Assembly (NCBI RefSeq): GCF_000004825.1
Contig: NW_008805073.1
Coordinates: 682,001-746,000 of the forward strand
Direction: 5' to 3'
Source of the DNA: Heterostelium album PN500
Lineage: Eukaryota > Evosea > Eumycetozoa > Acytosteliales > Acytosteliaceae
DNA: 64,000 bases
In this document: in pieces, positions 1 through 64,000 of the stretch
How the letters are laid out: every line of letters starts with the position of its first letter
How positions within the stretch are numbered: the stretch's first letter is position 1
Notes under the pieces: model-generated
Told to the model about the DNA's origin: nothing
What the model saw: only the letters and a program-made list of their open reading frames with translations
Databases searched by the model: none
Translations under genes and position numbers: made by a program

Positions 1-2961
1 GAGAATATTCTTTGTAGTGACGACACTGTAGGTTCTATAGAGTGCTTATCAAGTTGCTCGTATAGACCTGCTTTTAACAGTGACAACAATAGGTAGTTAA
101 GTTCTATTGCATTAAAGATAATATCACCCATATTTGATATTGAGAATATTAACTATATATAATTTCGATATTAGTATATTGATTATTAAGGTTAGGCTAT
201 TCGAAATTAACAGTGTTTTGTATATACATACATTAGGTAGTTGTGATGGTAGAATAGATGTTGCCAATGAGCTTAGTTTCGAAAGTAACAATGATTCGAT
301 AGTATTCGGTTTGTTGTTTGGTTTGGTGAGTGATAATGAGTTAAGTTGATTCATGTACTCTGTGATGATTTGTGTCTTTACATGTAAAGGATATTTAAAA
401 TGAATTGAATCTAAAAGTAACAGTATGTTTTCCTATATATATAATATAATATTTAATGTTAGAATGATTCATTTAATAGTTAGATAATGGAGTATAGTAT
501 AATAATAGTTACCAGACAATCAAAAGATTGTGATTCGAGATTCTGTGAAATTAGTTTTAGTAACTGAGGTATCAGTTTATCTTCGACCAGACTCTTGACC
601 GTCGTTGAAAGAGATACATCGTTGGATTTCTCAAATGATTCAAAGAAGAGCATCGGTAGAATAGGTCGAATCAAATAGTTATTCTTTTCTAGATATTCAT
701 TCACCAATTTATTATACAACATATCCTGAGTAGATTTAATATCAATAATAAAGGTTAGTTAAGTTTTAGTTATATAGTTAGAGTTAATACAAACTTGATA
801 AGAAGTATTTGATAGATATATTGATAGTATAATATTATAGCAATCTAATATATCTTCGATATTCTCAAGATATTTAGTTGCTAATGACTTGAGTTGCTCT
901 ATTATGTATTGACATGTCCAATCGATCATGGATGTGTAGTTGCTGAAGTGTATGATAATGTTTCGCCAGAGAAGTGCCACCGATTTCTTTACGACCGGGT
1001 GATTCGACTGTATGATGAAGTTTGAGAGGTGAATGAAGAGTTGTGTTGTGAGAAGCTCTGGATGTGTTGCAATAAAGTTGAGTTGTGCCACCAGAATGTC
1101 ATGTTTGTAGTGACTGTTCTTTATCTCAGGCATACAGAACGACAGTATATCAAAGCTAACCAACAGCAGATTCATATTGGTCGATAGTGATAGGTTATTA
1201 GAGTATTTCAATCCACCGTTGAACAACATCAATAATAACTTTAGTTTACCAAATAAAAGTGGTGACGATGATGATGATGACGTTGTTGTCGTTGTTGTTG
1301 TTGTTGAATTTGATAATGAAATGATTTGATTCTTTGATGCTACAGAAATGGGTTGATCCTGATAGAGTTTATCAATCCATGGAAACATATGATTTATCAC
1401 AGATTCACCATGACTTTGCATCAGCAACTGAAAAGCTTCTTCATAGTTTGGCATTAGCTTCTTTACATTCTCAACATCGTCTGGTTTCAACTGAGATAGC
1501 GGTGGTAAGTGACTGAATACAAATGAAGATCTATGAGTAAGTATAATTCATCTATGTTTAATAATTCAATTAGTTATGTTTGTTGATACATACTGAAGGG
1601 TTTTAACTAAAAACTGTACATAGACACCAAGAGATAGAAAATTAATTGAAAATATCTTATAGAATGTAGTTTGACATTTAAGATTGAACGCTGCAAGTTT
1701 GAGGAATTTCAATTTATCTTGTTGATTACTTTGTTCCTAAGATACACATTAACAATATTAGTTAGTTAGTTAGTTATGAATCTATCAAAAAATCAACAAT
1801 ATCATCATTATCTCATCATCATCATCATCACTTCATACCTTTGATAATACCAATAATATAAATTCATTTAGATTATGTTGTGCATAGGTCGATATCTTTT
1901 CAAAGAGTGATCGATATTCGATATGCTCGATGATTATCCTATGGTTATTCAAGTAGGTCTCTGCAGTCTTGTAAAGATTCATCAACAATGGTTTGTTTGT
2001 TTCAATACCAATTTCAAATAACTTGAATAACTCTGAACAATCTATATATAAATACATGTAGTTGTAGTATGTTAGTTGTTTGTTTGTTTGTTTTCTATAC
2101 TTCAAGTAGTATTGTATAGTATAGTATAGTATATTACTTACAATAAGTTAAATCATCAATAGATGTTGTATTCTCATTGAAATAATCTTTGTTTTCAAAG
2201 ATTGAGCGGAGTGTCGCTATGATTTGTTCTATCTTCTTGAAGAGTTTCTCCATGATTTTCGATGGTGAATCTAGATTGTCGTTGGTGGTGTTGTAGAGCT
2301 GATTGGTGAGCATGCTCGTTGCCAAATCTCTGTAGGTGTTCATGTGCTTCAGTAGGTAGATAGAGCTGCTCAGCAGCGGTTTGACGTGTCCAGAGTTAAC
2401 GGGACAGAACTGGCTGAATCCAACGAGCAGACCACTCAGTAGATCTATATATACATCTTGAGTCATCAACACCAGCGTCAGATCATTCGAACTACATCCA
2501 CTCTCTATCAATCGCGAAACACGACCGCCAAACGACTCTATCGAGGCAGCGGCATTATCCAACAGCAGATTCCTAAACTTTAGATATTCCTCTAGTGAAT
2601 CCAAACACTTTAGATATTGAATCGATAGTTTCCATGCTAGAAATGATGTTTCATTCGTCGATTCAATGATATATTTCTAGAGATTTTAAACGATAATTGT
2701 TGTGCATTAGTAGTAGTAGATATGACAATGAAATAAATAGTAAAACAAATAATTACATACAGTTATAATATTGTAAAGCAATGGTTTTAGAGATACACAA
2801 TCCAAGTTTTTAGCTATGTTGATCGCTTTATCGAAATAGGTATATGAGTCAGATGAATCAGACTTCAAACGTTGTAGATGACCTAATATTTGACCGAGTC
2901 TATCTAGCTTTTGTTGTGGAGTGATCTGCACCTGTTGTTGTTGTGTTGACTGTGTATGCAT
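1..2961 (-). CDS. Unrecognised alpha-helical protein, 5' part (gene runs off the left edge)
   Basis: I do not recognise the family. Eight exons can be joined in frame on the minus strand: 2761-2961, 2142-2676, 1839-2041, 1594-1736, 795-1530, 513-725, 232-357 and 1-152, about 769 codons before the window ends. All introns are short, AT-rich and GT...AG. The start is the ATG at 2961, followed by a Gln-rich stretch (MHTQSTQQQQVQ). The product is rich in Leu/Ile helices and looks like a HEAT/armadillo-type or vacuolar-sorting-type solenoid, with a Thr/Ser homopolymer tract encoded near 1260-1310. No catalytic motif, signal peptide or membrane span is visible. I compared it by memory with VPS35L, AP-5 zeta and WASH-complex subunits and saw no convincing match. 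It is transcribed away from the glutaredoxin-like gene at 3554. The last two joins (513/357 and 232/152) are the least certain. Confidence 0.75.
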
Positions 2962-3553
2962 TTCACTCTCTTCTGCTTCTACTGTCTCTTAAATTAATTG
3001 TTTTTGTGTGTGTTTTTTGAACAACATGTTTCAAAATCTGATAAATAAATTTTATTTTTTACAACAATTTCTAAGAATTATTTAAAATCTATCTTCAAAA
3101 ATTTTTTTTTTTGTACAATTGGTCAACATTATCCATTATTAGTTATCAGCTTAATCAAATTAATAATTTTAATCAAAACAAACAAATAAATAAAGATAAA
3201 AATAAAAACTATAAGTTGAAAAAGTGGATTGATTGTGAGGTTTGTTATATTTTTCAAGATGAATTAGTTTGTTTAGGAAGTATTCTAAACAAGTGGAAAC
3301 CAATTAGATTCATCTAAGTCTTCATCGGGGAAATAATAATATTATTGATGAAAAAATTTGGAATAGAAATGAAAACAGTATACAATTGATGGGACAGCGA
3401 AAGTATAGTGGTTCTATTACTATTAATCACTTATACTATTTCAATTTCAAATCAAATACTACCATGTTTTTTCATGGAATTTTAAATGAATTTGTTTTTT
3501 TTTTTTGTTCATGATCAGTTTCAATAAGATCTTAAACAATAAACTATAGTGCA
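2962..3553. other. Divergent intergenic region
   Basis: AT-rich DNA lies between two divergently transcribed genes and should hold both promoters. Oligo-T runs lie at about 3051-3112 and 3487-3506. A short open frame at 3111-3317 has no ATG start and no family resemblance, so I do not call it a gene. Confidence 0.6.
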
Positions 3554-4019
3554 ATGTTAACAAAGATAATATCACCAATATTGACAATTAGATTCTTTTC
3601 AAGACCAACATGTTCATTGTGTATCGATGCTAAAGAGATATTGTATCCACTTGTTGATGAAGTAATTATCACCAAACTGTTAGTTAGTTAGATAGTTAGA
3701 TACAATTATTAATAATTGTGATCTACAAAAACATTACCACACATTACATTTCATATCAATAATCTAGGTAGTGTATAACTTGAAACAAGAAAAAAAGAAC
3801 TTTGATAGTTCTTTGATCAAAGTCGAGGAGATAGACATTGACCAACCACAAAACAAAGAGTATTACGACCTTTATAAAAACGATGTTCCTGTGTGTATGG
3901 TCGATAAGAAATTGATATTCAAACATCGTCTTTTAGATGAAGATAAATTCATTTTCGATATAGATAATCTATTTAAACAGAAACAAAATCAACAACAAAC
4001 AAACAAACAAAATAAATAA
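3554..4019 (+). CDS. Glutaredoxin-like protein (C5orf63/YDR286C type, DUF836)
   Basis: This is a two-exon gene: exon 1 at 3554-3661 (36 codons, phase 0) and exon 2 at 3768-4019. The intron 3662-3767 has GTAATT at its start and CTAG at its end. The 119-aa product has a thioredoxin-fold start with the redox-type motif RPTCSLCIDAKE (CxxC), then DIDQPQNKEYYDLY and the cis-proline motif VPVCMVD, followed by FKHRLLDED. This order (strand, CxxC helix, acidic D-I-D strand, VPV turn) is typical of the small glutaredoxin-like family of fungi and animals. Its members are thought to act as thiol oxidoreductases, but their substrates are poorly known. An Asn/Gln/Lys-rich tail ends the protein. It converges on the MIX23 gene, with only 67 bases between the two stop codons. 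Function is inferred from fold motifs only. Confidence 0.82.
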
Positions 4020-4086
4020 AAACAATTTGTATATTTAACTTTCTAAGCTAATTTATATGTATTTATATATATATATCGTTTTATTA

Positions 4087-4557
4087 TTATTTACAAATTT
4101 TATGAAATGTCTTCTTTGCACTTGATTGTAATACAGTTTCTACATCTTTTTCCATTGTAAGTAGATTCAATTTGTGTCGAAGTTGACGAAGTTCATCTTT
4201 ATTCTGTGGTGTTAATTGACTTATTTCATTCTCTGTCGTACCTATACAATTATCTATCAGCTGTAGTCTTAAATTCGATACTGTATTCAAACGATCCCAT
4301 ACATCTTGACATTCATTAAAACTCTTTATCTTATTAATTTCATACAAAAAGTAATCTATATAAACGAAATTAATTAATAATCAATAACCAAATCAATAGC
4401 TATTACATCATATGTAATACCAACCATTTGCTTTTCTAGAATAAACAAGGTAATCTTTCAGATCTACGTAATCGCATCTGAACTTGGTATTTGGTGGATT
4501 TAAAGGTAACACATTCGGTGACCATGATGCAGACATTGTTGAAGGATTAAATGACAT
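4087..4557 (-). CDS. mix23: MIX23/CCDC58 homologue, mitochondrial intermembrane-space protein
   Basis: There are two exons, 4425-4557 and 4087-4355, giving 133 aa. The donor GTTGGT at 4424 is chosen over a nearby GTATTA because only it keeps the frame open. The codon formed across the junction is Asp, which falls where human MIX23 has its RTIDD motif. All four family cysteines are present in order: FRCDY, NECQD, DNCIG and KICK. The LRQLRHKLNLLTMEKDVETV segment matches the conserved second half of the family. MIX23 is a soluble intermembrane-space protein with twin CX(n)C motifs, linked in yeast to mitochondrial protein import. Length agrees with the human protein (about 144 aa). The gene lies between the convergent glutaredoxin-like gene and the 3' end of pex5, 212 bases away. 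Family assignment is from remembered motif order, not a search. Confidence 0.85.
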
Positions 4558-4769
4558 CTTCTCTCTATCTTTATATATATTTATAATATCTTATTAATGT
4601 TTAAATCTATACCAAATATTACAAACTATAGTTATCTTTAAAATATTATTAAAAGATGTTTTAAAACTTTTAAAAAACTAAAAATTATTAAAATAAGGAA
4701 AAACTTTATATTAAAAAAACAAAAAAACATATAGGTTTACAGATATATATTAAATTAACATTCAATTTA

Positions 4770-7003
4770 TTACATGAATTTGAAATCATTTACAAAATCA
4801 TTGACATCTCTTCTCTCTGCTTTTGTTACGAGATCATCTCTTGACATCAACCTGAATACCATCTTTAGATTATCCCAAATGTGTACTGCCTCTGGATGTA
4901 TCGCCAGAGCACCCAAAAACGTTTGTGCGGCCTCTCCATACATGTTCAATGCGAGATAACTGATTCCAAGATTGGATCTGGCACGCACATAACTTGGTTT
5001 CTGTTCGAGCGCTTGGAAATAGGCGCCGAGTGCTTCTTGACTACGATTGCTGTTGGCCAGGGTGGCACCGAGTTTGTTCCACAGCTGGTAGTCGGTAGAG
5101 TTGTTTTGAAGTGCCGCCTTGAAACAGTCGACTGCCTTCTCGTACTCGTATGACATGTTGTAGAGAAGACCGAGTGCGGTTTGCACCTCGGGATCCGGTT
5201 CGTTTGGACGCTGACGTGCCGCCTCCAAGAACCACTCTGACGTGTGACGATGACGCTTCCAAGTGTCTTGGAAGGTGGACAACTCCTCTTCCTCTTTGCC
5301 GATCGCAGAGAAATTGATGTGACTGTAGGCGGGATTGCCGACGAGCCACTCCTCGAGAGTTTCGAGTGCGCGCTCCTTCTGGTAGTCGTTGGTGTAGCTC
5401 ACCGAGAGTGCCATTCTCGCTTTCAGGTTGGTTGGATCGAGGTCGATTGCCTTCAGCAGACAAGAGATTGCCTGTTGATCCTTATCGTTCTCGGCATGAG
5501 CGATTCCCAGATACATCCAGGCTTCCGAGTTCTCTGGATTTCTCATGACTTCGCTCTCCAACGTGATAATGGCATCGGTGATCAATCCCTGATTGAACAG
5601 ATCCATTCCAGCCTCGAAAGTGTCCTCTGGTCGCGATTCGTTGATGGTGAATTGATACATTCTAAGACGCTCGTCAGACACTGTGTCTGTGAATCCCGAG
5701 TAGTCATTCACCCATGAATCACCAATGTCTTCCAGGTGCGGTTCCGAAGTATGTTGCTGCTGTTCATTGTTGTGTACCAATGTGTTTCCAACGATTTGTG
5801 CATCTCCACTGTGTAGTTGATTCATCAACTTCATAAAGTTTGATCGTTTCAGTTTGGGATCGTTGATTCTGGTGATCGATTCCGTAATCTCTGTGAGTGA
5901 TTTCCTTGCTGTTTCGTCCCATGCCGCGTCAACCGAACGATCCTCGCCATTGATCCAAGCATCTTCAAATGGATCATCTTCACCAGTGATCTTATCCCAT
6001 TCATCGTCGTAAACATCTTCCTCAATAGCATTCTCATAGGCTTCATCGTAATCTTGTTCCACTTCGTCATAGTCTGGATACTCTTGTTTGTATTGATGTT
6101 CCTCTCCAAACTGTTGTGGTGGATTAAACATACCATTGTTCACAGTGGATCCCCAATGTTCTTCCAAATCATCGAAATTATCTTCTTCAATATGAAGAGC
6201 ATCAATTAATCTATGTAGCTGGTCACTTTCATATCCTGGATCCTTAACTATTGTTTACAAAAGTAAAGTAATCGAATATTAGTTATCTAAACATTTGTTT
6301 GTCACAATTATATATATATATATATTGAATAGTTAACATACCTTCATTCAATTGTCTAAATAATACTTCACTTCTACTTTTAATTATATTTTTCTCAAGC
6401 TTTGATAAACCTAAATCACCAAGATTAATTGATGGTAATAAATGCTATTTGTAACGATAGTAAGTATATAAAATATATTGTTATTAATATGATAGATAGA
6501 TATATAACATACATGTGACTGTGAAGATGAAATGAAATCTTTAAAGAAATGTTGTAGTTCACTGTGTTTCTCTTTTGGTATTGAGCTTTGGTGTTCACCA
6601 ATACCATGCATAAACAACTCTTCGTCACCGTGATACATCATGTGTTGTGGGTGGTCTCTCATCATATTTCTATTGAGCATGGCATCGAGATCGTCATGAT
6701 GCAAATGATCACCACCTGCATTGAAATACTCATCGAACTGACTCTCATCGAATTCCTCACCATGTTGTTGATAGAATCTTTCTCTACCATCTCTTTCCCA
6801 TTGATCCTATTATTAATAATCAAATATATACATAAATATTAACATGTTAATAAACAACAATAATAACATTTAGAGATATTCAATTAATCTCCACAACATA
6901 CATGATATAATCCTGTATTTTTTGATGTAAATTGTTGTACAAAACCTCCTAAAGCATTAGGTTCAGCGCATTCAGGTTCAACCAAATCTCTAAGTAATGA
7001 CAT
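4770..7003 (-). CDS. pex5: Peroxisomal targeting signal 1 receptor PEX5
   Basis: Four exons join in frame: 6902-7003, 6513-6806, 6342-6444 and 4770-6247, giving 658 aa. PEX5 binds the C-terminal SKL-type signal of cargo in the cytosol and carries it to the peroxisomal docking and translocation complex. Exon 1 gives the conserved extreme N-terminus LVEPECAEPNALGG with Cys12, the residue ubiquitinated during receptor recycling. The middle of the protein is acidic and carries WxxxF/Y-like motifs (for example WVNDY), the sites that bind PEX14/PEX13. The C-terminal half is a tetratricopeptide array with typical signatures such as AWMYLGIAHAENDKDQQAI, LWNKLGATLANSNRSQEAL and ARSNLGISYLALNMYGEAA. 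Length is close to human PEX5 (639 aa). The gene is divergent from kif12, sharing a 1.17-kb upstream region. Short first exons are common here and would be missed by ORF calling. Confidence 0.95.
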
Positions 7004-8176
7004 TCTTTTGCTTTGATTCTGTTTTCTTATATTTACTACTTTTATATTTATATCTTATATCTTATATTACTTTAGTATTAAATGTATGAATTTTATATAT
7101 CTATATACTTTATCTTAATATATAATTTATCGAAAATCTGAGTAAAACAAAATTAATATGAATAATAAAAAAAATAAAAACATTGTTTTTTGAATTTTCA
7201 AAATTAATGAATCAGCATTGGCAGTACAATAAAAATTGTTTTTTTTTAATCTTCTTTGTTTAATTTAAATTGATATTTATTTATTTTTCGTGTTGTTCTA
7301 TTTACATTTAGGTCGAGCAAGAACTATACTTTTTATTGTGTCATTCGGTACTTTTTATAAACAACATAATTATTTGTTTAAATTTTAGTGAAGGAATGTC
7401 AATCTTTAAAAAAAAAAGTTAATTAACCATACAAATTGCAATGCACAAAAGATTGATAATCACGATATGTTAGATAGAACTAACAACAATTGAATAAAAT
7501 GCTTAAAAAAGGTCAACCACCACGAAAGCTAAGAAAAAATATTATAATTTTTGATAAAAAAGAACATTATTTTATTTATTGTTATAATGCTTCTTTTTTT
7601 TATTCCTGTCTTTATTGTGTCTTTGCATATAAATTACTGATTAATATTAATATTAATGTTTAATAGATATCATTGAATTGGATCAATGAAAGAACCAAAC
7701 CACCCTTTTATAATTTTTTTTTTTTTTAGTAGTGCGCCATTTTTTAAAAAATTTAAATTATCAACCGTTAGAAGTCATTATTTTAAAATAAAATGGATCT
7801 CAATTGTGATTGTTTTAACTGTTTTTGTTGCAACAATCAATAATAACAATAATCAAAATAATAAACATAGTTTAGTTTTACATAGTAGTTAGTATTTTAT
7901 TAAACTGACTAATATCAAATCATATCTAATTATTAATATTAAACATACATACAAAAGGAAAGAGGATATAAAAACTTATTATTGTTTATTTATATAATAA
8001 TGTATTTTATTTATCATTGAAAACAAACAAAAAAAAAACAATCATAATAACATTTAATTGAAGAAGTTAAAAGTAAAACAGTTAACTTACTTCCTCCTCT
8101 TTTCTTTTATCTAATCTATTTATTTTTTTCTATCTATATATATATCTAATCAAATATTACTATATTCACATACAAA
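7004..8176. other. Divergent intergenic region between pex5 and kif12
   Basis: Very AT-rich DNA with oligo-T and oligo-A runs (for example 7240-7248, 7720-7729, 8029-8038) presumably holds both promoters. A 68-codon ATG frame at 7686-7892 encodes a Phe/Asn-rich string with one hydrophobic segment; it shows no family features. No RNA gene is visible. Confidence 0.6.
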
Positions 8177-11100
8177 ATGATGGCAACAACATCTTCTGCT
8201 AAAAAAAATGATATTTTAATGTCACCTGCTTTGACTTCAAGAAGGTATAATAAACAACTGAAATATTTTTAATAAATAATATTTTTTTATTAACCTACCT
8301 TATATTTATAATTATTATTGATTTGATTATTATAGTCCACTTACAAATAATATAAATAGAATATCAACCATTTCAACACCATACTCTGTGAAAAAGAAGA
8401 TTACCACCATCACTGCTGGAAATGGAAACATCAATCATTTGAATAGATCACCGATTACATCGCCACGTGTATCGACTATCAATAACACTACACTGAATAC
8501 CACTGCAATTCTCAATACTACTGCCACCAATATGATGAGTGCACGCGTTAAGCTCAACGATGACTCTGTCGAGCCAATGAAGGTCTATCTTCGTATCAGA
8601 CCACTGTCAACCGACGAAGTCAAGGCCAAAGAATCGAATTGTTTCCACAACTTGACACTGACCTCTGCCAACATCAAGTCTGGAAGTGGCAGCAATACCA
8701 CCAGCAGTAGCTCAACCACACTCAATAAGGATAGAGTTGCCAACGAATCCGAGGGTAAATTCTCATTCTCACAGGTTTTCAACGTCTCCACTACACAACA
8801 ACAACTTTTCAGGTAATTATCCATCCAACAAACTTGTTTTTATTTTCACATTGAAAACTAACAATGATATACTTTCAATTTTCTTTTACTTTTTTATATA
8901 TATATTTTTTTTCTAGAACTGTATCATTTCCATTAATACAATCATTTGTAAATGGACATAATATATTGTTGTTGGCGTATGGTGTTACCAATGCCGGTAA
9001 GACCCATACAATCAGTGGATCACACAGGGATCCAGGTATAATTCCACGTTCTTTGGATCTACTTTTCAAATCGATTCCAAGGCGTCTGTTGAAACAAAAC
9101 GAAGGCAATGAGTATAATGATAGTGTTGGAAGTGTTGATGATGACGGTGAGACTGATTCGATGTTTGTCGATGCCCCAGATTCACCGTCGCTCAACGTCG
9201 AGCAACAACTCCAGATATCACGTAGCCACAGGTACGTGGTTTGGCTGTCGTACTATGAGATCTACAAAGACAACGTCTACGACTTGCTCGACGACACCCC
9301 TCCAAAACAGAAATCACACCTCAAAGTAGAGGCAACCAACACTGGCGAGAGTGTCACCATTAAGAACTTGACAGAGGTCCTCGTCGGTACCATCGAAGAG
9401 GTGCACGAGGTGCTTGAGCAAGGTCTGGCCGCCAGACGTGTCGGTGGCACCAAACTCAACAAGGGTAGCAGTCGTAGTCATGCTGTGCTCACCGTCAAGT
9501 TGGTTACCTATCCAGACTGTGGCTCCCAACTACCCTCTGAGAATCAAATCCGATCCTCCAAGTTGTGTATTGTTGATTTGGCTGGAAGTGAGCGTTCGAA
9601 GCGTACCGATGCTGGCGGTGAACGTTTCAAGGAGGCAACCAATATCAACTCGTCGCTGTTGGTACTCGGTCGTTGCATGGAAGCACTGCGTCAGAACAAG
9701 AGTCGTTCCGCCAACCAACAGGCAGTTGTTCCACCCTGGCGTGAGTCTAAACTCACCAGAATCTGCCAAGAGTATTTCGTTGGAAATGGAAAGACTTCGA
9801 TGATTGTCAATGTCAGTCCAACCACCAGGGATTCCGAAGAGACTCTCAATGTCTTGAAATTCTCTGCCATTGCCAAGGAGATTACTACTCAATCAAAGAT
9901 TGACACTGGCAAAGCATTGAAAAGCAGTGCAGCCGCTATTACTTTGAAAAAGAGAAAGCCAACTGCTGAGGACGATGATAAACTCGAGTCGGCGTCTTCA
10001 ACTTTACTTCAGCAACAACAACAACAACAACAACTCCAACAGTTGAATACGCAAAGATTGAAACGTGCTCATATGTCACCGGATATCAATCAATTGCAAC
10101 CAAAGATTGATTATATCTCGATGGAGAAGAATCAATTGCTAGATCAAATTCAATGGTTCCAACATAAACTAAATCATTCCGAGTTGAAGATGGCCGAGAT
10201 TGAAGCAACCATTCGTGAGCAAGTCGGACAAGAAGCATCGACTCATCTCATGGAGATGGAACAGCAGTTCAAGGAACGACTTGCTAACGAAGCAAAGTTG
10301 ATGGAATCACGTCTCAATAGCAAGCTGTCATTGTTCAATCGTCTCAGAGGCATCCAAGACAATATCAACTACGAAGAGAAGAACAAAGAGTGGCAACTCA
10401 TGATCAACTCACTCACCAATGAGAAGCAAGAGCTCTCTCGCAAGTTGGATGCCGCCATCATTGAAGTTGAGCAACGCAAAAAAGTCAACGAAGAGAATTT
10501 CAACCAAATTCTCTCACTGAAATCGATGAAGCGTGAGCTCGAAGAGGAGAAGAACAACATGATTGGCGAACTCAAGTCTTTCCAAGAGAAGGGATCGCTT
10601 CTTCAGATCCAACACGACATGGAGATCCAAGAGAAGAAAGCATTCATCGAGTTTGAACTTCAAGAGTATAAGGAAAAGATTTCACTGGAGAATACCACTC
10701 TCCAGATTCAACTGAACCAAGAGCGCAGAGAGAAACAAGCACTCATTGAAGAGCTGACAAAATGGCGTCAAAAAGCCGAGGAGAATTCGTCACTCCTCAA
10801 CCAATCGTTCAATGACCAACTCAAGGAGAAGCACGCCAAGAGTCCATTCAAGAACTTTAATATCTCCAGCACTCCACTGCGTACTCGTATCTACGGTACC
10901 AAAGTTGCATTGCTCAATGAGAGTCTCGACCATAAGACACTGTTTAAGGGTGACATTGAAAAGTCGGTCAGTGGCCAAGGTTTCTCTGTGAGATTCACTG
11001 ACTCTGAAGTGATTCCACCAACACCCTCGTCCGCCAGCAAGTCGTCGTCGTCCGTCATGCCAAGTCCAGCCCGTTCCAACGTAAACAACAATAACAATGG

Positions 11101-12592
11101 AGGACCAGGTACACCAACATCTTGCCAGATGTCAACTGTTTCACAGTGGACACCGGATCGTACTGCCGACCACTCGGTTGACGGCAGTTTGTTGATGCAG
11201 GCAATCGACGAAGATGACATTGACATGGAGATGTCTCAGATGCAGATGGACGAGTGGCAAGACATTGACATCAGTGAGAACGACAAGTCCGCACCGAAGC
11301 GTACCAATTCGACCTCCTCCACAAAGAAATTCTTGACCAAGACCAAAGATATTCTGACATCGAGCACCAAAGATATTTCCAATCTCACCTCTTCATTCTC
11401 CAAGGAGCCAAAGGAAAAGGTTAAATCCGACAAGGAATTACAAAAGGAAAGAGAGAAGGAACGCGAGAGAGAAAAGGAGCGTGAAAAAGAGCGTGAAAAA
11501 GAGCGTGAAAAAGAGCGTGAAAAAGAGAGAGAAAAATTAGAAAAGGAGAGACTTGAAATCGAAAAGGCAGAGAAGGCAGAAAAAGAAAGATTGGAGAAAG
11601 AGAAATTAGAGAAGGAGAAGGAAGCCAAAGCCAAAGAGAAGAAAGAAGATAAAAAGAATGCCAAATCCAGTTCAAAGGCTGCTTCCAAAGAAAAGGAACC
11701 AGTCGAGAAGGAAAAGAAAAAGATTGGTGCACTCTCCAAGGTTTTACCAACATTCAAAAAGGCAACTACAACTTCCACCACCGTCACAAGCACTGCCACT
11801 GCAAATAAGAAGGGTACCGCTGCAACAATTGGTAAAATCACCAAACAATCTGCTGCCTCAACTGCGGCTGCTACAACTACATCATCAACATCAACTGTCA
11901 TTTCAAATAATAACAATAATAACAATACCAATAATAATGGTGCCAACGTTAATTCTGTTGCTGCAACATTTGGTAGTCCTTCACATCTTCATCCTTTATC
12001 TCCAATCAAATCATTGTCATCTCCTCAGTTGGCAGCATCGTCGCCACCCACCTCACCAGCCGCCAAGAAGATGCATAAACAGTTGGTCTACACACATTCC
12101 AGCCCATCTGAGCTGACCGCCATGCCATCGACCAGCAGCAGCAGCAGTACTACCACCAGCAAAACTAATAGTTCCAATAGCTCTTCGAGTGACTTGACAG
12201 GTAGTTCCAATAACAACAGCAACACCACCAACAAGGTTGCAATGGCCAAACGCAAGTTGGCACCAAAATCACAGATGAATCTCCTATCAATGTCAGACGA
12301 AGAGGAATCACCACAAAAACCAACCGCTTCACTACAACGACAGAAATCACTGAAAAGTCTCACATCTTCAGCTACATCGACCTCCTCCACACTTTCAAGC
12401 TTTAAAACCCCAGCCAAAACACCAGCAATTACACCTCTCAAATCTAAATTTAGCAAAGTCAGCAAATTGACCTCACAGTTTGAATCAACATCATCCTCAC
12501 AAACGAATCCACAAACTCCATCAGTTGTCAAACAACACGGTCTAAGAAGAAGAAGTAAATTGAAATCAGTCATCAAATTCGAATTGAATTAG
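8177..12592 (+). CDS. kif12: Kinesin-6 (MKLP/KIF20-like) mitotic motor
   Basis: Three exons (8177-8244, 8336-8812, 8917-12592) give 1406 aa. The motor domain is N-terminal, starting VYLRIRPLS. Its P-loop is AYGVTNAGKTHT, a kinesin-6 hallmark in which most kinesins have GQT instead of GVT. Switch I reads NKGSSRSHAVL and switch II VDLAGSERSKR. A long insert between the P-loop and the next strand (rough residues 230-290) is also typical of kinesin-6. Coiled coil follows from about residue 560 to 830. A basic-acidic KER/EKERE segment is then encoded by a 12-base tandem repeat near 11460-11540, and the tail is Ser/Thr/Asn-rich. D. discoideum kif12 is the single kinesin-6 and works at the spindle midzone and furrow in cytokinesis. 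A polyglutamine run lies near residue 540. The first exon is tiny and its ATG (8177) is followed at once by a second ATG. Confidence 0.93.
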
Positions 12593-12840
12593 AAACATAA
12601 AGACGACACTTTTTTTTAATAATAAAATTAATAATAATAATAATAATAATGTATATATAATAAAAATAAAATAAAAAGTATTTAAATAAACAAACAAATA
12701 ATAGTTGTTTTTTTTTTTTTTTAATTAGAATTTACAAATACACAAATTTATTGAATGCCAAAAGAAACAAAAAAAAAATGATAACAATTGGAAGGTTTAA
12801 ATCAATTTTAATATGATATTATTATTATTATTTAATATTC
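12593..12840. other. Short convergent intergenic spacer
   Basis: AT-rich spacer between the kif12 stop codon and the last exon of CHMP1. It has AATAAA-type sequences on both strands and a T-run at 12707-12722. I see no gene in it. Confidence 0.6.
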
Positions 12841-13608
12841 TTAGTTCTTTTGTTTTAATCTATAAAAATGAATAATAAATTGTTAATAAACTTTTTTGAC
12901 TTTTTGTTATTATTATTATTATTATTCTATACTAACCTGTTAAGTCTTTCAGTAAGTTCATCGGTTTCAACTTGTTGTACTTTTTCAGATGGAACGGCAC
13001 CCATTTGCATACCGACGTTGAGACCGTGTTCGTCGGCAACCTGTGAAATCAGTAGATCGACTTGGTCGGCAGGTGTTGAAAGTGTGGTGGTTTGGTTCAT
13101 TGCGTTCTCTACGTATACCGATTGGACATCGAGATCCTCAAACTGTCTCTCGAATTGATCCATTACATGTGTTATCTTTTCAAGGTCCATCGAACGCATC
13201 GATTTCTCCATTGACTTTACAATGTTTGCCATGGAACCGGTGACCGATTTCATTCTGATGGCAGTCTCTACACGTGATGCAACGGCATCGATTCTCGATG
13301 CCAATCTCAAGTAATTCAGTGATTGATTCTTCTCACGAATAGCGTTCTGTGCATATATTCTTGCACCGTCCATATTTCCCTGTTCGATGGCTTTCTTTAA
13401 CTTTAGTTTTTGTGCTTTCTCATTCTGTTCTGATTTCTTTGACTGTCTTTCTAATTGCTTAGATGTGAACTTTAATTGAAATAATTGATCTATTTATTAT
13501 TTATTGATAGATAGATAGATAGATAGGAGAGATTCAATGTTAAAAATCTACAAAGCAAAAAACAAAACTTAATCATATTTTTAAACTTTCAAATAACTTA
13601 CTTTCCAT
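12841..13608 (-). CDS. chmp1: CHMP1/Did2 ESCRT-III-associated subunit
   Basis: There are three exons: a 7-base first exon (13602-13608, ATG GAA A), the main exon 12937-13489 and a 19-base last exon 12841-12859. They total 579 bases, exactly 193 codons (192 aa; human CHMP1A is 196). The joined start reads MENQLFQLKFTSKQLERQ, matching human MDDTLFQLKFTAKQLEK. The helical core contains ARIYAQNAIREKN and LRLASRIDAVASRVETA, and the C-terminus reads DELTERLNRLKQKN, the MIT-interacting MIM1 helix that recruits Vps4. CHMP1 acts at endosomes and the cytokinetic bridge in membrane scission. Both mini-exons are needed: without the last one the MIM1 helix would be truncated. It is transcribed toward kif12. 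The reading is strongly supported by phase agreement at both junctions. Confidence 0.95.
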
Positions 13609-15440
13609 TTTTATGTAAAAAAAGATCTAAAAGTTTATAATGAATATAATAAAGTAATAAAATAATAACTAAATAATAAATATATCTATATTATCGGTAC
13701 AAATAAATAATAATAATAATAAACAATCAAAAAAATAATGATAATTAACAAAAAAAATTAAAAAAAATTAATAAATAAAGAAATTTTAATTAAATTTTGA
13801 AAAATTGAAAAACAGAAAAAATTTATCTTTATTTTTTGAGATAGTTTGTTTTTTGATAACGGAAGAATTAAATGACCTTAAAAAACATTGTTCATTGAAA
13901 TTTTCAATGGTTTGATTGTCTTATGAATTATGAATCTTATAAATAATATATAAATAATATATATATATATATATATCTTTAATCGAACCATTGTATATTA
14001 ATAAAATATTAAAAGTAAAAGGTTGTAACTAATCTGATGGATATAAAGTCGAACTTGAAAGTGAGTCATGGTAATAATAATCATTCCATTAATATTGTAG
14101 TATCAGTACAATATAAAATCCTCACCATTATTATTAATTATTTCGATCAAGAAAAAAATAATAAAATTATTAAATGTGATAAAGAGTTTGGTTGGATTGT
14201 TTGGAACAAATATTTATATATGTTCTAGATTGTTGTAGCTAAATCTAATGATTCATCAAGATGATATATTAATAATAATTTATATTATTATTGAAATTTC
14301 AATAATGAATCAGATTTTTGGAATGATGTTCATCAAACGAATCTGCAAATAATTTGACAGCGGTGTTCCGTATTTAGATTGATGTATCGCAATCAACCAA
14401 GTGTAAATGCAAATTAATTTAAGTATAAACATTTTGATGACTCACAAAGAAACTAAACTATTGAATCAATCAGATTTCTTTCTTTACTCACGATTACTTT
14501 TAAAAATATTCGACCCACTTGTTCTGCACTTTTGTTTTTCTTTTTTTCCCAATTTCCATCTGAGAATAGTTAAGATTATTGATAATAAAAAATAAATTTC
14601 GCTCGATTTTTTTCTTTTTTGTAACTTTTTTCATTTTAGGTATTTAATCGAATTTGAATACACACACCCCAAAAAAATACTTTTTTCAAATTTATTTTAA
14701 ATTTAATTATTTTTTTTGTAAGTTTTTTTTTTTTTTTTTGTTTTTTTTTTGTTTTTTCGAACTCATAAATATGAACTCAAATCACAGCTGACAGCACTGT
14801 TTTTTTTCCCTCTAAGTCTATATTATATATAAAGGTAAAGTAATCAAATTATATTATAGCTTTGCTTTTAAAACAAGCTTTGGAAACAACTTTTCACACA
14901 CAGAAGTTTATAACTGGACGACTTTTTGTTGTATAAAAAAATTTCATCATTATCACTTTGTCGTTTTGTGCGCATAATTCAAATTTTGACACAGATATAG
15001 TTAATTGGAGTATCTAAGAACATACAATTTATATTAAAGTCAAGAATAATAGTAGCAAAAGATTGATACTCAAAATTAAATCTTCACTTGGTTAATTTGA
15101 CAAATGATTCGTCATTTCAATAAAACACTCATAATGTCATAATAGTCATAATTTTTATAAACAACCCAAATTTTTAACCAATCGAAAGATATTAATAATT
15201 TAATAGTAAGAGTCGATAATAATAATAATAATAATATTACTTTTTCAAAAAAGGTTAGTTTTTTTTGTTTTTTTTTTTTTTTGCTACATTTTTTGTGTGT
15301 CACACCTTACAAATCATATATCTCAATAGTGGTAGTAATAATGTTAAAAAATGATGTTATTCAAATTGAATTCTTTTTTTATTTTTACTTAACAACATTT
15401 ACATCTATATTGTCAAAATAATATACAAATTTAAAAAAAG
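13609..15440. other. Gene-poor AT-rich region between CHMP1 and sahA
   Basis: Divergent upstream DNA of about 1.9 kb. It contains homopolymer runs (for example T-runs near 14726-14755 and 15260-15281), an (AT)n run near 13960-13976 and a palindrome near 14288-14308. A 63-codon ATG frame at 14037-14228 has no recognisable features. No tRNA or other RNA gene could be identified. Confidence 0.55.
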
Positions 15441-15556
15441 ATAAAAGATTTTTTTTTTTAAACTCGTTTTATTTATTTAAATATAAAACTATATATTTTT
15501 TTTTTTCATTCAATCAAATAATTTATTAATTATTAAACTATCAACACATATAGAAA
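15441..15556 (+). promoter_or_regulatory. Putative core promoter and 5' leader of sahA
   Basis: A TATA-like AAATATAAAACTATATA (about 15479-15495) is followed directly by an oligo-T run (15496-15506) and then an AT-rich, A-ended leader to the ATG at 15557. A TATA element next to oligo-T is the usual core promoter pattern of dictyostelid genes. The start codon context AAAATG is also typical. Start site not determined. Confidence 0.5.
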
Positions 15557-16988
15557 ATGTCTGCTGATAAGAAGCTTCCATACAAAGTTAAGGATATCTC
15601 TCTTGCTGAGTGGGGTCGTAAGGAACTCGACATTGCCGAGAATGAGATGCCAGGTCTCATGGCTCTCCGTAAGAAGTACGGTCCAAACCAAATTTTGAAG
15701 GGTGCCCGTATTGCCGGTTGTCTCCACATGACCATCCAAACTGCCGTTCTTATTGAGACTTTGACTGCTCTCGGTGCTCAAGTCCAATGGTCATCATGCA
15801 ACATTTTCTCCACCCAAGATCACGCCGCCGCCGCTATCGCTGCTACCGGTGTCCCAGTTTACGCCTGGAAGGGTGAGACTGAAGAGGAATACAACTGGTG
15901 TATCGAGCAAACCTTGATCTTCCCAGACGGTCAACCACTCAATATGATCCTCGACGATGGTGGTGATCTCACCAACATCATCCACGACAAGTACCCACAC
16001 TTGTTGGCTGGTATCAAGGGTGTCTCTGAAGAGACCACCACTGGTGTCCACAACCTCCACCGTATGCACAAGGAAGGAAAGTTGAAGCTCCCAGCTATCA
16101 ACGTCAACGACTCTGTCACCAAGTCCAAGTTTGACAACTTGTACGGTTGCCGTGAGTCCTTAATCGACGGTATCAAGCGTGCCACCGATGTTATGATTGC
16201 CGGTAAAGTTGCTGTCGTAAGTATCATATGATGATCATTAATAATATATTTATAAATTATACTCTTTAACTTATAAATATATAAACTTATATACTTGTAT
16301 ACATATATACTAATGAATATAATAACTATTTACATATAAAAAGGTTGCAGGTTATGGAGATGTCGGAAAAGGATGTGTCCAATCTCTCTCAAAGATGGGT
16401 GCTCGTGTCTTGATCACTGAAATCGATCCAATCAATGCCCTCCAAGCTTGCATGGACGGATTCCAAATTGTCACCATGGAGGAAGCCGCCCCACAAGGTA
16501 ACATTTTCGTCACCACCACCGGTTGCCGTGATATCATCGTCGATCGTCATTTCGAAGCCATGAAGGAAGACGCCATCGTCTGTAACATTGGTCATTTCGA
16601 TATTGAAATCGATGTTGCCTGGTTGAACGCCAACGCCACCAAGGACACTGTCAAGCCACAAGTCGACCGTTACACCATGAAGAACGGACGTCACATCATC
16701 TTGCTCGCTGAAGGTCGTCTCGTCAACTTGGGTTGTGCCACCGGTCATCCATCTTTCGTCATGTCCAACTCTTTCTCCAACCAAACCTTGGCCCAAATTG
16801 CTCTCTGGACTGAGACCTCCAAGTATCCAATCGGAGTTCACTTGCTTCCAAAGATCTTGGATGAGGAGGTAGCTCGTCTCCATCTCGGTATCTTGGGTGC
16901 CAACCTCACCGTCTTGACCGACAAGCAATCTGCTTACCTCGATGTTCCAGTTGCTGGTCCATTCAAACCAGAGGGATACCGTTATTAA
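15557..16988 (+). CDS. sahA: S-adenosyl-L-homocysteine hydrolase
   Basis: Two exons (15557-16216, 16344-16988) join at phase 0 to give 434 aa, the usual length. The enzyme splits S-adenosylhomocysteine into homocysteine and adenosine, keeping cytosolic methyltransferases free of product inhibition. Visible hallmarks are [19 protein letters not shown], the substrate-site stretches STQDHAAAA and LDDGGDLTN, the lysine-bearing [13 protein letters not shown], the NAD-binding glycine motif [11 protein letters not shown], and the C-terminal KPEGYRY whose Lys and Tyr complete the neighbouring subunit's NAD site. Codon usage is strongly biased to C-ending codons (GTC, ACC, AAG), unlike neighbours, as expected for a highly expressed gene. 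The single intron interrupts just before the NAD motif. The 3' flank has AATAAAA at about 17020 and then enters a repeat block. Confidence 0.98.
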
Positions 16989-17049
16989 ATTAATTCCCAC
17001 TATTGCAAACATTTTCATAAAATAAAACTTAAATATTTCAAAATACTCC

Positions 17050-17430
17050 TTGCCATTGATTTTCTCTCAAGTTTCAGGTGCACCGATTTTTTTCTCTCGA
17101 GTTCAAATTTCCACTTTCACCCTTTTCACTGATTCTGTTCCAATTTTTTTTCTCTCGAGTTCAAATTTCCACTTCACACTTTTCACCGATTCTATTCCTG
17201 TTCGACCCGTTTCACAGATTGATTCCATTTCGCCTGTATCTGCTGTTCCACCGACTATATTTCACCTGATTCCACACTTTTCACTGATTCTATTTCAAAT
17301 TTTTTTTTCTCTAGAGGTTTCAAATTTCACCCATTTCGACAACTTCATCTGTTCCACATATTTCAATTTCATTCACCTATTTCACCCGTTTAAACTGATT
17401 TTTCTTTCAAGTCTCGAGCCATAGTCACAG
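17050..17430. repeat. Degenerate tandem repeat downstream of sahA
   Basis: The phrase TTCTCTCGAGTTCAAATTTC recurs with GATTCTGTTCC and TTTTCACYGATTC spacers at about 17090, 17148 and, more decayed, 17305 and 17400. The period is roughly 55-60 bases. The block is pyrimidine-rich on the plus strand. An open frame through it has no protein-like features and is not a gene. Confidence 0.7.
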
Positions 17431-17592
17431 AAATGGAAGATCTTGTTCTAGTAATTAAATCATTACCTAATTAATAGAATAGAAACTTGGTCGTGAATGG
17501 AGAAACTAAAGGCTCTTTCATCAAACGGAGGTGAAGCTCAAGCGAAACAAACCACCTTATCGAGTACTCCCAAAGGCTTCTGTCATGAATAG

Positions 17593-17932
17593 TTTGACTT
17601 CTTGGTGTGAACCTTGTCAAATATTTTAGGGATTTCTATAACATTTTATTTAACATAGAAAAGTTATCTACAAGAAATATCAAAGGAGGATCCTACTTGG
17701 TCTACTTTTGACAACAGAGAGTATTTCAGATGCTACCCATCAATGATGTCAAAGAAAAGAGTTTTCCAACCTATGTTTACTAGGAAAACATTACATTCAA
17801 TGAATTAATGCCAGATTTTAGAGGTACTGCCGAGTTATACTACAATTTCTTATATGAACATTGGGTCTATTCCAAGAGGAACCACATTGTCACGTCTGGA
17901 TTGACAAGGTTCACACCAACCAAGAAGTCAAA
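17593..17932. repeat. Inverted repeat pair (28 bp arms)
   Basis: The 28 bases at 17593-17620 are the reverse complement of 17901-17932 apart from a four-base CCAA expansion in the second arm. The arms lie 280 bases apart. The core shared word is TTGACAAGGTTCACACCAA. They may be two opposite copies of one decayed coding fragment. Confidence 0.75.
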
Positions 17933-18503
17933 CATATAAATGATTTCTATCCCATGACAATACAATCTATAATACCATTTATGACTACCAAGTCACGGTA
18001 TTCCAACTCTGTATTCAAGTTTGGAATTTGTTGTCGATGGGTTATCGGATACTAATAAGTCGATATAATTTCGAAAATAAAATGTCACTGATAACGACCA
18101 ATAGCCAAAGACGAAGTTAGTAGGTGGTTGGAGGAGTTGTTGTCAGTCAGCTTAATGACTTAGGCTAAAAGATAATTGAAGTGAGCAAGCAATGTTTGAA
18201 CCACTAGACTCTCTCTGACCACAACTCAAACATTACAAGTTTCGTGTCTCCAAATCCCAAAGCTATTTCAAAAACAAATTTATTATCTAAAAACATTATT
18301 GAATTTTGACATATCAATTTTTTGTGAATTCCAGAGCATCATTGAAAGAGTTAATTATTTCTAAAATTATTTGATAGCCTATTTCAAAAGAAATAATAGA
18401 TGGAATAAGCAATTAATGATAAAAAAAAAAACAAATTGATAAATCGGAAAAACATAAATATTCAAAATGTATCAGTTCATATCTTTAAAATATAAAATTA
18501 TAG

Positions 18504-18545
18504 GGGAAGAGGAGTTTATTTGATTATAAAATGGTACAACATTGA
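18504..18545 (-). repeat. Duplicated 3' end of the zinc-ribbon CaaX gene
   Basis: These 42 bases match 24318-24363 with one four-base difference and a few substitutions. On the minus strand the shared part reads QCCTIL and a stop, then the 3' flank. No zinc-ribbon codons precede it here, so it is a fragment rather than a second gene. Confidence 0.7.
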
Positions 18546-18781
18546 GGTTGTCGGAAAAAACTACAAAAATTGGAGAACCAAGAAAAAATATCTTTGTCCT
18601 TCACAACAATGTTTTTCATATCAAAAACAAAAAACAAGATTTTCTCTCAAGTTTCAAGTGTGATTAAAAAATAAAATAAAAAGTAGGTATCAATTAATTG
18701 TTGTTTCTCTGTATGGGTATACTAAAAGATAGTAAAATAAAAATAAAAAAAAGATAGTAATAACACTTTCATATTATATTA

Positions 18782-21700
18782 TTAATTCTTTAATGTTAAA
18801 TCTTTGAATATCTTGTCTGGAACTATAGCAGGAGTGTTTCTAGTTTCCTGTTGAACGAGTCTATCGATCTTGTTGTTAAAGTCATTGGTTCCAGAGTTTG
18901 TAAGGGACGATGTAGATGTAGCTTTCGTATTGGCAATGGCACAGTACAGGTTGGCTAATGGCATTCTTGGGTTGATAGCAATCACTTGATTAAGTAGTGA
19001 CAAGGCATTGTTGATATCGTTATCCACTTGTTTCGATGCTTTCTTATCATTATTGGATATTAACAGTACGATCGATTTGAATAGCAATAGAATTGGGTGA
19101 GTTGTTGTATTCGACGTCTCGTTATTATAATCATTGAAAATCTTGATTGCTTCCTTCCACTTTTTCATCATGATATAATATCTCATCAATCTTCCAACTG
19201 TAATCAATCTAAGATCTTCATCATTAGCACCTGCTAGTGTCAAAGATTGATTCAAACATAATAAAGATGCATCCAATAAATTCATTTCTTCATAAATATA
19301 TGATAGTTCCTAATGATAAATATAACATGTTAATAATTGTTATAATAAATGAAATCATGTTATCATAATAACTTACATGATATAAATGTATATTAGTATT
19401 ATCTAGTGTTAATGATTGTTTATAAAGTTTCAATGCACTTGTTCTATCGTTATTAATCAGTTGATACCTTGCTTGTTGTCTAATGAGTTGTGATTGTATC
19501 TTGTTATCTTTTTCATGTTGTTTCAATAGCGATTGATTCAACTCTGTAAATTCCTTCTCTCTGGACAGGTGCATCAAGATATCCGATAGTTGAACAGAGT
19601 GTTGTTTGCTAGTGTTGTCATTTCCATATCTATCTGTAATTAAACGGTTGGCAGTCAATGCAGATTCGAAATCTTCAAGACTTTGACTGTGTAGAGCTTG
19701 TAGATACAGTAGATTCGAGAGATCTTTCCAAGCGTTGGTATCGCTAGGACAACTATGTACTATACGTTTCATCTGCTTGATAGATTCGGAAATGTTGACT
19801 GAATAGCAACGATCTACTTGCAACAAATGTGATTTGGCAAATGTATATTCGATTGATTTGGCATCATATCGATGGTTGTCACTGTCAACTGTGTGGTTGG
19901 CAGAGATGTTTCTAGAGTTCTCTAGGCGTGTGAGAATGGATTTGATTGCAGATGAATCCGATAGTTGATGATAACGATTGAGATGATCTAAAAGTAGTTT
20001 CCAAACGTGAGGATAATGTGGATAGGCATGACATGCTCTGATCAACTGTGAACGAGCCTGTGCGATATCATTGGTTTGTAATGCGATGATCGATTGTAGA
20101 ATATAGTTTTCAAGAGTGACAGACATTGACTTGTTGGCGTGATCCACCAACAATTGTTTGGCAGCCTGACAATCGTTCGCTAGAATCTTGATCGCCGAAC
20201 TCAAATAGATGGCCGGTGCAAATCGATTGTCAACAGCCAACACCTTCTCAATGATTTGTTCGGCTTGTGGGAGTTTCTTACACTGATAGAGTACCTTTGC
20301 CAACGATATCAAAAGAGTACACTTCTTTCGTCGCAAAATCGATTCGTCTTGACCTGCTTGGTGAATCGATGCAACCGATGCTTGGTAAGCTTGAATGGAT
20401 TTGTCTGGTTGTCCCAATCGGTAGTTTGCAATAGCAATAATCTCCCAGATCTGACTATTTCCAACGGCTCCCGACATACACTTGTCTCCTTCAGTAATAT
20501 ATGGCGTCAGTGTATCCAAACATTGTTTCCATTGTCCAGCTTTCAATTGTACTCTTGAAAGATTGATTTCAATACATTTCTTCTTTGTAATTGAATCGTT
20601 ATCCATTTGATTATTATTGCCACCAATATCATTGTTTCTAATTGAATTCAAACTAAATTGATTTGGTTTAACTATATTATTGTTGTTGCTGCTGCTGTTG
20701 TTGTCTACCAATTTAGTTAATGCAAGATGAAGTTGATCAATTGCAAGTTGATATTGTCCGTTGGATTCGAGAATCAATGCAAGATAGTTGTGTGCTTCAA
20801 TGAGGGATGAACAGGTTGTCGAGCTATAGAGTGCGATGTATCTTGCCAGTTGTTGCTGTGCAGTGGTATTGTCTTTGTGCTGATAGGCAAGAATGGCAGA
20901 ACCTATCAGTGCTTCTCCAACTGGTTGTTGTTCCAGTGCACTTTGAATGTGAACATAGTCAGAGTGTGCAAGTTCCAATTGATCGATTGCCAAGATCGAT
21001 CCGTTCAACTCGTGGATTAGACCTTGTAGTGACCAGACACTGCTTGAATCTGGATCGTTGGAGCGGGCAACCATCAGCGCTGAACTGGCAAGATCCAATT
21101 GATTCGATTGCAAGTAGAGTGCACAGAGATTGTTGTACGGTTCGAAACGAGTGGAATTCAATTGAATCGAACGGATAAAACAATGTTGTGATTGCAATGG
21201 ATAGCTATCCATCAGAATGACACCCATCAAATTCCAAAGACTATAGTCAGTCGAAGACAGATTGATAGCAACACTAATAAACTTGATAGCCGATCGTAAA
21301 ACTGTTTGTTTCTTCTCTGATTCCGGACCGTTGCTACTACAACAAAGATATTGATAGTAATGGTTAATTGCTAGGTCTTTCAGTGTCGACGATCTGTTGT
21401 TGTTGTGTTGACATTTCAAATAGGCATCGGCACCCTGTTGTAGCTTTTGTTGAACATCCAATGAATTCATTCCTTGCAAAGCAATATGGTGATAAAAAGT
21501 AGAGATATCACCGAGCAACTTCCACAGACAGAATATCTTGGAATCTTGTTCAATCGCTAGTTGGATGGTTGTCTCTGCCGACTCGAGCGATTGTAATGCC
21601 ATTCTAGACGATCCATTAGAGTGATAGTGTTTGGCGAGCTGGAAAAGACATTCGGCTTTGCCTTTGAGTGATGGCAAGTGTTTTCCGAGTTGGCTGAGAA

Positions 21701-23997
21701 CCTGGTCAAATTCAATGACTGCCTCATCGTTCAGCCCAAGAATCTTGTTTAAAACGGCAATCTGATAGTTCAACTCTGGTACTTTTTCATTGGTTTGATT
21801 CAGTAGTGTTTCCGCATGAGACAACGCCTTGAGCGATGCAATATATTTGGTTTGACGACGGTAGCATTCACCAATTCCACGCCAGTAGATAGTGGATTCC
21901 GGCTTGCCTTTCAACGCGGTCAAGAATGAGGTCGACGCTTGATCCAGCTCACCAAGATCCATCTGGTAGAGCGCCAGACGATAGAATGCCCATGAACAAC
22001 GGACAACATTGAGTTGGAATGACTTTCTATTGTCCAAGCAGTACTTGGTGATCTCACGGTAGAGAGAACTTGCAAGTGTGTATTGTTGTTGTGTGATATA
22101 GTAGTCCGATAGAGAACGACCGGCATCTTCATTCAGGATATCAAGAGACAATGCTTTCTGGTAACATTTCTTGGCACGTTCAACATCGTTGTTGACACGT
22201 TGGTACAGCATTCCAAGCTCAGAGAATGTCAGAGAGAATGCTGTGTTCTTCTGAGCAGCCTTTAAAAACATGAGAATAGCTTCACCACCACGTTGTTGTT
22301 TCGAATACAATAATCCCAATACAAAGTATCCAAGATGGAAATTCTCATCGTTGGCAATAGCGGATTCCAAATCCGATTTGATCAACGATAAATCTTTATC
22401 ATTGATTGGTTGTTCTGATGATATCAACTTTATCCAACAGCTATAAATAATTGATTGTGAACGATAACTAGTATTGCTGCTGTTGCTGCTGTTGCTGCCA
22501 CTGTCAATAACTTGTTGGAAATATTGTAATGATTTTTCGTATTTACGATCGTTAAAGTAGATGGTTGCCAATTTAAAGAGTAAATGACAGTTGCCCTGAT
22601 GTTTCTTTAGACATTCCTCTAGTACCAATATCGATTTCTCAAGTTCCCCGTGCATTGCCAACAATGATTGTGAACAAAATGATATGAATATCAATGAAGA
22701 TATCGGTATCAGCTGGATTCTCACGTGATTTGATTAACTCTAATGCTTTTCCAACTAGTTCTCTTATTTGATCGTATGATTTTGTTGTCATTTGTTGTTG
22801 TTGTTGTTCACCTGCAACTAGACATTTTAAAAGTGCATGATATCCAAGTAAAGCATTTGGATTCTTTGATACTCCACGCTCTAACATCTTTCTTGTGTTC
22901 TCACCGCAATCACCCAGTGTAATGGCGGCATAGTATCCAAGTCCCAACCAACCGATACTTCGTAATGGATGCATAATAACAAGCATCTGTGAAAGATTGA
23001 CAAGTGTAGATCGATCTTGTTTCTCGTCGTCCAAAGCCAACAAAACAAGTTGCTCCAACGGAAAGGCAGCAGTGAGAATCGCACGATTCATCTTTACACA
23101 CTCGGCAAACAACAAATCTCTGCTCTCATCACTCTTGTTGCTCGCTCTATACTGTCGCTGTAGTAACTCTATATAGTTGGTGAAAATCGACTCTGTCAAC
23201 TTCAAGCCCTGTGACTTGAGCAGCAGTTGTCCGTTGTCGGCGAGCAACTCGCTGTACAGCTTTATCAGGCTGTCCATTGTCTTGCCTCCTGGCTTGTAGA
23301 GTGTCAGAGTAACCTGTCGTTCAATGGCAATCACCTCTAGTCTTTGTTGATCGGTATGTTTCGGCGCACCGATGACATGTCGCTTTGCCGGATTCAGAAT
23401 TGGAATTGACTTTTCCTTCATCTTTGTTTCTACCATCTGCTTCACCTCTGCCGCCAGATTCAATCGTTCCAACTCCTCTTGTCTAATAAGCAGCTTGAGT
23501 CGTTCATCCTGTTGGTCAGCAGGAACACCAGCCAACAGCTGTTTGAGCAACGTTAGGGCATCGGCATGTCTTTGTGTAGAGATAAAGTTGTCCAATAACT
23601 TGACTTGAAGATCACGTTTCTTTGATTCATCGGTAGTCAAAGGAATCAATTGTTCTACAATCTTTAATAGCTTATCATTTTCACCACTCTTTGTATATAC
23701 ATCCATTAAACCCTAATATAAATTAATAAATACCATTAATAATTAGATATAAAACAAAGTGATAGAGTAACTTACTCTTAATGGAAATGGTGATGCAGGT
23801 GTTAATGATAATGCATTCTGATAGGATTTCTCACTTTCAGGGTATCTATTGAGATTGAATAACGATAGACCCATAAAGAGATGTATATTAAAGTTGTTGT
23901 GATAATCCAACGAGTCTGTGCATATCTCTAATGCTTTCTTATAATCTTTCTTATCGATTGCATCTCTTGCATCTTTCAATGATTGTTTTAAATCCAT
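18782..23997 (-). CDS. ttc37: SKI3/TTC37 tetratricopeptide subunit of the SKI complex
   Basis: Exons are 23776-23997, 19377-23711/23712 and 18782-19309, about 1694 aa after allowing for one frame slip. SKI3 is the TPR scaffold of the Ski2-Ski3-Ski8 complex, which feeds mRNA 3' ends into the cytoplasmic exosome. The whole chain is TPR helices: the N-terminus MDLKQSLKDARDAIDKKDYK and the motif NLNRYPESEKSYQNALSLTP are classical, and repeats continue to the end. Human TTC37 is 1564 aa. The middle exon is 4336 bases, one more than a multiple of three. The two open frames overlap at 22639-22724, and the switch is best explained by one surplus base in a C-run at 22646-22649 (GGGG on the coding strand). 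The final intron (19310-19376) is canonical. Family assignment rests on TPR content, length and N-terminus, so another long TPR protein is possible. Confidence 0.8.
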
Positions 23998-24341
23998 ACT
24001 GTTACTAGTTATTACATAAAACAATATGATATTTATATATTTTACAAAACAAACAAATAATAAATGTAAATTTAGAAATGATTGATGATCATCAAATCAA
24101 ATCAAAAACACTTTTCTTATTTTTTTTGCAAAGTTCTAAAAATGAAGTTTTGTTTTTTCATGGCAAATATTAATATTCATACAGAATAATGTATCTATCG
24201 TCTCTCTCTCTCTCTCTCAGATAGAGCTATTTATTATTGTTTATGTGTTAACCAAATTGAATTAGTTTATTTTTTATTTTTTTTTTTGATGTTATATCAT
24301 CTTTTAAAATAATTTAAGGGAAGAGGAGTTTGTTTGTTTGA

Positions 24342-24771
24342 TTATAAAATGGTGCAACATTGAATTTCTGCATTGGGATCATCCTCGACTAATCCACTTC
24401 CTTTGCATCTTGAACACCTTATACGACCTTTGCCGTTACAGAAATGACACTTGAATCATGAAGTAAAGTTATTGTTAGAATCATGATTTCAAAAGTTTTA
24501 AATTATGTTTGATTGGAATACTCACATTTATAGAAATTCTTCCGTTGTTGCATCTTCCTGAACCTTTGCAGTGGAAACACTCACTTTCACCATGGCCACG
24601 ACAGCGCGAACACTTTTTGGTGGCAAGTTGTTGTGGAGGATAACCATGTTTTTGTGGATAACCTTGTTGTTGATAGCCTTGTTGCTGTGGGTAACCTTGT
24701 TGCTGTGGGGCACAAGTAGATAATGGTATATCATCTCTTGAAGAATATTGATTTGAGTCTTGTCGAATCAT
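24342..24771 (-). CDS. Small DnaJ-type zinc-ribbon protein with Gln-Gly-Tyr repeats and CaaX tail
   Basis: Exons 24526-24771 and 24342-24449 give 117 aa. The N-terminal third is a PQQQGYPQQQGY-type repeat like those in rhodopsin tails and annexin leaders, which aid membrane-surface assembly. It is followed by DnaJ-central-domain cysteine repeats: CSRCRGHG, CFHCKGSG, CHFCNGKG and CSRCKGSG, four CxxCxGxG units that would bind two zinc ions. The protein ends QCCTIL, a CaaX box with Leu at the last position, predicting geranylgeranylation. The intron falls between the second and third zinc units and the junction is phase 0. No J domain is present. Membrane-anchored zinc-binding protein is inferred, and the biological role is unknown. 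Its last codons and 3' flank recur at 18504-18545. Confidence 0.8.
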
Positions 24772-25139
24772 GATTTAATTAAAAGAAATATCGAAATAAA
24801 ACTTTTGCCTATTGGTTTAGTGCCAAAAAACTGTCAATAATCGACAGTCCCAGAAAATTGAGATAAAGATATTCCTTAGTTTGTTTTTCCATACTCAGTT
24901 ATAACATTATTACTTCAACTCAAAATCATTTGTTTATAAGAAAGAATTTAAAACAAGAGATTAGATATTATTTACGACATTGTTTTACTAAATATATATA
25001 GCTCCAGTGTGTAAAAAAATTCAATGAAATTATGTGATTCTTTGATTTGATTTTTTCAGAAGTTTTGAAGAATCTTTTTTTTACAATAATAAATATTAGA
25101 GTAAGATGGTGATTGTTTAATAGTAGTAATAATAGTAGA
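24772..25139. other. Divergent intergenic region
   Basis: AT-rich upstream DNA shared by the zinc-ribbon CaaX gene (-) and the ankyrin gene (+). A TATA-like TAAATATATATAG occurs near 24989-25001 and a T-run near 25075-25082. Nothing else is seen. Confidence 0.5.
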
Positions 25140-27413
25140 ATGGAAATAGATAATCTATTTAAAAAAGTTATTTTTCAAAAGTTTTTATCAAGTCAAGTAT
25201 TTTATAATATAAAATGTATTGGCGATCGTATCAGAGTTGCACATTCAGTTAAAGTAAAGAGATGGAATCAGCTATCATTTAATTACCTATGTAAAAGAAA
25301 GTTATTTACTCTATTAAAGTATTGGTTGGCGATTAGATTGGAGAGAATAGATTATCTGGAGAGTCAACAAGATCTTTGGGCAAAGATTCCTTATAGCTTG
25401 GCGACGTATGATGAACGCTTGGATGACTATGGTATGATCTTTAATTTTCAATCGATCAATATATTCCTACAGAATTGTGGTGATTACGAGCTGTTCAAAT
25501 TGATCTACCGGCGATTCGGTCATTTCTTTGAGTTGGCACTCGACGAGTTCAGTTGTAAGAGCCAATATGTGTATCCTAGAGTACTTATCCATGCATGTCA
25601 AGGTGGAAACGATCAAATCGTTCAGTTTCTCTTGGACCAAGGTTTCAAAATATGTGATCATTCACATCATCCTGGTCAGACAGAACTACTCCACGCTTCA
25701 CTCTCTGGAAATATGAAATTGTTGAAACTCATCGCCAAGAAGGTGAAATTTAACTATTCTACAATTACATTGATTGCCTCTGAAAATCATGATAAACCCA
25801 AAGATCAACGTGTTTCCAGTGACGCTCTATTGTATCTAATGAAGCGGATTGCAAAGCTTGACAGTAATATGCCGCTATCAGATGGATTCATCAGTAACAT
25901 GCTATACAATGGTCGTCTGGATGTACTTCAATACCTCATTGAAACGAATAAGATCACATGCATAGAGGACAGTTATGTTGGACAATCGGAACACACTCTA
26001 CTCGATACAGCTATTTCCGATAGTCTAGAGTTATTCAATTTCGTTCGATCCAATATTAAGTTTTCAGATGAACAATTCCTAACCGACAAGAGTATTTCAC
26101 AATTGGTCAAATATTTCGGTGGAATGGATCAACCGGATCAAGAACAATTCGATAATCATTTTGTAAAGGTTTTTCTTGTACTCTATTCAATGATTAGTAA
26201 ATCAACATTTACATCGACTGGTATCATGTGTAGTGCAATTCAACAAGACAACTTCCGGCTACTCAAGAGCATGGATGTTCTCAATGGAATAACCGATCCA
26301 CAAGATCTATTTATCGCTGCTTTGAAGCATGGAAATATCAAAGCATTGGATTACATTTTCAACAAAAGATTCCCACTTTTTATGGATTCACAATTGATTG
26401 ACCCAATTGTATTGGATATGATCAAGAAAGAGAGAATCGATATTCTACAGATGCTATCGGATAACACTGAATATATATATGCCAAATCTGCACTGACGGA
26501 AGCTGCCAGACTTGGTCAAATGGAAACTTTAAAATTCCTCCTCTATTGTGGAAGAAATGATGGTTGTGAACCTCATACTTTGGCGTGGTGTTTGGCAACT
26601 CCAAACTATTGCACTGAAACCATAGATTTTCTTCTTGAGAATTGTCTGTCTCATTTCAATCTAAAATCAGTTGAACCGATCAAGAATGCATGTATTAGAG
26701 GTGACTTGAACATGGTGGTAAAGTTGGTGGACTATGGATTCTCTGTGACTACCGACGCCATGGATGAAGCAGCGGCCAACAATCACCTAGCGTTGGTAAA
26801 GTATTTACATCACAACAGAAGTGAAGGTTGCACAACGGCAGGTTTAAACCAAGCTCTGGCAAATGGGAACATTGAAGTGATACAGTTTCTTCATTCGAAC
26901 CGATCGGAACGTTTCAATTATATTGGAATCGATAAGGCTTTGGCCAATGGACACCAAGAGATCATAGAGTTTGTCGTAGCGAACAGTGATCAGCGATGGA
27001 CGAGCAAAGGAATCACTACGGCATTGTTCAACCGACACTACCGATTGGCACGTTATGCAATGTCGGTATCTAACGACATTACATCGAAATCGGTGGAGAG
27101 AATACCGTACACTCATTTGACGGTAAAGAAACTGATGAGAGCATTCAGATTCTATTACAACCTAGGATATCTAGAAGTAAGTGTAATCAATAAGCGAGTT
27201 TACGACTGCTATTTCATCGATTACAATCTATTCTTTTTGAATCTACTCAATCCTCATGAGAAAATTAACAATTGGCACAAACTATTTCAGTTCCAAAACA
27301 CTAGATTCACTGCATACCATAGTATTTTTGAAATAGTTAGATTAAAAATACACAAATGGCAACTTTATTTTAAATCAAAAACAAATGAAGTATTATCTAA
27401 TTTATTTAAATAA
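25140..27413 (+). CDS. Large ankyrin-repeat protein
   Basis: A single exon encodes 757 aa. I chose the ATG at 25140 (MEIDNLFKKVIFQKFL) because no ATG lies upstream in frame. The N-terminal 100 residues are an all-helical segment found in a large dictyostelid family of ankyrin proteins. Degenerate ankyrin units follow from roughly residue 150, for example RVLIHACQGGNDQIVQFLL, TELLHASLSGNMKLLKLIAK, KNACIRGDLNMVVKLVDYG and GLNQALANGNIEVIQFLHSN. No catalytic domain, F-box or membrane span is seen. The function of such proteins is unknown; scaffold or E3-adaptor roles are only guesses. Base composition is like its neighbours. It converges on the TFIIE alpha gene with a 211-base spacer. Confidence 0.9.
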   Translation: MEIDNLFKKVIFQKFLSSQVFYNIKCIGDRIRVAHSVKVKRWNQLSFNYLCKRKLFTLLKYWLAIRLERIDYLESQQDLWAKIPYSLATYDERLDDYGMIFNFQSINIFLQNCGDYELFKLIYRRFGHFFELALDEFSCKSQYVYPRVLIHACQGGNDQIVQFLLDQGFKICDHSHHPGQTELLHASLSGNMKLLKLIAKKVKFNYSTITLIASENHDKPKDQRVSSDALLYLMKRIAKLDSNMPLSDGFISNMLYNGRLDVLQYLIETNKITCIEDSYVGQSEHTLLDTAISDSLELFNFVRSNIKFSDEQFLTDKSISQLVKYFGGMDQPDQEQFDNHFVKVFLVLYSMISKSTFTSTGIMCSAIQQDNFRLLKSMDVLNGITDPQDLFIAALKHGNIKALDYIFNKRFPLFMDSQLIDPIVLDMIKKERIDILQMLSDNTEYIYAKSALTEAARLGQMETLKFLLYCGRNDGCEPHTLAWCLATPNYCTETIDFLLENCLSHFNLKSVEPIKNACIRGDLNMVVKLVDYGFSVTTDAMDEAAANNHLALVKYLHHNRSEGCTTAGLNQALANGNIEVIQFLHSNRSERFNYIGIDKALANGHQEIIEFVVANSDQRWTSKGITTALFNRHYRLARYAMSVSNDITSKSVERIPYTHLTVKKLMRAFRFYYNLGYLEVSVINKRVYDCYFIDYNLFFLNLLNPHEKINNWHKLFQFQNTRFTAYHSIFEIVRLKIHKWQLYFKSKTNEVLSNLFK

Positions 27414-27624
27414 AATTAAAGAAGAAGAAGAAGAAATGGTATTATTTATAATATAATATAATATCGACATATATATATAAATATTTATATGATTCAATTA
27501 AATGTTGTTATTATTATTACTATTATTATTATTATTATTTGACCTTTTTAAGTTATTAATTACTTGTTGTTGTTGTTGCGGTTGTTTATTGTTTTTCAAT
27601 TTATAAATATAAACAACTTTTAAC

Positions 27625-29476
27625 TTATTGAATTTCTATTACAAAATTATAAAGAGCTGAACTGTAATCCTGTGTAGATTTTAATTGATAAATGAATTGA
27701 TTAGTAAACCAAGATAAATTAAATATATTAATGTATATTAATTAAATGAATACTTACTTCATATTCTTGAGAGGTCATATTCTCTTGATCCTCTTCAGTT
27801 ATTTGATTGATTGGTTTCTTAGAGTCACCAATATAGATCTCTGGTAGATGTTCAAACTTTGCTTTCTTTGGTACCAATCCGATATCATCGGATGGTTCTC
27901 TCTTTTTGATTGGTGATTCACCGTCTTTATCTTTATCTTTTTCCTTATCTTTATTCATATCATCTTTAAAATGTTTATTTATATCTATATACATATATTT
28001 TAATAAATCAATAACAGATTAATATTAAAACTAATGATCAATTAAAATAAAACTTACAATCTATATAGAATTTCTCATCCAATGGCTTTGTTTTAGCTGG
28101 GATAACATTAAGTGGTGGTTGTTTCTCTATTTTTACAGTTTCCTAAAAATTATAATTTTTATAGTTGTTGTTGTTGTTAAAAGATGATCAACAAATCAAA
28201 TTGATTGTTAGATAACATTTTAATGTACTTACAGTAGATACTTTTGATTTTGCAATAGCCTCTAACTCTGATGGTTTAGATATAGTAGATAAGAGCCAAG
28301 GTGGTACTGATACTCCTGTTTTCTTACTAAAAATAGATAGATAGATAGATGGTTAGTTAGTTAGTTATCAATCAACTCTATCATCAAACTACTCTATTAT
28401 AATATGTACATTTCTTTTTTTACAGTTGATGGTAATAAACCATCTATATTATCAGAGTCGTAGATATCGACGTAGAATTCCAAATTCTGAGCAGATGGAT
28501 CTATCCATCCTCTGACTGTATTATTATTATTGTTGTTACTACTGGTATCTCTTGTAAATGCACCACTGTTATATTATATTGCAAATGTGATAATAATAAT
28601 AATAATAATAATAATAAGTTAGTAAAGTTATTAGATATTAGATATTAGATATTTACATTGGTTTCGAAAAAGCAGGATTGGTATTTGAGTTGATGGTCAG
28701 GGATGGACCGGCAGCTTGTGTGTCATCGGCGAGATCACGTGCAAACAACGGGATTTGAAGACCGTCGGTCTTCTTTAGCTGATCGATGATCTTTTTGATT
28801 TGAACAAACTGATCGGTGTTGGCACGTTGTGTCTCTGCGTTGATCACCTCCTGTGGCAGACCACCGCATGTGTCGCACTCGAGAGTACCTTCCATCGGGT
28901 TGAGCAATCGCGGTATGTCGTAGGCAGTGAACATCTTTGAGCAGTTGGTACATCGATAGCTCTGAAGATCCAACTTCTTTGCCTTTTGTTCGTCTAGCTT
29001 CTGACGAATCTTGTACAATCGGTACTTGAGCACATCGATCAAGTACTTGTAATCGAGGTACCACAGAACAACGTTGGTAGCACGATCGCCCGGTCCTTTC
29101 GGTTCAACCTTTATCTCCTGTGATTTCAAGAGCGAATCGTTCTTCAAATCACTGAGTACCTTTCGAACGAATTTCGTTGGTAATCTAAGTTTCAAAGCTA
29201 AATCTTCATCTCTTACTCTATATATATATATATATATGTATTATAAGTATTAAAAGTAAGTATATAGATTTTTATGACTATTACTTAATTTGTTTGAAAA
29301 TAAATTGATTGTGTTGTGTTATGTTGTGTTGTGTTGTGTTGTGTTTAGATTACTTACCTTCTTTTCTCTCTTAATAGTGCATCAATTACAACTACATGTT
29401 CGTCATGATAGAACGCTCTTATAATCAATTTAACAAGATCATCTAGAATAATATAGATATTTGAAGAGGATGACAT
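27625..29476 (-). CDS. gtf2e1: General transcription factor TFIIE, alpha subunit
   Basis: Seven exons join in phase: 29358-29476, 28657-29217, 28410-28565, 28233-28326, 28058-28142, 27758-27984 and 27625-27669, for 428 aa (human 439). TFIIE alpha recruits TFIIH and helps promoter opening in RNA polymerase II initiation. Exon 1 plus the start of exon 2 forms the winged-helix domain (DDLVKLIIRAFYHDEHVVV, then RDEDLALKLRLPTKFVRKVL). The zinc ribbon follows: YRCTNCSKMF and LECDTCGG. A linker with Asn and Lys/Asp/Glu repeats precedes a short conserved acidic-hydrophobic C-terminus. Intron 1 contains a GTTGT microsatellite and other introns carry TAGA repeats. All phases agree, so the model is well supported, though the last two small exons are the least conserved parts. 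Confidence 0.93.
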
Positions 29477-30365
29477 TGAAACAAAAATCCACCAACTACT
29501 CTACTCTTTTTTATTTTCTTTATCTTTGTTTTTGTTTTTTTTGTTTATTAATCTGATAAATAAATGATTATGATGATAATTTATTAATTTTTAGTTAAAA
29601 TCAGTATAGTCTTTTAATATTTATTTATTAACTCAATAGATGTAAAAGATGCTTAAAAAGAAAAAGATAACAGACAGACAAAACTACAAAATGAATGGTA
29701 TTGATAGAACAACCTGTTGTTTTATTTTGTTTTGTTTCTGCAAATTTCTCATTTTTTTTTTTCAAAAATTACAAATAAAATAAAAAATAAAAAAAAACTG
29801 GATTAATAAAGAAAAAAAAAATCTTAATTTTAATTATTTATTTACTAATACTTCTAGTTTTCCACAATAGATAACAATAAATATTTCAATAAACAAAACT
29901 GAGAGTAAAATTTAAATTTGGTGAACCTGAAACTTAAGTTTATTGGATTTTCATTATGTTTTTTTAGATTTAATACCTGATTGGAAAATAAATAGAAAAA
30001 ACAAGTTAAGAACTATAGATATTCCCCAAAAGATAGTATAAATATTCTTTAAAATCTAGGGAATCTGTTTGTTTTTAATTAAAAATTTAAGTTAAATACT
30101 CAGAATGCATGATCAATTTTAAATATAGATTTAGGTGATTTTGAAAAAATTGAAAAAAAACACATTTTTTTTTCTAGGACTTACAATTTTGATTCCTTGT
30201 CTAAAATTTTAATTTTTTTCAACACCATTTTTTTTTTTCTTACACTATTTATGTTGCAAAAGATGTAACATGTTTTACTATTGGTAATAGTTATATGATC
30301 ACGAAAAATAATTATAGATATTAAAAAAAAATTAAAAAAAATTAAAATTAAATATAAATTATTTA
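29477..30365. other. Divergent intergenic region
   Basis: AT-rich DNA between TFIIE alpha (-) and the poly-Asn protein (+). Long homopolymer A and T runs occur (29752-29763, 29812-29820, 30230-30239). No ORF, RNA gene or repeat of note. Confidence 0.55.
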
Positions 30366-31949
<1,584 letters not shown>

Positions 31950-32246
31950 AATAATAGTCCAGAATTTAACAATAAATGAAAAAAATATTATAAACACAAA
32001 ATAAAATGATTTTACGTAAAATTTCTAAGTATCAGAATCTTATGCTAATTTAAGAATATGATGAACCTGAAGCTAAAAGTTGAATCGATCAATAAATAAA
32101 CAAACTAACACATTGTATATTTAAATTTATATCTATTATTACTTTCCTATTTTTTTCTTGACTTATTTCCCTCAAGAAAAACATTTAAGTAGAATGATCA
32201 GTTTAGTTTTCATTTTTTTTTTTTTTTTTTAAATATTTAATAAGAT

Positions 32247-32546
32247 ATGCAGAATGTTGATACAGTTAATAATAAGTTTGCAAACTTAATAATAAGTATT
32301 CAATCAAAAGATGGTTCGATGTGCCCTTCCTGTAATGAAGGCAGTCGATATTTAAATAAAATTATTACCGGAGTAGATGTTCTTATATGTAGTGAATGTA
32401 CCGCCATCTTTTCAGGTGCAAACGAAACAGACTTTGACACCTTTGATTCACTACTACAGAGAGTACAAGAAGAAACAGGCAATGCAAACCTAAGATTAGA
32501 AGATCTCATTATTGGCGATGATGAGCCTGAAATACAAAATGAATAG
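32247..32546 (+). CDS. 99-aa zinc-ribbon protein, unrecognised
   Basis: A single exon starts at the ATG at 32247. The sequence has two CxxC knuckles 27-28 residues apart, MCPSCNEGSRY and LICSECTAIF, which together would hold one zinc ion in a ribbon. The N-terminal 22 residues and the acidic C-terminus (IIGDDEPEIQNE) lack other features. Size and layout resemble small RNA-polymerase- or ribosome-associated zinc ribbons, but I cannot name a family. An oligo-T stretch (32213-32230) lies immediately upstream, as in many genes here. Confidence 0.7.
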   Translation: MQNVDTVNNKFANLIISIQSKDGSMCPSCNEGSRYLNKIITGVDVLICSECTAIFSGANETDFDTFDSLLQRVQEETGNANLRLEDLIIGDDEPEIQNE

Positions 32547-32769
32547 TATATTTTTATTTCGAATAATAATAATAATAATAAGTTATAAAATAAAAAAATT
32601 GTCTTTGACTGTTGGTAAATAACCACCCAAAAATGATTTTCCAAGAACCCTCGTCTTTTTCGTTTTTTTTTTTTTTTTTGAATTATTGTTAGATTATCTC
32701 TCTTTTTATTAAAACCTTTCATTGTTAGGGGTATGAAGATGTTTACAGAGTAAAGTGCACTGTAATACA

Positions 32770-33722
32770 ATGAGTAACAGTAGTAATCATAAACGAAAAA
32801 ATACAAACTATAACAATGGAAAAACAACTGATATAGAAGAGAGCAGAAAGAAAGCAAAGTCTCTTCATTCTGAAAAATTACGTTTTAAAATCAACGACAA
32901 TAACAATAAAAATAATACACACAGTCATAGAAGAAGTAGTACCTCTGATATCAGTAATAGTTGCAGTAGCAGTGGTAGTAGTCGTGGAGGTAGCAGCAGT
33001 AGTAGTAGACGTCATAGTAGTAGCGGTAATAGTAGCAGCAGGAAAAAAGATGATGAAGAGTCAGTTGAAAATTATAAAACAACAACAACAACAACAACAA
33101 CAACAAATTATTCGCAGTTTGATTTGAAAAGAGATATTAGAAATAGTTTTTATGACTATAGATCAGGCAGTGGCAGTGGTTTTGGTGTTAATCTCAACAA
33201 AGAAGATATATTCTATGGATTTGAAGATGAAAAATCAGTGAAACAGAATATTCGTCAGTTGGCATCATCGAATCCATCAGAGATGACACCATTTCTTAGA
33301 ACTAATCATCGTAATAACTATGTTTGTAAACCGACAACAACAACAACAACAACGACAACATCATCAACATCCCCATCAACAACAACAACATCATCATCAT
33401 CAAGATCTACCAATAGAAATAATAATAGCAATAGTATAAGTAGTAATAACAACGATGCCAATGTCAATGACGATACCAACAACACTCTCTTTGACTTTCC
33501 AAGTTGTTTTCCACAGTGCAGTAACAACCTTTACATCGACGGTGCACTCTCTTCCTTCCAACCACTCATTAAGTTCAAGAATGAAATACGATTGAAACTA
33601 CTCACTAGACCATATCCACTATCTATAAACAATTACATTTCACCACTTTGGTTTGAAGAACATTTCAATAATAATATTAATAATAATAGTAATAATAATA
33701 ATAATAATATAAATGATAATAT

Positions 33723-33757
<35 letters not shown>

Positions 33758-36700
33758 ATAATAATATAAATGATAAAATAATATATAAAAATAAGATATT
33801 AGAACAAGAAGGAGTACCAGCGGGTTTGTTACAATCGATATTGAAGGAAGAGGAAAAGAGTAGATCTATTAGTTTACAACAGGATAGGACATCATTTAAC
33901 TATGGCAATACAATGTTGAATATTAAAGATAAACTGTTGGTGTTTGCATCTGGTAGCAATATGAATGTACTCACACTACACTCTTTGATATCTAAAGACA
34001 ATGGTGTTTTCCCATTGAAATATCAATACGATCAACATGCATTACATTATTATAATCAACCACAAACTATTTTGAATATAGATTATTATAAATACTCAAA
34101 ATGTAAGTTATTAACAAACACAATTATATTAAACTAATATTAATTATTAATATTAATAATGGATATTTATTTGTTTTTTAGATATTTATTTAATTTATTT
34201 TAGAACTTTATATTCTGTATATTTCTTTTATCTTCGTTATAATAATGACAATAATAATAATAATAATAATAGTTTTCAAAGTAAAGATGAAGCTATAAAG
34301 AATTCATCTTTAGAATTTATCAATAAGACAACTTTTAAAGATATAGTATCTGATGTCTGTATATCTAGTAGATCTCTTGAGATTGCTTATGTATTACTTT
34401 CAGATGGTAGTTTATTATCATTAAACTATCAAGCTAAACAGTATGTAATTAGTTTAAAATATTTGTATATTAAGATATTGGTATAGGCTTTTGTTTACTA
34501 ATATAATTAATCTTATCTTAGTGATTATAATAAATATTTAAAGTTATTATTAAAATCAGGAGGTGACCATGAATCATTGAGAATTGGAGAATGGAAGAAA
34601 CTTAGACTGTCAAGAGATACTGGAATTCACTGCTATATTGCTTGTCCTACAGAGTTGATAGCGGTCGAAGTCTATGGTGGAACAACGGAAACCGTTCAGT
34701 GTAGATTGTTAATGAATCATCTTTCCTACGGTTTGTTGACTGGTTTCTTGATGTTGGATCACTTCCAGATGGTCGTTACAACGGTGAGTCACGTGCTGCT
34801 GTTTGACATTCGCTACTTTGAGAAACCACTGGTTGTCTGGAAGTTCTTTGAGTTGCAGCCGCCACATCCCATGAATATCAGTCATATCGTTCACCACCAG
34901 CTGCTCGACAACATCAATCTCTTGGTAATTCATTCGAATATCACTGGTTTCGTTACGTTTTTGCAGTTTGGTCACAAGCCGTTTCCTCAGCAACTGCAGT
35001 TGCCGCACCTCGACTTTAGACCGCGCTCCGTTGTCGACCATTCCGACTTTGACCTGAAGACACAGTTCTACTTGGATAAACCATTCAGCTACTTGATGAA
35101 CCAGCAACACTCCACTGTAAATACACACCACGTACCGGTAGCCACTGGTGTTCCGTTCGTGGCGGTGCCGTGCTTTGGCGCGCTAAAGTCGGGCGACGAT
35201 TCGATTCCACAGAATCCGTTCCGCGACGAACCACTCGTTGGTGTGACCACTCTACAGACACATCCAACTTTTTTGACACTTTTACAAATGAACCGGGTTG
35301 GTGACATTGTTTCCACGCGATATCATGTCAAATACCGACAGTTCCAGTCGGCCGAACAACCCTCTCACCATCACACTCTCACGCAACACAACATCTACCG
35401 AACACGATTGCAAATTGAATATCTAAACAGGACTGTTGACAAAAGAAATCTGACAAACTATGCAGCTAATCCCTCTACAAAGAAAACGACTATCAAGTTG
35501 AAACAGTTGCCAAAGTATTTGCAGTTGATTCACACATTGCCTTTCGACCCAAAGGAACTGGCGCATCACAACAACCTGTTGTTCTCCACGATCGTAGAGC
35601 TGCTCAAACGTGTTGGATCACTTACGATGAATGAGATTCTCGATTATCTAGCACCACATTTCGAGGAGTCTGCGGTGATGGAGATGCTCCGTACCAAATC
35701 AAAGTCGGCACAGCTCCAGACTCTGGCGACGAGCGACTCCACTCTTGGAATCTATCATATCCGCGTGGTAGCACGTGGAATGCTCATGCCGGTGAATGTT
35801 GTCATCGATGACATTTCAGATCCACTCTTGGAGTACAACACCAATATCTACTACTGTCGACAGTACTTTGGCTACGACATTCCTGTCATTGGAACTGACA
35901 GCAGTATCACTCGCAAGAACAGTGCCGTCCTCACCAAACAAACATTGGTCAAGGAACGTGTCAAAGTGTTCAACGTTAAAGAACAAGAGATAGAGGAGAA
36001 GGAATACAAAAAGATATTGAAAAAGAAAAAGAAATACGATGAAGAGATGGCAATGGCAATTCGGACCTACGAGCAAAAGAAGGAAGATGGTGTCAGCAAG
36101 AAGGTCAAGTTGAAACGACCCAAGGTGATCCCACCGACCAAAGTGAAATATCCAGACTTTGAGCCTGATGCGTGGCATGAAGAATGGCTGAAAGGTGCAT
36201 CGGAATTCGAGAGTTTCGAATCGACCATCGATTCACAAACGATCCAACCGATCGTTTCATTGCTGCCACCAACAGTGCGTCCCAAATCAACATCAAAAGC
36301 AAATCGTGACAACTATCAGCCAAACACAAACAACAACAACAGCAATAAGATAATGGATCGTATGATGTCACAACCTATCAGTTCAATAACTAGTAATAGT
36401 AATAATAGCAACAGTAGTAGTAGTAGTCAACTTGGTGGATTTGGATTTGGATTTAATTTCTCTAGTTTCAATGATGATTTTAATGATGGTTCTAATGTTA
36501 ATTATGACGACGATGAAGAAGTGGATGAAGATAATGCAGCAGCGACACAACCAATGGATTATAATGATGATGCTACACAACCGGTTGATTATGATCACGA
36601 TGACATTCATAATAATCAGACCGTTCATAATACTATATTCAATATGCACAACGACTTTATTGTGTCTACAAATTCGTCTGCCGAGAATCATATAAATATT

Positions 36701-37153
36701 AAGACAATGGCACAACCATTTGCATCAAGTTCATCAAAGCATTTCTATGATGATATTATAATTACAGTTCCAATGGATAAACCTTTAGATCAGTCAGATC
36801 AATCAACAGATAACAAAGAATCACAAAAAGATAAAGAGAAAGTAAAAGAGAAAGAAAAAGAGAAAGAAAAAGAGAAAGAAAAAGAAAAAAAGAGAGACAG
36901 AGAAAGAGAGAAGGATAAAGATAAAGAGAAAGAGAAAGAGAGAAAACGAGACAAAGAAAAGACAAGCGATAATAGAAGTAGATATAGAGAGAAAGATAAA
37001 GAAAGAGAAAAAGGTATGGATAGACACAGAGAAACAGATAGAAATAGAGACCGAGACAAAGATAGTGACAACTCGAAGTGGAGAGAAAGAGATAGAAAAA
37101 GAAAAGATAGTGAGCATAGTGGAAGAGATAGTGATGATCAAAAATGCGAATAA
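32770..37153 (+). CDS. Large propeller-like protein with charged tail, possible Pol I factor (TAF1C/RRN6-like)
   Basis: Three exons (32770-34102, 34182-34440, 34522-37153) give 1407 aa, with all phases consistent. The N-terminal 300 residues are low complexity (Ser, Thr, Asn). The middle carries beta-propeller-type strands, for example LLVFASGSNMNVLTLHSLIS, YVLLSDGSLLSLNYQ and VSHVLLFDIRYFEKPLVVWK. The last motif, 'state the local variable, D-x-R, P-L, W-K', is typical of RRN6/TAF1C proteins that bind the rDNA core promoter. A helical region with MNEILDYLAPHFEESAVMEM follows. The last 120 residues are a Lys/Glu/Arg/Asp repeat. I give the Pol I assignment low weight; a generic WD-like scaffold is the alternative. 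The 34103-34181 intron acceptor at ATAG is chosen because the next AG would create a stop. Confidence 0.7.
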
Positions 37154-37948
37154 ACATAAAAAAGTAGAATGTCATTTTATTAATAATTAAAACAATATAA
37201 TAAAATATCAATCTAGATTGTTTTTAAAAATATTAAAAAGAATATATCTTAAATCTTAATAGACGCCAATCAGAAATCAACTAAGAGAAAAGGCTTTTTT
37301 ACTATTTTTAAATAATTTTATATATTTTCTTTGCTTATGTTTTATTGAGATGTTTACAATCAAATATTTGATGTTTTTATTATACCAATGTATCATCTGA
37401 TTACTTTCAAAATTAAGTAACACCGATTAAAATGTGGTACTCAATTTAAAGCTAAATTAAAACTAATAATAAAAATTAAATTAAATAAAAGAATAATAGT
37501 GTGGTAATCAACTAAATACACTTTTTTATTTATAAATTAAAATAATGATACTCTCTCTCATTAATTTTCATTTCTAGGACTTCCTTCACATTCTATAAAT
37601 TAACACATTTTGATCATCATTGTCTTATGTGGGGTTATTTAGTGGTGAATTGAAATAGAGTACTAACTCATATTAATTTTCATTTCTAGGACTTCAAACA
37701 CAATGAATATATTACCACCCTTTTATCAGTGAGAAAAATACACTTTTCAAGGTGACTTTTCTTAATAAGTATATCTTTTCTTTTTATTTATTAATTTAAA
37801 TAAAAATATCAAAAAAAATACAAAAATTCTAAATTAACCATTTGTCTTTTTTTTTGATTACATATATCTAAATTAATTTCTTTCCAAATTATAATATCTA
37901 TCTTTTTTTTTCCAAAAAAAAATAAAAAATTGAATCAGAATTCAAGAT
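37154..37948. other. Intergenic region with a 24-base direct repeat
   Basis: No gene is visible. Two identical 24-base copies at about 37560-37583 and 37673-37696 share the core TTTTCATTTCTAGGACTTC. T-runs occur near 37845 and 37903-37911, next to the downstream small gene. Confidence 0.6.
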
Positions 37949-38227
37949 ATGGATACTCCAATCGATGCCCAACAAACAGATCAGGAAAATCCAATAGATA
38001 TAGAAGTAAATGATATATCCAATATTTCCAGCTCCGATTTGGAAGAATCTGCCACTTCGTCTATAATTGAAGAAATAAAAAATGACGATTCTAATATTCC
38101 ATCATTCAAAGACGATGAAGAAATGGAATTATACATGGATCCAAGTTTTGTTGGTACTATCGCTTCATATTCAACAGGTTGGGATCTCCAAGACGAATCA
38201 TCAAAGAACCAACCAGAAAAAGATTAA
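37949..38227 (+). CDS. 92-aa acidic protein, unrecognised
   Basis: A single-exon reading frame starts at the ATG at 37949, preceded by an A-rich leader and an oligo-T run typical of real genes here. The product is Asp/Glu/Ser-rich (SSSDLEESATSS, KDDEEMELYMDP) with a more ordered end, FVGTIASYSTGWDLQDE. No domain is recognised. It could be a small intrinsically disordered regulator. Codon use looks coding, but length leaves doubt. Confidence 0.6.
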   Translation: MDTPIDAQQTDQENPIDIEVNDISNISSSDLEESATSSIIEEIKNDDSNIPSFKDDEEMELYMDPSFVGTIASYSTGWDLQDESSKNQPEKD

Positions 38228-38859
38228 AATAATAGTATCAATCAAATTCAAATATTTTATGTAAAATTAAAAAGAATATTTTTAATAATTAAGATTATGT
38301 AAATAAAATTCTATCTTGTAAAAATGTTAAAAAATTGTACAATTTTTTGTATAAAAAAAAAATCAATTAATTTTTAAAATAATATTTCAATTCTATATTA
38401 TTCTTTACAAATATTTTTAAGAAAAATTAATTAAAAAGGAAGAAGAATGATCATTTTACTAACTAACTAAAGATTCAAACATTTGTTTTAAAGAAAAAAA
38501 TAAAAAATAATTTTCTTTGTTGGAAATTTTTTGTGTGTTGATTTTTTAAAAACACCCTTTTATGGTAAAAAAAAAAAAAGATCTTTTATTGAATAAAGTC
38601 TGGTTTCTCAGACACCTTTAAAAAACAACCAAGCAAATCAAGATTGCTAAGACCTATATCATCTGTTTAGTCCTAAAAAGTTAACAAATAGTGTTGAGTC
38701 TTAAGACCAGACAGGAATATGAATTTTCAAATAAACAAATTGTTTTAAATTTTTTTAATTTAATTGTTTAAATAAAACTATTAGTTTTGTTAATATATCT
38801 TAATAATTTTGTAATTTCGTATTCTATACATATAAATATAATTAATTAAAATAATTGAA
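38228..38859. other. AT-rich intergenic region
   Basis: Long A and T runs and no ORF of interest. The stretch 38590-38720 is slightly richer (GACACC, CCAAGC) but shows no gene or RNA structure that I can support. Confidence 0.5.
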
Positions 38860-40054
38860 ATGGCTTTCAAATTATTATCAGGTTTTCTCGTTGAGAATCT
38901 ACCCCCAAAATCTGAAGATATGATCACAGTAAGAAATACAGATAGTTTACCTAAAGTTTTTGAAGTAAGTCTTTAAGAAAAAAATATATATTAATTAAAA
39001 AAATACTAATAATAATAAATAATTTAATAAATAATAATATAAAAATAGATTCTTTCTAAAAACAATATATTGTCAGCTCCAGTTCTAAATGAAAGGAATA
39101 ATCCAATTGGATTGGTGGATTTTGTTGATATTGTTTGTTGTGTCATTCAGATAATAAATCATACCGATCTTTTAGGAAATGATTACTATTCTTTCCTTGA
39201 AAGGGAAGATCTTTTTAGTCATACATATGCATCTTATGTAACTGGTAAGTTTATTCAAGATTCTAGTTTTTAAAAAAACTAACCAAAAAAAAATAAAAAC
39301 ATATTAGATCTATCAGAAGGAAATCCATTTGTTCCTGTAATTAAAGGAGCATCATTGTTGGAAGCAATAACAGTGATGTCAAAGAACAAACTTCACAGAG
39401 TACCAATTATATGCAATGATACATCACCAAGTGAAACTGGTCCTAAAATTATCAATCTTGTGACGCAATCTGCTATTCTCACATTTTTAGCTAAACATCT
39501 CGATGAACTTGGCTCGTGGACCGACAAATCTCTGGCGGAACTCGGATTCGCTGAAAAACCAGTTGTAACTATAAACTCACACAAGAGAGCATTGGAAGCA
39601 TTCCAACTAATGACTGAAAAGGTAATTATAACTTTAATGGTGTTGTTTTAAAAACTAAATTTATTTATTAATAAGTTTTAATATTCATTTATTTATTTAC
39701 TTCTAGAGAGTTACTGGTATTGCTGTGGTAGATGAAAAACAACAGATACTTGCAAATATTAGTGCACGTGATCTTAAGGAACTGTTGAATGAAACTAGAA
39801 TCTTTGAGAATCTCTATCTTTCGGTGGGCGAATTCATCTCAAAGGTGAGACAACAAGATTACAAAGCTGTAAACCCATCGATTTGCTGCACCAAAGACGA
39901 ATCACTCCGAAAGTTGATGACCAGAATGGCCGCTGCAAAGATCCATCGTGTCTATATGGTAAACAACGATCGTAAACTTGTCGGTGTCGTAAGTCTACAC
40001 GATATCCTTGAGAAACTATTGGATCATATCAACTCTGGTGGTGGTTCAAACTAA
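38860..40054 (+). CDS. Four-CBS-domain protein (AMPK-gamma/SNF4-like)
   Basis: Four exons (38860-38964, 39049-39244, 39308-39621, 39707-40054) give 320 aa with all phases consistent. Tandem CBS units are visible: KNNILSAPVLNERNNPIGLV, MSKNKLHRVPIICND, RVTGIAVVDEKQQILANIS and AAKIHRVYMVNNDRKLVGVV. Each has the CBS pattern of a helix, a hydrophobic strand and a terminal D-I/D-L helix (SLHDILEKLL, SARDLKELL). Such quartets bind adenine nucleotides, as in the AMPK regulatory gamma subunit. The protein is close to the size of mammalian gamma1 and yeast Snf4 (about 320-330 aa). It lacks the long N-terminal extension of the canonical dictyostelid gamma subunit, so it may be a paralogue or a stand-alone energy sensor. 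Kinase partnership is inferred only. Confidence 0.87.
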
Positions 40055-41050
40055 ACTAATTGTTAAATTTTTAAAAAAAAAAAAAAAAAAAAACAAATTT
40101 TTACAAACAAAATAAAACAAACAATAAAAAAAAGATTGTTGATGATTAATAATCAATCATACTAGTCCTATATATATATGTAGATAATTAAGTTAGTTAT
40201 TCACAGATATACATTTATTAATGAGTCATTGAACTTAGAAATCACATTAATTATTCATTGAAAATAAAGAAAATACAGCTAGCTTAAGAGTCGTTGTATA
40301 AGGAGTATGAGGTGGTTACATACAACGATTCTTTCATTTTGCAAAAAAAATAAAAATTAAAAACAAACAACAATTTCACGATGATGTTTGGAATTTTCTG
40401 GTGGGGGGTTGAGAAGAAGACACCCCACACACTAAAATCTAATTAATTTTTTAAAATTTTAATTAACAACATCAAAAAAAAAAAACAAATAAATAAATAT
40501 TTTTCAATTATTATTTTTTATTCAAAATCATAAATTATCGTTTTTATTATTTATTTATTTGTTATATTATATCTTTAATTTTTAATTTACACGTTTTTTT
40601 AAAAAAAAATTAAAAAAACAAAAACACCATAAAACTAGTACTTTCAAATTTAATATCTTTTTTTTATTATTCAAAAAAAGTTAAATTGTAAATTATCACA
40701 ATAATATAATATAATCATAATCTAACAATCATTAATAGTAATTAATCAACAAAAGTAATAAAAGTGGTATTAATAATATCAGAGTATATATATTTTAAAA
40801 GATTAATTAAATATTTGGACAGAAAGAAGAATTACAAGCAATAGATATTTCGATAAACATAATAATAAGACAAAGATCATTTGAATTGTTTTTATTTATT
40901 ATCTAGTAGATTGATTCATCATAATCATAATAGCAATAGTAGCAATAATATAATTAATAATAATAATAATAAAAATATTATATTCAAAATAAAAAAAAAC
41001 TAACTTATTTAAAAAAAAAAAACAAAACTAATTAGATATACAATACGAAG
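40055..41050. other. Intergenic region between the CBS gene and alpha-SNAP
   Basis: Extremely AT-rich with many A and T runs, presumably including the alpha-SNAP promoter (an A-rich leader ends at 41050). A stable hairpin sits at 40286-40333 (separate entry). No ORF is supported. Confidence 0.55.
40286..40333. ncRNA. Stable hairpin, possible small RNA or mRNA 3' element
   Basis: A 14-base stem pairs AAGAGTCGTTGTAT (40286-40299) with ATACAACGATTCTT (40320-40333); the only non-Watson-Crick pair would be a G-U. The 20-base loop is purine-rich (AAGGAGTATGAGG...). The segment has higher GC than its surroundings. It lies 230 bases past the CBS gene stop codon. I cannot assign a known RNA family. 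Confidence 0.35.
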
Positions 41051-42158
41051 ATGAGTGACGAAGTAAAAGCAAAGGAATTCTTGGATAAGGCTGAGAAGAG
41101 AGTCAAGGGAAGTTCATTCATGAGCTTCTTTAGCGGTGGAAGTGGTGCAAAGTTTGAGGAATCCGCTTCAGATTTCACAAAGGCAGCAAACTTGTATAAA
41201 ATGGCAAAGAAGTGTAGGTTTAATTTATTATCGATTGCGTTGTTGTCGTTGTTATTAGTAGATATTGATTCGTTTAAATGATAATATGTTATATATAGGG
41301 GATCAAGCTGGTGCAGCATTCCAAAGAGCAGCCGAATGCTACTTGAAGGCAAACAGCAAACACGATGCAGCTTCATCGTATGTCTCTGCAGCCAACTGCT
41401 ACAAGAAGGGTAATGTTGCAGATGCAGTCATCACTTTGAAGGCTGCTATCGAGTACTACACCGACGAAGGTCGATTCTCGATTGCTGCCAAGCATCAAAA
41501 GGAGATTGCCGAGCTCTACGAAGCAGAGGGTGATCTCGAGCAGGCCAACGCCAGCTACCAGATCGCTGCCGACTTTTTCGAGGGAGAAAACTCTACAGTT
41601 GCCGCCCATCAATGTCTCTTAAAGATTGCACTCTTCTCTGCACAACTCGAGAGATACGATAAAGCCATTGAGATTTACGAGCGTGTTGCATCTGCTTCAC
41701 TAGACAACAATCTCACTCAATATGGATGTAAAGAATATTTCTTCAAAGCATGTTTATGTTATTTAGCATCTGATGTAAGTTTTTATACAACAACAGTTTA
41801 GTCTCAATAATATTAATCAAATACAATATAATAGGATTTGGTATCAGGTGAACGTGCTTTACAAAGATATAAAGATATGCAAGCATCTTTCTCTGCCACA
41901 AGAGAGGCTCGTTTATTAGATGTAAGTGTTTTAGCTTTTACGCAACACTCGATAGTTTTTTAGGTTTGTTACTAATCAATTTGAAACCTTATTCACTTGC
42001 TATAGGATATTATTCAAGCTTGTAGACAAAATAATGTTGAAAACTTTACCAATGCAGTATATGATTTCAATACAATTAGTCCTTTGGATTCATGGAAGAC
42101 CAGTATGTTGTTAAAAGTAAAGAGTACCATCAACAAGGATGCAGAATCTGTTGTCTAA
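41051..42158 (+). CDS. snpA: Alpha-SNAP, NSF attachment protein
   Basis: Four exons (41051-41213, 41299-41774, 41835-41921, 42006-42158) give 292 aa (mammalian 295). Alpha-SNAP brings NSF to post-fusion SNARE bundles and drives their disassembly. The N-terminal membrane-touching loop is seen as SSFMSFFSGGSGAKFEESA, matching the FF-containing loop of the family. TPR-like helices follow: AGAAFQRAAECYLK, AASSYVSAANCYKKG and AEGDLEQANASYQIAADFFE. The C-terminal part ends NTISPLDSWKTSMLLKVKST, where the Leu pair next to the end is the site that stimulates NSF ATPase. The first intron splits a Trp codon (KKW-DQAGAAF). The gene is single and isolated in a gene-poor flank. Confidence in the exon joins is high because phases and family sequence agree. 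Confidence 0.95.
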
Positions 42159-43951
42159 ATACCACCAACCTAAAATATATATACAAATATTTTATTAATT
42201 TTGTTAAAAGTCTAAACAAACCCAACCAACAATCCTATATTTTTTTATTAAAAGAAAAAAAAGTAAAAAATACAACAATCGTTTTTTTTAAATCAATTTT
42301 AATGATTATTTATTTCTATTTGAATGGATTACAAATTGATTGATTTATAGTTGGACAGACCAAGAAGTCTTATCATTTATGTAACAACACAAAATAAATA
42401 AAAATATAAAAACAAATCAAATCTACAAAATTACATACTTTGAAAATGGTCTTTGCCTATAATCAAGATTCAACTTTTGGAACCAGTTTATTAATAGCTA
42501 CACACTATTTTTGAAATTACCAATTTTGATTGAAACTCAAATCTGAAAGGCTTTATTTTTGTTTTTTAGTTTTATTTTGCTTTTTTTGATTAAAACACTG
42601 ACCAATCAACCAACAATACTAGATTTAATTTGCAATTTTTTAAAAACACACACCCACCATCAACATAAAATGATTTAAACATTATCACAAATCGATCACT
42701 CTTCAAAGAGAATCTCTTTTAAATTCTTTAACAAAAAAGATAATGTTGTTGTTTTTATTGATTGTTTAGCTTGAGGATTATGATGTTTTTTTTGTTTAAA
42801 AAAGGGTGATCGGAATGAAAAGAAGTTGGATTTAAATGGTTATACTTGTTTTTGTTCTTCCTTCTCTTCAAACAACTTGAACAATTGTTCATTTCATTTC
42901 ATTCTTAGTTATTCTATTCTGTCACAAATCAATCAATCAATCAACCAATTCAAATCAAACCAAATCATAACTTTGTTGTTTTTTAACCTTAAGGTAGTAA
43001 ATATTTATCTACCACACTTCACTAGCACCTTCACACCAACTTCACAACAACAACAACATTTTTATTTATCTTGGTTTATTCTCTGGTAGGTTTACTTTAC
43101 ATTACTTACCTTTTTCATCTGTGTTTTGTTTTGTTTTTATATTTTTTGTTGTTTTTATCTTTTTTTTAATGTGGTAGTTGTGGATATACCACCACCACAA
43201 AAACCAACCTCACCTGACTGTCACAGTCAAAAGCCGGCACCACCACCACCACCATCACCACTAAAACAACACAACATTATTACAACATCATAATCATTAA
43301 CAACATCATCAAACTCATCAGAATCTTAACATCTAAAACTGCATTACATTTCCACCCACCCAATTTAAAATATTTGATTTATTAAATATTAAATTGTCAT
43401 CTGGCGTACCACACAATTATTTCAATCATAGTAAGTAATATATTACAAAACTAATATAAAGTATAATATTTTTAAATCTTTATACAACAATATTTATTGA
43501 ACAAAAAAAACAAAAACAAGTATTAGTATATAGAATCCATATCATATATCAAATCAAACCAAATCAAATCATCATCCACATCCACATTTCGAATCATCAA
43601 CAAATAATATATCATTATTACATACTATCCACTCTCTTCACCAATTTTTATCCAATCCAAAGTTATCTTTTACCATCAATTTACCTTTTTATTCCCTCCA
43701 AAGGAAAAAATTGATTTTCAATTGGCAATAGATCATTGTATGTATAGTAAACCAAATATTTATTAAAGAGTTTAAAGTTGACATGACAATTTCATATATT
43801 AATATTTCAATATAAATAAATTTTTTTTCAGATAAATAATTTATTTCCAAATCCAGGCAATAAAATTTTTAATCAGCTGTTCACACCCCTATATATAGGT
43901 ATTTTTATTCTATCAAAAATAATAATAGTATAGCTAGTAAAGTCAGTACCA
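42159..43951. other. Long leader or intergenic region upstream of the TRIM/kelch gene
   Basis: No protein gene is supported. From about 42840 to 43330 the plus strand turns C-rich with many CACCA, CAACAA and CCACC words, unlike usual intergenic DNA. It includes CAG/GTAAGT-like borders, so a spliced 5' untranslated region for the gene at 43952 is plausible. An 87-codon frame at 42826 has no protein-like pattern. Confidence 0.45.
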
Positions 43952-46711
43952 ATGGATTCATTATTAAGATGTCCTAAATGTAGTTGTATTTATCAACAAC
44001 CAAAATCACTGGATTGTGGTCATATCATTTGTTTGAAATGTCTATCGGAGCTGTTTCATCCCGAGTCATCACCATATATCGATTGTCCAGTTTGTACCAA
44101 ACAAACACTGCTTTTAAATTCCACTATCAACCTACCGTCGCTCAGTTCCATTGAGGAGTTACTCCGATACTACACTGACAACGATACATTTGGTGATATT
44201 CAAACACCGATTTCACCACGATACGAACGGTTGATAACTACACCTCTTCCATATTCCTCTACAGCAGCAACATCAGGATCACCTCGTTCACAAGCAGTAA
44301 CATCCACAACCACCACTTCCACTTCCACCACCACCAACACCACCTCATCCATTTCCAATATAAAATCTCAACTCGCTCAAAAACAACAGATTCTAAATCC
44401 AACACCTATAACATCGATACCAAAAATTTCTATCAGCGGTACCACCACCGCCGCCACCACCAATCACACTAGCACTACAACTACTACAAATCCAATATCA
44501 AAACCACCTCCTCTTGCTGTGCAACAGGCTCGTCTTTCTTTGGAGATCGACGACAAGATATTGATATGTCAACTTCATAGCAATGAACGATTCAAATTCT
44601 ATTGCACAAACAAGGAGTGTCAAAAGTTGATTTGTACAGAGTGTATCATCGACCACAACGGTCACCAATTTGCAAAGATTCCAAGGGAAGCTGACAGGAA
44701 GATTCCTGAGATTGAATCACTCTTGGGTGTTCTCTCTCAGTATCCCTTGAAACTGTTAAAGCAAAAGCAGGTCATAGAGAAGCATATTGTAGATGGTACC
44801 AACATGCATCGTGAGACAAAAGAGCGTATTACCAACGATATAGATTCAATGATAAAGCACTTGCAGGAGCGTAAAGACTACTTGGAGCGACAGATCGATA
44901 AGGATTGGAATGAACAACGAATCCACCTAAACAATCTAGTCCAAAAGATGACTACAAACATCGATTTGATAAAAGATACAAATCAATTCACACAGAATCT
45001 CATAACGGAGCGTTCAACAACAGAGAAGGAGTTGGTTCAGATCTTCCTGAGCACTGGCGGCAAGGACGACGACAACCTGAGCAACTCTAGCATATCTACA
45101 CTCAACAGTTCCAGTGGCGTAGAATACACTCCACAGACTCACTATGTCTATCAAGATCCCAAGTACAATAGAATGTCGACTACGCTGCTAAAGAAACACA
45201 TCGAACTTAGAAAGCTGGAGGATGAATCCAACCAGATGTTCAACGAATTAATCACAAACATAGAATGGAAATGGGATCCAGAGTTCCAATATCCACATTT
45301 ATATCAACAACAACAGCAACAACAACAACAAAGAAAAGCACCAAACAGTCCACTCAGATCAAGTATTTCAGTGTCTGCAGACGGTTCACACAATATGGCT
45401 GGAGGAAGAAGAAAGACAATCGCTCATTCTCCACCGCAATCGACAAGTTCAACACCAAATTTGAATCCAGCATCTCCAACCTCTATTTCTCCACCTATCA
45501 TTCAGAGAACTATGACTAGCTCGATCAGTTACCACGGTTCCAATGGCAGCGGATTCAATCCACCCGGTCTCGTGAAGACGCCATCCAATTCATCGGTGTC
45601 GTCCATCAGTTCCAGTGCATCGTCGATGCAACTAACCAACAGAAGCACAGGTGTCCCTCTTCTACCAATCTCTTCTTCCCAACCAAACATCGTTGGTTTG
45701 GCGCATAGCTCTAGTAGCATAACGCTAAACTACTCGCCACCCAAACAACCATCGTCACTTAGCGGTAGCGGTGGTCTTGTAGCCAAGAAGAATCCAGTGT
45801 TTGGTAAGCTACTAACACGTAAGGATTCGACCATCAATCATCGTCTGCACTATCTCTACTCGATAGGTGGTGAACACAGCGAAGGAACCTTGGAAATGTA
45901 TGATATTCAGAGTGATAAATGGAAGTTTATGGCACCAATGCCCAAGCCAACGTCAGAGTTTGCCGCAATCTACGACAATAGCAACACCATCTATTGTTTC
46001 GGTGGAAAAGAGTCTCCTGACATTGTCAGTAAGTACGACATCCTCAGAAACCAATGGGAGATACTCGACGTCAAGTTGCCAACTGGACGATACGGCCACT
46101 GTGCAGTGTATGACGGTCGTCGTTTCGTCTACTTGCTGGGTGGCTGCGGTGCTGCCAAGTCAATGGATCGTTTCGATTTGCTCGCCAAGAAGTTTGTACC
46201 GTTGAAGCCGATGGCGTTTGGTCGTACCTATTTCCACGCATTCCACAATGGAACCAAGCTGATCTATGCGGTCGACGGTTACGCCTCGAAAGAGAAGCGA
46301 TCGTCCATTGAGATGTACGACACCGAGAAGGACACCTGGACAACATTGGGTGTGGTGAAGACACCTCGTTATCTGGCGAGTGTAACGTATGACGCACGAT
46401 ACATTACTATGGAGGGTGGTGTAGACCGTTGCACCTCACGAGACATCAAACAAACCGAGCGATTCGATACACAGTCACTCAACTGGGAGATGATCTCGCC
46501 CGACGAACAAATAGGCAAGTCAAAGTGTAAGATTCAATTTTACAACAGTTCGTTGTTTGACGGTGGCCAGCTGATATACTACCTTGGCATCAACATTGAC
46601 GACACCATTCCACTGCTCTACCGCTACAACATTAGAACAAAGAAACTAGATCAACTCTCTCCAATGGGTCATATGAGATTAACAAATCAATTGGTAATGG
46701 TAACAAAATAA
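43952..46711 (+). CDS. RING/B-box/coiled-coil protein with C-terminal kelch repeats
   Basis: A single exon encodes 919 aa. The N-terminal RING finger reads LLRCPKCSCIYQQPKSLDCG, then HIICLKCLSELF and CPVCTK, giving the C3HC4 order. After a Ser/Thr-rich linker comes a B-box: ICQLHSNERFKFYCTNKECQ and CTECIIDHNGHQF. A coiled coil follows (around residues 250-430), then a Gln run and a Ser-rich segment. From about residue 620 there are kelch propeller blades such as LYSIGGEHSEGTLEMYDIQS, IYCFGGKESPDIVSKYDILR and VYLLGGCGAAKSMDRFDLLA. The tripartite N-terminus suggests an E3 ubiquitin ligase and the propeller a substrate binder. This RING-Bbox-kelch order is unusual outside amoebae. Substrate unknown. 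Confidence 0.9.
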   Translation: MDSLLRCPKCSCIYQQPKSLDCGHIICLKCLSELFHPESSPYIDCPVCTKQTLLLNSTINLPSLSSIEELLRYYTDNDTFGDIQTPISPRYERLITTPLPYSSTAATSGSPRSQAVTSTTTTSTSTTTNTTSSISNIKSQLAQKQQILNPTPITSIPKISISGTTTAATTNHTSTTTTTNPISKPPPLAVQQARLSLEIDDKILICQLHSNERFKFYCTNKECQKLICTECIIDHNGHQFAKIPREADRKIPEIESLLGVLSQYPLKLLKQKQVIEKHIVDGTNMHRETKERITNDIDSMIKHLQERKDYLERQIDKDWNEQRIHLNNLVQKMTTNIDLIKDTNQFTQNLITERSTTEKELVQIFLSTGGKDDDNLSNSSISTLNSSSGVEYTPQTHYVYQDPKYNRMSTTLLKKHIELRKLEDESNQMFNELITNIEWKWDPEFQYPHLYQQQQQQQQQRKAPNSPLRSSISVSADGSHNMAGGRRKTIAHSPPQSTSSTPNLNPASPTSISPPIIQRTMTSSISYHGSNGSGFNPPGLVKTPSNSSVSSISSSASSMQLTNRSTGVPLLPISSSQPNIVGLAHSSSSITLNYSPPKQPSSLSGSGGLVAKKNPVFGKLLTRKDSTINHRLHYLYSIGGEHSEGTLEMYDIQSDKWKFMAPMPKPTSEFAAIYDNSNTIYCFGGKESPDIVSKYDILRNQWEILDVKLPTGRYGHCAVYDGRRFVYLLGGCGAAKSMDRFDLLAKKFVPLKPMAFGRTYFHAFHNGTKLIYAVDGYASKEKRSSIEMYDTEKDTWTTLGVVKTPRYLASVTYDARYITMEGGVDRCTSRDIKQTERFDTQSLNWEMISPDEQIGKSKCKIQFYNSSLFDGGQLIYYLGINIDDTIPLLYRYNIRTKKLDQLSPMGHMRLTNQLVMVTK

Positions 46712-46775
46712 ACAACAAATAAATTAAAAATAATAAAACAATTACTGTTAACAGTTCAATTAAAAAAGATATATT

Positions 46776-47789
46776 TTATAAAACAATATTATCTATTGAT
46801 TCTTTTGATCGTTTTGTTGTGTTTGGTTGTGATTTCCTTATGATCCAAGTCTTTGATTCGACCATTTCATATTCAAAATCATTTTCAGTCAGCAGTACAA
46901 AGAATCTCTTTGAATTGTAAAGTTTTCTCTTGTAAGACATCAACATAAATGCACCAGGTTTGTTATCCATCAATTGTCTGAGTGTAATCATTAGCTTTTC
47001 AAAATATGCAACATCTAAATTTAAAAAAACAAATAGTTTATTAATATTAACGACGATCATTTATATTTGTGGTTTCACAAAACACAATCACTTACATAAA
47101 ATAATATCACTTGCTATAACTATATCGAAATTATTTAAATCTTCAGGAAACTTCTCTCCCCATGTATCTGTTTTTGATAATAATAATAATAAGAGTATTA
47201 ATAATAAATATTTTATGTATTAGATCTAATATAAAATGAATAGATAACAACTTACGAGGTATATGATCATAATTAACATTATTTAAATTCTGATTGTATT
47301 GATTGTTCTCTGTTACATCTTTCTCATCTATATCACTTGATGTTACATTAAACCCTTTTTTCTAAAAGATTGATTAGTATAATACACTGTGTAGTTGGTA
47401 TAAACAAAGTTTTTGTTGTTGTTCTTACCTTTAAGAATAATGAAAGTATACCAGTACCAGAACCCAATTCAATGATACGCTTATCTTTGAATAGCTCGCT
47501 ATGTTTTAGAATATAATCGATGATAAAGAAAGTAGATGGCCATACATAACCAGCGTTCGTTGTACTAAAGTGAAATTCTCTAATCGTCAAAATCTAAAAG
47601 TATATCGTTAACATATATATATGGTTAGTTAACTAAGCTAAGACTAAATAATCGATTCGATTTTTGATAGCTTACTTCATCATGTACATTTATTTGTTTT
47701 TCTTCGTATTGTTGCTCATTCGTTAATTTATCAGATTCATCTTCAGAGTCTGAATTGGTTAGCTTTGCAAAGTCTGATAGATCAAACAT
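46776..47789 (-). CDS. Family-16 protein methyltransferase (METTL21/EEF2KMT type)
   Basis: Five exons (47676-47789, 47429-47593, 47256-47361, 47096-47167, 46776-47014) give 231 aa, and all phases fit. The Rossmann methyltransferase core shows the family-16 pre-motif AGYVWPSTFFIIDYIL, SAM-binding motif I RIIELGSGTGILSLFLK and motif II NVTSSDID. The post-II motif is DIVIASDIILY, where most relatives have a DxxY-type signature. Family-16 enzymes methylate lysines of chaperones or translation factors using SAM, a link to sahA only in metabolism. The N-terminal 38 residues are acidic and disordered. The substrate cannot be told from sequence. The 3' end lies 64 bases from the stop codon of the convergent kelch gene. 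Confidence 0.85.
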
Positions 47790-48467
47790 CTCTAATTTCT
47801 AATCGATAAATATGATCAAATAAACGTTGATCGTTTGTTTTTTTTTTTTCAATGAAAACATTCATAATAAATTATTTCTAAAATTTAACAGACAACAATT
47901 TCTATTTGCTTTGTATTTATTTAATATTAACTCATTGAATGTATATTTTTTATTACTCTAATCGTATCGATTTTTTTAATTACGGTATGGTATGTGCACT
48001 ACTTTATGTGGAATGCAATCAAAACACATGTGTTTGGAAATTTTGATGAAACAAAATTTATTTTTTCTGTTTCATCAGAACACCCTACACAATGTGACAA
48101 TGAACAACAAAACATGAAACTCATTGAGTTATCACTTATGATTGCGTTATATAAATATACATTCACACACACTTAATCAAATATATAAATATATTGTATG
48201 CATATAGATATAAATTTTTGGCAAAAACCAGTGGTTAGTTATGCTAGGCTTTCTATTCACCATGTTCAAATAATAATGAATAATCATTATCAGTACTGTA
48301 CCATTTTGATTTGATAAAAATCTTATTATATGTTACATTTTGTGATGTTGATTTTATTTATTTCAAAACAATTAACAGTAATACAAAAATATAACTATCA
48401 AGATAAAAAAGTAAGTAAATAAAAGATTTGTCTTATTACTTTTGGTTACTGATACTTTATACTATAG
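47790..48467. other. Divergent intergenic region upstream of the SdrD-like gene
   Basis: It presumably contains both promoters. GTAAGT at 48411 and ACTATAG at 48461-48467 could bound a 57-base intron in the 5' untranslated region, since the acceptor sits directly on the ATG. A 60-codon frame at 47994 has no supported start or family. Confidence 0.5.
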
Positions 48468-51376
48468 ATGAAGTTAATATTTTTGGTGATGCTCTTCTTG
48501 TCTGTTGTAAGATGCCAGCAATATCAAGGAAGGGTTCTTGTTCTGAGAGGAATGTGTTTCAATGACACCAACGTAAATAGTGTGAACAATGGAGAGTATG
48601 GAGTGGGTGGTGTCTATGCCGTGCCATTGGATAACGCTGTTGACTACCAAGGAAATAGATTACAAAGTATGTACACTCAATCAAATGGTGCTTTCTTCTG
48701 GGATGGTTTAATGGAGAGAACTCTCTATCGATTCAATCTCACCAATCCTGCCGACTATCTCTTTGGATCTTATGATATCTCATTGACTTGTCCACAAGGA
48801 AAGGTGTGCGTCAGAGACTCCAATCCCAACGAAGGATACAGAGGAACAACTGTCATTGAGAATCTCACTGCTTTTCAAGTTCCTATGTTGTACCGAAAAG
48901 GAGTGGCAGCCGCTGTGAGTACACTTTGTTTGAAGATCAATGTTGATCTCGGTCCAATTTCAACCCCGCCACCTGCACACAAAGGAACCGCTGTTGTTGG
49001 AAACATGTTTGTCGATTACTCTGGTAGTGGACTGAAAGAGGCCAATGAAAACTGGTATGTAGGTCTTACCCTTGCACTTTTAGATCGAAATGGTAATCCT
49101 GTGACCGATGCCAACGGAAATCCAGTACCCTACTCCACAACTGATGCAAATGGTCGTTTTGTTTTTGAAAACATTCGTGAAGGATTCTATACACTTAAGA
49201 TCATCAGTGGAATCAACGGAGTCTATAATCCAGGTACCATCGGTCCTTTCGTTGTTTCCGCTTCTACTTTTTCTACTGCCAATGATCATGTCAATTCACC
49301 GACAATCAGCAATCTTGGAAACTATGGATTGACGCCAATCGGTACTTCCACTTGCTCTGGAATGATATATATCGATCTCGATTTCGATGGTTATTTCGAT
49401 GCCACTGATAAGCCAGCTGTTGGAATCAAAGTCAATATTTATTCACCAATCTATGGATATCTTGTATGGAATACCACAACTGGATCCGATGGAAGATGGA
49501 GTTGTTCAGGATTGGTATCTAAAATTAAGTATCGTATTGAATTCGTTGGTCAGAATATTATCTCAACAGGACCAGATCCTTTTAACTTTATTAATGGAAG
49601 TGATAATATTCAAGTCGGTGTTTCTCAACAAATCTTAAATCAAGGTAATCAAAATTCCAATAATCCATCTGCTTTTGCCACAACATGTTTCGTCAAAGGA
49701 AGTAGAGCTGGCGCCTATAAGAATGATCCAGCAGTTGTCAGATTCTCAGCCAATGCAACTGGATTCGCCTTCAAAGGAGACGGAATGAAATATGCACAGA
49801 AGATGGCATACCACAATCAAGTTGGTTCATGTTTTGGAATTACCTATCGACCTGAAACCGAAGATACTTATGTATCTGCTTTCTACAAAGGAAGTAGTGA
49901 TTTTGGACCATCTGGAATGGCTGCCATCTACAAGATTACCAAAGGATTCCAAGTTTCAACTTTTATTGACCTCACCAAGTTTGGAATTAACCCAGGAACC
50001 ACAACACACTATTTCAGCGATGAGCTGAAAGAAGGACAAGAAGCAGGACGTTCCACTTGTAAAGTATCACTCGGTGATCTTAAGAGTACCAATAGATATC
50101 TTTATGTTACCAACTTGTATTCAAACGAAGTTGTTCAAATTCCAATCACTGAAACGCCTACCACCTCGAATGTTCTAAAGAAAAGCGTTCCAAATCCTGG
50201 ATGTACTTATGCATCCGACTGGAGAGCATTCGCATTGGAAATTTACCAAGGTCAACTCTATGTTGCCGGTGTTTGCACTGGTGAAGCTGGTTCATCATTG
50301 ACTGGATATGTTGTGAGATTCAATGAGCAAACTCATGGGCAACAGTATTGGAATTCCCATTGAATTACAACAGAGGTTGTAAGAGATATGACCATTGTCC
50401 ACAATCACAATGGCACAAATGGGGAGGTGACTACACCATGGCCCAACCTCAAATTGCATCACTCTACTTTGACGATGCCGGTCGATTAATCATGGGATTC
50501 AAAGATAGATCCAATGATATCGCCAATGGAAATTGGATTTCCACTCCAGACATGGTAGTTGCTTGTCAAACTCCATCTGGAACTTTCCAACTGGAGTCAA
50601 ATGCAGTTTGTGGAGGAAAGACTGGTACACTTCCCAATGCCAAATCCAACGCTGGAAAATCTATGGGTATTGGTGGTGGTATTTATTTCCAAGTGAATCA
50701 AGGCGCTGGTGGACACGATTACAATGTTGCCTATGGTTTGGCAAGAGGTGGTCCAAACCAAGTGGTCGCAACCGGAATGGACAATAGTTTCTGGTTCGAG
50801 GGTGCAGTCAGATGGTTTGATACCACCACTGGTAAATATATTCGTGCCTACTCTATTTACAATGCAACTGCTTCGCGTGGTACATTCAGCAAGTCGAATG
50901 GTCTTGGATCGATCACATCGATATTCCCACCATCTCTTGAAGTATTTGATTGTGGAAGAGTCTGGAATGACATCAATGGAAATGGAATTCAAGATTGTAA
51001 TGAACCAGGAATCTCAAATATTAAAATCTATCTGTTCTCTCAAGACAATCCAACCTGCCCAATCTCCTATTTATATTCAGACAAAGATGGAAGATATTGC
51101 TTCTCAGTTCTTCCAGGCAAACAATACTCTTGTTCTATCAACATCAAAGAAACTCAAGACAAGTTTGGAAAATTCAATGTCTCTCCAATTCTCAACGATC
51201 CAAGATATGAAGGAATTGACAGTGATGGTGTCATTTTAGGTGGAAATATTGTATCAAATTTCCAAGCATCATTATATTGTGGATATTCATTCCTACACTG
51301 TCATTTCGGAATTTACAATCCTGACAACTGTCCCAAAGATGGTTTTACAACATATGGTTGGGGTGCAAAAAATTAA
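48468..51376 (+). CDS. Secreted SdrD/colossin-like repeat protein (one frame slip)
   Basis: A signal peptide (MKLIFLVMLFLSVVRCQ) starts at 48468. The product is about 969 aa once a frame slip is allowed. Three prealbumin-like SdrD/Cna-B modules are visible, with the motifs NMFVDYSGSGLKEANENW, MIYIDLDFDGYFDATDKP and RVWNDINGNGIQDCNEPG, each followed by GVKVNIY- or YLYSDKDGRY-type strands. The middle third looks propeller-like (YVSAFYKGSSDFGPSGMAAI, YLYVTNLYSNEVVQIPI, QLYVAGVCTGEAGSS). Such modules are common in bacterial surface adhesins and in dictyostelid colossins, suggesting extracellular or matrix adhesion. The frame changes near 50337-50339, a GGG run. A fourth G would give THGATVLEFPLN and one continuous protein, so a missing base in assembly is the simplest reading. 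The stop is at 51374-51376. Confidence 0.88.
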
Positions 51377-51842
51377 TTAAAATCATAAATACATCAAATA
51401 TTAAATAAAATCAAAACAAAAAATAAAAATAAACTTGGAATTTTTAGTTACCTTTTCATTCATTTATCATTTTAATTTTAGCCTCGAAATAGTCATCGTT
51501 TGATGATTGTGATAATATCAATATATAATAATATAGAATTATCATTCTATATATAATAATAATATTATAGTGATACAAAATGATATAGATTTTTAAGAAA
51601 GTTTTGATTCTGCAGAGTTACTTATAAAATAAGTTAAACGATGTTCCAATTGTATTCAATGTTTCATTCTTGAGTAATGCTCCCAATTCAAAAGCAATCC
51701 ATTCCTAAAAGGGTGTCGGAGAACCCCACTCTTCCTTGGTTCAGCTTTTTGCTATGAAAAGTATCTTTTTTCTCTTTTAAACAAATAAATTAAATAAATA
51801 TAAAAAAGAAAAAAATAACCAATCGATATGATAAAATAAATA
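51377..51842. other. Flank between the SdrD-like gene and the inverted-repeat island
   Basis: No gene. A palindromic stretch at about 51520-51560 (ATATAGAATTATCATTCTATAT core) and a segment at 51658-51700 that recurs at 57265-57301 are the notable contents. Confidence 0.55.
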
Positions 51843-52425
51843 ACTTTGTTTTATTTTCAGATATAAATAAATATTTAGAATCAAAAGAATCGATTCTCAA
51901 AACAAAAACTGAAATTTTTATTTGGAGATCCAGTAGTGTGATGGCAGAGTGATAATAATTTATTAGGCAACTGGAATAACAGAGGCAACCTGCATAACGA
52001 CGAGAGGAAGCCGGAATAGCAACGAGAGGAAACCGGCATAGCAACGAGAGGCAACCGGCATAACGATGAGGGGAAACCAGCTTAGCAACGAGAGGCAACC
52101 GGCATGGTAACGAGGACTTGGAAAAGAAGAGATAGATAAAAAGAGATAAAACATACAGTTAGTAAACAAAGATATAAATAAGAAAGTTATAATTATTTAT
52201 TATTCCTTACAAAATTATTTGTATTTGAAAAATAATGAAAAATGATATTGTGAATGAAATTATAGGTTTAAATAGTTTTAAATTTGATTCGTTGACTTAC
52301 AGTTTGAGCTCAAAAATGGGAGCAACCGTTAAACGCCAATTAAAAGAATGAATTAATATTCAAATTTGATATATATAAATATTAAAATTAATTAAATAAT
52401 TCATTTTATTATAATATAATTTCAA
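51843..52425 (+). repeat. Left inverted arm of the island
   Basis: Reverse complement of the right arm. The match is strongest from 52110 to 52412, where words such as AATCAAATTTAAAACTATTT are shared exactly with 58813-58832 on the opposite strand. It contains the 22-base minisatellite at 51975-52115. Confidence 0.8.
51975..52115. repeat. 22-base minisatellite in the left arm
   Basis: About six to seven units with consensus AACCGGCATAGCAACGAGAG (plus two bases). Units vary at two to four positions. GC content is far above the surroundings. Confidence 0.85.
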
Positions 52426-52504
52426 AAATAAAAAAAACAGGCTATGATTGCCAATGAAGAAACAACAAGCATAATTTTCAATTTTATTAATTTATTTAAT
52501 ATTC

Positions 52505-52565
52505 AACACCTATTGTCCGTCTAAGGACAATAGGGTAGCCAGGAAGGCAATGCTAGTGCCTATCA
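52505..52565 (+). ncRNA. Possible structured RNA: two adjacent hairpins
   Basis: CCTATTGTCC (52509-52518) pairs perfectly with GGACAATAGG (52525-52534) around a six-base GTCTAA loop. A second small stem, AGGCA (52545-52549) with TGCCT (52557-52561), follows. The segment is GC-richer than its surroundings, has no ORF, and lies upstream of the ORF at 52940. No known RNA family recognised. Confidence 0.3.
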
Positions 52566-52939
52566 AATAATATCAATAATATACACCAGCCAACATATAA
52601 CAACAGTAATAGTAATATTCAATTATAATAAATTAAATTAATTAAATCAACTAAATAAATACTTATGTAGTTTAAAATCCAAATAATAATTAAATTAAAT
52701 CTGTTTTTTCTAAATTAAGTTATTCAATACTCAGCAGTCAAGCTTCTCAATGACCAATACATTGAGTTTAACGCGAAGTAAAAGAATTCATTGAGATGAT
52801 TCAATTTAATTAATTTATCGAATCAATTCAAGATAGAGGAAGATATTAAATTTATTAAAATTAATAGATAAGAAAAGATATTAAATAAAATTTAAAAAGA
52901 TTATTTTATACTATTATTGATTATTAATTAAATAAGAAA

Positions 52940-53311
52940 ATGACAGATCCTACTGATCAACCAAATGAAACAACCACAATGAGTGATCTCGATAGTAGCA
53001 ATAATAATAATGAAAGTCAATCAGCTACTACTCTATTCCCAGAGGTCGCTCCTGTTAATGTTCGCCAAGATCCGCTTCCAAATTATCTCTTTCAGGCTAG
53101 CCTAGCGTCGTCCAAGCTCCCTATCTCCTCTACCATCGTTCCAGGTCAATCGGATGGAAAACAACACCCCACTTTTATTGGCAATTTCATTTTTTTTTTT
53201 GCTGGTGCTTCAAAAAACCAAATTTTGTTTTTGAAAGATATTTTCAATAATAAAGATACAATAAGTAATAAATCAATAGATATTAATCATTTGAAATCAA
53301 ATAATAGTTGA
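52940..53311 (+). CDS. Unrecognised 123-aa ORF inside the island
   Basis: It starts with ATG in good context (AAAATGACAG) and opens MTDPTDQPNETTTMSDLDSS. There is an Asn/Ser-rich head and then an ordered segment with VAPVNVRQDPLPNYLFQAS and VPGQSDGKQHPTFIGNF. The coding character fades near 53190, where an oligo-T run interrupts a Phe stretch, and the rest is AT-rich and Asn-rich. It may be the 5' end of a longer element or host gene that has been lost. I do not recognise a family. Confidence 0.4.
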   Translation: MTDPTDQPNETTTMSDLDSSNNNNESQSATTLFPEVAPVNVRQDPLPNYLFQASLASSKLPISSTIVPGQSDGKQHPTFIGNFIFFFAGASKNQILFLKDIFNNKDTISNKSIDINHLKSNNS

Positions 53312-54134
53312 ACTTTTAGATCAAAATTTAATAGTATTAAATTAAAGATATATTAATATTTCATTTATTAAGATAGTAATCATATTTATTTTGAATTAAA
53401 TATAATAAAATCAGTGTTAGATCTATCAATTATTGAAGTTAATGATTGATTATGATGTTTGATCAAAAAAAAAACAAAACATAAAGAAAATAAATATTTA
53501 TAAATTTAATTTTAAAAATTTTTTATTGGATGACATGTGAATTAATTTTATTTTCAAAGGGGATAGAGATGTTGAGTAAATGATATACTTAATATTTTTT
53601 ATTTTTTATTCTATTAATTAACAGTACTAAAAATGTAAATGTATTCAAAGATTAAGATGGAAATATAATAAAATGGTATTATTAATAAATAATACTAATA
53701 ATTTTTTTAAATCAATACTACCTTTTACAACATTTAATATATATATTTGTTTAAAATTAATTTGATTGGATAATTGAAATTTTAATATAATATCTCCAAC
53801 TATTTGTAAGATATGTTAAAGTAATTATTTATAACTAAAAAGATATTAACCCTTAATTTTCAGAAAAACTATCTAATTACCCTACCCCTACCTCATACAA
53901 TACAGTAGTAGAAAAAATGTCAAGAAAAAAATGAATGAGGGAAATGAAAGAAATTCACATCAACTAATTATTCATTTTCAATAACAATCTTATTAATTAA
54001 TTAATTTTGATTTATAAAATATAATTTTTTATTTATGTGTTTGTTGGTGGAATATACTATAAATAACTTTATTCCTACTTCCTTTGTATTAGACAATAAA
54101 AACCTTATTCATTCATATTAATTAATTATTAAAA
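53312..54134. other. AT-rich spacer inside the island
   Basis: No ORF, repeat or RNA signal of note. The last 90 bases before 54135 look like a short promoter and leader, with TATAAATAACTTTATTCC at about 54058-54075 and an A-rich approach to the ATG. Confidence 0.5.
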
Positions 54135-54486
54135 ATGAAAGTTTTAACTTTAACTCTAATTATGTTAGCCTCTTTGTTATTCTTTGCAAGCATTGTATTG
54201 GCAAATCAAAGTATGTATTATTTATTTATAATGCTCAAACAAAATGAATAAAGACCAATTATTTATTAATAAACTAATAAAATTGTGTAATAACAGACGA
54301 TATGTGTGATGTTAAATCTGAAGAAGAATGTGTAAATTATGATGAATGTATTTTGATAACTCCAGGAACTGGTTCAGTGTGTGTATCAAAAGAACATCTA
54401 GGTACATCAAATGATATTTCTACTTATCAATACTAAAAAAGTTATTCAAATTTTACTTTATTTCAGCTTTAAATAAAGATAAATAA
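54135..54486 (+). CDS. Small secreted four-cysteine peptide
   Basis: Three short exons (54135-54210, 54297-54401, 54467-54486) total 201 bases and encode 66 aa. A clear signal peptide (MKVLTLTLIMLASLLFF...VLANQ) is followed by an acidic mature part with four cysteines: DMCDVKSEEECVNYDEC and SVCVSKEHLALNKDK. All introns have GT...AG borders and the phases agree, ending at TAA 54484-54486. The gene looks whole although it lies between transposon fragments in the inverted-repeat island. No homologue comes to mind. Dictyostelids have many small secreted cysteine peptides of unknown role. A TATA-like element sits about 75 bases upstream. Confidence 0.65.
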
Positions 54487-54732
54487 TATAATTTATTATA
54501 TACTCATTTTTAAACTTAAATGTTGTAAAGTACAAAAGATATATAAATATTATAATTCATTCTTTATTCTTTATTTAACTTTAATACATTATCACAGTGA
54601 GACAACATATGACATATCCATTGAAATTAATTTTACTTATTAAAACCTAATTAAGTATAAGATTAATAAATCGAAAAATCTATATTTGTTAAAAACACTA
54701 AAAACATAAAAATCACACCACCACAGGCTACA

Positions 54733-54916
54733 TATCTCTACCATACCCCCCTGTCCACAATATACTTTAGACACTGTATCACAATATATTAGATTTATGT
54801 ATTTTCCAATTTTATTCCTATTTTGGATAGATGCTGTAGCACAATGAAATATACACCATTATCTAGATATACAGTGTCTAAAGTATATTGTGGACAAGGG
54901 GGGTATGGTAGAGATA
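54733..54916. mobile_element. 184-bp foldback MITE
   Basis: Arms at 54733-54779 and 54869-54916 are inverted copies with one single-base length difference; the inner core word is ACAATATACTTTAGACACTG. The 89-base centre is AT-rich and noncoding. Near-identity of the arms suggests it is young or still maintained. No clear target duplication is seen. Confidence 0.85.
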
Positions 54917-55084
54917 GAAAGTTAAAGTTTGATATCAAATGTTTACCAATCAATTTAATTATTGTATCTTCTTAAATAGAACACAAATATCAATCGAATG
55001 ATATATTAAATTTATTAGATGGTTCGAAAAAAAAATATTCATCCAGTTGTTCAACTTGTATGACATATAATATTTAAACTTATT

Positions 55085-55410
55085 TATTAAATAGGATTAC
55101 TATCTCTTTGATCGTGCCACCATTTTAAGCTATCTATAATATTTTGATTATTGTAATATATAGAAGTAGAATGTGTATAGGAATAGAATGCAGTAGTATC
55201 CTTTATATCTAGCGATTGAAGTATCTTCTTGGCATCATCTGGGATATTATCACTTAACATATTACCTTCATTGAGTTCTATCTCAGCCTGTAGGAAGGAA
55301 TTAGCTTTTACATATTGTGAAGTGAATTCATATTAATTATCTGGTTTACTGTGGAATAAGGGACTATAAACGTAATTTGGAATCAGTAAATCTTTAGTAT
55401 CTACCAATTC
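55085..55410 (-). mobile_element. hAT transposase fragment, C-terminal end
   Basis: On the minus strand this reads IPNYVYSPLFHSKPDN, then QAEIELNEGNMLSDNIPDDA and finally SLKWWHDQRDS. The double Trp with following charged residues is the hAT C-terminal dimerisation signature. One in-frame stop follows the KPDN motif. It overlaps in content (about 80 bases) with the plus-strand hAT fragment at 55690-56590, which lies in opposite orientation. Confidence 0.75.
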
Positions 55411-55689
55411 ATTCATTATTTTTCTATTATTATTACTAGTACTATTAATAATTTATCTACTATATCACATACTATCTATTATCCTATATATTATTACTAA
55501 TTATTACAATTATTGCCTACCGGTATCTGCGAGTTCGTTTAAAATTTTAGTTTTTTTTTAGAAATAAATGAAATAAATTGAATAATAACGTGTTATACAG
55601 ATATATAAATATGTTTATTTGTTTATATATTGTTTAAATATATTAAGAAGGATACCATATTTCATGATTTGGTATTAAAAATCTATTAT

Positions 55690-56590
55690 GAATCCGGTAA
55701 CAATGGTATATTTAAATTGGTGTTTTCTTAAAGAATCATCATTTGAAATTTTATATCGACGAACAACACGAATGACCGAGCTAAAGGAACGGTCAAAGTT
55801 ATACTCAACATCCATTGGCACTATTGTTGAATTTAAACTCTCAATATCTTTATTGGAGGTTACATCGAACAGGGTTAATCTACTCTGATATCGGTTGTTG
55901 GCATCTGATCATGTACCTGATGTTGAGAATATATATGATCTATTTAGTTGTAATGTTGATAGAGATGATAGTGAGGTTGTTGGTGAGGATGATAGTGATG
56001 GAGGAATATGAATATTACGATGATGTCTTAAGACTTCTATCTTTCTTTCGTAAGAGTTCAAATGCGATCACTCTGGCAAAGAATATTAAGTCAGACGCAG
56101 CTTCTGAAAATCAATCTACCAAATTTAAGACTGCATGTGTGACTAGATGGGGTAGTACTTTGGCAGCACTTAAATCATTTAGATCGAAATATGGATCTGG
56201 GATAAATACCCTGGATGAACTAATCACACAATCAAAGAGAGACAAGATTCAATATTAGAGTTCAAGAAAAGAGTGTCAACTGGTGAACAATTAATGCTAT
56301 TAGACGATATTATACTAGTATTGGAGAAATTCAATCATGTTATTACGTTATTGTCTGCCGAGAAACAACCAACTCTAGCATCTGTATTTAATATCTCAAC
56401 TGAAAATCGATCTTCAAAATCCAACCGGCATTAAAACTAAAATTGGTGTAGATCTCTCTCTAGACCTTTTATCCAATCTTAAAGAACGATCAGATAAATT
56501 TGTAGATAATAAAGATGTACTGATTCCAAATTACGTTTATAGTCCCTTATTCCACAGTAAACCAGATAATTCATATGAATTGTTAAAAGT
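55690..56590 (+). mobile_element. hAT transposase fragment, central part
   Basis: Scattered frames give ASDHVPDVENIYDLFS, then LRLLSFFRKSSNAITLAKNI, the hAT motif FKTACVTRWGSTLAALKSF (equivalent to the TRWNST motif) and LVLEKFNHVITLLSAEKQPT. It ends with IPNYVYSPLFHSKPDN, shared with the opposed piece at 55325-55410. Frame changes and stops show it is dead. The N-terminal BED finger is not evident. Confidence 0.75.
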
Positions 56591-56871
56591 CAATTAAAGC
56601 TAGTTGGGCCGTTCTCTATTGAAGTATTCAACCACTAATACTCGAGTAAAAACTCAAATATGTTTTCAACCCACCACACAATTTATATGACAAAAAATAT
56701 TTGACTTTTTGCAAAAAAAAAGTAAAATATTTGAGTATTCGAATTAATATTCCAGTATTCATACATTTAATATATTTATTTTATGAGAATTCATGTATAT
56801 TTGTTAGTGAAAATGCAAAATATTAGAGTATTAGACTTAAATATTATAGTATTCAAAATATACAAATTTAT
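56591..56871. other. Short AT-rich spacer with recurring ATATTC/GTATTC words
   Basis: No gene. The words AGTATTC, GAGTATTC and GAATTAATATTCC recur irregularly (56613, 56731, 56745-56757, 56847) and may be the decayed end of the neighbouring transposon. Confidence 0.4.
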
Positions 56872-57262
56872 TTAGAACGAATTTGATGTATATCTGTTGG
56901 TGAGCAAGGCTGCAATCATCCAAACCTTATGATGTTTGTTTGTGCTATCGATTTTAGATGACAATAAGGGAAAACAAACGGAGGTAGCTTTGTATTTTCT
57001 CATTCTTCCAATTGAGTTTTCTACTATAATTCGTACTTGCTTTATCCTGTTGTCAAATGCCTTAAGTTGTTCTTCTGAGAGATCAGCAGGTTCACTTCCT
57101 TCACAAAAAGGAACAAGAGAATTTGGGTAGTAGGCTTTCATTCCTTTGAATCCTTTTTCTCCAAGAAGGCATTCATCTTCAGGATAAAAGTTATTCTCTA
57201 ACCATATCTTATCATCGTACAACAAGTTAATATCAGCAATACTACCATAGTTACTTCACAGT
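56872..57262 (-). mobile_element. PIF/Harbinger-type transposase C-terminal fragment
   Basis: An open frame reads NYGSIADINLLYDDKIW, then LLGEKGFKGMKAYYP, NRIKQVRIIVENSIGRMRKY and WMIAALLTNRY. This is the end of the DDE_Tnp_4 domain: the D of SIADINLL, the 'LLGDKGY' strand and the VEnsIGR helix carrying the last acidic residue. The 5' portion of the transposase is missing. The remaining 117-codon frame has no internal stop, so the piece is less decayed than the hAT remnants. Confidence 0.8.
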
Positions 57263-57830
57263 TTAATGTTTCATTCTTGAGTAATGATCCAAAAGCAATC
57301 CGAGAGTTGTTGAGATTTTAAAAAAAAAAAGGTTTAAAATGGTTTCAATATGTTCAATTTAGTTGAATATTAACAAAATCGAGAAAACATTTTTTTTTTT
57401 GCGATTTTCATTGACAGAACAAATTGTAAATATTGCAAATAGGGACTGTTCTTTATTTGTTAATTTTAATATTTTTTAGTAGGGAATAAATTATTCTATA
57501 ATATTTACTTTTGGGAATTAATTGAAATAAGTTTTATGATAAAAAAATTAAATTTTATGTTATAAATCGAGCTCGGAACTAGAAATATATTGGTTTTTAA
57601 GAATTTGGGATAACTTGGACGGTCAGAATATAAACAAGATTGGTGAAACTCCCATTCTTTTAGAGTTTAATTTGACTTGAAAGTCAAAATGTGGTCAAGT
57701 TTAATTTCTACTTTTAAGTAATTTTTAAACACACTCAAAGAACTAGCACAACAAACAAATTTATTTATTAATAATTTTGAGTCTTTTAAATTTTATTTAT
57801 TTTTGTAAAAAATTAAAACATCATCAATAT
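57263..57830. other. AT-rich spacer in the island
   Basis: No ORF. It begins with a segment (57265-57301) shared with 51658-51700, just outside the left arm. Oligo-T and oligo-A runs near 57320-57330 and 57391-57401. Confidence 0.5.
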
Positions 57831-58315
57831 TGATGGATGAGGACAATAATGCCCAAGAAGGGGAAACTGATGATGAAAATGAAATTCAACAACATTTGCT
57901 GGAAAATACTTTGGATGATCGAGGTAAATAAAATATAGTATATTAGTTTTTCCTATCATGTTTCTAAAAGTAAAACTCAAGATTTTGAGGAAAATTATGA
58001 ATAGTATAATAGAATGAAGGTCGAAGATTTGAAAGAAATTTGTAAATCCAATTCGTGGAACCAAAATCAAACTAAACCAAATTTAATTGATGAAATTTTA
58101 AGTTGTGGAGAAAAAAGAGAACATGGTTGGACAGATTTAAATTTTTCCTCTGAAAAAAATCACTGAACCTAATATTAGTGGTAATTGCACTAAAATCTGG
58201 AGACATCAACTCCATATGAAATCTTTACAATATTCTTTGATCGGAATATAATTACACATATAACAGCAGAAACCAACAGATACATGAATCAAATGTTAAA
58301 AATCATTTAAAACCC
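57831..58315 (+). mobile_element. piggyBac-like transposase 5' fragment with a SAP-like motif
   Basis: The ATG at 57831 opens MDEDNNAQEGETDDENEIQQ, a typical acidic start. After a break comes MKVEDLKEICKSNSWNQ and KPNLIDEILSCGEKREHGW, a SAP-like DNA-binding helix pair. Another frame then gives ETSTPYEIFTIFFDRNIITH and ITAETNRYMNQM, the piggyBac 'P-x-x-x-F-x-x-F-F ... TNxY' signature at the start of DDE_Tnp_1_7. The catalytic part is absent. At least two frame breaks are present. Confidence 0.6.
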
Positions 58316-58694
58316 CAAACCTGCAATCAGCATACCCCCCACACATGACATTTTCATTCAATTCCAATAAATCGTGAATCAAATCAATTAAATTGTGATT
58401 CACTTTTAAATAAACAAACAAAAAAATATATTTAGATTTTATTTTGGAAATATATTTTTTTATCTCAACATAAAAGTATATTATTTAAATATTGTATTCA
58501 ATGAATAAAACAAGTAGATATTTAAAATTAAAACAAAGTAATTTTTACTAAAAACTTTCGATTTTTTATTTATAATCAATTTATTTGTTAAAAGTATAAA
58601 AAGATAATTTATTTAATTCTTAGTTTAAAACATTAAATAAAAAAAAAACTAGAAAATATTCAAAATAAAAGTGTACACTTTTATATGTTATTAT
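58316..58694. other. AT-rich spacer in the island
   Basis: Long A and T runs and no ORF, repeat or RNA signal that I can support. Confidence 0.5.
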
Positions 58695-59300
58695 AATAAA
58701 AGAATTATTTAATTAATTTTAATATTTATATTTCAAATTTGAATATTAATTCATACTTTTAATTGGTGCTTAACTGTTGCCGACATTTTTGAGTTCAAAC
58801 TGTAAGTTAACGAATCAAATTTAAAACTATTTAAACCTATAATTTCATTCACAAAGTCATTTTTTCATTATTTTTCAAATAAAAATAATTTTGATTTGTA
58901 AGTAATAATAAATAATTAAAACTTAAACTTATTTATATCTTTGTTTACTAACTCTTTGTTTTATCTCTTTTTATCTATCTCTTCTAATCTCTCTTTCCTA
59001 CCACCTCGATCGTCCCCCAACCTCTGTCGGTACATTCCTGTATTTGCCTACCACCACTGAAATTGCCTACAAACTCTGTCGTTGCCTACCATCTCTGTTC
59101 GTCTATCCAATATCTGTCATTGTCTATAACCTCTGTCCGTCCATCCAATGTCTGTCATTGCCCACAATCTCTGTCATTGCCCACAATCTCTGTCATTGCC
59201 CACAATCTCTGTCATTGCCTACCACCTCTGTCATTGCTCACAACCTCTGTCCGTCGATTTTGAGTCTAAATATTTATTTATTTAATTTTAATCTGAAAAA
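58695..59300 (-). repeat. Right inverted arm of the island
   Basis: Counterpart of the left arm: 58695-58985 aligns closely with 52412-52110 reversed, and 59255-59300 with about 51885-51843 reversed. Between them sits the 19-base minisatellite. Confidence 0.8.
59005..59255. repeat. 19-base minisatellite in the right arm
   Basis: Units of CTCTGTCATTGCCCACAAT, perfect in three central copies and degenerate toward both ends (CTCTGTCCGTCCATCCAATG variants). The core CTCTG-TTGCC resembles the left-arm unit read in reverse, CTCTCGTTGCTATGCC. Confidence 0.85.
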
Positions 59301-59349
59301 TTATTAAAATGACTGATAGAAGTGATCTATGAGATGATGCCAATGCAAG

Positions 59350-60364
59350 TCGGTAAGGGTGCCAACGGAAAGAATTCAAACTAGGATGCTCTGTATGGCT
59401 CGACTATTCTGTAATTTTACCCAATGGAACTGTTATTCAAGATCCATCATATGTCTTCGATATCAATGTAGACTTGGCATGCGCTGCAAGCACAGGACCA
59501 ACTCCTACTCCTGCGCCTACTACTCCAGCTCTAACTACACTACAACCACTCCAACACCATCTAATCCATATAGTACAACAGTTATTCATTCTTTAAAATC
59601 CACGAAAATTAAAATTGGATCTACTTCATTCAGCCTAATAACACTGCTTCCTCTACTTGTGGCCAAGTTAACTTAATATATCCACAGGATCAGGAAATTT
59701 TACAATTAATTAGATACTTTTAGTTATATAGTTCTATAGATATATTTATATATAGTTATGTATTATGTGTATATAAACAATTATCGTGTATTTATATCAT
59801 TTTTTCTAACTTTTAAATTTCTATTAATAATATTTGGTGGTCAACAAGAGTGTACTTGGATATGTGTTCCTAATGGTAAACCAAGCAACAAAATTTAGTT
59901 TATCTTTTTTCTTTTTAAAGTCCAAAGTCCAGAATTCTCTCATCTACTTAATTATCCTACTAGTCAAGATACCTATAAGACTCTTTATATTATATTATTA
60001 TAATATACACCTATATGATTCTTTATTATATTATGATACTATTATAATTATACTTATATACATCAAGGTTAACTTTGTAAGTTTTATTTTTAATTGATAT
60101 ACGAACTGATTTTGTTATTTTTTTTTATTTCATAGGACAACAAATAACAACAGACTCTGCTCCAGTTTCGGATCTACATTCCTTCCAAGATTTAATTCGA
60201 CTGCCGCTGGTGCTTCAAATAATTCAGGAAGTAAGTTGATAAAAAACAAAAAAATATTATCAGAACAATTTTTAAATTAACTTTTTCTTTTTTTCAACAT
60301 AGAACTTCAATATTCTCATATAGGTCTAGCCTTTTTAACTTTTATAGTTGAAATTGTCCATTAG
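59350..60364 (+). pseudogene. Remains of a secreted, possibly GPI-anchored protein gene
   Basis: Disconnected coding pieces lie in one direction. 59380-59560 gives KLGCSVWLDYSVILPNGTVI and DPSYVFDINVDLACAAS, then a Thr/Pro run (GPTPTPAPTTPALTT). 59836-59883 gives GGQQECTWICVPNG. An apparently clean final intron (60231-60302) joins 60136-60230 to 60303-60364, giving FLPRFNSTAAGASNNSGK and then a hydrophobic end, IGLAFLTFIVEIVH. The Ser/Asn/Ala/Gly stretch before a short hydrophobic tail is the pattern of a GPI-anchor signal, common in dictyostelid surface proteins. No start codon and signal peptide remain in frame. A decayed surface-protein gene is the best reading; a spliced gene with undetected exons is possible. 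Confidence 0.4.
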
Positions 60365-60532
60365 ATTAAATATTTATATATATTATTAAATTTTAATTTT
60401 TAAGAATAATATCAACAATAATAAATAAAACAGTAACAAATTAATAATTTCTACAATAAAATAAAAATAAAACATCCACATTGTAATCTAAAAATATTTG
60501 TTTTAAAAGTTTAGTTCTTTTCTTTACTTTTC

Positions 60533-60802
60533 TTAAACAGAATGTTGTACATATATCGGTTCTAATAAATCTTCTTGACATTGTTTTGAAATAACATTGA
60601 GTTGACTGATTCTGTAGTTTTCGGTCAATGGAAGAGTCTTTAAGAATGAACCATAATCGTCTGGTTGTAAAAGCTCTGACTTGGTGTCAATTGAGAGTAT
60701 CAGGTATGTACTTTGACAGTAGTCCAATAGTCTTCTGGAGATCTCAGAGAGCGAGACACGATAGAGATCGGTGGCACTCTTCTTGTAATTATCAAAGTTC
60801 AA
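60533..60802 (-). pseudogene. Orphan 3' exon, unrecognised
   Basis: A clean 89-codon frame reads DNYKKSATDLYRVSLSEISR, then LLDYCQSTYLILSIDTKSEL and TLPLTENYRISQLNVISKQC. It looks like a genuine conserved helical protein end, with balanced codons. There is no ATG, and upstream DNA (60803-60990) is AT-rich with no exon in frame, so the rest of the gene appears to be lost. It may be a duplicated fragment of a gene elsewhere. Family unknown. Confidence 0.5.
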
Positions 60803-61053
60803 AAAACTTCAAGGTTTTTTTTTGTTGTAAAATTGAAACATAATTTAATTAAATTGTAAACTAGTTTTCATAATTACTAGTTTCATAAATCAAATAAAAT
60901 AAAAAAAACCACTTTGATCATATTAACCTCTATTTTTAATTTTTAATATCATCAAATCAAAGTTAATAATCAATCTAATAATATACTCAAATAATAAATA
61001 AAACTATCAAAACATTTGTATATAATCAAATAAACAATAATACAATATTAAAA

Positions 61054-61427
61054 ATGAGCCAACAACAACAATCAAATTCAACCGATAACACTCATCTCAA
61101 TCAAGGAAAACCATATAAATTCTATGGTACTGGAACAACCAATCCATGGAAGATCAAATTCCTGTTCTCGATAAACAATTGGAAGATAAACAATGGATTG
61201 CAGCCAATCAATATTCGATTGTTGATATGGCAGTCTATTCATGGGCAGTCTATATTCGTGAAGGATTTCTTCCAAATTACGAGAAATACAAGAATGTAAT
61301 GGCTTGGTTGGACAGAAGGAATCAAAGACCTGCTGTTGCCAAACATCTTCCAACTATTCTTGCACCACTGAAAGAGGAAATCGAACATCTCACTCACGCT
61401 GGAACCTATAGAATTAAATTCGATTAA
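61054..61427 (+). pseudogene. Glutathione S-transferase gene with internal deletion
   Basis: The ATG at 61054 opens MSQQQQSNSTDNTHLNQG, then KPYKFYGTGTTNPWKIK, the start of a Ure2p/YghU-like GST thioredoxin domain (compare YKLYGTGTPNGWK). The frame then changes at about 61150. The next frame gives DQIPVLDKQLEDKQWIAANQ, YSIVDMAVYSWAVYIREGF and VMAWLDRRNQRPAVAKHL, the GST C-terminal helical domain. Roughly 100-130 residues between them (rest of the thioredoxin domain and linker) are missing. The gene is therefore dead as an enzyme, although its ends are well preserved, implying recent loss. A second, shorter remnant follows at 61512. Confidence 0.75.
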
Positions 61428-61511
61428 AATATAAATAAATTTAATCAATGTATATATTAAAAGTACAAATAAAGAGAATTTATTATTATTAAATTAATTC
61501 TTAAACCATTT

Positions 61512-61620
61512 AGAAATATGTTTTCGATAAACAGTTGGAAGTTAAACATGGATTGAAGCCAATCGATATTCAATGGTTGATATGGATTTTCTTGAAGATT
61601 TTAAAGATTACATAAATTCA
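61512..61620 (+). pseudogene. Second partial GST copy
   Basis: The bases at about 61515-61585 repeat 61162-61235 of the GST remnant with scattered changes (shared word TCGATAAACARTTGGAAG). Similarity ends after the region equivalent to YSIVDMA. It is a tandem duplicate fragment. Confidence 0.65.
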
Positions 61621-61680
61621 CAGTTAAATAAACAATGAAATCTTGATAATATTTATGTATATAATAAAAAAAGTTTATTA

Positions 61681-64000
61681 TTATTTCAATTTCGATAATC
61701 TCATTCTAATGTTTTGTATAATTGATATTGCAAGAATGACGGCTGCGAATAACAATGTTATCGAGGAGATAACTATTCCACGAGTAGCAGGATCGAGGAA
61801 AGCATTACCAGAGATGACAAGAATGATTAGAAGGAAGAAATTGGCAATGTTTTCGGTTTGGTTTCTTGCTCTGAGTTTGTAGGGTCTGATGATGTATTGG
61901 ATGGTCATGAATATTGTGTGAATGGTCATCTGCACGGCAATCATGATCTGCGACTGGTAGAGCAGACTAAGTGTACAAATAGAGTAGCTGGTAATTCGCA
62001 GCATGTGGAATGCTCCCCACCATCTTGCCTTTGGCTTGTAGAGTGCCGAGTGATCGCGCCAATCCAGCCAGTAGTGCTGATAGAGATAGAGTGAGACTAC
62101 CACGACAAACAAGAGCGCGAGAAGAATCGAAGAGATTATTTGTGCTACACGATGAACCATGCTGTCGCTACACACTATATCGTTGTCCATGAAGAGATAC
62201 TGCTTGTCGCCAATGTCGCGACACGGCATCGACAGAGAGAACAAGTCGAAAACCAGCGGACCAAAGAAGAGCAGAGTAGAACTCCAGAAATAAGAGAGGT
62301 AAGGTGATCTTTGAGCAGTTGGGTGTTGAATCTGTCTGACCAGCGAGAGTGACTTGGCTATTCTCGAGGTTATTCCGCCGATGGCAATGATGATAATGGT
62401 GGCAGAGAAGGAGAATGCCACCTTGGTGTAGTAGTTGAATGGTAAACCACTGCATATGAACGGTATGTAATCCAATGACATTCTAAACAGCGGAACAATA
62501 TATAGATTCATTTGCGAATATAATAGAATTGCCACCGATTGCAAGAAGATAATAATCGATCCGAATACGTGATGATTGAAAATGGTTGGTGCAAGCGATA
62601 GAGCGATAATAAACAAAGCTAAATAAATCATATACATAATAAACACTAAAATATTTTCGCTACCTTTTGAAATTTAAGATTAGCTATTTTGGTTGCCAAA
62701 TATTATAATATAATAATTAACTTACTACAACAATAAATTGATGATTTGTTATGTTTTGGTGATGTTAGACATTGGCCACAGAGAATACCGGTGTGACCAG
62801 ATATACATTGATTTCCACCTAAACATAGATTCTGTTCACATCTCTTGATTACTTCGATATCGTTGTTGTACATCCAGTAGTTCTCGATGGTTTCTACGTT
62901 GCCACGGTAACATTGTGATAGCTTCTCATTGTTACACTTGACACACTGTTGTTTAGAGGGTGAGTAGACAAGATCCGTTGAGTTGCAATACTGACAGAGT
63001 ACGTTGTTCGGACTCTGAAATTGGAAAGGACGACAAGGACCCACTGTTAGTTCGACATTGCTTTGAAGTCCATCTTGGTGTGCGAGGATGTTGAATACAC
63101 TGCCAACCTGCATTCCAACGAAAGCGTTGAGATTCACTCTGGCGAAACCACCGATCAAACTGACTGGCATGCTCACATTCGTGAAATCTCCTGGTGTAGA
63201 GATGGCAGAGAGCCACAGCATGAGATCACCTGCCTCGGTGGTGACTTCATTATCGAAATAGTCAAACATTGTGATGGTGATTGTGATGGGTTCGTCGTTG
63301 GCAATGTCGTCGGGCATTCCAATGCCGAGTCGCGCCTTTCCACTGGCTATGTTGTTTCCATAGAAGGTTGCAGTGTTTCCCAAAAATTTGTTGGACTTGT
63401 CAACGATAATCAGTTCTTTCGAGTAGATGGCACCACCTGCCAGGTCGGCAGTGTTTGAATTGAAAGTGTTATCAGATATTTCACACTCGAAATTGGTTTG
63501 CTCAAATTGGAATACTCCACCTCTAACACCGGTGTTGATGAAGAAGAGATTGTTGGTGATTGAACAGGCAGCTGTATCGCCGGCTATATATATTGGACTC
63601 GCCTGGGCGTTGTTCATTTGGAATGTACAGTTCGCCATGATGAAACTGGCCGCCGAAACCAACGAGAAAACCGAGCCAAGTTGAGATGGTGATGGTTGTG
63701 AACCATGGACGGTAACGTTTACCAATGAAACAATGGTATTGAAACGCGCATCGATTACCGTTGCAACACTGCTGAGTATATTAACGTTTTTCAGAATGAG
63801 CACATCTCTGGGCTGCGTGATACTAAAGATATTGTAGCAATTGATTCCGCTGAGGGTTGAATTTTCCATGACAATCTGTCCTTCTTGTGTGAAAAAGATA
63901 TTGCTATATTCGTTGGGTGTATTACAATCGTTGATCAAGAGGTCTTTGAAATTAAATTGTGAATTGCCAACATTGATCAGAGTGTCGAAATTCACTACCA
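61681..64000 (-). CDS. Beta-helix ectodomain plus multi-span membrane protein, C-terminal part
   Basis: Two exons are visible: 62726 to beyond 64000 and 61681-62618, joined through the intron 62619-62725. The start lies outside the window. The outer part has right-handed beta-helix (pectin-lyase-like) repeats, for example ILKNVNILSSVATVIDARFN, FIMANCTFQMNNAQASPIYI and CEISDNTFNSNTADLAGGAI. A cysteine-rich neck follows (CQYCNSTDL, CVKCNNEKLSQCY, CISGHTGILCGQCL). The C-terminal 310 residues contain about seven hydrophobic spans, such as LFIIALSLAPTIF and ILLALLFVVVVSLYLYQ. This layout is common in a large dictyostelid family of putative cell-surface or contractile-vacuole membrane proteins of unknown function. 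The basic C-terminus (RMRLSKLK) faces a GST-remnant region downstream. Confidence 0.85.

Follow-up and report, generated by a model that had tools for sequence, protein, structure and literature searches.

The window analysed here, 64,000 bp of Heterostelium album PN500 DNA (contig C12:682001-746000), contains two inverted arms with different satellites around a collection of repeats. The question raised by this locus is whether the arms belong to an element that occurs elsewhere or were left by a local inversion-duplication. The genome searched comprised 32.9 Mb in 39 contigs. We consider with high confidence that the island is a dead, worn-out copy of a low-copy repeat element, whose fuller copies carry a protein gene and a near-invariant structured RNA.

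The arm family

The arms lie where the original prediction had placed them. The left core (52125-52510, plus strand) and the right core (58689-58985, minus strand) were aligned in inverted orientation over 52125-52182 against 58928-58985 (97% identical) and 52211-52380 against 58722-58891 (84% identical). Outside the cores there was a 22-bp satellite on the left (51981-52114, plus strand) and a 19-bp satellite on the right (59018-59259, minus strand; also delimited as 59044-59251). The outer ends, at 51863-51886 (plus strand) and 59258-59281 (minus strand), are inverted partners with 96% identity.

The arm alone gave at least 133 matches in the genome, and at least 20 long arm cores were counted on the fetched loci. 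Inverted arm pairs with an outer span of 7.1-9.5 kb were present at eight loci or more: the window, C7a and C7b (about 73 kb apart), C9, C10, C11, C12b (C12, 1.36-1.37 Mb) and C28. A single arm core was kept in C3 and in C25, and a further copy is broken by the end of contig C17; the first 352 bases of contig C4 are 99.7% identical to the C17 tail, in reverse orientation. Because 30 candidates were scored in the arm search, weaker arm copies may be missed. The family can be regarded as real with high confidence; the element is rare, with about 10 places in the genome. A local inversion-duplication is ruled out, since arm cores are dispersed through the genome.

An undescribed foldback-type element had been suggested, with several copies flanked by target duplications as the test of mobility. 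The foldback-like shape and the copies elsewhere were found, but neither a target duplication nor a constant terminus was seen by inspection of the window copy. Across the copies, no encoded mobility protein was found either, and inspection showed neither termini in common nor duplicated targets; these results speak against a mobile element. The lack of a transposase matched to the arms, pointed out in the original prediction for the island, also holds up.

Organization of the fuller copies

In the fuller copies, of an element about 8-11 kb in length, a satellite and an arm are followed by the protein gene, by the structured RNA, which has a predicted HDV-like ribozyme at its 3' end, by a tandem-repeat zone and by the second arm and satellite. 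The protein gene is Gln/Asn-rich and extends over 258-421 codons from stop to stop. It is open from its Met in six of the ten non-window loci (C7a, C7b, C10, C11, C25, and C28); elsewhere it has no start (C3), is frameshifted (C9) or is cut (C17/C4), and it is absent from the main C12b copy, with pieces persisting in a partial neighbour. The protein has a unit of about 58 residues in two copies, with 40-47% identity between them, and its Gln/Asn tail is long. The maximum dS between copies was 0.53. The dN/dS ratio ranged from 0.18 to 0.56 in 18 of the 21 gene pairs (those with dS ≥ 0.04), while the other three, with too few changes, gave 0.67-1.13. The gene is under purifying selection.

No Pfam family above the cut-off was found for this protein, and weak matches to Utp14 and Presenilin, below the cut-offs, were set aside. 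Neither a relative among PDB sequences (E ≤ 1) nor a match to phage was obtained, and AlphaFold gave no confident model of the N-terminal part (mean pLDDT 54). In the C28 interior, a Pfam scan of unspliced frames with 60 or more codons between stops, low-complexity frames of the Gln-rich region excepted, yielded only a host proteasome fragment above the cut-off. No reverse transcriptase or tyrosine recombinase frames were seen in C7a and C28; the sole reverse transcriptase found was part of a Ty3/gypsy-type element nested in C12b.

The RNA block and its predicted ribozyme

Downstream of the protein gene and on the same strand, an RNA block of about 740 nt was present in eight copies and missing from C25 and the window. 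Divergence was 0.4-1.6% in all 21 pairs of seven copies (735-736 columns), whereas the dS of the protein gene reaches 0.53 between copies, and the eighth block, in C12b, was 97.9% identical to that of C7a over 904 bases. Identity per 100-nt window was 97.9-99.7% within the block; near-equal conservation (97.7-98.2%, 100-nt windows) was found at C7a 7800-7601, upstream of the gene, and at 6300-6201, the gene end. The block is the longest near-invariant stretch of the element, and our confidence in its conservation is high. Its fold had a z-score of −4.99, with none of 20 shuffles equally good. A 131-codon frame within it was discarded as a protein, given no Pfam family at E ≤ 1 and variable columns numbering 5, 4, and 6 by codon position. 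Hammerhead and telomerase-template readings were dropped after inspection by eye.

The closest copies differ depending on whether the RNA or the gene is compared: C7a and C11 are 0.4% apart in the RNA, yet their dS is 0.46. Given this disagreement, the sameness of the RNA may be due in part to gene conversion. Such a near-invariant stretch would also suit a multi-copy host locus, where a non-coding RNA gene of the host would account for the structured RNA, gene conversion would keep the copies alike and duplication would have produced the arms incidentally. We consider this improbable: beyond the element copies, the RNA was found as one 86% fragment (C11:649509-649817) and small short matches, the C25 copy is without it, and the protein gene always lies beside it or its loss is visible.

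The block probably contains an HDV-like ribozyme, which was predicted at its 3' end. A sub-threshold Rfam match was obtained in the three loci scanned (RF02682, 27.9-28.2 bits; the gathering cut-off of 44 was not reached). In our model, P1 is formed by GGUGCCA/UGGCACC and P3 by ACC/GGU, which closes a 7-nt L3 (UCCACGU); two G after P1 are able to pair with L3 as P1.1. P4 has 17 pairs and an A/U-rich loop, J4/2 is GCUGAGA and P2 is UAGACUC/GAGUCUA. In the HDV-F-prausnitzii match, Rfam places P4, J4/2 and P2 differently; we rejected that placement in favour of the downstream P2 partner and the 17-bp P4. The required parts (P1, P2, P3, P1.1, P4 and the J4/2 cytosine) are all present at the sequence level, according to a descriptor set up after inspection. 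The 38-nt core, J4/2 and the P2 strand were identical in all eight copies. All 17 P4 pairs were kept in six copies and 16 in the other two (C3 and C12b), and a C-to-U change in the C9 P4 maintains pairing as G-U.

In its strict form, the descriptor matched seven of the eight blocks, the exception being C3 on account of its P4. It had no other match in the 14 sequences examined (the window and 13 loci), which amount to 365,830 bases when both strands are included. Shuffled bases, in which local base composition only was kept, gave 0 sites in 1,097,490 and in about 480,000. Since the descriptor was written after the site had been inspected, this result supports the ribozyme without testing it independently. 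J1/2 was modelled as one nucleotide, which is unfavourable in the light of the little activity of a related ribozyme with such a J1/2, according to PMC4908430.

The retrotransposons R2 and L1Tc/ingi also have HDV-like ribozymes (PMC3774820, PMC4035085, PMC4908430), to which ours is comparable in that a nested double pseudoknot cleaving before P1 is predicted within a repeated element. In contrast, the ribozyme reported here is downstream of the protein gene, in an element without reverse transcriptase, and its cleavage is predicted from the sequence. No precedent was found in the literature, and no dictyostelid was mentioned for HDV-like ribozymes among the matches listed. A eukaryotic repeat element without a recognisable transposase and with a near-invariant RNA of about 740 nt bearing such a predicted ribozyme would link the maintenance of a DNA element to an RNA that cleaves itself, for which we know of no precedent.

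Probable recombination between arms and nature of the element

The two arms of one element were identical in C9 and differed by 0-0.27% in C12b, 0.8% in C7b, 1.8% in C7a and C10, and 2.1% in C11. Arms of different elements differed by 1.3-6.2%, with a median of 3.4% (142 pairs), so that arms within one element are mostly more alike than arms across elements. The C28 arms, 4.2% apart (4.9-6.6% with respect to a third arm), exceed this median. The arm tree supported the pairing of the window, C9 and C10 arms. By reading, the orientation of the interior relative to the flank type is different in C7a and C10, and the flanks beyond the satellites can be sorted into five or more types, which are variously combined. 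A host flank of about 3 kb is common to C12b and C28; it contains a NuBaID/ZC3HC1-like gene (PF07967, E = 7.3e-18), which is broken up in C28. This resembles an exchange of segments more than a clean transposition. The pattern of arms and flanks is that of arms recombining with one another and with other loci.

The reading we favour, to which we give about an even chance, is a low-copy selfish element whose foldback-like arms homogenise, invert and exchange flanks. We infer both the activity of the ribozyme and the means of spread, which would be copying or recombination and not an encoded transposase. Transcription would run through the protein gene and the RNA, and ribozyme cleavage just before GGUGCC would give a defined RNA end; protein and RNA might jointly help the element to persist. 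The long arms would fold back and recombine, and in this way cause inversions, become homogenised and swap host flanks. The DNA transposons Foldback, Galileo and Tetris also have inverted repeats that are very long and contain tandem repeats, and they undergo ectopic recombination and inversions (PMC3688188, PMC3573991, PMC4168063, PMC4079207); here, in contrast, no transposase was found, the outer ends are variable, no target duplication was seen and there is a conserved ribozyme-like RNA. DIRS-1 of D. discoideum is likewise a dictyostelid element with inverted repeats, linked in that species with centromeres (PMC5006619); it differs in that neither a reverse transcriptase nor a tyrosine recombinase frame was seen in C7a and C28.

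The apparent exchange of flanks between loci would also agree with the copies being centromeres, as inverted-arm units, about one per chromosome, homogenised between chromosomes, of which the window copy would be a former or decayed one. Fission yeast and some Candida species have inverted-repeat centromeres, which our copies resemble in their homogenised inverted arms. Nine main clusters lie on nine contigs or contig pairs, and about 18 contig ends are subtelomeric (the starts of C2, C7, C8, C15, C16, C19, C27, C35, C37, and C38 and the ends of C2, C3, C5, C9, C29, C30, C33, and C36), which points to about nine chromosomes. In addition, the P. pallidum assembly is without DIRS-1, and most species may organise their centromeres in deviant ways, according to PMC5006619. 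Nevertheless, the count of nine merges both C7 copies and omits the window copy, the second on C12, as well as fragments on C3, C7, C10, C11, C14, C17, and C27. A spread over different contigs by chance had P = 0.11 for nine clusters and 0.06 for ten, contigs below 150 kb being left out. Moreover, C2 is subtelomeric at both ends and has no copy, subtelomeric repeats are also internal in C8 and C32, and a selected protein gene would be unusual at a centromere. We therefore hold this explanation to be unlikely, and the copies to be weak candidates for the centromeres of dictyostelids without DIRS clusters. It is likewise unlikely that the units are centromeres, each maintained with the help of its protein gene and of a near-invariant RNA that cleaves itself, in which case a selfish element would have become a site of chromosome segregation. 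A relation of the arm satellite to the subtelomeric satellite was set aside, the common GGCAACC being too short to claim it.

Dictyostelid nuclear plasmids are known with two long inverted repeats that flip. Integrated copies of such a circular plasmid would have the two inverted repeats, the locus-dependent interior orientation (as possible inversion isomers) and the homogenised arms observed here, but no Rep-like gene was seen among the Pfam-scanned frames, the copies lie within chromosomal contigs and some of the sequence in the flank types comes from host genes, which makes this origin improbable.

Decay and passengers of the window copy

Compared with the fuller copies, the window copy is decayed, a conclusion in which our confidence is high. 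Its arms, 6.2% apart and 4.5-8.9% from the remaining family arms, show the greatest divergence within the family, in keeping with the old age attributed to them by the original prediction. The protein gene and the RNA block were looked for in this copy and are absent. Between its arms, family-derived DNA is limited to a remnant adjoining the left arm (53162-53410, plus strand; 74% identical to C7a 2022-2287), another at 58324-58677 (minus strand; 89% identical to copy C10) and a 61-base match at 52692-52752. Having lost its interior, the copy may have become a landing place for other repeats. The description of the locus as an island collecting transposons is adequate in this sense, but the pieces are passengers in a dead copy and several are repeated elsewhere.

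Three transposon families had been proposed, of which PIF/Harbinger was confirmed by a transposase fragment at 56872-57252 (minus strand; Pfam DDE_Tnp_4, E = 3.9e-11), the 56883-57115 part of which matches two other places, in C3 and C5. The segment earlier called hAT (55325-56581, plus strand) has 88-nt inverted ends (94%) and no full second copy was found in the genome; its putative frame (55785-56255, plus strand) had no Pfam family at E ≤ 1, and the neighbouring frames gave only weak unrelated matches. In place of piggyBac, a repeat at 57299-58304 (plus strand; copies in C5, 89%, and C8, 71% and partial) was found to contain a SAP-domain fragment at 58005-58163 (Pfam, E = 1.7e-5).

The predicted MITE corresponds to a palindromic MITE-like repeat at 54746-54902 (no strand), the middle piece of which belongs to a dispersed repeat, while its arms match one other genome place only (C10:2202519-2202556). 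An Rfam match to MIR1120, which we take to be a MITE-derived family, covers it on the minus strand (54743-54906), but with 38.2 bits (E = 5e-5) it does not reach the cut-off, which is 86; Rfam gave nothing else in 51300-59900 at E ≤ 1, and a tRNA scan of the window gave 0. The small secreted-peptide gene was also recognised, by reading of the frames, as a possible two-exon gene of secretory type at about 54135-54436 (plus strand). A later dispersed repeat at 52513-53166 (plus strand) occurs in at least 28 other places (best 40 of 96 candidates), and a repeat at 54420-54693 (plus strand) occurs in 12.

Contig ends and the C4/C17 match

The telomere repeat TAAGGG was found at the ends of contigs C3 and C30 and at the starts of C19, C37 and C38, adjoining GC-rich subtelomeric satellites of approximately 23 bp. 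These satellites and the minisatellite carried by the arms of the inverted-arm element have the motif GGCAACC in common. The same element sequence was present on C4 (L032:1-352, coordinates with an L prefix being counted within each extracted locus) and on C17 (L027:4046-4397), in opposite orientation and with 99.7% identity, which corresponds either to a palindromic centre or to an assembly break.

Embedded sequences, flanks and scattered remains

The interior of C12b, the copy of the element at 1.36-1.37 Mb on contig C12, holds a Ty3/gypsy-type element (L022:5639-9351) with reverse transcriptase (RT), RNase H and integrase domains; its end repeats are 168 bp in length and 100% identical, and a run of N lies inside it. 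A fragment of a proteasome-subunit gene (PF00227, E = 1.1e-15) was located within the C28 copy (L025:6201-6497). Beyond both ends of the C9 copy (L018/L019), the flanks are host-like and, by eye, contain an inverted repeat of about 100 bases. Additional degraded fragments of the family, apart from the main copies, were found at C3:1422692-1425058, C11:649509-649937, C14:546392-546690 and C27:1447630-1447878.

Regarding the window copy, 37 bp outside its left arm (51655-51691) showed 86% identity to positions 57262-57298, beside the PIF/Harbinger fragment, and the palindrome at 54743-54906 resembled the MIR1120 hairpin family with a score (38.2 bits, E = 5e-5) under the Rfam cut-off.
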